Source: Deltaproteobacteria bacterium
GTDB lineage: Bacteria; Myxococcota_A; Polyangia; HGW-17
Length of the DNA stretch: 48,957 nt
NCBI GenBank assembly: GCA_027858615.1
Contig: JAQICJ010000214.1
Span: 1 to 48,957, forward strand
Reading direction: 5' to 3'
Both the position numbers and the translations under genes were made by a program. How positions within the stretch are numbered: position 1 is the first letter of the stretch; each line of letters begins with the position of its first letter. The notes under the pieces are model-generated. The model was not told the DNA's origin. It ran no database searches and saw nothing but the letters and a program-made list of their open reading frames with translations. Below, one piece after another: positions 1-48,957 of the stretch.

Positions 1-134
1 ATATATTCTTTTTCAAGATCCAATACTGTAGAAGTAAATAAACCATCAAATGGATTCATTAATCCTACATCTTTACATAATTCCCATAAAATGATACCGA
101 AAATCAAGGATAAAATTCGAAGAATCCAAACCAT
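1..134 (-). CDS. Hypothetical protein, 5' part only (cut by left window edge)
   Basis: An open minus-strand frame runs from an ATG at 134 to the window edge, giving 44 codons with no stop. The N-terminus is hydrophobic (MVWILRILSLIFGIILW), so it could be a membrane segment or signal anchor. It is followed by a more polar part ending near DLEKEY. No family is recognised. No strong Shine-Dalgarno lies upstream of the ATG. The divergent arrangement with the phosphorylase gene at 292 is sensible. The start and even the gene are moderately uncertain because only 134 bases are visible. Confidence 0.45.
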   Translation of the reverse strand, partial: MVWILRILSLIFGIILWELCKDVGLMNPFDGLFTSTVLDLEKEY

Positions 135-291
135 GATTTTTCAGATTTATTTCTTCTTTCACAATTATTTGGATAAAAACCAACCGACAAAATTAACTGG
201 TTTTCATCTCAGAATAAAAACTCAGATATAAATTGGCTTTTCCTCGGGAACATTATCATGTTCTTGAGACAGCTATCCTATGGAGTGCAAA

Positions 292-2850
292 ATGAAAACT
301 ATCTACAAATTCAATGTGACCCCTTCCCTTCCCCCTAAATTAAAAAGATTGAGAGAAATAGCCTCCAATCTTTGGTGGTGCTGGAATTATGATGCCATCG
401 AACTGTTTTTGCGCATGGATAGCAATCTCTGGGAGAAAGTCGGTCACAACCCCGTTGAACTGCTGGGCAAAGTCAGTCAGCAAAGATTGCAATTGCTCTC
501 TGAAGATGATGCCTACCTTCACAGTTTGAACAAAGTTTTGACAAAATTTGACAAAGCAATGGAATCAGGTCGGAAATTCCCTCTGGAAAAAACAGATGAG
601 GGACTTTCCATTGCTTATTTTTCCTTGGAATATGGACTACATGAATGTCTCCCCATATATTCAGGAGGTCTGGGGGTTCTCTCCGGAGAACACCTGAAAT
701 CCAGTTCCGATCTCGGAATTCCTCTGGTGGGTATGGGGCTTTTATACAGAGAGGGATATTTTAACCAATATCTCAATCCCGATGGTTGGCAACAGGAAAC
801 TTATCCGGAAAACGATTTCCATAATATGTGCATCAATCCGGTTTTTGATGAAAATGGCAAGCACATCGAAATAGAAGTGGAAATGCCGACAGAAATCATC
901 CATGCCCGCATCTGGCTGATTAAAGTTGGCAAAACAAAGCTCTTTCTTCTTGATACCAATATCGAAAAAAATTCAATAGACAACAGAGAAATTACAGCTC
1001 AACTTTATGGTGGAGACCTTGAGATGAGACTCAAACAGGAATATGTTCTTGGTATGGGAGGTATTAACGCCCTTGCCAAACTTGGTATTATTCCGACTGT
1101 CTATCATATGAACGAAGGACATAGTGCGTTTCTTGGCCTCAAAAGAATTAAAATCCTCATGCAAGAACACGGTCTCAACTTCCAGGAAGCCAAAGAAGCC
1201 TGTTCCTGCTGCAATGTCTTTACCACCCATACTCCGGTTCCTGCGGGTATCGACAAATTTTCCCCGGCTCTCATGGATAAATATTTCTGGAAATATTGTG
1301 AAGAAACAGATTTAAGCAGAGAAGAATTTCTGCAACTAGGAAGAGAAAATCCCCAAGACAACACCGAGCCTTTTTCCTTGGCGGTTTTAGCCATTAGACT
1401 TTCTGACCACTACAACGGGGTAAGCAAACTTCATGGCGAAGTTTCCAGGAATATGTGGCAAAATATCTGGAAAAACATACCTCAGGAAGAAGTACCCATC
1501 CAGCATGTAACCAATGGCATCCACAATAAATCATGGGTATCCCATGAACTGGCCAGTCTTTTCGACCGTTATCTAGGTCCTAAATGGCAAAATTATCCGG
1601 AAAACGAAGAAATCTGGAGTCAAATTGAACAAATACCCGATGCTGAACTTTGGAGAACTCATGAAAGAAGGAGAGAACGACTAGTTTCTTTTATTCGCAA
1701 ACGAAGAAAAAACAATCTTCTTGAGAGGGGAGCAAGCAAAAATGAAATTCAGAGGGCTGAAGAACTTCTTCACCCCGATATTTTGACTATCGGCTTTGCA
1801 AGACGCTTCGCCACTTACAAAAGAGCAACCCTTCTTTTCAGAAATATCGACCGTCTGATCAGTCTCATGACTGATCAAAAGCGCCCTTTCCAATTGATCT
1901 TTGCAGGGAAAGCCCATCCCCAGGATAATCAGGGCAAGGGCCTCATCAGAGAAATTATCCATCACATTAAAAACGAAAACTTCCTGCGTCGGGTTGTTTT
2001 CATAGAAAATTATGATCTCAATGTCGCCAGATACATGCTCCAGGGTGTAGATGTCTGGCTCAATAATCCCAGGAGACCCCTTGAAGCAAGTGGAACCTCA
2101 GGCATGAAAGCCTCAGCTAATGGAGGACTCAATTTATCCATTCTGGATGGCTGGTGGGTGGAAGGTTACACCCCGGATGTCGGTTGGGCCATTGGTCATG
2201 GTGAAAAATACACCGATCTTGAATACCAGGACGAAGTAGAATCAAGAGAGTTGTACAATGTTCTGGAAAAAGAAATTATTCCTGCTTTCTATGAAAGGGG
2301 CAATGATGGTATTCCCCGTAAATGGACCTATATGATGAAAGAAACCTTCAAGAATATTGCTCCATTTTTTAATACTAATCGTATGGTCAATGACTATGCT
2401 CAAAAATTCTATCTGCCTTCACACCGACGCTGGAAAAGTTTCAAAGAAAACAACTTTAAAACTGCCCGTGAGCTCACTACCTGGAAAAACAAAGTGGAAG
2501 AAGCATGGAAAAACGTGAATGTTTTTGATGTCAAAAACGAAATGGGCGGACACGAGCTCATTGTAGGCAACAAATTGGAAGTAGAAGTTAAAATTTCACT
2601 GGGCTCTTTAAATCCTGAAGATGTCAAAATTCAACTTCTTTATGGAAATATCAATCAGGAGGAAGAATTGCTGTCTCCTGCCATCAAAGAACTTGCCAAA
2701 GTATCTTCCCAAGACGATAACAACAATTACATCTACAAAACTAAAATTACTTGCGAGAATAGTGGCTCCCACGGCTATGCCATAAGAATCATTCCCTCTC
2801 ATCCCCAGCTCTCCCATCTTCACGAAACCGGACTTATCCGCTGGGGTTAA
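292..2850 (+). CDS. glgP: Alpha-glucan phosphorylase (GlgP, DUF3417-containing type)
   Basis: Releases glucose-1-phosphate from glycogen or maltodextrin by phosphorolysis in the cytoplasm, using pyridoxal phosphate. The 852-residue protein starts with a DUF3417-like region (about residues 1-110), as in the TIGR02094 phosphorylases. Recognisable motifs are HMNEGHSAF (about 272), FTTHTPVPAGIDKF (about 310-325), RRFATYKRAT (about 503) and SGTSGMKASANGG, whose Lys606 should be the PLP-binding lysine. The start at 292 is preferred over the in-frame ATG at 280 because GGAG at 282-285 sits 6 nt before it and overlaps the earlier ATG. The gene stands alone; no other glycogen genes are in the window. 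Confidence 0.95.
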   Translation: MKTIYKFNVTPSLPPKLKRLREIASNLWWCWNYDAIELFLRMDSNLWEKVGHNPVELLGKVSQQRLQLLSEDDAYLHSLNKVLTKFDKAMESGRKFPLEKTDEGLSIAYFSLEYGLHECLPIYSGGLGVLSGEHLKSSSDLGIPLVGMGLLYREGYFNQYLNPDGWQQETYPENDFHNMCINPVFDENGKHIEIEVEMPTEIIHARIWLIKVGKTKLFLLDTNIEKNSIDNREITAQLYGGDLEMRLKQEYVLGMGGINALAKLGIIPTVYHMNEGHSAFLGLKRIKILMQEHGLNFQEAKEACSCCNVFTTHTPVPAGIDKFSPALMDKYFWKYCEETDLSREEFLQLGRENPQDNTEPFSLAVLAIRLSDHYNGVSKLHGEVSRNMWQNIWKNIPQEEVPIQHVTNGIHNKSWVSHELASLFDRYLGPKWQNYPENEEIWSQIEQIPDAELWRTHERRRERLVSFIRKRRKNNLLERGASKNEIQRAEELLHPDILTIGFARRFATYKRATLLFRNIDRLISLMTDQKRPFQLIFAGKAHPQDNQGKGLIREIIHHIKNENFLRRVVFIENYDLNVARYMLQGVDVWLNNPRRPLEASGTSGMKASANGGLNLSILDGWWVEGYTPDVGWAIGHGEKYTDLEYQDEVESRELYNVLEKEIIPAFYERGNDGIPRKWTYMMKETFKNIAPFFNTNRMVNDYAQKFYLPSHRRWKSFKENNFKTARELTTWKNKVEEAWKNVNVFDVKNEMGGHELIVGNKLEVEVKISLGSLNPEDVKIQLLYGNINQEEELLSPAIKELAKVSSQDDNNNYIYKTKITCENSGSHGYAIRIIPSHPQLSHLHETGLIRWG

Positions 2851-2905
2851 ACCCTTCCTGCCTGCAAAAAAGTAAAACGGGGATCATTTCTATTTAGAGG
2901 GATTA

Positions 2906-3457
2906 TTAGTTCCCGAAAGGCTCAAGTAAACCATTGAGATCTTTAAACATGTATTTGGCTTCAACACCAGTGGCATACTCACCAATTTCTTCATGTTCAA
3001 ACTCAAAACCGAACTTTCGGAACAGAGCCACAGCGTTCTGGTTATCAGGAGCGACTGTGAGTTTGATGCAGTTTACCTTGTCACCGGCGAGGCATAAATT
3101 TTCAATAAGTTCCAGGCACCATTTCAGCAATTGATTTCCCAAACCACGGTTGCGATAAATCTCATCAATAGCAATTGCCAAAATATCAGCATAAAGACCT
3201 TTTGGAATTTTGTCTGAATCTTCATAAAAGAAACCAAGAACCAAAAATCCGATAATATCCTGATCATCCCTCTTGTTGACTATTATGGATGTGATAACAT
3301 TTTCTTTCCAGACCAGCTCAGAAATAAAATCTCTGTAGTGTCCGAAACGGATAAAAGCTTCTTCGGCCAATTCTCCGATTATTTTTATTTGAGGTTCATT
3401 ACGGATTAAAAGTGTTTTTATTTTGTAATCCGGTGGAAGTGTATATCTTTTAACCAT
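2906..3457 (-). CDS. GNAT-family N-acetyltransferase
   Basis: An acyl-CoA-dependent acetyltransferase of unknown substrate, 183 residues. The GNAT core is visible in the second half: AIDEIYRNRGLGNQLLKWC (acetyl-CoA pyrophosphate loop, R/Q-x-x-G-x-G type) followed by KLTVAPDNQNAVALFRKFGF. ATG 3457 is chosen over a TTG at 3469 because AAGGA at 3475-3471 would sit almost on the TTG but 13 nt from the ATG. The ATG lies just beyond the TGA of the yciO-like gene (3461-3459), so the two are probably cotranscribed and translationally coupled. A GNAT next to a threonylcarbamoyl-AMP synthase-like gene recalls the RimI/Tsa association, but RimI identity is not shown. Confidence 0.85.
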   Translation of the reverse strand: MVKRYTLPPDYKIKTLLIRNEPQIKIIGELAEEAFIRFGHYRDFISELVWKENVITSIIVNKRDDQDIIGFLVLGFFYEDSDKIPKGLYADILAIAIDEIYRNRGLGNQLLKWCLELIENLCLAGDKVNCIKLTVAPDNQNAVALFRKFGFEFEHEEIGEYATGVEAKYMFKDLNGLLEPFGN

Positions 3458-3458
3458 T

Positions 3459-4070
3459 TCAGGGCACAATTCCTTTACCTTGCCTGATTAATCGCCAAGC
3501 ATCTTCTTCATATTGCAAAACCGTAGACTGTTCGTTATACATGGTACCCTGATTCAATAAATAATCCACCGCGTGTCCATATTTTTCATAAATTTCCTCG
3601 GGATCAAGCATCGGATTTCCCTCATCGTCCACTACACTGGTTGTAACCAGGGGTCTGCCCAATTTGGCAACAAGATGATTTACAACTCTGGCATCGGGTA
3701 TTCTAATTCCCACTGTTGTTCGGCTACCCATGTATTTTTTGGGGACATCTCTGTTGGCTTCGAGAATAAGAGTAAAGGGTCCGGGAATCAGTCGCTTTAT
3801 TGTTGAAAATGCTCGATTGTCAAAATTCACATAATTTGAAGCCTGACTCAAATCTCCACAGATCAGGCTCATGAGATGATCCTTATCCAGTTCTTTTATA
3901 CGATAAAGGCGATCAATTGCTTTGACTTGTTGGATATCACATCCCATGGCGTAGACTGTATCTGTGGGATAAATTACAACCCCTCCGTCCTTCAGGCATT
4001 CATTGACTCTTTTTATTTTTTTAAAATTTGGGTGTTCTTTATCGAGATGAAAAACAGTTGCTTTACTCAT
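3459..4070 (-). CDS. yciO: YrdC/Sua5-fold protein, YciO-like (L-threonylcarbamoyladenylate synthase family)
   Basis: The 203-residue protein has the YrdC double-stranded RNA/nucleotide-binding fold. Members make threonylcarbamoyl-AMP for tRNA t6A37 or are paralogues of less certain activity (YciO). Family motifs are GGVVIYPTDTVYAMGCDI (about 29-46), IKELDKDHLMSLIC (about 58-71), PGPFTLILEANRDVP and TVGIRIPDARVVNHLV. Overall layout and length resemble E. coli YciO more than the longer Sua5; that assignment is by memory of the family. It heads a two-gene operon with the GNAT gene downstream. The region upstream (4071-4227) contains a 21-bp palindrome. Confidence 0.85.
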   Translation of the reverse strand: MSKATVFHLDKEHPNFKKIKRVNECLKDGGVVIYPTDTVYAMGCDIQQVKAIDRLYRIKELDKDHLMSLICGDLSQASNYVNFDNRAFSTIKRLIPGPFTLILEANRDVPKKYMGSRTTVGIRIPDARVVNHLVAKLGRPLVTTSVVDDEGNPMLDPEEIYEKYGHAVDYLLNQGTMYNEQSTVLQYEEDAWRLIRQGKGIVP

Positions 4071-4204
4071 ATGTTAATTTTTCTCCTGTGGTTTTACCTT
4101 CTCTGATTTAAAGTACATATTGAAACCGTCTGGTTTTGGGAAATTATAAATCGGGCTGTCGGGGCTGACTGCTTGCAAGATTTGATGCCATGATCTGCAG
4201 GTAG

Positions 4205-4225
4205 TTTATGCAGAATCTGCATAAA
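4205..4225. repeat. Perfect palindrome TTTATGCAGA-A-TCTGCATAAA
   Basis: Two perfect 10-bp arms flank a single A. It lies about 135 bp upstream of the minus-strand yciO-like start and directly abuts the TA flank of repeat copy A. It could be an operator for a dimeric regulator or simply the insertion neighbourhood of the repeat. No regulator is identified. Confidence 0.5.
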
Positions 4226-4227
4226 TA

Positions 4228-4389
4228 GTTCCCGTCCCAAAAAGGAAGGTCATCGCTTGAATGCGGAATTTTATTTCATCTGCTTTGTCGTAACTTCTTG
4301 AAATAGTAGTCGCTATATCTTCGAAGTTACTTCGTGCATCTGAGGCAAACTTCTCATTCAGTCAAAAACCCCCATTCTGGGATGGGAAC
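4228..4389 (-). mobile_element. MITE-like intergenic repeat, copy A
   Basis: A 162-bp element whose reverse complement matches the element at 28397-28557 along its whole length (roughly 85-90% identical by eye). Ends are GTTCCCGTCCCA on the left and TGGGATGGGAAC on the right, inverted copies with one mismatch. Both sides are flanked by TA (4226-4227 and 4390-4391), as expected from TA target duplication (IS630/Tc1-like; inference). Read on the minus strand, the end next to infB forms CCCAT-loop-ATGGG followed by GGTTTTTG, a terminator-like structure 23 nt after the infB stop. It encodes no protein. Confidence 0.75.
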
Positions 4390-4412
4390 TAAATCGGACT
4401 GAGTTTTAAAGA

Positions 4413-7400
4413 TTAGTCATCAAACTTGAGTTCTGGAGTATATTCTTCGAGATCATAGACTTCAAGTTGATCACCTTCTTTAATGTCGTTATAATTGGCA
4501 AAGCCTATACCGCATTCGTAACCTTGCTGTACTTGTTTGACATCATCTTTTATTCTTCTCAGTGATGATATTTTACCTTCATGAATTTGAACATCATCGC
4601 GATATAATCTGAGATGGCTGTTTCGAGCAACTTTACCCTCAAGCACATAACAACCGGCAATAGTACCAACTTTGGGAATATGGAAAGTTTGTCTGACTTC
4701 GGCTTTGCCCTGTTGTTTTTCTTTCTTTTCTTTTGGCAACATACCTTTCATCAAATCCCTGACGTCTTCGATCATATCGTAAATAACATTGTACTGTTTA
4801 ATTTCAACTCCCTCATTTTCAGCCATATGACGGGCATTGGAAGCCGGCCTTACTCTGAAACCAAGAATTACTGAACCGGAAGTTATGGCCAGATTGACAT
4901 CTGTCTGTGTGATACCCCCAACTCCTGCATGAACAACGTTAACTTTGACCCTTTGACTGGACTGATTGACCATGGTGTCTTTGATAGCTTCCATAGTTCC
5001 CTGAACATCTGTTTTCAGGATTATGTTCAATTGTTCCTGCTCACCTTTGGCTATGGCAAGACGGATTGCTTCCATGCCTTTGGCTTGGGATTTTCTGGCC
5101 AGTTCTTTTTCTTTGGCCTGTTCATTTCTTTTTTCAAGAATCTGCTTGGCTTTTTTCTCATCGGTGAGGGCTCGGAAATCGTCTCCTGGACTGGGAACTC
5201 CGTTTAATCCGGTTACTTCTACAGGAGAAGAAGGACCAGCTTCTTCAATTTGTTTGCCTCGGTCATCTCGCATGGATCTGACATTTCCTCCGCAGATACC
5301 TGAGATCACATAATCACCAATTTTCAACCGACCATTTTGGATAAGAACAGTTACGGTGGCACCAGTTGCTTTATCCAATTCGCCTTCAAGAACAATTCCC
5401 TTGGCCGGACCATCAGGATCGGCCTTGAGATCGAGAAGTTCGGATTCAAGGTTGATCATTTCCAGAAGATCATCAATACCTCCCTTGGTGACTGCACTGG
5501 TTTCGACTATGACGGTTTCACCACCCCAGTCTTCCGATACCAGATTCTGGGCAGTAAGTTTTTCTTTGACCATCTGAGTGTTGGCATTTTCTTTGTCTAC
5601 CTTGGTTATAGCTACAATAATGGGAACATCGGCTTCTCGACAATGGTTGATGGCTTCGATCGTCTGAGGCATGACTCCATCATCAGCAGCCACTACCAGA
5701 ACAACAATATCTGTAACAATCGCTCCGCGAGCGCGCATTGAGGAAAATGCTTCGTGACCGGGTGTATCAATAAAAACAATTTCTCCGGTTTCTGTTTTTA
5801 CCCTGTAGGCTCCGATGTGTTGAGTAATTCCGCCGGATTCACTGGATGCAATGTCACTTTTACGGAATATATCAAGCAATGAAGTCTTACCATGATCAAC
5901 ATGACCCATTATAGTTACAACAGGTAATCTTTTTTCCAGTTTTTCTTCATCTATTTCTTCCTCTTCCTGGAAGAATTTTTCTTCTTCAAAGGTGATATTT
6001 TCAATTTCAAAACCCCATTCCGAAGCAACAATTTCGGCTGTGTCAACATCAAGGGTTGAATTGATATTGACCATCTGTCCGAGGCCAAGGAGTTTTTTGA
6101 TTACCATACCAACTTTGAGTTTCATTTTTTTGGCTAATTCTGAAACCGAAATAAACTCGTCAACTTTGATTTTTCGTTGTCCAACCGGCGGCAAAGTGGG
6201 TTTGTTTTTGTTTTTCTTTTTATTTCTTTTCGCCTTGCGCAGCAATTCTTCTTCTTTTTTCTGTTCTTTGTAGGATTGGAATTGCTGTTTGTGTGCATTA
6301 CCCTTGCGAAAATCTTTTTTTCTCGCCTTGGATTTGGAACTTTTACTGCCTTTTCTTGCACTTTTGGATTTGGATTGATTGCCCGGCAGAACAATGAATC
6401 TTCCTGTCGGTCCCAAATCCTTTTTGGCCTTGTTGCTTTTTCGAAGGGGATTTTTGATTTTGGCCTTGTTGCGAGGAGAGGCTGAAGCTTCCGGTTTGGA
6501 TAAAAGAGGTGCACGATTAAGCCTCTGTCCCAAAGCAAAATATTTTTCGTCACTTTCTTTTTTATTTTTTTCTTTAATATTTTTGGACTCGGCTGATTCT
6601 TCCTGATTTTTTGCTGCCACTTTGTTCTTGTCCGCTGCAGCCTTTACATTTCTTTTTTCTGTTCTTTCTTCAGTTTTATTTTTGGTTGTTTCAACTTTGG
6701 CAGTTTTGGCGGAAGTTTTCTTGGCAGTTTTTTGTGCTTTGCCTTTCTGTTCAGCCTTTTGCTCAGTTGTATCTTTTTTGCTTGTTTCAGTTGTTTCAGG
6801 TTTCTTTTCTTCGAGCTCTTCAGCAGCTTTAACAGGTTCAGTGGGCTTATCTGTTTCTGCAACAGCTTTCTTTGGAGTTGCAGTTGCCTTTTTGGTGGCT
6901 GCCTTTTTCTTTTTGACTGTTTTGGTTGAATCCGCTTTTTTCTTTTTAGAGGCAGATTTGGTTGCTGCTTTAGTTTCTTTAGCTTTGGCAACTGTCTTTT
7001 TGACCTTGGATTTGGCTGTTTTGCCTTCGGTTTTGACAGTTGAACCTGAAGCAGTAGTTGCCTTGGCAGTTTCTTTGGTTTCAGGACTGCTTTTTTCAGG
7101 TGTGGCCTCGGGTTTGGCCTTTTTGCGAACAGCAGCTTTTTTAACCGGCTTGGCTTTTTCAGTACTTTTCGTTTTGGGCTTGGCTGCTTTTCTCACCCTG
7201 GCTTCAGGTCCCTTTCTTCTGATAACGGCTGCTCCTCCACTTTTGCGCGTTTCACGCAATTGTTTCCGACGCAGTCGTTTTTGTTCTTCAGAAAAACGTG
7301 CTTCATCAGCTTTGCTTACGGAACTATATTTGTTGTTTACTGAAATACCTAATTGCTCCAGCTTTTCAATAGTTTCGTCTATACTTAACTTATATTTACG

Positions 7401-7433
7401 AGCTAATTGCTGAACTCGAATAGTACTGCTCAT
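4413..7433 (-). CDS. infB: Translation initiation factor IF-2
   Basis: GTPase that delivers fMet-tRNA to the 30S subunit and promotes subunit joining. Of the 1006 residues, about the first 500 form a short IF2_N-like helix region (IRVQQLARKYKLSIDETIEKL) followed by a very long Lys/Ala/Thr/Glu-rich low-complexity stretch. A second IF2_N motif (ISVSELAKKMKLKVGMVIKKL) precedes the G domain: GHVDHGKTS at about 509, DTPGHEAF and TKVDKE. The usual domains II-IV follow. ATG 7433 is preferred over ATG 7445 because GGAG of the earlier ATGGAG is 6 nt upstream of it. It is the last gene of rimP-nusA-infB; rbfA and truB do not follow it here. Confidence 0.97.
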   Translation of the reverse strand: MSSTIRVQQLARKYKLSIDETIEKLEQLGISVNNKYSSVSKADEARFSEEQKRLRRKQLRETRKSGGAAVIRRKGPEARVRKAAKPKTKSTEKAKPVKKAAVRKKAKPEATPEKSSPETKETAKATTASGSTVKTEGKTAKSKVKKTVAKAKETKAATKSASKKKKADSTKTVKKKKAATKKATATPKKAVAETDKPTEPVKAAEELEEKKPETTETSKKDTTEQKAEQKGKAQKTAKKTSAKTAKVETTKNKTEERTEKRNVKAAADKNKVAAKNQEESAESKNIKEKNKKESDEKYFALGQRLNRAPLLSKPEASASPRNKAKIKNPLRKSNKAKKDLGPTGRFIVLPGNQSKSKSARKGSKSSKSKARKKDFRKGNAHKQQFQSYKEQKKEEELLRKAKRNKKKNKNKPTLPPVGQRKIKVDEFISVSELAKKMKLKVGMVIKKLLGLGQMVNINSTLDVDTAEIVASEWGFEIENITFEEEKFFQEEEEIDEEKLEKRLPVVTIMGHVDHGKTSLLDIFRKSDIASSESGGITQHIGAYRVKTETGEIVFIDTPGHEAFSSMRARGAIVTDIVVLVVAADDGVMPQTIEAINHCREADVPIIVAITKVDKENANTQMVKEKLTAQNLVSEDWGGETVIVETSAVTKGGIDDLLEMINLESELLDLKADPDGPAKGIVLEGELDKATGATVTVLIQNGRLKIGDYVISGICGGNVRSMRDDRGKQIEEAGPSSPVEVTGLNGVPSPGDDFRALTDEKKAKQILEKRNEQAKEKELARKSQAKGMEAIRLAIAKGEQEQLNIILKTDVQGTMEAIKDTMVNQSSQRVKVNVVHAGVGGITQTDVNLAITSGSVILGFRVRPASNARHMAENEGVEIKQYNVIYDMIEDVRDLMKGMLPKEKKEKQQGKAEVRQTFHIPKVGTIAGCYVLEGKVARNSHLRLYRDDVQIHEGKISSLRRIKDDVKQVQQGYECGIGFANYNDIKEGDQLEVYDLEEYTPELKFDD

Positions 7434-7615
7434 ATTTATCTCCATAGTGATGAGCTGAAATTAAAAAAATGTTTAATTCCAAATTGCTTCCGAATTGCTG
7501 CGGAAAATACCAGGATTGTCAATCTGACCCCCGGGGGTTATAGAACATAACCGTTGAGGAACATGATTACAATCAGGAAAAGAGATTAATCTCTGTTGGT
7601 TAAAAAAACTGAAGG

Positions 7616-9202
7616 CTAGAAACCATCATCATCATCAAGAGCGCTGAAATCATCGTCTATATCAACCTCTTCGTCCTCATGACCTAGAATCTTGCCGGCA
7701 TAATAGTGAATGGTCTTGCAATGCTCAAGATCCATTCCGGTAGCCTCGGACAAAAGATCGGGATCGGTTTCATAAAGAGATTCAACTGTATTAAACCCGG
7801 CTTCTTTGAGCAAAACAAGAATATCTTCGTCAATTCCTTGTACTTCTTGAAGTTTTTCATCTTCACTCATCATATCTCCGGCCACATCCTGCTGCTCAAG
7901 CAGATATCTGGCTCCAGTGGATATTTTGGTGGCCATTTCTGTACCTCCAAGTCCGGGAATTCTGGCCAATTCTTCAGGATTGGCATTGGCTATTTCTTCG
8001 AGTGAACGCCAACCGAGTTTAAACATGGTTTCAGCCAGATCATCACTTACACCTTCAATGGAAGCAATGGAATTTTTGACCTGATATTCCATTTCAAGAA
8101 CTTTGCTTTCAGAATAGATGTCAATTTTCCATCCTGTCAGTTGGGAGGCAAGCCTTACGTTCTGTCCTCTCTTGCCTATGGCCAGAGAAAGTTGATCGTC
8201 GGGAATAATTAATTCCATAGTGTGGGTGGTAGCATCTACAATAACCTTGGAAACTTCCGAAGGAGCAATGGCGTTACAGACAAATTTTGCAGGATCGGGA
8301 CTATAAGGAATGATGTCGAGCTTTTCACCTTTAAGTTGAGTCTTTATACTCTGAACCCGCTGTCCCTTCAATCCTACACAGGCTCCTACGGGATCAACAT
8401 CTCGATCACTGGAAGATACTGCTATTTTTGTGCGAGATCCCGGTTCTCTGGCTGTTGCTTCGATACTTACTATATTCTGAAGTATCTCCGGAACTTCCAG
8501 TTCGAACAATCTTTTGACCAAACCTTCTTCTCTTCTGGAAAAGATGATCTGAGGACCTCTTGTATTATGAACAACATCTTTGACAAAAGCGGTTATCCTG
8601 TCACCGGGGCGATAAGACTCGCTGGCAACCTGTTCCTTGTGAGGCAAAATTGCTTCTGTCCTGCCAATGTCGATACGGATATTACCCTTTTCAAAACGCC
8701 GGACATAACCATTGATAATATCACCAATTCTGGTTTTGAATTCACGATAGATAGTTTCTCTTTCAGCCTGCTTTACTCTTTTGACGATTACCTGTTTGGC
8801 AGCCTGAGCTGCGATACGTCCAAAAGTTTTTCGATATTTTTCAAGATCGAGAATATCTCCATACATTTCTTCCTGCTCAACAGCTTTTTCTTCATCATCG
8901 GGATGATAGTATATCTGGAAGAGAATCTCGTCGCCAATTTCAACTTCCAGGCCATGGTTCCTAGCTTCCTCTATATTGCAAGAACTGCCAGGAATACTTG
9001 TTCCACCAGTAACTGTCAATATCAAAAAAAGTTCTACAGCTCCGGTTTCCTTGTTGTATCTTGCTTCAAGAGTTCTGTCGTTACCATAGACACGCTTTGC
9101 GGCTGAGAGGATTGCCTGTTCAAGAGTATCGACAAGAATATCCTTATCAATATTCTTTTCACGACTTATCTGATCAATTACCTTATCTAGATTGAAATGC
9201 AT
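7616..9202 (-). CDS. nusA: Transcription elongation/termination factor NusA
   Basis: Binds RNA polymerase and nascent RNA and modulates pausing, termination and antitermination. The 528 residues show the N-terminal RNAP-binding domain (FNLDKVIDQISREKNIDKDIL), an S1 domain (about 135-205, GDIINGYVRRFEKGNIRIDIG), tandem KH domains (about 230-350, DPVGACVGLKGQRVQSI and SLAIGKRGQNVRLASQLTGW) and helix-hairpin-helix repeats in the C-terminal third (ELARIPGLGG). It ends in an acidic tail (DIDDDFSALDDDD). GGGAGGG lies 5 nt before the ATG. It sits 50 bp after rimP and 182 bp before infB; no ylxR-type gene lies between nusA and infB. Confidence 0.97.
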   Translation of the reverse strand: MHFNLDKVIDQISREKNIDKDILVDTLEQAILSAAKRVYGNDRTLEARYNKETGAVELFLILTVTGGTSIPGSSCNIEEARNHGLEVEIGDEILFQIYYHPDDEEKAVEQEEMYGDILDLEKYRKTFGRIAAQAAKQVIVKRVKQAERETIYREFKTRIGDIINGYVRRFEKGNIRIDIGRTEAILPHKEQVASESYRPGDRITAFVKDVVHNTRGPQIIFSRREEGLVKRLFELEVPEILQNIVSIEATAREPGSRTKIAVSSSDRDVDPVGACVGLKGQRVQSIKTQLKGEKLDIIPYSPDPAKFVCNAIAPSEVSKVIVDATTHTMELIIPDDQLSLAIGKRGQNVRLASQLTGWKIDIYSESKVLEMEYQVKNSIASIEGVSDDLAETMFKLGWRSLEEIANANPEELARIPGLGGTEMATKISTGARYLLEQQDVAGDMMSEDEKLQEVQGIDEDILVLLKEAGFNTVESLYETDPDLLSEATGMDLEHCKTIHYYAGKILGHEDEEVDIDDDFSALDDDDGF

Positions 9203-9252
9203 TTAAACCCTCCCTTAGGTTCGGGATAAAAAATCCGGCATTTCTGCTTAAT

Positions 9253-9711
9253 TTATTTTTTGTTAAAATCATAAGCGAGATTTGCTTTACTTATATCGTC
9301 AAGAGAAATCCAAAATTCTTCTCTTCTGATTTTCATCAGTATTTCTCCATCATCTTTAACTTTTTCAATGGTTCCAGTAAATTTCTTTTTACCGTTCTCA
9401 TGTTTTTTCTTCAACTTGATATTTACTTTCTCTCCTTGGTAGCGCTTGAAATGAGATAGAGTAATCAAGGGACGATCCAGACCAGGAGAAGAAACTTCCA
9501 ATCTGTAAGCATGTTTAATAAAATCTTCAACTTCAAGTCTGGGACCCAGAAGTTTGCTGACCTTTGCACATCCTGAAATATTAACACCCTGATCATGTTC
9601 AATCAGAACTTTCAATATTTTCTGTCCTCTGGAACTACTCCAGCTTAGTTGCCAAAGCTCATAGCCGGCACTTTCAACTACTTCTTTGACAATGTTTTCA
9701 AGTACTTTCAT
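9253..9711 (-). CDS. rimP: Ribosome maturation factor RimP
   Basis: Assists 30S ribosomal subunit maturation. The 152-residue length is normal. Visible family features are the N-terminal VESAGYELWQLSW, the LGPRLEVEDFIKHAYRLEVSSPGLDRPL block (S-S-P-G-L-D-R-P signature) and a C-terminal SH3-like barrel with KKKFTGTIEKVKDDGEILM. It is the first gene of the rimP-nusA-infB operon, the standard order in bacteria. No clear Shine-Dalgarno is seen at the expected distance from ATG 9711; this start is kept because it agrees with the family N-terminus. Confidence 0.93.
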   Translation of the reverse strand: MKVLENIVKEVVESAGYELWQLSWSSSRGQKILKVLIEHDQGVNISGCAKVSKLLGPRLEVEDFIKHAYRLEVSSPGLDRPLITLSHFKRYQGEKVNIKLKKKHENGKKKFTGTIEKVKDDGEILMKIRREEFWISLDDISKANLAYDFNKK

Positions 9712-10374
9712 AAAAAATAATGTCCAAAATATTGATCAGTCTGGGAAAAATACTACTTTGGTTAATTTACAGAATATATTTAATAGCTTAAGTTTCAATA
9801 ACTTGAAGTCTAGATAGAAACTAAATATCAAACTTATTCCAGTTAATAGAATCTCCCCCTCTCCGGTAAACTTTTAAAATTCCTGTCCAGATTTAATGGA
9901 TTGGAAAATAGAACCCGCAGAACCGGGAAGAAAGGCCAGAACAGAAACTCCACAATTTAAAACTCAATAAGCAGTTGGAAAATTATGGCAAAAAATACCA
10001 CAGCTTTCAACTTGAGAAGAATCTGTACCTGAATGAATCGCAAAATTGCCTGAAGTGGAAGCAATCTTACAAATCAATATCCTATTGTGTCTATATAGAG
10101 ACTTCTGTCAAGAACATAGACAAAGTCTGAAAAAGTTTAAGCCACAAAAGGCTGTAATTGAATTAATTTCAATGGAAAATTGATTTTAATTCCGAAAGAT
10201 TCCAGACACGATGAGCGGAATAGCAAAGTTTTTATTTTATTTCAAGTTCTATTTAATTTGGAGGGGCTTTTTTTTTAATTTGGAGGGTATTGATCTGAAC
10301 TTGGGAAAATTACAATCTTTTTCATTGCCTTCTTCTGAAAAATCAGGCTGAAATTCAAGGTGAGAGGAAGTTGA
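9712..10374. other. Long non-coding stretch upstream of rimP
   Basis: No convincing gene, tRNA or conserved RNA is visible in these 663 AT-rich bases. They should contain the promoter of the rimP operon toward the right end of rimP and the 3' region of the M23 gene. A 14-bp direct repeat TTTAATTTGGAGGG occurs at 10252-10265 and 10274-10287, separated by a pyrimidine run; its role is unknown. Confidence 0.5.
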
Positions 10375-11022
10375 TTACTGGTGGAGCCAAGTATACACCC
10401 AGGGGATGTTTTCAGCCTTTAATTCCAAAGGCGTCCAAGTTCTCCCCAGAACATAGTAGGGATCAATACTGTGTCCTCCGGCAATAAAACCAAGATGGAG
10501 ATGAGAGCCGGTGCTTCTCCCTGTAGAACCGGTAAGCCCGATTAAAGAACCTGCTTTGACATAATCTCCCGGGAAAACGAGGATTTCTGAAAGATGTGCA
10601 TATTGACTGATTAAATTGCCAGGATGTTCTATTTCAACCAGATTCCCAAACAACAGATGGTATTTGCAGGTAATGACTTTCCCTCTGGCAACGGCATAAA
10701 CCTCGGTACCCAGATCTTTAGCCATATCCAGACCTCGATGGTAGAGGACAGTTTTTAAAACAGGATGGATCCTGAAACCGTAATGGGAAGTTATTTTAAG
10801 ATCTTCATAAGGCCAGATAACCGGAAAGGGTGATTTGCGTAAAACCCGTCGAGAAATCTGCTTCTTCTCGTCGGGTGCTGATGAAACCAGGAGATCTCCG
10901 GAAACAACAGCCTGAACCTTTTGAAGATCTTCTTTTTGTATTTCAATCATCTTTTCAGAAGATTCCGAGCAGGACACCAGTAAAACAAAACTGAGACATC
11001 CTGTTAAAAATTTCATGATCAT
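10375..11022 (-). CDS. M23-family peptidase lipoprotein (LytM-type)
   Basis: Predicted zinc endopeptidase, or a catalytically inactive activator, acting on peptidoglycan cross-bridges. The 215 residues begin with a lipoprotein signal (lipobox LVSC, Cys18). A peptidase M23 domain occupies about 75-190: SHYGFRIHP, H95-R-G-L-D99 and H174-L-H176, which are the Zn-ligand motifs HxxxD and HxH, so catalysis looks possible. The start overlaps the stop of the preceding gene by 4 bp (ATGA), which suggests translational coupling with the Cys-rich lipoprotein. ATG 11016 is an alternative start. Confidence 0.9.
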   Translation of the reverse strand: MIMKFLTGCLSFVLLVSCSESSEKMIEIQKEDLQKVQAVVSGDLLVSSAPDEKKQISRRVLRKSPFPVIWPYEDLKITSHYGFRIHPVLKTVLYHRGLDMAKDLGTEVYAVARGKVITCKYHLLFGNLVEIEHPGNLISQYAHLSEILVFPGDYVKAGSLIGLTGSTGRSTGSHLHLGFIAGGHSIDPYYVLGRTWTPLELKAENIPWVYTWLHQ

Positions 11023-12755
11023 TTTATAACCTGTTCAGGAATAGCCACCAGGGAAACAACTCGCTTATCTCCTCCACAAATGAAAGTAAGATCGGAAAGG
11101 CCGTCCCCATTGACATCTTTTGTTGACAATGCAAGGGGAGAAGAACATTCATTCCAGGAAAAAGATTCAGAAAAACTCAAATCAGCGGTTCCCAGAAAAG
11201 TAGAAACGATGCCACTGACAGGAAAGAGCAGAACAAGATCAAGAAAACCGTCGTCATTGAGATGGGCTGTTTTTATCTGAAAAGCCTTTTCAGAAAGACC
11301 GAACTGACTTCTGTAGGAAAGACCTTCAGCCAGACCAAAATAAACGTAAAAATAAGGTTCAAGCAAATCAGTGACAATAATATCTTTGTATCCGTCGCCG
11401 TCGAGATCTGCAATTTGCATATCCCCCGGGGTCCCCCCGAGATAACGGGCAGTATGATAAGAAAACTGATCCTCTCCGAGACCCAGGATAACTGCAACCA
11501 TCTGGGAAGCTCTTCTGACAATTGCAATATCTGCAAAGCCATCTGTATTAAACTCGAAGGCGCCCAGATCACCGGGTTGTCCCCCCAGAGTAATCAAATC
11601 CAGCAAAGCTGGTTCTGAATATCGAAATGCCATAATTTTTTGAGAAGGATTGGCTGAAAAGACAACTTCTTCTTCACCATCCCTGTCAATATCGATGGCT
11701 GTAAAAGAATAAGGAACTTCAGAACTTGAAATTTCTTCAAACTGGGTATTGTAATCAGGAGAATAACTGTATATTACCGTTCCGTCGGAAGTTAAAGAAG
11801 CGGCAACAATCCCTGCAGGAAGCAGGGAATCGTGTTTGAAAGAAGTGCATTTTATAACGGGATTGGAAATAAGAGTAATTGCCGTTTCAGGATTGGAAGA
11901 AAGGATCAAGGAAAGACTTCCTGAAACATGATCGGCAGCAAGAGTAGCAACCAGCAAGTCCCTGATTCCATCTCCGTCAAAATCATCAACAGCCAGATCT
12001 ACTGGTTGCCAGGGAAAAGTTTTATCGATAAAAACTTGATAATTTCCACTTGATTTTTGACAATTATGACATCCGTCTTCTTTGATATCATTGCCATCAT
12101 CACAACTTTCACCAGGATCTATCAGGCCATTGCCGCAACCCAGATTGCATCCGGAAAAATCATATTGACAAACCGAACTGCACCTAACTACTCCCCCTTC
12201 AAATCCAGCCTCAACACAATCGAACTCTATTTCTGCAGTTCCATCGCATTGCTCGCCTGGATCAACAATATTGTTTTGGCAACCATTGATACAAGCAGAA
12301 AAGTCATAAGTACAATCAAAATTGCATTCCAATTCACCGGAATCAAAACCAAAAGCATAACAGTCGACTCCGCCCACATCGTTGAGATCACAGTCTTCTC
12401 CGCCTTCTGCAGTCCCATTACCGCAGACACTGCAAAGAGAATAATCGAAGGTGCAGTCATCATTGCAGGAAAGTTGTCCACGATCATAGCCCAGCAAGGA
12501 GCAGGTTTTCTGATCAAGTTGAAAACCATCACATTCTTCCTCGCTGTCTTTTATTCCATCCCCACAATATGGTTTTGTGCAATCGGAACGGCAGGCATCA
12601 GCTACCAGATCTGAGTTGGCAAAGCCCTTATCGCATTCTTCTCCTTTGTTCAACTCCCCATTTCCGCAATAACCATAAGTAAGATCGTCGGCATCACAAG
12701 AATTGATCAAAATCAGAAAGGCAAATAATGGAAACTTCTTCAAAATATCAAACAT
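11019..12755 (-). CDS. Lipoprotein with Cys-rich DUF4215-like repeats and FG-GAP/VCBS repeats
   Basis: Predicted surface or outer-membrane lipoprotein, 578 residues, with signal peptide and lipobox INSC (Cys20). Residues about 30-235 are five to six Cys-rich repeats of the C-G-N-G-x(n)-E-x-C-D type (CGNGELNKGEECD, CGDGIKDSEEECDG, CGNGLIDPGESCDDGN), similar to the myxococcal DUF4215 repeats. The rest is a series of FG-GAP/VCBS-like beta-propeller repeats with Asp-rich calcium-type loops (DFDGDGIRD, DIDRDGEEE, DLDGDGYKD, DVNGDGLSD). The role is probably adhesion or surface display (inference). It is upstream of and overlaps the M23 lipoprotein gene. Confidence 0.85.
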   Translation of the reverse strand: MFDILKKFPLFAFLILINSCDADDLTYGYCGNGELNKGEECDKGFANSDLVADACRSDCTKPYCGDGIKDSEEECDGFQLDQKTCSLLGYDRGQLSCNDDCTFDYSLCSVCGNGTAEGGEDCDLNDVGGVDCYAFGFDSGELECNFDCTYDFSACINGCQNNIVDPGEQCDGTAEIEFDCVEAGFEGGVVRCSSVCQYDFSGCNLGCGNGLIDPGESCDDGNDIKEDGCHNCQKSSGNYQVFIDKTFPWQPVDLAVDDFDGDGIRDLLVATLAADHVSGSLSLILSSNPETAITLISNPVIKCTSFKHDSLLPAGIVAASLTSDGTVIYSYSPDYNTQFEEISSSEVPYSFTAIDIDRDGEEEVVFSANPSQKIMAFRYSEPALLDLITLGGQPGDLGAFEFNTDGFADIAIVRRASQMVAVILGLGEDQFSYHTARYLGGTPGDMQIADLDGDGYKDIIVTDLLEPYFYVYFGLAEGLSYRSQFGLSEKAFQIKTAHLNDDGFLDLVLLFPVSGIVSTFLGTADLSFSESFSWNECSSPLALSTKDVNGDGLSDLTFICGGDKRVVSLVAIPEQVIK

Positions 12756-12823
12756 ACTTAAATCTATAGCTGATTTGTCCCCACCTGGTCAAGAAATAAT
12801 AATAATGAATTGATATTTTCATT

Positions 12824-13249
12824 TTAATGAGAATATGGTTCCCCATCCAAAATAGATAAAGCTCTGTAAATTTGTTCAACCAGAATCAGACGAGCCATCC
12901 GATGTGGAAAAGTTAAAGGAGACAGAGAAATCTTTCTGTCACCTCTGGCAAGCAGCTCATTTTCAAAACCATAAGCTCCACCAATTATAAATACAACATC
13001 TTCTTGACGTTTATTCAGATAATATTTGAGTAAATGAGCAAATTTTACTGAGGATTTGGGCATCTTGGCACCTGCATTCATCAATACTACAAACCATTGA
13101 TCTTTTAAATCATTCAATAGTGCTTTCTGATCAGAAAAATTCCTGTAGATGAAAGGAATTTTTCTGTGAATGCGTTGCTCAAATTCACCACACAAAGCAG
13201 AATATTCATCTGTCTTATTTTTTCCAACGGTGTATAAGCGTAATTTCAT
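12824..13249 (-). CDS. rlmH: 23S rRNA (pseudouridine1915-N3)-methyltransferase RlmH
   Basis: SPOUT methyltransferase that modifies pseudouridine 1915 in helix 69 of 23S rRNA. The 141-residue length is close to the usual 155. Family motifs are FIIGGAYGFENELL (SAM-binding knot), SLSPLTFPHRMARLILVEQIYRA and the C-terminal ILDGEPYSH. It follows rsfS, a common pairing. No Shine-Dalgarno is visible before ATG 13249. Instead three tandem 10-bp repeats occupy the intergenic space, so translation may depend on coupling with rsfS. Confidence 0.95.
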   Translation of the reverse strand: MKLRLYTVGKNKTDEYSALCGEFEQRIHRKIPFIYRNFSDQKALLNDLKDQWFVVLMNAGAKMPKSSVKFAHLLKYYLNKRQEDVVFIIGGAYGFENELLARGDRKISLSPLTFPHRMARLILVEQIYRALSILDGEPYSH

Positions 13250-13260
13250 AACAAAAATGG

Positions 13261-13290
13261 GAACTATTTAGAACTATTTAGAACTATTTA
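13261..13290. repeat. Tandem 10-bp repeat, three copies of GAACTATTTA
   Basis: Three perfect head-to-tail copies lie between the rsfS stop and the rlmH start. On the minus strand they read TAAATAGTTC three times and run into TAAATAGTTCCC, which equals the flank plus terminal repeat of copy A (TAAATAGTTCCC, 4223-4233 region). A similar array is found at 45111-45140. Confidence 0.7.
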
Positions 13291-13296
13291 CGTGAG

Positions 13297-13647
13297 CTAT
13301 TCAAGATTGCTTTTCTCAAAGGCTTCGGAGTTTTGATAAAGAGAATCCAGTTCATAATATTCTCTGGCTTCTTCAGTAAAAATATGAACAACAATTGTTC
13401 CGGTATCAACTAGAATCCAATTGCTGCCTCCCTTGCCTTCAACTCCGATTATATCTTCTCCGGCTTCAAAAAGTTCTTTCTCAACCTCATCGGCTAAAGC
13501 CTTCAGTTGGGGACTTGAACTTCCTGAAACTATGATGATGTAATCTGTGAATCCTAAAAAGGAACCTACTTCATAAAGTTGAATATTTTTGCCTCTTTTG
13601 TTTTCAAGAGCTTTAACTGCTGTTTTTGCTGTTTTTAATGCTATCAT
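13297..13647 (-). CDS. rsfS: Ribosomal silencing factor RsfS
   Basis: Binds ribosomal protein uL14 and blocks subunit joining under nutrient limitation. The 116-residue protein matches the family length. Motifs are IQLYEVGSFLGFTDYIIIVSGSSSPQLKALADEVE and GSNWILVDTGTIVVHIFTEEAREYYELDSLY. It is directly upstream of rlmH on the minus strand; nadD, often the next neighbour, is not here. Confidence 0.95.
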   Translation of the reverse strand: MIALKTAKTAVKALENKRGKNIQLYEVGSFLGFTDYIIIVSGSSSPQLKALADEVEKELFEAGEDIIGVEGKGGSNWILVDTGTIVVHIFTEEAREYYELDSLYQNSEAFEKSNLE

Positions 13648-13705
13648 AGTGTTTCTTATATAAACCTTCTGAAATAAAATACAAAGTTTAATTCAAATAA
13701 TCCAA

Positions 13706-13742
13706 AAACTCTTACTCAGTTACAAATCCCCATTCTGGGGGT
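13706..13742 (-). repeat. Fragment of the intergenic repeat family (copy E)
   Basis: The sequence ACTCAGTTACAAATCCCCATTCTGGGG parallels ATTCAGTCAAAAACCCCCATTCTGGG of copy A. On the minus strand it gives the hairpin CCCCA-GAA-TGGGG, about 75 nt after the stop of the Nudix gene. Only this end is recognisable; the adjacent 13650-13705 may be the decayed rest. Confidence 0.4.
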
Positions 13743-13815
13743 AAAAGTTGGTTAAAATGACTTTTTACCATAATTTTATTTAATTTAAATTGCAAAGTTG
13801 TCCTGGTTGGAAAAA

Positions 13816-14412
13816 TCAAAATCCGTGAAGACGCAATTGTTCCAGGAGATAGTGTAGAATTCTGGCTGTCACGCCCCAGATTGTGTAACCTCCATCATCA
13901 GAAGCAATGGAATAGGTTAATTTTTGCAAAGTTGGAATGGTTTTGGAAAATCCATTTTGGTAATGAATTCGACGCAGCTCAAACCAGGGGATTTTGATTA
14001 TCCGTTGTATCTCTCGGGGATCTGGAACCAGTTTTACTTTTATTTTGAGAAATCCCATGATTACTTCAATGTCAATATTATTTATGGTGGGAAAATGTCC
14101 GAGTGAAGCTTTGTAAACAAGATCATCACTGTCAATTCCAAGTTCTTCTTTAACCTCACGATAGGCAGCCTGCTTGGCTGATGGGTCTTTGCTTTCAATA
14201 TGCCCACCAGGGAGAGCAATCTGATTTCTCCAGGGATATCCCGGAATGTCTTTCTTGTGGATGGCAAGTATTCCGGGTGAAAGTTCATGATAAAAAATCA
14301 AAAAAACTGCAGCTCTTCTTGGTCGCAAATAATCTGGATACAAAGCCTGCTTTACTCTGGGCAGAATTTCAACAAATTCATTGAAATCAAAATTGATATC
14401 ATTATGCTCCAC
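13816..14412 (-). CDS. Nudix hydrolase, CoA pyrophosphatase-like
   Basis: Hydrolyses a nucleoside-diphosphate-linked compound. The Nudix box is complete: GGHIESKDPSAKQAAYREVKEELGI, of the form G-x5-E-x7-R-E-x-x-E-E-x-G. The preceding block WRNQIALPGG and later EVIMGFLKIK...PREIQRIIKIPWFEL resemble the CoA-pyrophosphatase (NudL/YeaB) subgroup; substrate is inference. The start is GTG 14412, with AAGGA about 8 nt upstream. Its first 11 bases overlap the end of the upstream permease gene, so the two are probably cotranslated. Confidence 0.88.
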   Translation of the reverse strand: MEHNDINFDFNEFVEILPRVKQALYPDYLRPRRAAVFLIFYHELSPGILAIHKKDIPGYPWRNQIALPGGHIESKDPSAKQAAYREVKEELGIDSDDLVYKASLGHFPTINNIDIEVIMGFLKIKVKLVPDPREIQRIIKIPWFELRRIHYQNGFSKTIPTLQKLTYSIASDDGGYTIWGVTARILHYLLEQLRLHGF

Positions 14413-15430
14413 TTTTCTTTTCCTTTATTGATGGATCTCCCAGCAAATAAGCTATTCCCCGAGTCTGAGGTCTGGATTCGAGAAAAATTTTCACCATTGC
14501 TGTCAAAGGAACAGATAAAAACATGCCAACCGGTCCTAAAACCCAACCCCAGAATACCATGGATATAAATACTACGGCAGGACTCAACCCGGTACCATGT
14601 CCCATCACCCTTGGTTCAATAAAATTACCAAGTATAAGATTGGTAAGCAAAAAACCAATTCCAACCAGGAGGGCTCCAATAGAACCGTGGGTGATCAAGG
14701 CTAAAATTACTGCCGGAATAGCTGCCAGAAAAGAACCAATATTTGGAATATAATTCATTAAAAAAGCGAGCAAACCCCAAAATAGGGGAAAATCCAATCC
14801 AACAACAAGGGTCCATAAAGTAATGATTATCCCGGTAAAAAGTGAAACAAGAGTTTTTATTCCTATATAGCGGAGCATTTTGGCCGAAATCTCATTAAAT
14901 TGCTCCAGCGCTTTGGGATTATCGGGAAATCCGTTCTTAATCCTTCCCGGAATAGACTTGATTTCCAGGAGAATGAAAATAGCAACCAGCCACATTAGAA
15001 ATAACTGGGAGATCATATTACCCAGACTTTGCAAAAAACCACTGGCAAAACCGAGAAACTTTTTTGATTCCAAAATTGCCGGCACTGTATTTTTACTGAG
15101 GGAAAATCCGAGATTTTTCAGGTAAACAACAGCAGTTTTTGTAATTTCTTGATATTGTTCTGTGTAAAACGGCAAACGATTTGTGAATTGATTGATAGTG
15201 GAGGCAATAATCAGGGAAAAGCCCAAACCTCCCCCTATAATTGCTGTAATTACTATGACCAGAGCAAGCCATAAAGGAATATTTTTTTTCTCCAGCCAAT
15301 AAAATAACGGGGCCAGAATGATGGCAAAGAACATTCCCAGAAGAACAGGGGTCAAAAAAACCGCAGACAGTTTGATTCCTCCGATAATTATAATTACAGC
15401 TGCTATTTTGATAGTAAGGGGATATTTCAT
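14402..15430 (-). CDS. AI-2E family transporter (PerM/YdiK type)
   Basis: Polytopic inner-membrane protein, 342 residues from ATG 15430, with about eight hydrophobic segments. Family features are the two N-terminal TM helices (TIKIAAVIIIIGGIKL, ALVIVITAIIGGGLGFSLII), a central soluble loop, and the C-terminal block LLAFLMNYIPNIGSFLAAIP and EPRVMGHGTGLSPAVVFISMVFWGWVLGPVGM. Members export diverse small molecules or act as ion antiporters; AI-2 transport is not implied. ATG 15430 with AAGG 6 nt upstream is preferred to a TTG at 15511 with no ribosome-binding site. Confidence 0.9.
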   Translation of the reverse strand: MKYPLTIKIAAVIIIIGGIKLSAVFLTPVLLGMFFAIILAPLFYWLEKKNIPLWLALVIVITAIIGGGLGFSLIIASTINQFTNRLPFYTEQYQEITKTAVVYLKNLGFSLSKNTVPAILESKKFLGFASGFLQSLGNMISQLFLMWLVAIFILLEIKSIPGRIKNGFPDNPKALEQFNEISAKMLRYIGIKTLVSLFTGIIITLWTLVVGLDFPLFWGLLAFLMNYIPNIGSFLAAIPAVILALITHGSIGALLVGIGFLLTNLILGNFIEPRVMGHGTGLSPAVVFISMVFWGWVLGPVGMFLSVPLTAMVKIFLESRPQTRGIAYLLGDPSIKEKKSGA

Positions 15431-15547
15431 TGTTTGCCTTATGAACGGTTGGTTAACTGAAGGAAGTTGAAACAGATCAAAAATTGCCTCAAATAACACT
15501 GAATAAAACAAATACCTTCTCTTTTAAGATGAGAGAACTGGCAGAAT

Positions 15548-15922
15548 TCACTGATTCTCCCAGAGATAACTTTTTACCTGCAAAACTGATGGATTCATCA
15601 GAATTGTTCCATTGACATCCACAATGGGAATAATCAGTTGTTCATCCTCAGGAAAAACTGAATAAAACTTGAAATTCATTTCTTCATACAATTGTGCATT
15701 ATCATTCACATCATAAAATTCGTGATCAATATGGTTGATCTCCAAACCATTTGAAAGTGAAGTACAACGCCCGCAAGTACTTGAACCGTAAACCAGAACA
15801 ATATTTATTTCCTGGTTATTGCAATTTTCATCTTCACACTGAGACTCAGATGTACTGCAACCCACAGCAATAAAGCTAAAAAAGAAAAAATATATAAATG
15901 GATAAACTTTTTTTAAAATCAT
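15548..15922 (-). CDS. Thioredoxin/glutaredoxin-fold lipoprotein with CGRC motif
   Basis: A 124-residue predicted lipoprotein (signal about 1-22, lipobox AVGC). After a polar linker the sequence NIVLVYGSSTCGRCTSL carries a CxxC redox motif at the end of a first beta strand. IDHEFYDVNDN and IPIVDVNGTILMNPS fit the second strand and the cis-Pro loop of a glutaredoxin-like fold. It probably acts as a periplasmic disulfide or redox protein (inference). ATG 15922 is chosen over 15952 because GAGG lies 7 nt upstream. Confidence 0.65.
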   Translation of the reverse strand: MILKKVYPFIYFFFFSFIAVGCSTSESQCEDENCNNQEINIVLVYGSSTCGRCTSLSNGLEINHIDHEFYDVNDNAQLYEEMNFKFYSVFPEDEQLIIPIVDVNGTILMNPSVLQVKSYLWENQ

Positions 15923-16063
15923 TAAAATACCTCTGAAATATGCTGGATGCATATTTTACTTTCTTAAAAACAATGAAATGTTGAAAAATTTCTTTTCCAT
16001 GAGATAATATTTCGACATTTGGTGTATATACCAGACAATTTTTTCTAAACAAAGGGTCAAATC

Positions 16064-17284
16064 ATGAAACCAACAAGATTGTTTTTCAGTTTATGCTTAT
16101 TTTTTATTTTTTCAACTTTATCATGTGATTTTGAAAATGTGGGAAACAAAAGAAACACTACCTGTGATGATGGAACTGTCCCCGCCTGCAGGATGGAAGA
16201 ACCTGATTGTGAAACAGGAACTATCCTTGCCTGGCAAAACAATTGCTACCTGTGCGTTGATCCGGAAACCTGCCAGCCTCCCAATAACAACAATCAGAAT
16301 AATCAGAATGAATGCACCAGTGATGCAAATTGTGAAACAGATCAATATTGTAATCCCTGTGGGGCTTCCTCCTGCCCCGACTGTACCGATTGCATTCCCG
16401 CCTGTACTCAACATCAGTGTGAAACAGAAACTGAGTTGACCTGCTTCATGGCTCGACCCGACTGCGGCGAAGGCAGAACTTCTGTTATTCAAGATGGATG
16501 CTGGATCTGCGTCGATCTGATCAATTGCAACGAGGTCAGAAATACATCCTGTGATGACGGAACAGAAGTTTCCTGCTTAACGTTTGCAGAACCAGAGTGC
16601 CTCGAACATGAAATTCTGGCCATCAAGAACGAATGCTGGGCATGTGTCAACCCGCAAACTTGTGAGCCCTGGGGAGTAGCCAATTGTTACAACGATAGAG
16701 ACTGTCTTCCTGAAGATACCTGTAACCTGTGTGCATCTTCTTCTTGTCCTACCTGCGAAGATTGTGTTGGCGCCTGTATTCCCCACAATTGTCCCACCAA
16801 GTCTGAAACTGTATACAATTTTGTCCGTCCCCTGTGTGGAATAAACAAAGTTTCGGTAATCCTTGACGATCTCTGGGTCTGTGTCGATAACAACACCTGT
16901 GAGCAAGTCAGGGATGATTATTGCGATGACGGCACTGACCCCATCTGTGCCCAGGTTCCACCTACTTGCGAAGAATATGAAATTCTCGCCCATCAGAATA
17001 ACTGCTACGAATGTGTTAATCCAATCACTTGCAAACCTTGGGGAGAAGCAGGTTGCCAAAGCGATGCTGAATGTTCTATTTACGGATATTGTTCAGATTG
17101 TGCCACCAGTTCAGGGCCCAACGATGATGATTGTGTTGCTGGATGTCTGGCCCACAATTGTCCCACCGAATCTCAGGCCATTTGCGAAATGATCAGACCC
17201 GATTGCGGTCCCGATGAAGTGGCAATAGCAACAAACGGATGTTATGCCTGTGTTGATATCAACACCTGTGAACCCGTGTATTGA
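16064..17284 (+). CDS. Cys-rich lipoprotein of three homologous modules
   Basis: A 406-residue secreted lipoprotein (signal about 1-20, lipobox TLSC). It consists of three about 120-residue modules, each beginning CDDGT. Each module has a first half ending C(Y/W)xCV(D/N)PxTC, a middle C-x-x-D-x-x-C block and a second half with H(Q/N)C, RPxCG and CVDxxTC. Cysteine content is very high, so a disulfide-rich extracellular protein is expected. Module 3 has lost some middle Cys (SGPNDDD replaces SCPxC) and module 2 lacks one (LDDLWVC). Function is unknown; similar Cys-rich lipoproteins are frequent in myxobacteria (general knowledge). It is monocistronic. Confidence 0.8.
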   Translation: MKPTRLFFSLCLFFIFSTLSCDFENVGNKRNTTCDDGTVPACRMEEPDCETGTILAWQNNCYLCVDPETCQPPNNNNQNNQNECTSDANCETDQYCNPCGASSCPDCTDCIPACTQHQCETETELTCFMARPDCGEGRTSVIQDGCWICVDLINCNEVRNTSCDDGTEVSCLTFAEPECLEHEILAIKNECWACVNPQTCEPWGVANCYNDRDCLPEDTCNLCASSSCPTCEDCVGACIPHNCPTKSETVYNFVRPLCGINKVSVILDDLWVCVDNNTCEQVRDDYCDDGTDPICAQVPPTCEEYEILAHQNNCYECVNPITCKPWGEAGCQSDAECSIYGYCSDCATSSGPNDDDCVAGCLAHNCPTESQAICEMIRPDCGPDEVAIATNGCYACVDINTCEPVY

Positions 17285-18121
17285 ATCCCACATTAGTTTG
17301 TTGAATTTTAGGGGGTAATTTTCAGAATGTTTTGAAATTGTGGTTGAGAATTTCGCTTTAATTTGAAATCTGTGATAATTTCCAAAAAGAAAAAACAGTT
17401 GGGGCAAATAACAAGTAATATCATACTTTTACCCCAACCTACTCTAATAGAAAGAGTTGGATTAATGGCAATTAAAAATAATGTCTCAGTCAATGAATTA
17501 ATTGCTCAAGGTAAAAATTTTCCCTGGAAAAAGCCACTTTGTCCCAATTGTAATTCCCATCTGTGGTGGCATGGCTTTGTTCTGGCTTTCTTTTCAATAT
17601 TTTGGGAGCTATCGGTCTGGTTACCGGTGAAGTCGGATCCGGCAAATCACCTTCTTGTTACGGACACTCAGGGACGCTATGAGGATAAATACAAGTTGTG
17701 GAAAAAAGGCCGACCGTGAAGTTGTATTTCCGGCAGGTACATATGGGATGGTTCATTTTCACAGGGCGAGAGTAGCCAGCAGCCCCTGGATTTTTAAGAA
17801 GAGGTCTGAAAATCCAGAGATTGAAAAAAAAAACGTCAGAGGGAATAGACCGGTCATATTTCCGAAGGAAGGGAGTTTACCTGCTTTTAGTTTATCGAGG
17901 AAATGTCCAGGCAACAGAAGAAGGGAAATATAATTTTGGAGGGTGAGGAAAACATAACCTCGTTAGGAAGGAAAAAAAAGGGAGGGGAATGGAATAAAGT
18001 AGGGAAAAGAAAGTAAAAGAAAAAATGGAGGCTGATAAAACAATATCTTGAGATATATTTCATATTTTAGATTATTCTGGTAATTTAAAGATACAAGAAA
18101 ACTAAACTGAAAGGTATGTTT
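17285..18121. other. Gap between Cys-rich lipoprotein and membrane protein genes
   Basis: Apart from the decayed fragments at 17363-17933, no gene is seen. A one-mismatch variant of the 12-mer ATAACCCCGTTA occurs at 17954-17965 (ATAACCTCGTTA), followed by a purine-rich run. The last part is the leader of the gene at 18122. Confidence 0.5.
17363..17933 (+). pseudogene. Decayed mobile-element genes: zinc-ribbon, P-loop and unknown fragments
   Basis: Three fragments in different frames lie in a gap that has no intact gene. First, 17363-17590 encodes PWKKPLCPNCNSHLWWHGFV, a zinc-ribbon pattern typical of transposase-associated proteins. Second, 17599-17649 encodes GLVTGEVGSGKS, an ExeA/TniB-like Walker A loop, which soon hits a stop. 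Third, about 17660-17790 reads RYEDKYKLWKK in the first frame and continues as KKADREVVFPAGTYGM in another frame, split by one base in an A6 run at about 17703-17708. The family assignment of the first two is by motif only, and the third is not recognised. Confidence 0.5.
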
Positions 18122-18964
18122 ATGAATGAAATTTTGTTTGTTTTTTTAAGTGTTTTTTCTACTTCAGCAAACACAAAAGTATTTAATTTAAAAAATAGTT
18201 TGCCGAAAATTGCAGAAAAAGAAAATTTTAGTTTTAGTATTGAAACAAATGGGGAAATAAAGATTGTAAATAAAGGAAAGCAAATTACAGTCCCGTTGTT
18301 AAAAATTCAGAATCCCCAATTAAATTCTGATAGTTATTCATTATGGGGAAAAATTAGATATACAGGAGTTGAAAAAAACAGCTATTTAGAACTCTGGAAT
18401 GTGTTTGGGAAAAGGAAATTCTTTACGCTTACTAAAGATGGAAGTGGTTTCATGAAAAATATATCAGGAAATTCTGAATATAGAAATTTTTCACTACCCT
18501 TCAATCAAGCAAACTCCATGTTAAAATTGAAAATGCTTCAGTTGAACCTTGTAATCATGGGAGAAGGGGAAATCATTTTTTCTCCTCAGGTATATTTGGT
18601 AGATGGTACAAAAAATCCTTATAAAGAGATCAAAAAAAGATCTGTAAAAAACTTGCCTTGGTGGGATGATGATACAGGAGGTTATATTGGTGGATTACTG
18701 GGGCTATTAATAGGTTTATGTGGTGCTGTAAGTGCATATTTTATTCATAAAGGCAAACAATATCGATTGGTCAAGATTTGTATCGGAGTGATCCTTGTTA
18801 TTGCTTTGGCAAGTTTAATTGCCGGAATAAGTGCATATTTTTGCAACCAGCCTTATGTTGTTTATTATCCGATGTTGCTTTCAGGGTTTATTTCAGTTTT
18901 TGTTTTTGGTTTTCAAGCATTAGTAGCAAAAAAACAATTTGAGAGCACAACAAAAGAAGAATAA
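18122..18964 (+). CDS. Uncharacterised membrane protein with N-terminal extracytoplasmic domain
   Basis: A 280-residue protein with a signal peptide or N-terminal anchor (about 1-17). A beta-rich extracytoplasmic domain follows (about 20-170) with motifs such as YTGVEKNSYLELW, SGFMKNISGNSEYRNFSLPF and LQLNLVIMGEGEI. The C-terminal part has three hydrophobic segments (GGYIGGLLGLLIGLCGAVSA, VKICIGVILVIALASLIAG, YYPMLLSGFISVFVFGF). I recall an uncharacterised family of this layout, common in Planctomycetes, with jelly-roll-like N-termini; function is unknown. ATG 18122 has AAGG 7 nt upstream. Base composition is more AT-rich than its neighbours and mobile-element debris lies upstream, so acquisition is plausible. 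Confidence 0.7.
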   Translation: MNEILFVFLSVFSTSANTKVFNLKNSLPKIAEKENFSFSIETNGEIKIVNKGKQITVPLLKIQNPQLNSDSYSLWGKIRYTGVEKNSYLELWNVFGKRKFFTLTKDGSGFMKNISGNSEYRNFSLPFNQANSMLKLKMLQLNLVIMGEGEIIFSPQVYLVDGTKNPYKEIKKRSVKNLPWWDDDTGGYIGGLLGLLIGLCGAVSAYFIHKGKQYRLVKICIGVILVIALASLIAGISAYFCNQPYVVYYPMLLSGFISVFVFGFQALVAKKQFESTTKEE

Positions 18965-18991
18965 CCCCGTTAAGTTTATTCAGGTTTTTTT
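18961..18991 (+). terminator. Terminator-like module ATAACCCCGTTA-N10-GGTTTTTTT
   Basis: The 12-mer overlaps the stop codon of the plus-strand membrane protein gene and is followed after 10 nt by GGTTTTTTT. AACC and GGTT can pair before the T run, so a weak intrinsic terminator is possible. The same arrangement occurs at 24683-24714 and 30389-30410. Here it separates convergent genes (18964 plus, 18976 minus). Confidence 0.4.
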
Positions 18992-20259
18992 GATTTGTTG
19001 AAAAAAGCTATGAGCCAGAGTATCGAAAAGATAGACAAAAATATGTAGTTATTTTCTGATGGCTCCAAGTCTCCTTCTTCTATTTTTTTGATAATATCTA
19101 TGCCAATTGAGGAACTGCCAATATAGGAGACAAATAAAAGTATTTTCATTGACATACTTCTGATTTTGCCTTTTTCTCTGTTTCTTCTGAAGCCTTTTAG
19201 AAATAGAAGGAAAAAGTTGAAGGTAGAAAATCCCATTAGCAAAAGCAAAAGGGGTTTATGAATTTCCTCGTTAAACTCACTAAGATATCCCAGTGTAGCT
19301 AATCCGAAAATTAATACTCCAAATGAACCCAGCAGAGCATACACAAGACCCAAAAATCCACGGCTGTTTTTTCTGGGAGGAGGAAGATGTACACCTGAAA
19401 TATTGTTTTTTTCAGTTTCAGTGAGGTTTTCCACCGGCAAGGTAACCAGTTGATTTGCCTGAACTTGGTTCAATTCGTTTAGTACCGGCTCTGATTTTAT
19501 GACATTTTTTAAAAGAATTTCGAGTTTGGTTACAGGGATTTCATAATAAAGAGATAAAAAGTAAACATTGTATTTCTTCATTTTGCGCAACAGAAAAATT
19601 CCAATAACAACCATTGGTAGAATCATTGAGCCAATAATTACAGCAAGTTCACTGATCGACGGATTTGCCATGGTATAGTGTTGGTAAAAAAGCACAGCAT
19701 CATAAACACCATGGAAAGTTATTGGAAGGATGAGAGCTGAAACCCAGAAAGGTGCAGGAGAAAGGTGTTTCGGGGTGAACTTTGCTCTGCCTATGTAATA
19801 TCCCATGATTAAGCCACAGAAAAGATGCAAGGGGATGGCTGATACAGCTCTGACCAATGCTAATTGTATTCCTCCGGCACTGACATAGAAGAAGTTTTCC
19901 AGTACTGCAAAACCAAGAGATGACGCAGTAGCGTAAATGATGCCGTCAAAGGGCTCATCAAATTCTTTACGATTGTATGCTACCCAGTAGACGGTGAGTA
20001 ATTTAAACAGTTCTTCCGGAATGGCAGCCCAGAAAAAGGCTTCATAAAAAGACCGCTGCAAGGGCGCTTCAGGGGTTCCGTATGTTTTGATAATGCTGAC
20101 GACTATAATAACAGGGATGGCTATCAGAGCTCCAAATAAGGTGACTTTTGCAATTAATTTGGCTGGTTCTCTGTGTTCATCGTGGGAATAGATGAATAAA
20201 AAAATAAGAAAGGCTGGAACAACAGTAGCCAGAATTGTAAGCAGACTATTTGCGCTCAT
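18976..20259 (-). CDS. prsW: PrsW-family intramembrane metalloprotease
   Basis: A 427-residue polytopic membrane protein. The four PrsW/CAAX-protease-like motifs are present: E82-E83-L-F-K, E121-N-F-F, H145-L-F-C-G and H183-G-V-Y-D187, so the metal site looks intact. In Bacillus, PrsW cleaves an anti-sigma factor; the substrate here is unknown. A soluble linker (about 215-310) and four further C-terminal hydrophobic segments follow the protease core. The gene is 4 bp after ptsI and is the last gene of the hprK-rapZ-ptsH-ptsI operon, an unusual neighbour for PrsW. Confidence 0.88.
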   Translation of the reverse strand: MSANSLLTILATVVPAFLIFLFIYSHDEHREPAKLIAKVTLFGALIAIPVIIVVSIIKTYGTPEAPLQRSFYEAFFWAAIPEELFKLLTVYWVAYNRKEFDEPFDGIIYATASSLGFAVLENFFYVSAGGIQLALVRAVSAIPLHLFCGLIMGYYIGRAKFTPKHLSPAPFWVSALILPITFHGVYDAVLFYQHYTMANPSISELAVIIGSMILPMVVIGIFLLRKMKKYNVYFLSLYYEIPVTKLEILLKNVIKSEPVLNELNQVQANQLVTLPVENLTETEKNNISGVHLPPPRKNSRGFLGLVYALLGSFGVLIFGLATLGYLSEFNEEIHKPLLLLLMGFSTFNFFLLFLKGFRRNREKGKIRSMSMKILLFVSYIGSSSIGIDIIKKIEEGDLEPSENNYIFLSIFSILWLIAFFNKSKKPE

Positions 20260-20263
20260 ATAA

Positions 20264-22039
20264 TTACTCTGAATATTTTAATCGGGAGTCGTCAATTGCT
20301 TCTTCAAAATTTTTGATGAAAAGTTGAATAATTCCTTTGGCAGTTTGCATTTCAAGAGCTTGTTCAGTGATCTTTTCAACTTTACGCAATTCAATATTGC
20401 GAATAAGCTTTTTGATGTGGGGGATATAAGCAGGAGGCATGGATAAATTTTCAATTCCCATTCCTATCAGGATAAGAGCAGCAATAGGATCTGTAGCGGT
20501 ATCACCACAGACGGAAATAGGGATTTTAGCATTTTTAGCGGATTTTATGGTTCTTTTGATTAATCGCAGAATTCCTGGATGCAAAGGCTGATAGAGATCG
20601 GAAATCATGTCATTATTGCGATCTATCCCCAGAGAATATTGGGTTAAATCGTTGGAACCGATTGAAAAGAAATCGGATTTGGTAGCCAGATGGTCAGATA
20701 TCATGCAGGCAGAAGGTAGTTCGATCATGGTTCCGATTGAGATATTGTCTGGAATATCATGTCCTTCTTGTAATAGTTCGTTGATGCATTCCCAATAGAC
20801 TTCTTTCGCACTGAGAAATTCCTCCATGGAGCCAACCAGAGGAAACATGATACGCAGTTCTACACTATGATTTTTAATATATGCTCGCAGGATTCCTCTT
20901 AATTGTGATTTGAGAATAGTTCGTTCTTTCAGAGCCAGTCTGATGGAGCGTAGTCCGAGAGCAGGATTCGGTTCATTGCTGAAATCAGCCTCCAGGGGAA
21001 ATTTGTCTCCGCCCAAATCAAAAGTTCTGATGGTGATAGGAGAGATGGAACTGCTTTCAAGAAGTTTCAGAGTGTCTTTAAAGTGTAGTTTTTCATCAAG
21101 AGCATCACGAAAATTATTGATAAAAAGAAATTCCGTACGATAAAGACCGATCCCCTCTGCACCATGACTGTTTGCAGCCTCTATTTCATTGACGAAATCA
21201 ATATTGGCACTGATTTTTATGGTGTAATCGTCCTTGGTTTTGGCAGGTTTGGCACTTTGTTTAAGTAGATTCTGCTCGAAGGCCAAGGCTTTGTGCATTC
21301 TGGTTCTGTATTTCTGAACCATTTCCACGTCGGGGTTGGCGATAAGTTGACCTGAATTTGCATCAAGAAGCAGAAGATCTCCTGTGCCCACTTCAGTTGT
21401 AATATTTTTGATGCCCACAATAGTTGGTATTTCAAATGCTTTGGCGATAATAATCGTGTGGGAAGTTTTTCCGCCTTTTTCGATGACCATTCCAGAGATT
21501 GCATTTTTGCCAATTTGGATTGTTTCCGCCGGGCTCAGTTCTTTGGCCACGACAATTGCATCAGGAGGAGGTTGGGCAATATAGTTGTTTTTACCTGAAA
21601 GATTTCGAATCAGACGTCTAGATACAAATTTTAAATCAGAAATTCTTTCTTGCATGTATTCATCATCAACGCTGAGAAACAGAGTTTTCCATTTTTCCAG
21701 GGTTTTATTTATCGCCCATTCAGCATTGACCAATTCATGCCTGATTGTTTCGATTACTTGTTTTTGCAGTTCTTCATCCTGAATCATCATTTGATGAGCT
21801 TCAAGAATATGACCAGGATCCTTGTGATCTGCAGAAATTTTATTTTTGATCATTTCGAGTTCATCAAAGCCTTTTTTCAAAGCATTCTTGAACCGATCAA
21901 TTTCAATCTCGACTTGTTGAGAAACAATATGACTGTGGGTGTCAGTATCTTTTTCTCTTTCAATTACAAAGGCTCTGCCAATCACAATACCTGGGATTAC
22001 CCCATTTCCCTGGTAATATTGATTTTTGATTTTCATCAA
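20264..22039 (-). CDS. ptsI: Phosphoenolpyruvate-protein phosphotransferase (PTS enzyme I)
   Basis: Transfers phosphate from PEP to HPr. The 591 residues show the HPr-binding helical domain, the phosphohistidine domain with GGKTSH194TIIIAK, and the PEP-binding barrel with YRTEFLFINN, TFDLGGDK, NPALGLRSIR, LRIMFPLV, FSIGSNDLTQYSLGIDR and the active-site Cys in SVCGDTATDP. All expected catalytic residues are seen. It overlaps ptsH by 4 bp (ATGA). There is no EIIA, EIIB or EIIC in the window, so the role may be regulatory. Confidence 0.96.
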   Translation of the reverse strand: MMKIKNQYYQGNGVIPGIVIGRAFVIEREKDTDTHSHIVSQQVEIEIDRFKNALKKGFDELEMIKNKISADHKDPGHILEAHQMMIQDEELQKQVIETIRHELVNAEWAINKTLEKWKTLFLSVDDEYMQERISDLKFVSRRLIRNLSGKNNYIAQPPPDAIVVAKELSPAETIQIGKNAISGMVIEKGGKTSHTIIIAKAFEIPTIVGIKNITTEVGTGDLLLLDANSGQLIANPDVEMVQKYRTRMHKALAFEQNLLKQSAKPAKTKDDYTIKISANIDFVNEIEAANSHGAEGIGLYRTEFLFINNFRDALDEKLHFKDTLKLLESSSISPITIRTFDLGGDKFPLEADFSNEPNPALGLRSIRLALKERTILKSQLRGILRAYIKNHSVELRIMFPLVGSMEEFLSAKEVYWECINELLQEGHDIPDNISIGTMIELPSACMISDHLATKSDFFSIGSNDLTQYSLGIDRNNDMISDLYQPLHPGILRLIKRTIKSAKNAKIPISVCGDTATDPIAALILIGMGIENLSMPPAYIPHIKKLIRNIELRKVEKITEQALEMQTAKGIIQLFIKNFEEAIDDSRLKYSE

Positions 22040-22320
22040 TTATTTTCCTCAAGGTTGAATTTATTGTTGATAAGCTCGGCCAAAACGGAAACAGCTTCAG
22101 CAGCATCTTCTCCAACAGCAGTGATTTTAAGGGTGCAGCCCTTGAAAGCCAGAAGACCGAGCAAACTCATTATGCTTTTACCATTAGCTATTGCATCTTT
22201 GTGGAATACTTCAATTTCAGATTCGAATTTATTGGCATTTTCCACGAAAACTTTAGCTGGTCTGGCATGAAGTCCCTGGCTGTTTTTGATAGTAACTTCA
22301 ACCTCATGAATTTTGCTCAA
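22036..22320 (-). CDS. ptsH: Phosphocarrier protein HPr
   Basis: A 94-residue HPr. The active-site histidine is His18 in GLHARPA, and the regulatory serine targeted by HPr kinase is Ser49 in GKSIMSLL, so both phosphorylation sites are present. AAGGAG lies 6-7 nt before ATG 22320. A possible promoter (TTGCAA, 18 nt, TAAATT on the minus strand, about 22391-22362) precedes it, so it may have its own transcript besides the hprK-rapZ read-through. Confidence 0.95.
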   Translation of the reverse strand: MSKIHEVEVTIKNSQGLHARPAKVFVENANKFESEIEVFHKDAIANGKSIMSLLGLLAFKGCTLKITAVGEDAAEAVSVLAELINNKFNLEENN

Positions 22321-22477
22321 GATTTTTCTCCTTAAAATCCAAAATTAAATCTATAACCGATTAAATTTACAATAGAATGGCAGGTGGTTGCAACCAGAAA
22401 ATTTTTTATCTGCACTGGATTGTCCTTTTTTGCTTACATTGCACCAAGATGGGGTAAATCATCAGAAGATGTGTGGG

Positions 22478-23344
22478 TTAAACTTGTGGGAGGAGTTCAA
22501 GGTTTAGATCCCTGTGTCTGAATTCGGAATTGAAGCCTTTTGTCTTGAGAAGGCCACTTAGTTCTTCGGTGATATAAACGCTTCTGTGTTTACCTCCTGT
22601 GCAACCAATACCGCAATTGAGATAGGTTTTCCCTTCTTTTTGGTATTTGGGAATCAGATAGATCAAAAGGGCAAGAGTCTTATCCAAAAATTCAGATGGT
22701 TCCTCATGTTCTTGGAAAAATTTAATAATCTGGGGAGAATTACCAGGCAGACCGGAGAGTCTTTCCACAAAATAAGGGTTAGGCAAAAATCTTACATCAA
22801 AAACCAGATCGGCTTCAGTAAGAATCCCTCTACTGAAGCCGAAAGAAACAATATTTATTATCAATTCAGGTCTGGGATATTGTGAAAAAATATTGAGGAT
22901 TTTGGAACGCAGTTCATGGGCTGTTAACTCTGAAGTATCTACAATTATGGAGTTATCTGATATGATTCTGGAAAGGAATTCCTTTTCCGTTTTAATGGTT
23001 TTAAGTAGAAATCTTCCACCTAAGGGATGAGGACGCCTGGTTGTTTTATAGCGTTTTATAATGGTTTTCTGGGAAGCTTTAAGAAAAATGATTTGCAGAT
23101 AGTGCCCTGCTCGTAGTAACTCATTTTTGATCTTGTCCCATTCATCCAAGTAGATACGGTTACGGACATCAATGACAATTGCTGCTTTTTCAACATTATT
23201 TCCAGTTGTTTCAAGTAAATCTACAAAATTTTTAAGCAAAGGTATGGGAAGATTGTCTACGGTATAGAAACCCAAATCTTCCAAAGTGTGCAAAGCGATA
23301 GTTTTTCCTGCACCTGAAAATCCGCTTACAATGATTAATTTCAT
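22478..23344 (-). CDS. rapZ: RNase adapter / nucleotide-binding protein RapZ (YvcJ)
   Basis: P-loop protein; E. coli RapZ guides RNase E to the sRNA GlmZ, and the Bacillus YvcJ homologue binds and hydrolyses nucleotides. The 288 residues show Walker A GFSGAGKT (8-15), DNLPIPLL, VIDVRNR, the FLPNPYF block and the C-terminal CGIGCTGGKHRSVYI. Its ATG overlaps a TGA that closes the interrupted reading frame following hprK (ATGA, 23344-23341), supporting ancestral coupling with hprK. The 157-bp gap to ptsH holds no EIIA gene. Confidence 0.95.
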   Translation of the reverse strand: MKLIIVSGFSGAGKTIALHTLEDLGFYTVDNLPIPLLKNFVDLLETTGNNVEKAAIVIDVRNRIYLDEWDKIKNELLRAGHYLQIIFLKASQKTIIKRYKTTRRPHPLGGRFLLKTIKTEKEFLSRIISDNSIIVDTSELTAHELRSKILNIFSQYPRPELIINIVSFGFSRGILTEADLVFDVRFLPNPYFVERLSGLPGNSPQIIKFFQEHEEPSEFLDKTLALLIYLIPKYQKEGKTYLNCGIGCTGGKHRSVYITEELSGLLKTKGFNSEFRHRDLNLELLPQV

Positions 23345-23433
23345 TCGACAATTTCCTCCAAAATAAAATTGGAACTGTTTTTGTGAAGAGCTTCTTCAAG
23401 TTTTTTCTGGAAAATTTTGGCGCTGTTTATTCC
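23341..23433 (-). other. Open-frame continuation of hprK after the TGA
   Basis: Thirty in-frame codons plus a TGA follow the hprK stop without interruption. Their translation begins GINSAKIFQKKLEEAL, a good match to the family's C-terminal amphipathic helix. The closing TGA overlaps the rapZ ATG by the usual ATGA arrangement. TTGGAGG within it (about 23362-23356) serves as the rapZ ribosome-binding site. Either the TGA is a recent nonsense change, it is read through, or it is an error in this sequence. Confidence 0.75.
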
Positions 23434-24306
23434 TCACAGTTTGAGGATTCGATCCCGGGCTGCAACTTCGATGATAGTGGCCATAGTTTTTCCCGGTCTG
23501 ACCGGAAGTATCAGTAACGGAACACTAAGACCGAGAATTTCGGTAGAATGGTCGTCAAGTCCAAGCCTTTCATATTCTTCTTCACTTTCCCATTTTTCAA
23601 GATTAATAATCAGTTCTATTTTTTTCTTGTCACGTACACTGGCAGGACCGAATAATCTGGGAATACTGATAATTCCGAGTCCTCTGATTTCCATATGATG
23701 TTTAACTACAGGAGTTCCTCTTCCTTCCAAAACATCGGGGTGATGTTTATGTATTTCCACAGAATCATCAGCCACCAGACTGTGTCCCCTGGAGATAAGA
23801 TCAAGGGCGATTTCACTTTTGCCGATCCCACTTTTACCTTTCAACAACACTCCAATTCCGAAAACATCCAGAAGTACTCCGTGTAATCGGGTTACTTCCC
23901 TGGTATATTCCTCAAGAATGCTGGAAAGTTTGTCAATAAATTCAGAAGTATTACGGGAGGTAGTTAACAAAGTTGTTTTTGTTTGCGTTGAAATGGTTTT
24001 AAGGCATTTGGGGATTTTTAGTTGCTTGGTAACTATTGAACACGCTGGCTCCATTTCAAAAAGATTTTCCAAGGCTTCTTTGCGCTTTTCTTCAGACAAA
24101 TTAAACAGAAAACTGATTTCAGTGGAGCCGAAAATTACAATGCCATTGTTTACCCGGTTGCTCTCTATTCCTGTGAGAAGCAGTCCTGCTGTAAAATAAC
24201 GGGAATTTGAAAGATTTTTCCAGGTACCCTCTGGATATTTGACAATTTTCAGATCCAGATAAGTACCTGCATTTTCAAGAAGTTGTTTAATTGTAAAATT
24301 GCTCAT
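23434..24306 (-). CDS. hprK: HPr kinase/phosphorylase, ending early at an in-frame TGA
   Basis: Phosphorylates HPr on Ser49 and removes that phosphate by phosphorolysis. Visible features are the N-terminal domain, His142 in LHGVLLD, Walker A GKSGIGKS (157-164), VADDSVEI and the signature EIRGLGIISI (206-215). At 290 residues it is shorter than the usual 305-320 and stops right after AARDRILKL at TGA 23436-23434. The same frame stays open for 30 codons (23433-23344) encoding GINSAKIFQKKLEEALHKNS..., which resembles the conserved C-terminal helix (G-x-N-A-A-x-x-F), and closes at TGA 23343-23341. Other genes here use TGA as a normal stop. The catalytic core is intact; the loss may affect HPr contact or reflect an error in the sequence. 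Confidence 0.92.
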   Translation of the reverse strand: MSNFTIKQLLENAGTYLDLKIVKYPEGTWKNLSNSRYFTAGLLLTGIESNRVNNGIVIFGSTEISFLFNLSEEKRKEALENLFEMEPACSIVTKQLKIPKCLKTISTQTKTTLLTTSRNTSEFIDKLSSILEEYTREVTRLHGVLLDVFGIGVLLKGKSGIGKSEIALDLISRGHSLVADDSVEIHKHHPDVLEGRGTPVVKHHMEIRGLGIISIPRLFGPASVRDKKKIELIINLEKWESEEEYERLGLDDHSTEILGLSVPLLILPVRPGKTMATIIEVAARDRILKL

Positions 24307-24495
24307 AACAAGTATATTTCCAGGGAAATGTAACTACGTTTGTTTATCTGACGGCTGATTTATTGAAGAAGAACTGAACTTTCCCACCGATAGTACCAGC
24401 ATCAATTGTTATTTTGCTTTATTAGTGCTCAAATTTCAATCTTTTATTCGATCTTTAATCTAAGGGTATGTATCAAAATGTGAGGTTATAAGTCA

Positions 24496-24704
24496 GTTCC
24501 CGTTTCAGAACGGGGGTTATTGGTTGAGGAAAGAGTTGGATTGAGATGTGCGGAGAAAATTTGCAAACAGTGTAAATGCGATTTTTAAAAAGTTTGCTTG
24601 GTACAAAGCAATTAGATTTCGGCTCTATACTAAAAATTATGTGGGAATAGCATTCAAATTCCCGGGGAATAGGGTTTTCAGAATAACCCCGTTACGGAAA
24701 CCAA
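24496..24704 (+). repeat. Diverged copy C of the intergenic repeat
   Basis: The left end GTTCCCGTTTCAGAACGGGG aligns with the left end of copy B. The following about 105 bases match with gaps and substitutions (AGATGTGCGGAGAAA against AGATGCGAGGAGAAA; GACAAAGCAGAT-like and TTTCGGC blocks). The left hairpin is CCCGTT-TCAG-AACGGG. Homology fades after about 24622. The right boundary is set by CAGAATAACCCCGTTACGG, which is roughly the inverse of the left CAGAACGGGGGTTATTGG, and is less certain. Confidence 0.6.
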
Positions 24705-24714
24705 AGGTTTTTTT
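24683..24714 (+). terminator. Terminator-like module ATAACCCCGTTA-N11-GGTTTTTTT
   Basis: The second occurrence of the module. The stem AAACC-AAA-GGTTT directly precedes the T run, giving a short intrinsic-terminator shape on the plus strand. No plus-strand gene ends just upstream; it lies at the right side of repeat copy C, before the PilZ gene. Confidence 0.35.
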
Positions 24715-24767
24715 ACAAAATTTAATAAAAAACTTGAGTCTATCCTACAATGTAGTAGGATGTATGT

Positions 24768-25136
24768 ATGGAACGAATGATTTTTAATTTAAACAATGTT
24801 CAGGAAAGAAGAAATCATATTCGTATTCCTATTATCATTTCGGTAAAGGAATACTCTGCCAGTGGGGTTACCCTTTGTCTCTCCCGTGATATCAGTCCGG
24901 GGGGAATGGCTTTGCGAAGAGCTGCCAATGGCGAGGCTCCGGAAGGTGAGGTGATTCTGGAATTCAATTTACCTGGAGTTGATGAGAAACTCCAGGTAAA
25001 GAGTGAATTTCTCAGAAGTACTCAGAACAAAAAAATACAGAGTGGAGTTGTAAAATTTAGCCAATTGCCCCAGAAACTGCAAAAGTGGTTTGAACTAACG
25101 GGTGAGCTTTATCAACGTCAAACTTACATAACCTGA
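24768..25136 (+). CDS. PilZ-domain protein
   Basis: A 122-residue single-domain protein predicted to bind cyclic di-GMP. The two PilZ signatures are present: R-x-x-x-R in ERRNHIRIP (about 14-20) and D-x-S-x-x-G in RDISPGGMAL. The remainder is a beta-barrel-like sequence ending in a helix (LPQKLQKWFELTGELY). It is probably a cytoplasmic adaptor; the partner is unknown. AGGA 7 nt upstream supports ATG 24768. It is monocistronic, with a 13-bp inverted repeat 133 bp after the stop. Confidence 0.82.
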   Translation: MERMIFNLNNVQERRNHIRIPIIISVKEYSASGVTLCLSRDISPGGMALRRAANGEAPEGEVILEFNLPGVDEKLQVKSEFLRSTQNKKIQSGVVKFSQLPQKLQKWFELTGELYQRQTYIT

Positions 25137-25269
25137 GAATTTTTTGGAACTTATCCTGCCTCTGAGATTGTTATTCCCACCTGTTGGTTTTTCTTGAATC
25201 ATCGCCTTTATCTTTTCTGCCCAACTCCAATTCAGGCCAATAATCCCATGTTTTTATTCAGTTGATTTA

Positions 25270-25298
25270 TTAATCAAGTTTTGTTAAAACTTGATTAA
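25270..25298. repeat. Perfect 13-bp inverted repeat with GTT loop
   Basis: TTAATCAAGTTTT and its exact reverse complement flank GTT. It is followed by AGTTTTTGATTTT, so it could be an AT-rich terminator for the PilZ gene. It is also 53 bp upstream of the next gene (ATG 25352) and could be an operator. Arms this long are unlikely by chance, but the role is not decided by sequence alone. Confidence 0.6.
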
Positions 25299-25351
25299 AG
25301 TTTTTGATTTTGAATAGTTCCAATTATTTTTCAATATCCTTGGAGGAAAAA

Positions 25352-26431
25352 ATGAAAAGATCCATCTTACTGAGTTTGACATTTTCTTTTATAATCGGCA
25401 TTTTTACAGTATCCTGCAAAAAAGAACAAAAGATTATTAAATTAGGTAAAAAATGTGAAAAGGGTGACAAGTGTGAAAAAGGCAGTAAATGTCTGGGAGG
25501 AAAATGTGAAGATATCACCGGGGACAATCCGGAATGCAAATATCTGAAAAAAGCATCCCAATCCATCATGGAAGCTAATCCCAAAAAACTGCTTTCAGGC
25601 GTTAATTTCAAATATGACAAGGATATTATTTCTACTATTCCTTCTCAGGCTGGCAATATTTATAAAGCTTTTTCCAAAAGCATTGGACGCTCTGAATGTA
25701 AAAGAATAATCAATTGTGAATTGCCCAAACTTGGAGTTGGTTATGAGTGGTTCTGGACCAGAGCTGCCTGGAATGCAACTAAAAAGATCCCCAAAGGCGG
25801 CAAAAAAGTTCCTCAGGGTATTGTCAAGGTTGTCAGTGCCAATACAGAGCAGGCCAGTATTGGAGAAGATCCTAAAGAGTTTCCAGCCATAAAAATCAAA
25901 CAAATGGATGATCACCGTATTGGTTGCAGAGGCAAAGTCAAAGTCAGAGTAAGCGATAAATTTTCCGGGTTTGTAACCTTCCATTTCTGGAAAAAAGATA
26001 AATGCAAATTTGTTCCTGCCGAAAAGGGCAACAAAGATTCTCAGCCCAAGTTTGAGTGCGATGGTACTAAAAAGCTGGTACATCCTCATTATACCTATAC
26101 TGTTTATCTTTCCCCCATGTCTTCTTCCGAGTTGAAACAGCGCAAAGGCAAGAAAAAGGATACAACCTTCCTCACTGGAAATCCAGGAACCTATCTGCTG
26201 GATGTCTGGGCCTACAATCCCATAAACGAAGAAAAATTAGGGATGCATAAACAATTTGAAAACGAAACTGAAATGAAAGCTTATCCTTCATTCAAATTTT
26301 GTCCCAAATACACTGATGATAAATTCAACAATGGTTGTGGCTGTATAGGACTGATGGAAAACAAAATCACAATTTCAGTCAACCCCGATCCTTTCTATCT
26401 TTCCTACGACGAGAAAAAATGTACGGAATAA
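25352..26431 (+). CDS. Lipoprotein of unknown function with short Cys-rich N-terminus
   Basis: A 359-residue predicted lipoprotein (lipobox TVSC). After the anchor comes a small Cys motif (KCEKGDKCEKGSKCLGGKCED) similar to the C-x-x-G-x-x-C spacers of myxobacterial lipoproteins, then a large Lys-rich domain with several Cys and C-terminal NGCGCIGL. No known family is recognised. ATG 25352 is chosen because GGAGG precedes it by 5 nt; the in-frame ATG at 25304 would destroy the signal peptide. Confidence 0.75.
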   Translation: MKRSILLSLTFSFIIGIFTVSCKKEQKIIKLGKKCEKGDKCEKGSKCLGGKCEDITGDNPECKYLKKASQSIMEANPKKLLSGVNFKYDKDIISTIPSQAGNIYKAFSKSIGRSECKRIINCELPKLGVGYEWFWTRAAWNATKKIPKGGKKVPQGIVKVVSANTEQASIGEDPKEFPAIKIKQMDDHRIGCRGKVKVRVSDKFSGFVTFHFWKKDKCKFVPAEKGNKDSQPKFECDGTKKLVHPHYTYTVYLSPMSSSELKQRKGKKKDTTFLTGNPGTYLLDVWAYNPINEEKLGMHKQFENETEMKAYPSFKFCPKYTDDKFNNGCGCIGLMENKITISVNPDPFYLSYDEKKCTE

Positions 26432-26657
26432 CGCTCCACGCTTAAATCCCCATTTCTGTTTCTTTTCATAAAGTTCCCTTCATAAACAGAGTTTATTCTT
26501 TCATTCTCTTCCTCTTGTTTTTTATCTGCCCTGAAATTGTGTTTATCTTAATATCCAGAATCAGGTTTATCTATTTTGTTATCTTTGATATATTTTCGGT
26601 TGCAGGGGTTTAAGTGAATAATAATTATCCCGGTTATACAAACAGGAACTTTTCCGA
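26432..26657. other. AT-rich intergenic region
   Basis: Nothing recognisable apart from the likely promoter region of the gene at 26658 and AGGAA about 9 nt before its ATG. Confidence 0.4.
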
Positions 26658-27293
26658 ATGTTTATCAGAAAAATCAAAAATAAATTAATTTATCTGTTTA
26701 CCAGTTATTTTATCATTGTTTTTTCCTTTTTTCTCCTGGGAGTTTCAACTTTTTATTATATAAATGCTGAAAACTACAGGCTAAAACTCAAAGAAAAAAA
26801 TGTTTCATTCTTTAAAAATGGACAATTGGTGAAGATTTCGAAGATTATTGATGGAGATGAGCTTCAGGTGCAGGCAGATAATGAAAAAAATACTGTTATT
26901 CGTTTATTGGGGATAAAATCTTTTAAACCTGGTAATGATTTTCTTTTTCCTGATTTTGGCAAAAAGTGCATGAAATTTATGAATACCAATGCTCTTAATC
27001 GCAAAGCACGCATTGAAATCGGCAAAACAAAAACTGACAGTAAAAAACGCATTTTGGCTCGGCTGCTGGTTTTTAACCAAAATAGCGGCAAATATGACAG
27101 GGATGTAGCTACCCAATTGCTGAGTCGTGGTCTGACAATAGTGTATACCAAATATCCTTTTTCCAGAATTAGGGAATATCTCCAGGTTGAAAATCTGGCC
27201 CGTAAAAACAAATTGGGAATATGGGGTAATAAACATTCCATTGATGTTGCAATTGCCCTCAAAAAAAAGTGGCTTAAAGAACAGATTAAATAA
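26658..27293 (+). CDS. Membrane-anchored staphylococcal-nuclease-like protein, degenerate
   Basis: A 211-residue protein with one N-terminal TM segment (about 10-35, LIYLFTSYFIIVFSFFLLGVS), so the rest is predicted periplasmic. The SNase/TNase fold pattern is visible: ISKIIDGDELQV, VIRLLGIKSFKP, KKRILARLLVF and TQLLSRGLTIVY, ending with LARKNKLGIWG. The block usually R-L-x-G-I-D-x-P-E reads RLLGIKSFKP, so the Asp and Glu of the usual Ca/catalytic site are missing. Nuclease activity is therefore doubtful; a binding role is possible. It is 2 bp upstream of a K+ channel gene, so they form an operon. Confidence 0.72.
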   Translation: MFIRKIKNKLIYLFTSYFIIVFSFFLLGVSTFYYINAENYRLKLKEKNVSFFKNGQLVKISKIIDGDELQVQADNEKNTVIRLLGIKSFKPGNDFLFPDFGKKCMKFMNTNALNRKARIEIGKTKTDSKKRILARLLVFNQNSGKYDRDVATQLLSRGLTIVYTKYPFSRIREYLQVENLARKNKLGIWGNKHSIDVAIALKKKWLKEQIK

Positions 27294-27295
27294 AC

Positions 27296-28342
27296 ATGCT
27301 AAAACTTCTCACCAATCTTTTTCAAATTGCCCATTACAAACTAAGTCAACGCTGGTTTGTTATCATGTTTTTTCTGTTTTCCATCATCACCTATTCAGCA
27401 ACGGGGTTTATGTATTTTGAGCTTTCCCGGAAACCAAATCTGGAATGGGTGGATGCGTTCTGGTGGTCCATAGTTACGACCACAACTGTTGGCTATGGAG
27501 ATTATTTTCCTGAGACTTTTTACGGGAAAGTGCTTGTTGGTCTTCCCACCATGCTTTTGGGGGTGTCAATTCTGGGTTACCTGCTCTCCTATGTGGCCTC
27601 GGCAATCATGGAATCCAAATTAAAGGAGATGCGCGGAATGAAAAGTGTAAGCCTGACCGATCATATAATTATCTGCCGATATAACTCTATTGGCAGGATT
27701 CTCAATCTGGTAAATGAAATCAAAGAAGATGTAATGACCCTGAAAACCAAAGTTGTACTAATTGATGAAGAACTTGAGGAAATTCCCCAGGAGCTCTATC
27801 AACTGGGAATTCATTTTGTCAAAGGGGATCCCGCCAGGGAAAATATTTTAAAAATGGCTAATTTCAAACAATCGCGTTCGATAATTGTACCTGCCATAGA
27901 AAATGATCTGATAAATTCCGATCATCGCAATCTAGCTGTAGTTTTATCAATAGAAAGGTTGCATCCACCTTGTAAAACTGTTGTTGAATGTGTAAATCCT
28001 GAGAATGAAATATTTTTCAAAAGAGCCGGGTGTGATTCCGTTATTACTCTGGCTGCTTTGACCAATCAGATTCTGGTCCAGGAATTGCTTGATCCGGGAG
28101 TTCATTCGGTTATTTCAGAATTAACCAGTAATGTTGTGGGAAATCAGATTTATATTGTGGATATCAATGAAAAACTAAAAAATTATGGAGAGTTGCGTAA
28201 AAAATATGCAGAACAAAAATCTTCTCTTCTGGGTATTCGTCGTGGTCATGAAAACATTTTTCTACCTGGTGATTCTTTTTCTCTGCAAAAAAAGGATAAG
28301 CTCATCCTGGTTTCAAAAAAGCGTCCCGGTAGCTTATTTTGA
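27296..28342 (+). CDS. Two-TM potassium channel with C-terminal RCK/TrkA-N domain
   Basis: A 348-residue Kch/MthK-like channel. TM1 is WFVIMFFLFSIITYSATGF (about 20-40). A pore helix and selectivity filter T64-V-G-Y-G-D69 follow, then TM2 GLPTMLLGVSILGYLLSYV. The cytoplasmic part starts DHIIICRYNSIGRIL, where the GxGxxG-type loop is altered, so NAD binding is uncertain. It continues with VVLIDEE, FVKGDPARENIL and a second RCK lobe. Probably gates K+ efflux or uptake in response to a ligand. It is cotranscribed with the SNase-like gene; repeat copy B begins 54 nt after its stop. Confidence 0.9.
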   Translation: MLKLLTNLFQIAHYKLSQRWFVIMFFLFSIITYSATGFMYFELSRKPNLEWVDAFWWSIVTTTTVGYGDYFPETFYGKVLVGLPTMLLGVSILGYLLSYVASAIMESKLKEMRGMKSVSLTDHIIICRYNSIGRILNLVNEIKEDVMTLKTKVVLIDEELEEIPQELYQLGIHFVKGDPARENILKMANFKQSRSIIVPAIENDLINSDHRNLAVVLSIERLHPPCKTVVECVNPENEIFFKRAGCDSVITLAALTNQILVQELLDPGVHSVISELTSNVVGNQIYIVDINEKLKNYGELRKKYAEQKSSLLGIRRGHENIFLPGDSFSLQKKDKLILVSKKRPGSLF

Positions 28343-28396
28343 GTATAACTGCGAAAATTTGTCAAATCTATAAAAGTAACTATCATATTTCAGTTA

Positions 28397-28557
28397 GTTC
28401 CCATCCCAGAATGGGGTTTTTGACTGAATGAGAAGTTTGCCTCAGATGCGAGGAGAAACTTCGCCGACATAGTTGATACTATTTCAAGAAGTTACGACAA
28501 AGCAGATGAGGTAAATTTCCGCATTCAGACGATGACCTTCCTTTTTGGGATGGGAAC
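28397..28557 (+). mobile_element. MITE-like intergenic repeat, copy B
   Basis: A 161-bp element with perfect 12-bp terminal inverted repeats GTTCCCATCCCA / TGGGATGGGAAC, flanked by TA on both sides (28395-28396 and 28558-28559). It matches the reverse complement of copy A through its whole length. The left end forms CCCAT-CCCAGA-ATGGG followed by GTTTTTG, which could end transcripts from the K+ channel gene. It encodes no protein and ends 44 bp before the next gene's start. Confidence 0.8.
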
Positions 28558-28601
28558 TAACTATGTTTGTATTCGATAAAATAAATTGTGGAGGTATAAT
28601 T

Positions 28602-29054
28602 TTGAGTAAGAAAAAAGTGACGAGGTTAATTGTAGTGGATAAACCGGAAGATTTTCCCGAGGGATGTAACCGTGATGTACTGGCTCAATTTCTGCACAGA
28701 GTGATGAAGCCGTGGGAAGATAAGCTTGAGGATATAAAAAAGGGCTTGGAATACAGCTTTAATCCAGATCGGGGCGGATTTATCATTTTGGCCTATCGGG
28801 AGAATAAACTGGTTGGAGCTACAGTTTTTCTTTTTACCGGAATGAAAGGTTATGTTCCTGAAAATATTCTACTTTTTATTGGAGTGGAACCTGAAATGAG
28901 AGGCAAGAGGATTGGTACTACTATCATGGAGGCGGCTCTGAAACGGTGCCAGGGAGATATTAAGCTCCATGTGGAATCTGATAACCCGGCAAGCCATCTT
29001 TATAAAAGAATGGGGTTTGCCAAGAAATATGATGAGATGAGATATGTCAGTTAG
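28602..29054 (+). CDS. GNAT-family N-acetyltransferase (TTG start)
   Basis: A 150-residue acetyltransferase. The GNAT core is IGVEPEMRGKRIGTTIMEAAL (acetyl-CoA loop R-G-K-R-I-G) and LHVESDNPASHLYKRMGF. TTG 28602 is chosen because GGAGG at 28590-28594 is 7 nt upstream; upstream ATGs at 28545 and 28563 lie in or beside repeat copy B and lack a ribosome-binding site. Its last 11 bases overlap the racemase gene, so the pair is likely cotranslated; the substrate could be an amino acid related to the racemase (inference). Confidence 0.82.
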   Translation: MSKKKVTRLIVVDKPEDFPEGCNRDVLAQFLHRVMKPWEDKLEDIKKGLEYSFNPDRGGFIILAYRENKLVGATVFLFTGMKGYVPENILLFIGVEPEMRGKRIGTTIMEAALKRCQGDIKLHVESDNPASHLYKRMGFAKKYDEMRYVS

Positions 29055-30300
29055 AAATACAAACAGAGTAATAATTAATCTGGAAGCATTGTATCATAAT
29101 ATTGAAACCGTTTCCGAATGGATGAAAAATCATGACTTGGACTGGACCCTGGTTACAAAGGTTTTGTGTGGTCACAAACCGACGCTGAATGCTTTGATCA
29201 GGCTGGGAATCAAGTCGGTGGGGGATTCGCGAATTCAGAATCTTGAGGATCTTTACGAGATCAACAAGGATATCGAAACCTGGTATCTTCGTATTCCTTC
29301 CTTGTCTGAACTTGAAGATGTTGTAACCCTGGCTGATGTAAGTCTCAACACGGAGACTCAAAGTATTAAGACAATCAATGAGATTGCTGCCAAACAAAAC
29401 AAGGTACACAAAGTTATCATCATGATCGAATTGGGTGATTTGCGGGAAGGTATTCTACCTGGCAGTCTCATGGCTTTTTACAAAAAGATCTTCAATTTGA
29501 AAAATGTCAGAGTTATAGGCATCGGTACTAATTTTGGTTGTTTGGCCGGTGCTGTACCAACGGTGGATCAGTTCATGCAGTTAATTCTGTATCGGGAGTT
29601 GCTGGAATTGAAATTTGGAAAATCCCTTCCCATTATCAGTGCCGGGTCAAGTGTAGCTTTGCCGATGCTGCTTAAAAAAGAGATACCAAAAGGCATAAAC
29701 CATTTCAGAATTGGCGAATCTATTTTTCTGGGTACAGATTTGATCTCCAGCGGTAATTTGCCCGGATTGAGAGATGATTGCGTTACTCTTGAGTCAGATA
29801 TAATTGAGATTAAAGAAAAATCGCTTAATTCCGGGGCTGAAACCTCAAATACAACACCCTTTGAGTCAGAGGATGAAGAAGCAACGATCAAGCCGGGTCA
29901 ACGAGGATACAGAGCTTTGCTCAGTATTGGTCAGTTGGATACTGAAGTTTCCGGTTTGATTCCTGAAAATCCAGAGATTTCCATAGCAGGTTCTTCTAGT
30001 GATGTGACGGTAGTCAATATTGGAGATCACAGAATGGGGTTCAAAATTGGGAAGGTGATCCGGTTCAAGTTGAAATATTCCGCCATGGCCCGTTTGATGG
30101 CCAATAAATATATTGATAAAGTACTGGAGCCTTCAGTGGATGATTTCTTTAAGCAGATCAACCACATGTCTTCTGATATTGGCGGGCGCTCTGTACTGGG
30201 TTCAGATAAAAATTTGAGGGTGGTAAAAAAATCATCAACTTCCTCGGTTGAAAATTCTGTTGACAAGAAAAGTCTGGATGCAGAAGAAAAGATCGATTAG
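29044..30300 (+). CDS. PLP-dependent alanine/ornithine racemase-family protein
   Basis: A 418-residue fold-type III PLP enzyme. The N-terminal alanine-racemase-like barrel starts RVIINLEALYHNI. The PLP lysine should be Lys39 in WTLVTKVLCG. IGDSRxxN-like GDSRIQNLEDL, MIELGDLREGILPG, GIGTNFGCLAG, SAGSSVALP and HFRIGESIFLG match the ornithine racemase/YhfX-type subgroup rather than biosynthetic Alr. Likely reaction: racemisation of ornithine or a similar amino acid (inference). The last about 30 residues are a polar Ser/Lys-rich tail. It forms an operon with the GNAT gene. Confidence 0.85.
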   Translation: MSVRNTNRVIINLEALYHNIETVSEWMKNHDLDWTLVTKVLCGHKPTLNALIRLGIKSVGDSRIQNLEDLYEINKDIETWYLRIPSLSELEDVVTLADVSLNTETQSIKTINEIAAKQNKVHKVIIMIELGDLREGILPGSLMAFYKKIFNLKNVRVIGIGTNFGCLAGAVPTVDQFMQLILYRELLELKFGKSLPIISAGSSVALPMLLKKEIPKGINHFRIGESIFLGTDLISSGNLPGLRDDCVTLESDIIEIKEKSLNSGAETSNTTPFESEDEEATIKPGQRGYRALLSIGQLDTEVSGLIPENPEISIAGSSSDVTVVNIGDHRMGFKIGKVIRFKLKYSAMARLMANKYIDKVLEPSVDDFFKQINHMSSDIGGRSVLGSDKNLRVVKKSSTSSVENSVDKKSLDAEEKID

Positions 30301-30388
30301 GTTAAACCAGAAAATTGCCAGTTTAAAATTCAGGATCAAGGGGACTGAAATCTATTCCACGGTGGTCATGAATATATAGCCATGGACC

Positions 30389-30410
30389 ATAACCCCGTTA
30401 GGTTTTTTTT
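30389..30410 (+). terminator. Terminator-like module ATAACCCCGTTA-GGTTTTTTTT
   Basis: The third occurrence of the module, here with no spacer. AACC (30391-30394) can pair with GGTT (30401-30404) over loop CCGTTA, followed by a T run. It is about 90 nt after the racemase stop and lies between convergent genes; the T run overlaps the end of the vanW-like gene. The stem is short, so strength is doubtful. Confidence 0.4.
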
Positions 30411-31821
30411 AGTGTTCTTCCAACCGATAGATTTGTGGATCTGGTTTTGGTTTGAATTCTTCGGGTTCGGGGGGAACGTATTCTTCGGGGTTTTCCGGTG
30501 GTTTTGTGCCTTTATTGATGATCATTGTGGTTGGTGGATAATGAAGCGTCCAAGTGTGGGATTTAAGTTCATATCCTTTTTTGTCTTTGTATATTGCTCT
30601 TCTGCGAACCACATAGCCTTTTTGTCCCCTTTGTTTCACTTTTAAAACACCTTTAAGCAACTTTTCATCTTTGCGATAAGTAGTTTTAAAAGGTTTTTCT
30701 GAGATTATTTTACGGATAAAGGTTATCTTATCATATGGTTTTTCCTTGCCGAGGATTTCTATCTTTACTACTCCGCCACTGACATCTGTTCTGATAACTA
30801 TGGGAAAATCATATGGATTGCGAATAACAAGGTCAACAGAGGGATAAACTACTGTAGCATCAAGCCCCAAATCTATATAATGGGAAGGTTGAGAATGTGG
30901 TTTGGCATGCAGGATATCCAAACCTGCAAAAAAAGATGCGGCAAAAAGAGTTGAAGCAATCTGGCACATTCCACCTCCCATTCCTTCAACCAGTTCTCCA
31001 AGAGCAATAATCGGAGCGACTCGGTATCCTTTTTTGGCAGTGCGTGGACCAATAACCTTGTTAAAAGAAAGGGATTTGCCCGGCAAAATAATTGAACCAG
31101 TAAGTTTGGCTCCCCCAATCCGGAGATTGTGAGCTCTGTTTTCATATTTGCCCCAAGTATAATAAGAAGTTTTATACCATCCCAATACCTTATTAAGATT
31201 GAGATTCTCCAAATCGTTATTTGATAATTTGGGTTTTTTTCTGGAATAAATCAACTTCATTTTCTTTTGATCGTGTTGAAGCATCTTCTCAAAACGCGAA
31301 ATTGAATTAGTGATATCAACTATAATCCCAGTTTTCCCTGGAATTACCTTTTTTTTGATTAAATCCAGTTTGGCACTGCGAGAGTGGCTGTCGAGTTTCT
31401 TTTTTAATTCTGAAAAAAAGGAATTTACTGCAGATCTTTCATAGGAGATGGGAGTTATAAACTTGAAAAGATTGCGACTTGCGGTTTTTTGCAAATAAAG
31501 ACGGCCCCAGAAAAAATCATGGTTGCTTAACAATTGTTTCAAGGCATCCAAAACCTGTTTATTTTCAAAATGGATTCCGGTTTTTTTTGAAGAAATTGAA
31601 AAGATTTGATCTTCAAATTGAATTTTGTATTCGAATTCTTTTTGGGAATTCTTATTGGCAAGTTTTTTTGCCAGTTCATCCAAAGATATTCGTTTCAGAA
31701 TTAAATCATCAATCTGGATTCCGGCGGGCACTTGTGCAAGTTGGTGATTTCTGATTGTCCAACAGGTAATACTGATAGATACCAGAGCCAGAATAACAAG
31801 AATAATTGTCTGTTTTTTCAT
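30409..31821 (-). CDS. VanW-family protein with N-terminal membrane anchor
   Basis: A 470-residue protein with an N-terminal TM or signal segment (QTIILVILALVSISITCW). A YoaR-like domain occupies about 30-190, then a VanW domain about 210-350: YENRAHNLRIGGAKLTGSIILPGKSLSFN, GPRTAKKGYRVAPII, GMGGGMCQIASTLFAA and NPYDFPIVI. The C-terminus is Pro/Glu-rich (PPENPEEYVPPEPEEFKPK). VanW proteins occur near vancomycin-resistance genes but their biochemical role is unknown; an envelope role is inferred. No van cluster is present. Confidence 0.88.
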   Translation of the reverse strand: MKKQTIILVILALVSISITCWTIRNHQLAQVPAGIQIDDLILKRISLDELAKKLANKNSQKEFEYKIQFEDQIFSISSKKTGIHFENKQVLDALKQLLSNHDFFWGRLYLQKTASRNLFKFITPISYERSAVNSFFSELKKKLDSHSRSAKLDLIKKKVIPGKTGIIVDITNSISRFEKMLQHDQKKMKLIYSRKKPKLSNNDLENLNLNKVLGWYKTSYYTWGKYENRAHNLRIGGAKLTGSIILPGKSLSFNKVIGPRTAKKGYRVAPIIALGELVEGMGGGMCQIASTLFAASFFAGLDILHAKPHSQPSHYIDLGLDATVVYPSVDLVIRNPYDFPIVIRTDVSGGVVKIEILGKEKPYDKITFIRKIISEKPFKTTYRKDEKLLKGVLKVKQRGQKGYVVRRRAIYKDKKGYELKSHTWTLHYPPTTMIINKGTKPPENPEEYVPPEPEEFKPKPDPQIYRLEEH

Positions 31822-31853
31822 AAATATTTACTTGGTTTGCGTTTAAAATGGAA

Positions 31854-32396
31854 CTACCTGATTGATATTATTGTTTTGCGTGGATTCCCCTCAAAAAAAG
31901 ACAGACCTGATAATTTGCTCTGCAAACACTTTTTTAATTCAGGTTTGAACTTGCTGTCCGGCGGGATAAAAGCCTTGCCCTGCTTATTGATTATTACAGA
32001 TATTTTTTTGTTTTTAATGCCAGAACATTCCCTCAAGACTGATTTAACACTGTCTTTTTCAGTCTTGGAAAAACCAGCATAACTAAATTCCTTCTTAATA
32101 TTTTTAAGAGTTGATTTTTTCTGAGAAAGTTCCCCTCGGGATTCTTCGTTTTTCAATTTTCGCAGAATTCTGGCCTGATTTTCCGGTCGCTCCTCAACTG
32201 TTTCAATTTTTTGCTCAGTTCGTTTTTCTCTCTCGGAAATAATTCGGTTTCTTTCTTCTATGGACAAATCATCTGAAAACTTTTCAGAATTCTGCCCCCC
32301 TGGGATTGAGTCTGTCTTTTCGGCACTGTCGTTTTGGGAATTGTTACTGCAAGAACAGATAATAATTCCAAAACTGAGAAGAATTAAGAACTTCAT
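31854..32396 (-). CDS. Lipoprotein with AgmX-like C-terminal motif
   Basis: A 180-residue lipoprotein (lipobox ICSC). The middle is charged and likely disordered or coiled (ISEREKRTEQKIETVEERPENQ). The C-terminal about 75 residues carry a pattern V-x-x-x-L-R-E-C-x-G...SVIINKQGKAF...KKCLQSKLSGLSF, which resembles the paired-Cys C-terminal domain found in myxobacterial AgmX/PglI-like proteins. That match is by pattern only. It is 32 bp downstream of vanW's start region on the same strand, possibly the same operon. Confidence 0.6.
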   Translation of the reverse strand: MKFLILLSFGIIICSCSNNSQNDSAEKTDSIPGGQNSEKFSDDLSIEERNRIISEREKRTEQKIETVEERPENQARILRKLKNEESRGELSQKKSTLKNIKKEFSYAGFSKTEKDSVKSVLRECSGIKNKKISVIINKQGKAFIPPDSKFKPELKKCLQSKLSGLSFFEGNPRKTIISIR

Positions 32397-32487
32397 AAAA
32401 TAAATTCCTTGATAATGGGTTAAAACAAAAAGGATAATACTAATTCCAGACAGCAGAATATTACTTTCTTTTTGAAATAAAAACGCC

Positions 32488-33180
32488 TTATAAAACAGAG
32501 TTGATAACAGATTTGACCTTGCTTATAACCGTGTCCAGCTCCTGCTTGGTTTTGCCTGCAGTTTGAACAGGGGGATGGACTGTAACATTAACATCAAAAT
32601 CGGCTAATTTCCATTCGCCTTTTTTCATTAATTTATAGGAATTGTCCAAGGTTAAAGGAATAATTGGAACTTGTGCTTCCAGAGCCAAGTGAAAAACTCC
32701 CTTTTTAAATCTTTTTAATTCCCGCTTGCCACTGCGGGTTCCTTCTGGAAATGCCACAATGTTTTTGCCTCTGCGAATAATTTTGGCAGCCTTTTTCAAT
32801 GATTTAATGGCATTTTGACGTTGGTGTCGATTAATTGAGATATGGCCGCTTTCTCGCAGATAACTTCCAACTATGGGCATTGAATTCAGTTCTTTCTTAT
32901 AAATCCAGTAAAATTCCACCGGAACTGCTGCTGCCATGATAATTATGTCAATGTTGCTCTGATGGTTGGCCAGTATTATCTGAGGATTTTTGTAATCAAT
33001 ATGTTCAAGTCCGGTAATTTTTACTGAAATACCCAGAATTTCCAAGCATTTCTGTGACCACTCCACCATTGATTCATGAGGATTTTGACCAAATATCTTA
33101 TATTTGAATAATCCATGGTTGATGGTGGTGGCCATAAACTTCCCATATTTTTTCAAATCTTTAAGGAAATATTTATCCAT
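32488..33180 (-). CDS. plsC: 1-acyl-sn-glycerol-3-phosphate acyltransferase (PlsC-type)
   Basis: Adds the second acyl chain to lysophosphatidic acid at the inner membrane. The 230 residues show the LPLAT motifs NH73QSNID78 (H-x4-D), ISINRHQR, FPEGTRSG and the hydrophobic VPIIPLTL block. The length is typical. ATG 33180 has AAGGAG (33198-33193) 12 nt upstream, and that sequence lies within the left end of repeat copy D. It could also act on another lysophospholipid. Confidence 0.92.
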   Translation of the reverse strand: MDKYFLKDLKKYGKFMATTINHGLFKYKIFGQNPHESMVEWSQKCLEILGISVKITGLEHIDYKNPQIILANHQSNIDIIIMAAAVPVEFYWIYKKELNSMPIVGSYLRESGHISINRHQRQNAIKSLKKAAKIIRRGKNIVAFPEGTRSGKRELKRFKKGVFHLALEAQVPIIPLTLDNSYKLMKKGEWKLADFDVNVTVHPPVQTAGKTKQELDTVISKVKSVINSVL

Positions 33181-33190
33181 AATTTCTAAT

Positions 33191-33349
33191 TTCTCCTTAT
33201 CAGAATGGGAGTTGCTGGCTGAGTTTGAAATTGATTAAAATACAGAAAAAAAACCATAGACATAATTGCTACTGTTTTCAAAGGTTACAACAAAACAGTT
33301 AAATTCAGATTTTGCTTACAGATGGTGTTCTCCTTTTTGAAACGGGAAC
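33191..33349 (+). repeat. Diverged copy D of the intergenic repeat
   Basis: 159 bp. The left part (TTATCAGAATGGGAGTT) parallels copy B (CATCCCAGAATGGGGTT). From ACATAATTGCTACTGTTTTC onward it aligns with ACATAGTTGATACTATTTC through AGGTTACAACAAAACAG, TCAGAT and CTCCTTTTTGAAACGGGAACT. The right end TGAAACGGGAAC is the exact inverse of copy C's left end GTTCCCGTTTCA, which defines a second terminal-repeat subtype. No TA flank is visible. It lies between plsC and a lipoprotein gene. Confidence 0.6.
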
Positions 33350-33384
33350 TCCTTATTGAATCTTATGGTAAAAAGATACTAAAA

Positions 33385-34044
33385 TCAAAAAGAAGTTATA
33401 TACCACCTTTTGCCCCAATTGATCATCTGGTTTATTTGAAGATATTTACGATTTCCCTGTTGATGATAATATACCCTGTTATTGAGACAACGCCAATATC
33501 CAAGTTGATTCCAACTGTTTTCAGGTTTAACCCAACTACATTTTCCCAAAACAATGGATTCGAAGGTCGCTTCCTTGAACTTGTCATTCTTGCAGGCAGT
33601 TCTTAATTTACGATAGATCCTTGTTTTTTTGCCCCTGACCATGGCATTGATTATTCTCTTTTCCTTGGCAGCCGAGGACATGTGCATTTTCCTCAACTTG
33701 CTCATAACTTTGAAATTAATTAAAAAAGGTTCAGCCTCTTTTACCTTTTGAGCCGCCAAAGCTTCAACCAGTTGGCGGGCAGCTTCTTCTGTATCAACAT
33801 CTGGAAGGGGAGCAAATCTGGATTCATGAAGGTTTTGCCTGGGAATCGTTTTTGTTTTTGCTTCCGTTCTTTTATTGCCTGTGGATTTCTGCTTTAAAGC
33901 CCGGCTAAACTCTCCTGGTTTCTGACCAATAACTCCATTTAAATTTCCCTGGTCAATCTCCTGCTTGCAAGCTGCCATCCCTGACATGAGCATTACCCAA
34001 CAAAACAAATACAAAACAAATTTCAAATTTAAACTCCTTGACAA
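33385..34044 (-). CDS. Lipoprotein of unknown function
   Basis: A 219-residue protein with a signal peptide and lipobox GMAAC (Cys about 26). A polar linker (GEFSRALKQKSTGNKRTEAKTK) precedes a conserved-looking C-terminal domain that begins VDTEEAARQLVEALAAQK. That domain contains three Cys and many aromatic residues at the end (NSWNQLGYWRCLNNRVYYHQ, WGKRWYITSF), as in SnoaL- or NTF2-like small domains; no firm family. It is 29 bp after xseA on the same strand. Confidence 0.6.
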   Translation of the reverse strand: MSRSLNLKFVLYLFCWVMLMSGMAACKQEIDQGNLNGVIGQKPGEFSRALKQKSTGNKRTEAKTKTIPRQNLHESRFAPLPDVDTEEAARQLVEALAAQKVKEAEPFLINFKVMSKLRKMHMSSAAKEKRIINAMVRGKKTRIYRKLRTACKNDKFKEATFESIVLGKCSWVKPENSWNQLGYWRCLNNRVYYHQQGNRKYLQINQMINWGKRWYITSF

Positions 34045-34073
34045 CTGAAGACAAATTTCTGGGTTACTTAGTT

Positions 34074-35618
34074 TTATTTTACTTCAACTTCAAGACTTCC
34101 TTCAGCCAGCCGGACATTTAACTGATCACCGCCAGTTGCCTCTTTGCTTTTCAACAAAATTTTTCCCTTCTTGTCGGTGACCAGAGCGTATCCCCTTTTG
34201 AGAACTGAATCAGGACTCAGAGCTGCCAGGGTGAACCTGTGAAGTTTTAATTTTTCCCGGTTGGAACCAAGCACGGTCTCCATTTCTTCCACCATTCTTC
34301 TTTTCAGATCTTCCAATTTTCTGTCTCCGGTGGTAATTACTTTTTCCACGTTGTACTGCAGTAATTTATCCCTGAAATAATTGAATTCGGTTTTTTTCTG
34401 ATTTAATAAATTTACAAAAGATCTCTGAAGTTGATTGTTGAGATAGTCCAATTCTCTGTATTTTTTATTGAGAATCAATTCCGGATCGTGGATCTGGCTT
34501 TTGAGCAATTGTAATCTTCTTTGTCTGGTGTCCAAATTATTTCTCATCAGATGCAGGAGCTGCTGCTTTAAACCTGTAACCTGCTGTTTTAAATATATTT
34601 TTTCTTTAAAAACATGTTCTGCCGCTTCTGTTGGTGTAGCCAATCTCAAATCTGCCGCATGATCAGTCAAAACCGTATCTGTTTCGTGTCCTATAGCTGA
34701 AATAATAGGGGTTTTGCAAGAAAAAACCGCCCGTACAACCTTTTCGTTGTTAAAGCAGAACAGATCTTCAAAAGAACCTCCTCCTCGGGTAACAACAATC
34801 AGATCCACCTTTTTCATTTTATCCAGGCGGGCAATGGCTTTTCTTATCTGATCAGGAGCCTTCTCTCCCTGAACTATGGCAGGAGAAATAATCAATGAGG
34901 AGGAAAATCTTTGTCTGGCTATTTTGATGAAATCCCGCAAAGCAGCACCTTCAGGTGAGGTTACCACTCCAACATTTTTGGGAAAATCAGGGATTGGTTT
35001 CTTGTGCTCCTTATTAAACAAGCCTTCTTTTCTCAACTTGTTAGTTAATATCTCAAGTGCCTGTGCCAAGGAACCTCGACCAGCCCTCTCCATCAGATTG
35101 ACATTCAAGGAGAGACTGCCGGTGGGTTCGTAAATTCTGAGATATCCCCTAACTCTCACCTGAATTCCATCTTCTGGTTCAAAAGTCGCTCTGAAACTGT
35201 TGCGGAAAGAAATACACCGGATTAAATTATCGTTTTCTTTGAGGGAATAATAGTAGATTCCCCGTCGTCTGGCAACATTGATCAATTCCCCTTCTATCCA
35301 CAGAGTTCTAAAATTTTCTTTTATGACTTGGTTTAATCCAGACAAAACCTCACTGACTTTCCAGATTTTTTTTGTTTCCTCAGGTTTCCGGGAATCCTTT
35401 TGCTCGGATATTTTAGGGGAGTTTGTCGATTTCTTTTCAGGTGAGGGGGTTTTGTTTTTTATGGAATATTTGGGGGAAGCAGGCTGTTTATCAACATCGG
35501 AAATGGAAGAACTGTCAGATTGTTGATTTTCCGATATCATTCCAGCCAGATTGCTGAAAAGATCTCGAGATTTCAAACTTTTTCCTTTTTTACTTTCTCG
35601 TTCTTTTTTTTTGGTCAT
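34074..35618 (-). CDS. xseA: Exodeoxyribonuclease VII large subunit
   Basis: Catalytic subunit of exonuclease VII, which degrades single-stranded DNA to oligonucleotides. The 514 residues start with an about 85-residue Ser/Lys/Pro-rich extension not seen in the usual 400-450-residue proteins. The OB domain (KVSEVLSGLNQVIKENFRTLWIEGELINV) follows, then the catalytic domain VGVVTSPEGAALRDF, RGGGSFEDLFCFN and SAIGHETDTVLTDHAADLRLATPTEAAE. After that come a long coiled coil and the C-terminal VLKRGYALVTDKKGKIL. xseB is not adjacent. Confidence 0.93.
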   Translation of the reverse strand: MTKKKERESKKGKSLKSRDLFSNLAGMISENQQSDSSSISDVDKQPASPKYSIKNKTPSPEKKSTNSPKISEQKDSRKPEETKKIWKVSEVLSGLNQVIKENFRTLWIEGELINVARRRGIYYYSLKENDNLIRCISFRNSFRATFEPEDGIQVRVRGYLRIYEPTGSLSLNVNLMERAGRGSLAQALEILTNKLRKEGLFNKEHKKPIPDFPKNVGVVTSPEGAALRDFIKIARQRFSSSLIISPAIVQGEKAPDQIRKAIARLDKMKKVDLIVVTRGGGSFEDLFCFNNEKVVRAVFSCKTPIISAIGHETDTVLTDHAADLRLATPTEAAEHVFKEKIYLKQQVTGLKQQLLHLMRNNLDTRQRRLQLLKSQIHDPELILNKKYRELDYLNNQLQRSFVNLLNQKKTEFNYFRDKLLQYNVEKVITTGDRKLEDLKRRMVEEMETVLGSNREKLKLHRFTLAALSPDSVLKRGYALVTDKKGKILLKSKEATGGDQLNVRLAEGSLEVEVK

Positions 35619-35628
35619 AATTTGAATT

Positions 35629-36411
35629 TTAATCTGGGCAGATTAAACGACGAATTTCCATGTTTGGGGGAATATTTTGACCAAAAGCGGCTGGGGACAT
35701 CTCCACATTTGGCTCTATCGAGGACCAGAAAAAAACAGTGTCTTCATTTTTGCCTTTTTTAGTGATTCTTATTCTGGTGGGAACCCATTTCCCGAGTATT
35801 TTTTTGTGGCCTCTGTATTCAACCTTGATCTTTTTGGAACCGTCTTCCAGATACAACTTGACTACCTTCCAATGCTTTTTGCCTTTGTAACCCAGAATAT
35901 GAATTTTGACCCGGGTTTTACCTTTGACAGCCTTGATGATTTCATGGCCATTGTCGCTATCCCAGGTTAAATCTTTGGTGCTCAGACCTTCAGGGGGAAG
36001 TCCCAGCATGATCCGATAGAGCAATTTTGGATGAAGAGGAATTCCCATAATCGACTTGATTGCGCAAGTATCAGCTTTTCCCGTATAAAATTTGTTATTG
36101 CGCTGATCATTGGCTCTGAAACTCGAGCCATCCGAGGTGAGCAAAAGAACGGAAGAATTCATGGGTGGGGGTATCACAGCATCAAATCTGAGTCTGCCGT
36201 GTTTATCAGCTATCAAAAACACTTTGACCTTAAGACGTCCTCCCGGCAGCATAGCATCTACCTTACCTTTATTCCTCACCAGATTGATGGGATTATTGCT
36301 TACCACATCCATCAGTTTGTTTGACGTCGGTTTTGTATAAGGTCTTTTGTAATTGGCGCAACTTGCTAGAATAATAGAGCAAATTAACAAAACAGATGAT
36401 GGATATTTCAA
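35629..36411 (-). CDS. LolB-like outer-membrane lipoprotein
   Basis: A 260-residue lipoprotein (lipobox LASC). It has an unclosed beta-barrel-like pattern with LRFDAVIPPPMNSSVLLLTSDGSSFRANDQRNNKFYTGKA, GIPLHPKLLYRIMLGLPP and later strands VKIHILGYKGKKHWKVVKLYL. This resembles the LolB/DUF4292 group that binds lipoprotein acyl chains; true LolB function is not shown. It is 10 bp upstream of xseA, so probably in one operon. Confidence 0.6.
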   Translation of the reverse strand: MKYPSSVLLICSIILASCANYKRPYTKPTSNKLMDVVSNNPINLVRNKGKVDAMLPGGRLKVKVFLIADKHGRLRFDAVIPPPMNSSVLLLTSDGSSFRANDQRNNKFYTGKADTCAIKSIMGIPLHPKLLYRIMLGLPPEGLSTKDLTWDSDNGHEIIKAVKGKTRVKIHILGYKGKKHWKVVKLYLEDGSKKIKVEYRGHKKILGKWVPTRIRITKKGKNEDTVFFWSSIEPNVEMSPAAFGQNIPPNMEIRRLICPD

Positions 36412-36592
36412 AATAGATCCTTAATCCCTAAAAACGGGGATAAAACCCTAATGCTATTTTTTACAGTTAATATTTCCATGCTGATGGTCCAACTAGTATG
36501 AAAAACATCTGTGTCCGCAAATACCTGCAAAGAAATTTACAATGAAACTTGTGCTGATTTTGCAGATAAAATAATTTTATGCCAAATTTTGG

Positions 36593-37390
36593 CTATATCT
36601 TATCTTTTTTCAACTGCAACAATTTCTTTTCGATACTGTCAAGATACATGAAAATTGTTTTTGAAAGAAAATTAACCATTTGAATATCATTGTCATGAGT
36701 AAGATCCATGTCGATATTATCGTAGTATTGTTGTCTTTCAACAGCAGGAATCATAGCCGGCGGGTAGTTTTTATAGGTCAGAATCATATTCATGACCAAC
36801 CTGGCCAGGGAGCCTGAATTGTTAGGCCAGGGAAAAATAGACATCAATTTGTTATGAATGGAGGCAGCCATCATTAATGCCGGCATTTTACGAAAAGTTG
36901 AAGATTGCAACCAGTCACCTAGTTTTCTCATTTTGTAGGGGATCTTCTCAGGTTGGGAAAAATCATGTGCATATTGCCTGTGCAGAGGAATCTCCTTGCG
37001 ATATACCAGATCTTTGTTGCTTTCAGAAACAGTGATTATATTATGCAATTGTTTGATTGTGTTGTTGGTAAGAGTCAGTCGTTTTTTTCTGCCGGCTTTT
37101 CTGACTTTTTGAATCCCCTTGTAAAAAGCTTGGACATCAAAATAGTTGGGGATAAGATCGGAATTGCTGATAATCCGATCATCAAGGGCTGATTTTATTT
37201 CAAGATGGTTCAAGACTACGCCTTCAATGGCAAACTCGTGGTAACACCAAGTTATATCAACAAAATTGTCCAGTATCTTTTTTTTATGGGAACTGAGGGA
37301 TTTTACTATCTCGTTGTGTTCTTCAATTCTTCTCTCAAGCCTTCTTATTTCGCTCTGTTCAAGCAAACTGGGATATGTTTTTTTGGCCAT
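36593..37390 (-). CDS. Fic-fold protein with degenerate active site
   Basis: A 265-residue protein with the layout of Fic-domain proteins: an early ITWCYHEFAIEGVVL (analogue of the SxxIEGN inhibitory-helix region), NNTIKQLHNII, a flap/insert with EIPLHRQYAHDFSQPEKIPYKMRKLGDWL, and the core helix pair AASIHNKLMSIFPWPNNSGSLARL. In active Fic proteins the core reads HPFxDGNGRxxRL. Here it is FPWPNNSGSLARL, so the catalytic His is Phe186 and the anion loop is mostly replaced. AMPylation is therefore unlikely; it may bind a partner or nucleotide. ATG 37390 has AAGGAG 5-6 nt upstream. Confidence 0.68.
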   Translation of the reverse strand: MAKKTYPSLLEQSEIRRLERRIEEHNEIVKSLSSHKKKILDNFVDITWCYHEFAIEGVVLNHLEIKSALDDRIISNSDLIPNYFDVQAFYKGIQKVRKAGRKKRLTLTNNTIKQLHNIITVSESNKDLVYRKEIPLHRQYAHDFSQPEKIPYKMRKLGDWLQSSTFRKMPALMMAASIHNKLMSIFPWPNNSGSLARLVMNMILTYKNYPPAMIPAVERQQYYDNIDMDLTHDNDIQMVNFLSKTIFMYLDSIEKKLLQLKKDKI

Positions 37391-37489
37391 ATTTCTCCTT
37401 GATACCAACTGATCAATTAAAATCCAGACGGATTGTTACAATAAAAAAATAAAAAACGGGAACCGAGTATAGGAAAAAAGTAATATTTA

Positions 37490-39439
37490 TCAAGAAAAAT
37501 CAGGAAAACAACTCATTTCATTTACAAATTTTACGAATTGAGAATAACAATAAAAACCGTCATCCAAAAATAAATTACAATTATTGTCTACTCCATTACA
37601 TTGCTCTTCAGCTCCGGGGTAAACCTGCTCATCATTATCATCACAATCAACTGAAAACTCAAATCCATCACCGTCATTATCTGTAGCAGTGTTGATATTG
37701 CCTCGATAGATGATTGCATCAAGAGCAAAAAGAGAGTCTGGTTCTCCTTCGGATAAAATATTCATGATTTTTATGAATCTGAAATTTTCAAAGGATAAAT
37801 CAGGGAGCTGGATTATTTCATTTGCTTGATACACTCCAAGATCATGCCATTGTTCTTTCCTGCTGGATCTGACAAAAACTTGATATTGGCTTGCCGAAGA
37901 AAAGTTGACAATCTCAATTTGTGAATTTTCCCCGGTAAGAAGAGGAAATCCAAAATCATATTCAACAAATCCTCCAGGAAGTAGATTGAAATAAATTCCG
38001 TCAGGTTGACCCAATCCATCTGCAGCCCAATTCTCCTCTTCGAAAACCTCATAGGGATTATTATCACCAAAAGCTACCAGTTTCAAGGGAGTTAATTCCA
38101 CAGTGCCGTCAGCAGCCGGAAGCTGGGGAGTGAGGGCAAAAACAATATTTTCACTTTCCAGAGGAGAAAAATTATCAACAACTTCCAGTTGGTAACCGGG
38201 TGAATAAACTTGCAATTCCAAGTCTCCCTCGGGAAAAATACGACAGAACCAGCCTGAATCATTGGTGTAAAAAGAGCGGGGATAATTGGTCAACTGCAAT
38301 CTTGCAGTCAGGGGGGTTTGAGCTTGATCAACAACCTGACCGCATTTGACCAGAGGCTCAACTCCGTCAAGCAATCTGAACAGGGCTGCAACATTTTCCT
38401 GAATCAGATCTTCGTAAGGTTGAGGTTGCAAATTTTCCAGGGTATAGGCGAAGGTGCCCAAAAAAGCATAAAGAGCATCCTGAGCGGATCCCCTGGCCTG
38501 ATACCAGTCAAACCCGATAATAAGTTCCAGATCTGCACATTGAGCATATATTGAACCGAGTTCCAGAATGAGTTCTTCATCTGCACTGGGGAAAGGGGTG
38601 TAATCGTAAACACAATTTACATATTCGGCTACACTGTGATAATCAAGAGATAAAATCGCCGGATACTTGTTTGCTAGTCTCCACAGAATCCGCACTTCCC
38701 TGGAAGTATAGGGATAATTGCTCTGTCCGCTACTGAAACCGGCCCCATATTGTCGGTTAAGATCGATACCACTGTTGTTGTAACGGGTATTGTTGTCATA
38801 ACCTTCCGGATTAACCACAGGGAGAAACAAAAAGGTAAATTTATTCAGATAATCAGCATGTTCAGGTTGCAACAATGCTTTAATCTGAGCCAGAACCACT
38901 TGGGATGAGATTACTTCATCTCCATGATGGGCTCCGGTTATTCTAATTACAGGCTTACCCGAAAACAAATCTCCAAGAATAAAAAGATAAACCGGGTAGT
39001 TATCATCTGTAAAACCAAGCAGATACAAATTGAGATCACTGTTTTGATGTTGATGGTATAATTGAGCAATCTCCTGTTTCATGAGAGGCCAGTCCGGATA
39101 GGATTGATAATCAGATTTAAAAATCAGGTCCGAATTGGGATAAAATTCAAAACCAAGAGCTTCGATCTCGTCGAGTTTTTCCAGAGGAAAAGAAACGAGT
39201 AAATAGTCCTCCTCGGGTTTGATTACAGCTGAATATTTACGATTGAAAAACCTCAACTTGTTTTTATATCTGCTTTGCTGCCACCATTTTCCAGAATCAA
39301 CTGCCACCGGTCTGATATATCCTTGCATCTGAATCCGGCTCTGGGCACCTGCTTCATTGATACCGCAAAAAACCAGAACCAGCAGTAAAAACAGTATTGC
39401 AAATAACAGACAACGGGGAAACCAATATTTCTCAATCAT
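37490..39439 (-). CDS. M14-family zinc carboxypeptidase with MopE-like C-terminal tail
   Basis: About 650 residues with an N-terminal signal (LLFAILFLLLVLVFCGINEAGA). The M14 domain has Zn ligands H175-x-x-E178 in GAHHGDE and His271 in LDYHS. It also has NNSGIDLNRQY and a catalytic Glu338 in FAYTLENL (numbered from ATG 39448). A carboxypeptidase-regulatory-like domain and a lectin-like domain follow, and the end is a MopE-type motif DNDGDGFEFSVDCDDND...CNGVDNNC that probably binds metal. ATG 39439 overlaps the preceding stop as ATGA and ATG 39448 is also possible; no strong ribosome site decides. Confidence 0.86.
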   Translation of the reverse strand: MIEKYWFPRCLLFAILFLLLVLVFCGINEAGAQSRIQMQGYIRPVAVDSGKWWQQSRYKNKLRFFNRKYSAVIKPEEDYLLVSFPLEKLDEIEALGFEFYPNSDLIFKSDYQSYPDWPLMKQEIAQLYHQHQNSDLNLYLLGFTDDNYPVYLFILGDLFSGKPVIRITGAHHGDEVISSQVVLAQIKALLQPEHADYLNKFTFLFLPVVNPEGYDNNTRYNNSGIDLNRQYGAGFSSGQSNYPYTSREVRILWRLANKYPAILSLDYHSVAEYVNCVYDYTPFPSADEELILELGSIYAQCADLELIIGFDWYQARGSAQDALYAFLGTFAYTLENLQPQPYEDLIQENVAALFRLLDGVEPLVKCGQVVDQAQTPLTARLQLTNYPRSFYTNDSGWFCRIFPEGDLELQVYSPGYQLEVVDNFSPLESENIVFALTPQLPAADGTVELTPLKLVAFGDNNPYEVFEEENWAADGLGQPDGIYFNLLPGGFVEYDFGFPLLTGENSQIEIVNFSSASQYQVFVRSSRKEQWHDLGVYQANEIIQLPDLSFENFRFIKIMNILSEGEPDSLFALDAIIYRGNINTATDNDGDGFEFSVDCDDNDEQVYPGAEEQCNGVDNNCNLFLDDGFYCYSQFVKFVNEMSCFPDFS

Positions 39440-40560
39440 TTGTTGCATCTTTTTTGTTCAAACCCTTCTTTCAAAAGTAATTGTTCCACATTCTGGTCAG
39501 GATGCAAATCTTTCAGGTTGATTACTTCCATTTTAAAAGTGTTCCCTGTCTTTTTGTCTCCATCGAATTTTTGCAAAACAACACCGGTTTGTTGCAACTC
39601 TCTTTTGATTGCCTTTCTTCTTTTCCAGAAAATCTCTCTTCTTTGTTTCTGAAGTTTGCCATTGAGAATACGGTTCAAATTATTCAGCCCCTTCGTCAGC
39701 CGCTTTTGCTTTTGTAAATATCTTTCTTTTTCATTTAAAAACAAAAAAGGTACCCGGGAATATTTTAAGGAAAATGTAAACTTGAAAACTGAAGAAAACC
39801 CTCCTGATGTTCTGAAAACCCAAGTATCCCCCAGTTTATACTGTAACTGGGCTTTGCCTGTTTTTCCGGTCAAAAACACAAGATCCGGAGGTGAATCAAA
39901 TTTTTCAAGAAGTTGATCGAGTTTTTTTCGTTCCATTGAGAAACAGGCAATAATCAATTGGGGTTTTCTGGCTTTGATTTTTTTGACAACCCGTTTCCAT
40001 ATTTCCGGCAAGTAAGCTCCCCCTTTTGAACTTCCGGGTATTAAACTGACCAGAGCAATTTTCAACTCACCTTCTTGAAAAATTCGAAAGGATTTCTGCA
40101 GATCTGACAGTTGCAATTGCAAAAGCCCGGGGCTGGACTTGACTTCTATTTTTTCGGCCTCCGGAGAAGCGAGCAAAGCCAGTTCACTTTGTCCGGGAAC
40201 AAATAAATCAACCCCGTATTTATCCATATACTCTAGTAATTTTAGATATTTAGGAATACTGAAAGCAGGTTTTTTCGGTTTAACAACCAGTGAATCGCCC
40301 CCGATCACAACTTTTGATGATTGTTTTAAATCTTGGATTTTCCCCAGATAAGACAACAAGGATGCAAAACCACTTTGACCACTGCAGGTTCCTGGCCAGA
40401 TTACTCCCTGACCTCCTCCACTCCAGATCAATTTCAAGGTGGAATCAGGTTGTTTTCCGATTGTTGTTTCTTCAGTTTCTGTTTTACTTTGCTTGCGACA
40501 ACCGAGTAAAAAAATTATCAGAAACAAAATCGGACCAAATTTTGTAATTATTATTTTCAT
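39436..40560 (-). CDS. Lipoprotein related to 5'-nucleotidase/UshA metallophosphatase domain, degenerate
   Basis: A 374-residue lipoprotein (lipobox LLGC). SGGGQGVIWPGTCSGQSGFASLLSYLGKI, VVIGGDSLVV and EYMDKYGVDLFVPGQSELALL follow the order of UshA-like calcineurin phosphatases (N-terminal strand with metal ligands, GGD, G-x-x-E/H-x). Several usual metal ligands (D-x-H, GNHE) are missing or changed, so activity is doubtful. The C-terminal third is Lys/Arg-rich and helical. It is an operon member between a Nudix gene (3 bp away) and the M14 gene (overlap). Confidence 0.58.
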   Translation of the reverse strand: MKIIITKFGPILFLIIFLLGCRKQSKTETEETTIGKQPDSTLKLIWSGGGQGVIWPGTCSGQSGFASLLSYLGKIQDLKQSSKVVIGGDSLVVKPKKPAFSIPKYLKLLEYMDKYGVDLFVPGQSELALLASPEAEKIEVKSSPGLLQLQLSDLQKSFRIFQEGELKIALVSLIPGSSKGGAYLPEIWKRVVKKIKARKPQLIIACFSMERKKLDQLLEKFDSPPDLVFLTGKTGKAQLQYKLGDTWVFRTSGGFSSVFKFTFSLKYSRVPFLFLNEKERYLQKQKRLTKGLNNLNRILNGKLQKQRREIFWKRRKAIKRELQQTGVVLQKFDGDKKTGNTFKMEVINLKDLHPDQNVEQLLLKEGFEQKRCNK

Positions 40561-40563
40561 CCT

Positions 40564-41160
40564 TCATTTCCCCATGAAATCGAGAACCAGACTGCTCCAA
40601 TTTTCAAAATTAATTTCATTTCTGGAACTTATTAGCTCTTCAAAATTGCGAAATTCACCTTGTAGAACTTTTTCTTCACCTATTTTGACCTTTTCATCAG
40701 TCTCAAGATTTACCTGCAAAACTACACCGGTATGAACAGTACCAACTTCATTGGATTCATCGTTAAGCAACCCCAGAATCTCAAATCTGTCTGCTGGTAT
40801 CTCCAGACTTATCTCTTCAAGTAATTCCCTTTTTGCTCCAGCCAGAACAATATTATCATCTTTGTCTTCACTTAATTCAACTGGATTGATATGACCACCA
40901 ACTCCCACTGAATATAGATTGTGCAGTCTCTTTTCTCCTCCCCCTTTCAGACGTTTGAACAAAAAGCATTCTTTTCCGCGGCGAACAACAACATAGGGAA
41001 TCAACTGTTTGAACTGGGGATCTCGCTCAGCTTGTCTTCTTTCAATGAAAAAACCTTCAGACTGGAGATTTTCAAAATTTTCCCGGGAAAGTTTGTCAAC
41101 TCTGTTACGGGGTAATATTTTCTCGAATTGTTCTCTTTTGACTACATAAACAAATTCCAT
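40564..41160 (-). CDS. Nudix hydrolase with insertion in the Nudix box
   Basis: A 198-residue protein. The Nudix box GGHINPVE...AGAKRELLEEISLEI carries an about 10-residue acidic insertion (LSEDKDDNIV) between the G and REx2EE parts, as in one known subgroup of long Nudix proteins (SVGxGGHIN). The flanking VYVVKREQFEKI and VHTGVVLQVNL support the assignment. Substrate is unknown. It lies 10 bp after the thioesterase gene and 3 bp before the UshA-like gene. Confidence 0.82.
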   Translation of the reverse strand: MEFVYVVKREQFEKILPRNRVDKLSRENFENLQSEGFFIERRQAERDPQFKQLIPYVVVRRGKECFLFKRLKGGGEKRLHNLYSVGVGGHINPVELSEDKDDNIVLAGAKRELLEEISLEIPADRFEILGLLNDESNEVGTVHTGVVLQVNLETDEKVKIGEEKVLQGEFRNFEELISSRNEINFENWSSLVLDFMGK

Positions 41161-41170
41161 TATTTTCCTT

Positions 41171-41554
41171 TCAACTTAACTTTTCAATTATCTCCGAGGG
41201 AAGTTCAATGGCTTCCCGTTTTTCCATATCAATAAAAACAATTGTTGCCAATGCTTTGCACACCATATCCTTCTCATCATTGTATATTTTCTGCTCAAGA
41301 GTGAAAGATTTTCCTCCTCTTTTGGCAAACAAAGTCTGGATCTTGATCCTGTCCCTGAAGTACAACTCCTTCAAAAAGGAAACGTTGATTCCAACCAGAG
41401 CAGGGCCTTTTCCTTTTTCCAGAAAAGAGTCAAAATCCATACCTAGTTTTTCAGCCCAGTCCCAGCGGGCCCATTCCAAATATTCCAGATAAACGGCATT
41501 GTTAACATGACCGAATTTATCAAGGTGAGTGGATTCAACTTTTATTTCATACAT
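41171..41554 (-). CDS. Acyl-CoA thioesterase, 4HBT hotdog fold
   Basis: A 127-residue hotdog protein of the YbgC/4-hydroxybenzoyl-CoA type: THLDKFGHVNNAVYLEYLEWARWDW with the catalytic-type D-x-x-G-H-V-N-N, then GINVSFLKELYFRDRIKIQT. It hydrolyses an acyl-CoA thioester; the natural substrate is unknown. ATG 41554 is chosen because AGGAG is 6 nt upstream; the in-frame extension to 41599 adds 15 atypical residues. First gene of the minus-strand group running to the M14 gene. Confidence 0.88.
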   Translation of the reverse strand: MYEIKVESTHLDKFGHVNNAVYLEYLEWARWDWAEKLGMDFDSFLEKGKGPALVGINVSFLKELYFRDRIKIQTLFAKRGGKSFTLEQKIYNDEKDMVCKALATIVFIDMEKREAIELPSEIIEKLS

Positions 41555-41648
41555 ATTTGGCTCCTGATAAAACACTTGACAGTTCAACCCTGTAAACAAA
41601 CAAGAAAAAACTTAACTACCTGTTGGAATTTATGTTAAATCAAAACAC

Positions 41649-43244
41649 ATGAAACAAGTATTTTTTCTTTCGATAATATTATTTGCAAGTGGATGCTTCC
41701 GAGCATCTCCCCAAAAACCAGAAAAAAAAAGTTGCAAGGGTGAATTTTCCTGGCCGAATCACCAGAAGCTTTTCACCCGTTTTGCCAATGATCGCAACTA
41801 CATGCATCGTTTTTTACATAACGGGGATGAACTATGGCCTAAACAAGCAAATCTTTGTGCCCTGGGAAGAAATTCTTTGGTAGATTTGGCTTTGGGTGCC
41901 GGAACCAGCCATGATCTGGGATTGAAAGGCTCAGCCTGGAGGGCTCACTATCTAACCATCGCCTGGACAAATGACTTCAAACGACTTTCAGATCCGCTCA
42001 AAGGCTCAAGACTTATTTACTCCTGGCCTCTGATTTCGTCAACCCTCTTTTACAGACTGCTGACAACTCAGAAATTCATCAACGGAAAAATAAAAAAAAT
42101 CCCTGATTTCCTCAAACTGTCGGTCAGTTCTCGAAAAAATGCCAGAATTCAGTGGAACCTCAGTAACTCAGCTTCAATTACCAGACATTGGGCACGTCGC
42201 TTGAGAGGTGCCTGGCTTCATAAAATTTTCATCTCTCTCCAGCATAGCGGGATTAAAATAAAATTAACAGATTTTGATTCTTCAACTTCTATTCTGAAAT
42301 TCAAACAAAAATTTGATCAACTTTCCGAACAGAAAAAAGAAAAAATGCTCCTTGAATTGGCCCAGCAGCTTCAACAACAACTCAAAGACAGAAAACTGCT
42401 TTTTCCTTCAGAAGAGATGCAACAAAAACTGGAAAAACTGCTGTATACAAAACTGGAAAAATATGAAAAAAAACTCTCACCCTGGCAATTGCTGGAAATC
42501 GGGAAAAAAACGCAGGATCCTGATTTGCAAACCAGGGTCAGAGAGATCAACTACATACTGCACGGTGATCCTCGCCTGAAACCAAAACCCCAATGGAAAG
42601 AAAAACACCGGGAATATCTGGAGTTGAAAGCACAAACAAAAAAATGGATGCAATATTTGAAAAAAATGGTTCTTTCCGAAAAAATTCAACAAAAAGTATT
42701 AACTCTCTCCAGAAAAGAAAAACTCCTGCTCAGTGGAAACTATTTCTTTGAAACATCACATCTTGCAGAAACAACCACAGGTTTTACCCATGCCGGCATG
42801 GTACTCTTCCTCAATAAAAAAAAGCAACCCTGGCTTTTTGATCGAGTTCTGGGCTTTTATTATGCAAATCCTTTGAAAACAATGAAACACAGCGCTATCG
42901 TGGAATTGGTGAAACCTGCCCCTACTATTGTCAACAAAGAAAAGAGATATGCTCTGCTACCCTACCGGGTTAAATCAGTTTTCAAATTCAAAAGAGGCTC
43001 CAGCAATCGGGTTTCCTGGAAAAATATATATACTGACTTCAAAAAGGAATTAACTCCTGCTTATAAACTTGGAGCTGGAATAATCTGGGGAATCATGAAT
43101 CTTTTGCCTAATTTCAAAAAGAATTCTCCCCTGCTTTATCCCCTTTATGAAACTAAAAAATTGGGAAAATACTCTTATTTGGACTTCAAATCCTTACAGA
43201 GTCTGAAAAATAAGACTATTTATCTGGTTGCCCGCTGCCGTTAA
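41649..43244 (+). CDS. Large lipoprotein of unknown function, possible NlpC/YiiX-like C-terminal part
   Basis: A 531-residue predicted lipoprotein (lipobox ASGC). The middle (about 230-360) is charged and helical. The C-terminal part contains LLSGNYFFETSHLAETTTGFTHAGMVLFLNKKKQPWLFDRVLG and AIVELVKPAPTIVN. These recall the H-x-G-x-V strand of permuted papain-like (YiiX/DUF830) enzymes, in which a His precedes the Cys. No matching Cys motif is clear, so this is tentative. It diverges from the thioesterase gene 94 bp away. Confidence 0.55.
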   Translation: MKQVFFLSIILFASGCFRASPQKPEKKSCKGEFSWPNHQKLFTRFANDRNYMHRFLHNGDELWPKQANLCALGRNSLVDLALGAGTSHDLGLKGSAWRAHYLTIAWTNDFKRLSDPLKGSRLIYSWPLISSTLFYRLLTTQKFINGKIKKIPDFLKLSVSSRKNARIQWNLSNSASITRHWARRLRGAWLHKIFISLQHSGIKIKLTDFDSSTSILKFKQKFDQLSEQKKEKMLLELAQQLQQQLKDRKLLFPSEEMQQKLEKLLYTKLEKYEKKLSPWQLLEIGKKTQDPDLQTRVREINYILHGDPRLKPKPQWKEKHREYLELKAQTKKWMQYLKKMVLSEKIQQKVLTLSRKEKLLLSGNYFFETSHLAETTTGFTHAGMVLFLNKKKQPWLFDRVLGFYYANPLKTMKHSAIVELVKPAPTIVNKEKRYALLPYRVKSVFKFKRGSSNRVSWKNIYTDFKKELTPAYKLGAGIIWGIMNLLPNFKKNSPLLYPLYETKKLGKYSYLDFKSLQSLKNKTIYLVARCR

Positions 43245-43296
43245 TGACAATTTTGGAAAAGTGTTCTATTACCTCGTTCGAACCTATTGTTCTGGT

Positions 43297-45036
43297 TCAA
43301 TTAAAACTCAAAGAAGCCTGTTCTTTACTGACACTGGTCTTTACGTTTTTCGGCAACTTCTTGGTGTAAACAATGGCTCTAGCGCCCTTCTTGGTAGTGA
43401 GAATCTTAATCTTGCGAATCTGTTTGTTTCCAACTTTATGATATCCTTTGGCCAATAGAAATTTGGCACCTTTGACATCAAAAACAACTCCCGCCGGATT
43501 TGCCAGCAAATAAAAACTTGTATCACTACTTTTTTTATCAAGAGTCAATGACAGATTGACCAACCTGCCCTTCTGAGAAACCTGTAAAGCTTTTTGGCCT
43601 GTAATTTTTGCTGTTTCTCCCGCTGGTTCTTTTGGGGAATTGCTTTTTTCTTCACTGCTTTTTTTCTCCTGTTTAGCAATTTTGTAGGTTTCTTTCTTCT
43701 TTTCTACTTCAATCCCCTGCAGCTCATGAGGTTCTCCCCTGCAAACAGTATCAATATTTTTTTGTTTGAAAGGCGGAGAAGCCATTTTATCGGGATTTGA
43801 ACCTACAGTTGCCCTGAAGTTCTGATGGACTTTCTTTTCACTTTTTCCAAATAATTTAATTCCCACCACTATGATGGCAATTACACCCAATCCCAGCAAA
43901 GCAAGCTTTATAATTCGGGGGTAAGCTCCATTTTCTTCCGAAAAAATAGGATAAGTATCGGAGTTTTCCTGGGGCGGGGGTGGATAAGCACTGTACACTC
44001 GCTTTAATTCCCTGCTTATTCGCTTGTTTTTACCCACTTCATCCTTCAAAAGAGCTTGATTAATTTGGCGGGGATAAGCAGGTTCAACTTCTTCAACCTG
44101 GGGTAGCGGATATCTTTCCTGTGATTGGTTTTCGGATATTGTTTCCTGGGGAGGAGGTAGAGGAAGGTCACTTACAGAATTTATTTTTTCTGAAACATTA
44201 TTGTCAAACTGGAATGAATTTCCGCTGGCCAGTGGTCTGGTCACCCCCGGATTGTTTTCAACTTTACTCTCAGCCAGAACTTCCAGATTTTCATCTTCAA
44301 GGTCATCTATTTCGATAATTGCTTCCTTGGTGGCTTTAGAGGTTGAAATTTCCAAAGGCCCTGTAATTTTACGGGCATTATTTTCCCCCCAGGAACTCAA
44401 AGACAATTCGATCCCCATTTTTATTCCGGGAACACCATTAGTCTGTTCAAAACTGAGCCAGGAAATCTTGCCTTTTTCCAGAAAAGACCCGTCGGCCATC
44501 TCAGCCTGAATATTTTTTCCTTTTTTTAAAAAAGGCAAGGCTACTGTAGCCACCATAAAAGAAGAAGAATAACCATTCAGCCCAGCTTTGATTCCGGGCA
44601 TATTTTCCATCTTCAAAGATAATCTTGGTGGATCAAGTGCCATGGCATCTTCAGGGAGTCGATTGAATTTTTGAAAATATTCAGCATTGGTATTATGAAC
44701 AGCAATTATTTTTCTGATCCTCAAAGCTTCTTCTTCTTGAAGATCCAAAAACCTGATCCCCATCCCAGCTGGAGGATCGCAATGGAGTGAACCATTTCTG
44801 ATCCAGGCAACAACACCTTCACTCATAACAGGTTCGGGAGAATCTCCCAGATGAAAAACACATTGAACCCTGGTACCAACGGGAGAAGGATAGGCCGTTT
44901 GAACAAAGATGCCGCCCTCACTGAGATCAAGCATGGAAAGAACCCTTGAGGGTCTTCCGTCGGAATGTTTGCACTCAACTGCCGCAACCAAAGGTACTCT
45001 TTGTGAATTGTTTTCTTTTTCTTTTGTCACAGCCAT
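43297..45036 (-). CDS. Two PilZ-type domains, TM segment and periplasmic AMIN-like domain
   Basis: A 579-residue protein. Residues about 13-115 form a PilZ domain of the TIGR02266 type (RVPLVAAVECK, LDLSEGGIF, GTRVQCVFHL, EGVVAWI, GMGIRFLDL). The first motif has one Arg instead of RxxxR, so c-di-GMP binding is uncertain. Residues about 140-215 are a second, weaker PilZ-like domain (GKISWLSFEQTNGVPGIKMGIEL). A Pro-rich linker leads to one TM segment (375-395, LALLGLGVIAIIVVGI), then a charged stretch and a C-terminal AMIN-like beta domain (about 490-579). It probably links cytoplasmic signalling to the cell wall. GGAGG 8 nt upstream fixes ATG 45036. Confidence 0.78.
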   Translation of the reverse strand: MAVTKEKENNSQRVPLVAAVECKHSDGRPSRVLSMLDLSEGGIFVQTAYPSPVGTRVQCVFHLGDSPEPVMSEGVVAWIRNGSLHCDPPAGMGIRFLDLQEEEALRIRKIIAVHNTNAEYFQKFNRLPEDAMALDPPRLSLKMENMPGIKAGLNGYSSSFMVATVALPFLKKGKNIQAEMADGSFLEKGKISWLSFEQTNGVPGIKMGIELSLSSWGENNARKITGPLEISTSKATKEAIIEIDDLEDENLEVLAESKVENNPGVTRPLASGNSFQFDNNVSEKINSVSDLPLPPPQETISENQSQERYPLPQVEEVEPAYPRQINQALLKDEVGKNKRISRELKRVYSAYPPPPQENSDTYPIFSEENGAYPRIIKLALLGLGVIAIIVVGIKLFGKSEKKVHQNFRATVGSNPDKMASPPFKQKNIDTVCRGEPHELQGIEVEKKKETYKIAKQEKKSSEEKSNSPKEPAGETAKITGQKALQVSQKGRLVNLSLTLDKKSSDTSFYLLANPAGVVFDVKGAKFLLAKGYHKVGNKQIRKIKILTTKKGARAIVYTKKLPKNVKTSVSKEQASLSFN

Positions 45037-45110
45037 ATTATTTTCCTCCAATTTATTGCTAACACAGGAAAATCAAAAAAGCCAAAAATCACCAAAAATA
45101 TGCAATTTTA

Positions 45111-45140
45111 GATTTATTTACAGCTATTTACAGCTATTTA
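45111..45140. repeat. Three tandem 10-mers of the TATTTA type
   Basis: GATTTATTTA followed by two copies of CAGCTATTTA. On the minus strand it reads TAAATAGCTG twice and TAAATAAATC, parallel to the TAAATAGTTC array at 13261-13290. It lies between the Cys-rich lipoprotein gene and the PilZ-AMIN gene. Confidence 0.6.
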
Positions 45141-45183
45141 CTTACCCTTTTTGAATTTTTGTAAGATTTGGTTAAGGGTTGAA

Positions 45184-45717
45184 CTATTCAGTTCCCGTTT
45201 CAGTGGAATCTTTGGTTACCGGAGTTGGGGTCTTTGAAGTTGAGGCTTTGTCTTTTTCGGCTACCGGCGAGGGACTGTTGCTGTTTTGTTTTTGAGGTTC
45301 ATCTTCACCTTTGACACATGAAACCAGTTGTTCGTCGGTTTTATCTTCCAAAACACATTTTACGCATTTTTTGAATTCACGTTTTTCGAAGGTTTTGCAT
45401 TTTTCATTGACTTCAGAGGTGCGAGCCAACTTGTCTTGGGCAAAAACCCCAACTTTGGCGCTGAATTCCAGACATTCCTTGAATTGATCACAGGAAGAGA
45501 AAACTTTGGCACAATTGACCGTTCCCTGAGTGTAACTCTTTTCAAAAGTTTTGCGACATAGCCTGATCTGCATCTTTTTTTTGCTTCCATAACCGGGAAG
45601 ACATTTGTTGATTTGACTATAAGCTTTTTCACAAGCTTTTTCTTTGGCATCGGTGCAGGAAAAACCTGCAAATAACAGGACACCGGCAAATAACATGGTT
45701 AAATGGCTGGTTTTCAT
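45184..45717 (-). CDS. Small Cys-rich lipoprotein
   Basis: A 177-residue lipoprotein (lipobox GFSC). The mature part has ten Cys in a helical-looking pattern (KACEKAYSQINKCLPG, IRLCRKTFEKS, VNCAKVFSSCDQFKECLEF, KCKTFEKREFKKCVKCVL), suggesting a disulfide-stabilised helical bundle. It ends in an about 45-residue disordered Ser/Thr/Pro tail. The last six codons and stop (GAAACGGGAACTGAATAG) contain the inverse of TTCAGTTCCCGTTTC, identical to the terminus of repeat copy C, so the C-terminus may be built from a relict repeat end. Confidence 0.68.
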   Translation of the reverse strand: MKTSHLTMLFAGVLLFAGFSCTDAKEKACEKAYSQINKCLPGYGSKKKMQIRLCRKTFEKSYTQGTVNCAKVFSSCDQFKECLEFSAKVGVFAQDKLARTSEVNEKCKTFEKREFKKCVKCVLEDKTDEQLVSCVKGEDEPQKQNSNSPSPVAEKDKASTSKTPTPVTKDSTETGTE

Positions 45718-46133
45718 TCTTCTCTCAAAAACAAATTACTTTTGATTAAGTACAAATCATCAATTTATATAGTGAATTATCCAAATTATGGTTAACCCGC
45801 ATCAGGATAGTTCAATTTGGATTATGTAGAATCAGAGATAACAACTTGAAAAAATCATAAAACAGATACATAAAGTTGCTTCTTGCCTGTATAATCAGAA
45901 ACTTCTTCCTCAGTAAAAACCCAATTGAGAAACAGTAACTGATAAAAACCTATATTAAAATCAGTTTTTTTCAAGAAAAATAAATACACCCCGTCGAAGT
46001 AATATTATCAAAAAAGTGAGAATTATTCTCAGAAAGAGATCTGAAGAATTTGCAAATTATTATAAAAAGACTAAAATCTCAGTGAAGAAATTAATAATCG
46101 GTCTTGTAAAATCACACCAAAATTTGGGATCAT
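45718..46133. other. AT-rich intergenic region
   Basis: No gene, tRNA or repeat is recognised in these 416 bases. They separate divergent genes and should hold both promoters. The last bases before ATG 46134 contain TTTGGGAT, a weak ribosome-binding site. Confidence 0.5.
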
Positions 46134-46568
46134 ATGGAAGAAATTAACAATCTCATCAGTAACAAATTATGGAACCAAGCTCTTGATTTACTTAAAGAAA
46201 AACTTGAAGCGAATCTGGATATCCCGGAAAAAATTAAAATTCTGAATACAATGGGCTTTGTAAATTACCAGTTGGGCCAATACGAAACTGCTCTGGAAAT
46301 TTGCCAGAGTGTTCTGGAGCTTGACCCGAAACATGCTTACGGGCATAAAGCCATGGGGACAATCCTGGCCAAAATTGGGAAAACAACTGAAGGAATCAAA
46401 CACCTGCTCACTTCAATCAAGCTGGCTCCTTCATTTTTTGATGCCTATCACGACCTGGCTTTGATTCTGATCAAAAACAAACGTCATGCAGAAGCTAAAA
46501 AGTGGGCCCAGCGAGCCTATCAACTCGATCCAATTCGAGGTGAGAAACTGGTGAAAAATTTTTATTGA
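46134..46568 (+). CDS. Tetratricopeptide-repeat protein
   Basis: A 144-residue all-helical protein with about three TPR units (ILNTMGFVNYQLGQYETALEICQSVLELDP, AYGHKAMGTILAKIGKTTEGIKHLLTSIKLAP, FDAYHDLALILIKNKRHAEAKKWAQRAYQLDP). There is no signal peptide, so it is probably a cytoplasmic scaffold. Partner unknown. It is convergent with the PBP1A gene, 53 bp apart. Confidence 0.85.
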   Translation: MEEINNLISNKLWNQALDLLKEKLEANLDIPEKIKILNTMGFVNYQLGQYETALEICQSVLELDPKHAYGHKAMGTILAKIGKTTEGIKHLLTSIKLAPSFFDAYHDLALILIKNKRHAEAKKWAQRAYQLDPIRGEKLVKNFY

Positions 46569-46621
46569 ATCTGAAAATGAAATTGGATTGGAAAGTGGGG
46601 AACAGCTTTGCAAACTAAGGT

Positions 46622-48957
46622 TTACTGCAATAAAATATCTTCGGGATTATTGTTTGCAGGAGATTTTGAACCATCATCAGGTTCAATTTCAGGTTCGATT
46701 TCAGGAAGGGGAGGCTCGGTTCCTTCCTGAAAATATTCTTTTATGGCACCTGATGTTCCGGGATGTACACCTTTTCCTGTTTTTGGATCGATCAATCGAG
46801 TTACTATTCCGGAAACAGGCTTGACTGTTTTAAAAGGATACCCCGGAAGAGATTTTATCATCTCCATAAAAATGGGAAGTGCTGTCTTTCCACCATATTC
46901 ATGTTTGCCCAAAGATTTGTGATCGTCAAAACCCACATATACACCGCAGACATAATCCGAAGTAAATCCCATGAACCAGGTATCCTTGGCCAAGTTAGTA
47001 GTTCCGGTTTTTCCTGCTACAAAACCCTTCAATTTTTTTGCTCTCCAGGCAGTTCCTTTTTTAACAACAGATCGCAGCAAGGAAGTCATCAGCCAGGCAG
47101 TTTGTCTGGTAAGAACTCTTTTGCCGGAATCGGCCGGCATGATTTCATTTCCCAGCTTTTTGATCAAACGGGGGGATCGATAAATACCCAAAGTTGGAAA
47201 AATTGTAAAGGCTGAAGTTAATTGGTACAAAGTTACTTCCGAGGAACCCAGAGCCAAACTTAAATCTTTGTGCAAAGGGGTCTTGACTCCGGCATTGCGA
47301 ACCAATTGTATTACCTTTTCAACACCGGTTTTTTTAAGAAGATGAACAGAAATACTATTAATGGATTTAGTCAGAGCGGTTCTAAAAGTAACCCGGCCGT
47401 AGAATTTGCCATGATTGCGGGGTATCCATTTCTGATAAACCTCGGGACCGTCATTGAGCATGGTAGCCGGAGTAAATTCTTTTGATTCCAGTGCTGTTGC
47501 ATAAATAAAAGGTTTGAACGAAGACCCTGGTTGTCTGAGGGCTGAAAGAGCCCGGTTGAAATCACCCATTTTCATGTGCATTCCCCCCACCATGGCCAAA
47601 ACATCTCCTGAGTCAACTTTAATCAACACCAAAGCCGCCTGGGGACCAAGCTTGACTCTCAAACGCAGAGGATAATCCTTGAATCCGCTTTTTCCCGCTA
47701 AAATAGAAACTCTGAATTCATCACCTGGCCTGATATACTTTTTGCTTTTTTTCTGATTTTTATATTTTACATTCCATTCATATCCTTCTGGGTAATACCT
47801 CTCCATTCCTTCTACAACAATTCCTTTGGATTTACCCAAATCGACAACTATCTTTCCCTTATGACGTCCATCAACCAGTCCCTTGTAAATTTTACCTGAC
47901 TGGAGCTTTACTTTTCCGGCAAGTTTCTTCAAATACTGCTTCTTTTTTTTGTTGGAAAAATGATGTTTGAGAGAGATAACCGACTGGCGCTTGTCATAAG
48001 CCTGCAAACCTTTTTCAACAGCTTTAACCGCCATATTCTGCAAATCAAGATCTATGGTTGTAGTAACTGAACTGGAACGGGGATCCAGATTTTTGTCTTT
48101 GATATATTGAGAAACAAAAGTTGAAATTCCGGGAGTTAGATCCCTGGTTGCGCTTTTTTGAATAATTTCTTTGAGTTTTTGTTTTTTCAACTTATCAGCT
48201 GTGGCAGTTGAAACAAAACCATTATTTACCATCTGGGTTAATACATAGTTCTGGCGTTGCTTGGCCCGCTTGGGGTGATTTAAAGGGCTGTTCAGCATGG
48301 GTCCTTTGGGCAAACCTGCCAAAAGAGCCGCCTGGGCCAAATTTATTTCCCAGGCATGTTTGTCAAAGAAAAAACGGGAAGCTTCTTCGACTCCGTATCT
48401 GCCATGGCCAAAATAGATCTCATTGAGATAAAGATGAAGAATTTTGCTTTTGGAAAGAGTTGCTTCCAATCGCCGTGCCAGTATAACTTCCTGAAATTTC
48501 CTTTTCAGAGTCCTTTCAGGAGTCAGCAGCAATCTTTTGACAACCTGCTGGGTAATTGTGGAACCGCCCTGTTTATACCTGCCCGCCCACATATTGACCC
48601 AGAAAGCGCGAATCATTCCGAAGTAATTAAGTCCCTGGTGTTTGAAAAAGGTGGAATCTTCGGCTGCTATTACAGCCTGAATAATATTTTTGGGTATTTT
48701 TTCCCAAGGGATTATTGTTCTTTTAATCTTCCCCAGACTTCCGATTAATTTTCCCTTGCGATCATAGATCATGACCTGTTGTTCCGGCTGGTAATTCTGG
48801 AGGGAATCAACAGAAGGCAGATCTGTTTCATAACTGTAATAAACAAAAAAACAGAAAATTATCAAAATTCCCAGAGCAATCAACCCAGCCAGACTCAAAC
48901 CGCCATAAAGTGCTGTTTTTTTATAGAAACTGAAAGATTTCCAGATTGAAGAGCCTT
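46622..48957 (-). CDS. Penicillin-binding protein 1A-like bifunctional murein synthase (5' end beyond window)
   Basis: Class A PBP that polymerises and cross-links peptidoglycan. The frame remains open to the right edge (translation upstream of TTG 48898 reads KSFSFYKKTALYGG), so the start lies outside. One TM segment (LSLAGLIALGILIIFCFFVYY) precedes the glycosyltransferase domain AAEDSTFFKHQG, GGSTITQQVVKRLLL and LNEIYFGHGRYGVEEAS. The transpeptidase domain has the active-site S-x-x-K in QPGSSFKPF, S-x-N-type KSINSIS and KTGTT. The C-terminus is acidic and Pro-rich. No other division genes are adjacent. Confidence 0.95.
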   Translation of the reverse strand, partial: GSSIWKSFSFYKKTALYGGLSLAGLIALGILIIFCFFVYYSYETDLPSVDSLQNYQPEQQVMIYDRKGKLIGSLGKIKRTIIPWEKIPKNIIQAVIAAEDSTFFKHQGLNYFGMIRAFWVNMWAGRYKQGGSTITQQVVKRLLLTPERTLKRKFQEVILARRLEATLSKSKILHLYLNEIYFGHGRYGVEEASRFFFDKHAWEINLAQAALLAGLPKGPMLNSPLNHPKRAKQRQNYVLTQMVNNGFVSTATADKLKKQKLKEIIQKSATRDLTPGISTFVSQYIKDKNLDPRSSSVTTTIDLDLQNMAVKAVEKGLQAYDKRQSVISLKHHFSNKKKKQYLKKLAGKVKLQSGKIYKGLVDGRHKGKIVVDLGKSKGIVVEGMERYYPEGYEWNVKYKNQKKSKKYIRPGDEFRVSILAGKSGFKDYPLRLRVKLGPQAALVLIKVDSGDVLAMVGGMHMKMGDFNRALSALRQPGSSFKPFIYATALESKEFTPATMLNDGPEVYQKWIPRNHGKFYGRVTFRTALTKSINSISVHLLKKTGVEKVIQLVRNAGVKTPLHKDLSLALGSSEVTLYQLTSAFTIFPTLGIYRSPRLIKKLGNEIMPADSGKRVLTRQTAWLMTSLLRSVVKKGTAWRAKKLKGFVAGKTGTTNLAKDTWFMGFTSDYVCGVYVGFDDHKSLGKHEYGGKTALPIFMEMIKSLPGYPFKTVKPVSGIVTRLIDPKTGKGVHPGTSGAIKEYFQEGTEPPLPEIEPEIEPDDGSKSPANNNPEDILLQ

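Follow-up and report, generated by a model that had tools for sequence, protein, structure and literature searches.

HPr, the substrate of HPr kinase/phosphorylase (HprK), is bound jointly by two neighbouring monomers of the enzyme, one contributing the catalytic site and the other its C-terminal helix (PMC9399212). The HprK of Brucella, which is devoid of the C-terminal region, phosphorylates NPr and barely dephosphorylates P-Ser-NPr (PMC2937029). As for stop codons inside genes, premature TGA codons in E. coli are read through at a mean frequency of 0.5-5.6%, depending on temperature and mostly with insertion of Trp (PMC11126739), and assembly errors are a documented origin of internal stops (PMC11017572). 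The preliminary description of the window analysed here (the whole stretch of 48,957 nucleotides) had reported an hprK gene that ends at an in-frame TGA (23436-23434) after residue 290, and 30 further open codons closed by a TGA that overlaps the rapZ ATG as ATGA. We found the position of the stop to be exact, and the open codons and their terminal TGA lie at 23433-23344 and 23343-23341, respectively (Table 1).

Table 1. Features of the hprK-rapZ-ptsH-ptsI region, in window coordinates.
Feature	Position	Strand	Remarks
hprK up to the premature stop, 290 aa	23434..24306	(-)	Hpr_kinase_N E=1.2e-22, Hpr_kinase_C E=1.7e-61
In-frame TGA, codon 291, context CTG TGA GGA	23434..23436	(-)	sense codons in relatives (Gln, Arg, Met, others)
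Open continuation, 30 codons	23344..23433	(-)	family C-terminal helix (model residues 296-310) and acidic tail, end IVE
Original hprK stop TGA, overlapping the rapZ start as ATGA	23341..23343	(-)	rapZ ATG 23344-23342
Shine-Dalgarno-like GGAGG, few bases upstream of the rapZ ATG	23353..23359 (approximate)	(-)	read from sequence
rapZ, 288 aa, intact	22478..23344	(-)	
ptsH (HPr), intact, HprK substrate	22036..22320	(-)	histidine site GLHARPA, Ser46-type serine site GKSIMSLLGL
ptsI (enzyme I), open throughout	20264..22039	(-)	same order in relative G001

The truncated reading frame contains, in order, the N-terminal domain, the P-loop GKSGIGKS, the MEIRGLGI signature, VRPGKT and the terminal RILKL*. 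Its 290-residue product passed both Pfam cut-offs, with 80.7 bits for the N-terminal domain (cut-off 24) and 207.1 bits for the C-terminal domain (cut-off 33.3). The P-loop (GKSGIGKSE) and the signature, which follows the pattern (I,L,M)E(I,V)RG, fall in columns that are largely invariant in our alignments with relatives. The codons of the C-terminal helix that contacts HPr are in frame but lie beyond the TGA, so the helix is absent from the 290-residue product; this weakens the notion of a fully functional bifunctional HprK, not the homology to HPr kinase/phosphorylase. A Pfam Hpr_kinase_C search of the genome (312 contigs, 92.9% complete) revealed no second intact copy of hprK.

The gene belongs to a conserved operon, hprK-rapZ-ptsH-ptsI, and HPr with its regulatory Ser, the substrate of the enzyme, is thus present in the genome (ptsH 22320-22036). 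Since rapZ has its own Shine-Dalgarno-like GGAGG, it could be started without coupling to hprK. Behind the operon lies a gene whose product we assigned by eye as a PrsW-like membrane protein, and the whole arrangement spans 18976-24306 on the (-) strand; the same order was found in the relative G001 (L102, 481-5718), which suggests a conserved linkage of this gene to the PTS genes.

In the next step, we asked what the continuation encodes. It translates as GINSAKIFQKKLEEALHKNSSNFILEEIVE (23433-23344), the peptide sequence encoded behind the TGA being GINSAKIFQKKLEEALHK. In the Pfam genome search, the Hpr_kinase_C match crossed the TGA and reached profile position 170 of 171, with one TGA reported inside; with the 290-residue protein alone, the match ended at position 157. 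We also built an HMM from the tails of 98 relatives, leaving out the hprK of this genome, and searched it against 623 kb of the same genome, cut into 30,799 stop-to-stop fragments. The continuation ranked first, in the correct place and the correct frame, with E = 0.012 for the whole set, the runner-up having 1.3. It shares with the 98 relatives the conserved residues G292, S295, A296, F299 and L303 as well as the V-E at its end. Chance similarity to the HprK tail was rejected on the basis of this ranking, and a split gene with re-initiation was rejected because the piece behind the stop has no Pfam match of its own and no opening start codon. The proposal that the continuation encodes the C-terminal helix conserved in the family was therefore upheld, and the helix is indeed of the kind that touches HPr, supplied by the neighbouring subunit in the published complex (PMC9399212). 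An AlphaFold model based on 18 sequences (mean pLDDT 82.9) showed a helix at 276-290, a short break, a second helix at 296-310, modelled with lower confidence, and a disordered end. As the helix 276-290 ends at the stop in this model, the predicted loss does not go beyond the final helix and the acidic tail.

Alignment of hprK from relatives over codon 291 revealed sense codons throughout. The stop was absent from all 109 related loci (0 of 98 distinct proteins) and is private to this genome among the genomes compared. All 109 loci extend at least 28 residues beyond R284, in comparison to only six in the truncated product, and the tails of the relatives match the continuation, rather than showing a family C-terminus of another kind. 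Position 291 itself is variable: mostly Gln, then Arg and Met, with Q, R, M, L, H, T, A, G and K all observed. The codon is AGA in the two closest relatives (G001 and G004) and CGC in the family's two remaining genera (G002 and G003). The family comprises eight genomes in four genera, with no genus mate of this genome among them; the nearest relatives are metagenome bins of 59-62% identity. By its relatives, the genome that contains the window is placed in the Myxococcota. An alignment scan found 80 relatives, none near enough to be a genus mate, and a single-protein scan of genome contigs gave no matches.

We then compared the tail behind the stop with intact tails. The helix of this genome shares 0.62-0.69 identity with the closest relatives and the catalytic body 0.71-0.74; between the closest relatives and the G002 gene, the values are 0.56 and 0.71. 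Judged by these identities, the tail behind the stop appears to have drifted no more than intact tails, with no sign of relaxed drift. Thus either the stop is young, or it does not exist in the organism, or ribosomes still translate the tail. Any loss of the tail would be recent on the scale of the divergence from the compared relatives, and a wrong base, or continued translation of the tail, would leave the tail intact just as well.

We favour, at somewhat better than an even chance, a real and recent single-base nonsense change in an otherwise ordinary Myxococcota hprK. The variable codon 291 (Gln, Arg or Met in relatives, AGA for Arg in the two closest) would have been turned into TGA by one base change in the sequenced lineage. 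Translation would then end after the penultimate helix, leaving a main product without the HPr-touching C-terminal helix. The change would be real in the organism, and young. The short protein may be impaired, or biased towards the kinase and a poor phosphorylase, and ordinary UGA leakage, with Trp inserted at the tolerant position 291, could supply perhaps a few percent of full-length subunits.

The second explanation, which we regard as distinctly less probable but as a serious one, is an error of the consensus or assembly, or a contig that carries the allele of a minor strain, with a normal full-length hprK in the organism. Internal stops correlate strongly with assembly quality and coverage (PMC11017572), and this draft genome has 312 contigs and 92.9% completeness, while those members of its family that were traced by name are metagenome bins. 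The tail behind the stop is wholly intact and unrelaxed and the event is isolated, as would be expected of an error. However, the change is a single substitution rather than a homopolymer indel, and the assembly does not look error-rich, because no second internal TGA was found in the 346 sampled gene ends or in the 29 matches to ABC domains (none of which contained an internal stop). Among the 346 gene ends, located in a 623 kb sample of genome stretches and including 104 TGA ends, a short coding-like extension after TGA was present at hprK only; other extensions past gene ends were neighbouring genes or non-coding, the long ones that were inspected being neighbouring genes. Codon usage suggested one further candidate, downstream of a TAG in L089, which was discarded as an apparent shadow frame of the antisense strand. 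The weighting of a real nonsense change against a consensus error is a matter of judgement, since internal stops are not in excess among the sampled genes, yet are known from imperfect assemblies.

Two further explanations require that the TGA is read. Reassignment of UGA, as in genetic codes 4 and 25, or its use for selenocysteine, we consider scarcely credible. Nothing but the in-frame TGA of hprK itself speaks for it. In this genome of about 93% completeness, which limits every statement on missing recoding machinery, SelA was not found, all matches to the tRNA-Sec model were below the cut-off (those checked being Ser, Leu, Tyr and other ordinary tRNAs), and the 37 tRNA matches had standard anticodons, with Trp read only by CCA and with no UCA anticodon. 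One truncated tRNA at a contig end was read by eye as having the anticodon TTT. RF2 is present, TGA ends 104 of the 346 sampled genes (623 kb), and residue 291 was never Cys or Trp in the related loci. Both selenocysteine and code reassignment were rejected on these grounds, in agreement with the preliminary description, which had considered global UGA reassignment unlikely.

Functional readthrough would let a near-cognate tRNA-Trp decode the stop in a set fraction of events, so that long and short HprK would share each hexamer and tune the balance of kinase and phosphorylase; we regard this as improbable. The tail is intact behind the TGA, according to both the tail HMM and the conserved residues, and residue 291 is variable enough in relatives (Q, R, M, L, H, T, A, G, K) to accept Trp. 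In E. coli, TGA is the leakiest stop, and a following G, cold and poor medium all raise readthrough (PMC11126739). Loss of RF3 also raises UGA extension in E. coli (PMC5373646), and we found no match to RF3 (prfC) above the NCBIfam cut-off in the whole genome G000, the weaker matches looking like other translational GTPases. Against this, the stop is conserved in no relative, the downstream RNA has no stable structure (fold z = +0.5 versus shuffles), and no other gene among the 346 gene ends has the same pattern. The TGA-G context is not special either, because 18 of the 104 TGA ends have G next. A programmed readthrough element was set aside as improbable for lack of downstream structure and of conservation of the stop. 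Its regulated form, in which mixed hexamers of long and helix-less subunits would respond to temperature or starvation by a shift between the kinase and the phosphorylase, appears highly improbable. Basal leakage is another matter: it is common to many TGA stops and here bears no sign of regulation, and the TGA-G context, the lack of an RF3 match above the cut-off and the leakage of TGA in E. coli together make it plausible, by analogy, that some full-length HprK subunits are made. Thus, of the three explanations offered in the preliminary description, a recent nonsense change and a sequence error each fit all observations, but readthrough or recoding gained no positive support, the stop being unconserved, the RNA unstructured and SelA not found.

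Alternatively, the helix-less 290-residue enzyme could be a settled short form, kept because loss of the phosphorylase or a changed contact with HPr is useful. The stop sits exactly between two helices of the AlphaFold model, the alpha-proteobacterial HprK of Sphingomonas (L206, 151 aa) is without the same helix and tail, and the Brucella enzyme retains kinase activity (PMC2937029). However, apart from the alpha type, each of the 109 related loci keeps the helix, and the downstream codons are undecayed, whereas decay is expected after long disuse; a settled short form is thus quite improbable in our view. By analogy, the 290-residue HprK, if real, might be biased towards the kinase, and it is equally possible that it is a null allele. 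The analogy with the alpha-proteobacterial enzymes is limited, because those are also without the N-terminal domain and a further region.

Taken together, these results point to an ordinary mutation of recent origin, or to an error of sequencing, as the source of the TGA in hprK, rather than to a novel reading of the code. Recoding finds no support, since there is no SelA and no UGA-reading tRNA in the genome as covered, RF2 is present, and no RNA structure and no second case were found, the latter among the 346 sampled gene ends (104 TGA). If the stop is real, the locus offers a natural test of the role of the HprK C-terminal helix, in a two-domain enzyme encoded next to intact HPr and enzyme I. 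An error, in turn, would illustrate that recoding should not be claimed from a conserved in-frame tail downstream of a stop in a draft genome until the reads have been inspected. Either way, current ideas on the genetic code or the PTS are unchanged.

In comparison to the described HPr kinase/phosphorylases (PF02603 and PF07475; L. casei 1JB1/1KKL/1KKM, S. xylosus 1KO7), the enzyme has both domains, the P-loop, the MEIRGLGI signature and the VRPGK region, but its frame stops before the C-terminal helix that is present in all close relatives. The in-frame UGA followed by an open extension resembles bacterial UGA readthrough at nudL and pheL of E. coli (PMC5373646), the difference being that the hprK extension is known from sequence alone. 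The single internal stop with an intact flanking frame is also a property of pseudogenes in draft assemblies (PMC11017572), but this genome shows no general excess of internal stops in the sampled genes. The short alpha-proteobacterial HprKs of Brucella melitensis and Sphingomonas likewise miss the C-terminal helix, and the Sphingomonas gene also adjoins rapZ, being located just upstream of it; on the 880 kb plasmid of Sphingomonas parapaucimobilis, the gene for the 151-residue HprK (L206, 789-1244) overlaps rapZ (1217-1999) by 28 bases. These short enzymes are, however, also without the N-terminal domain and an additional region needed for the phosphorylase (PMC2937029), whereas in the hprK studied here the last helix alone is lost and its codons are intact behind the stop.
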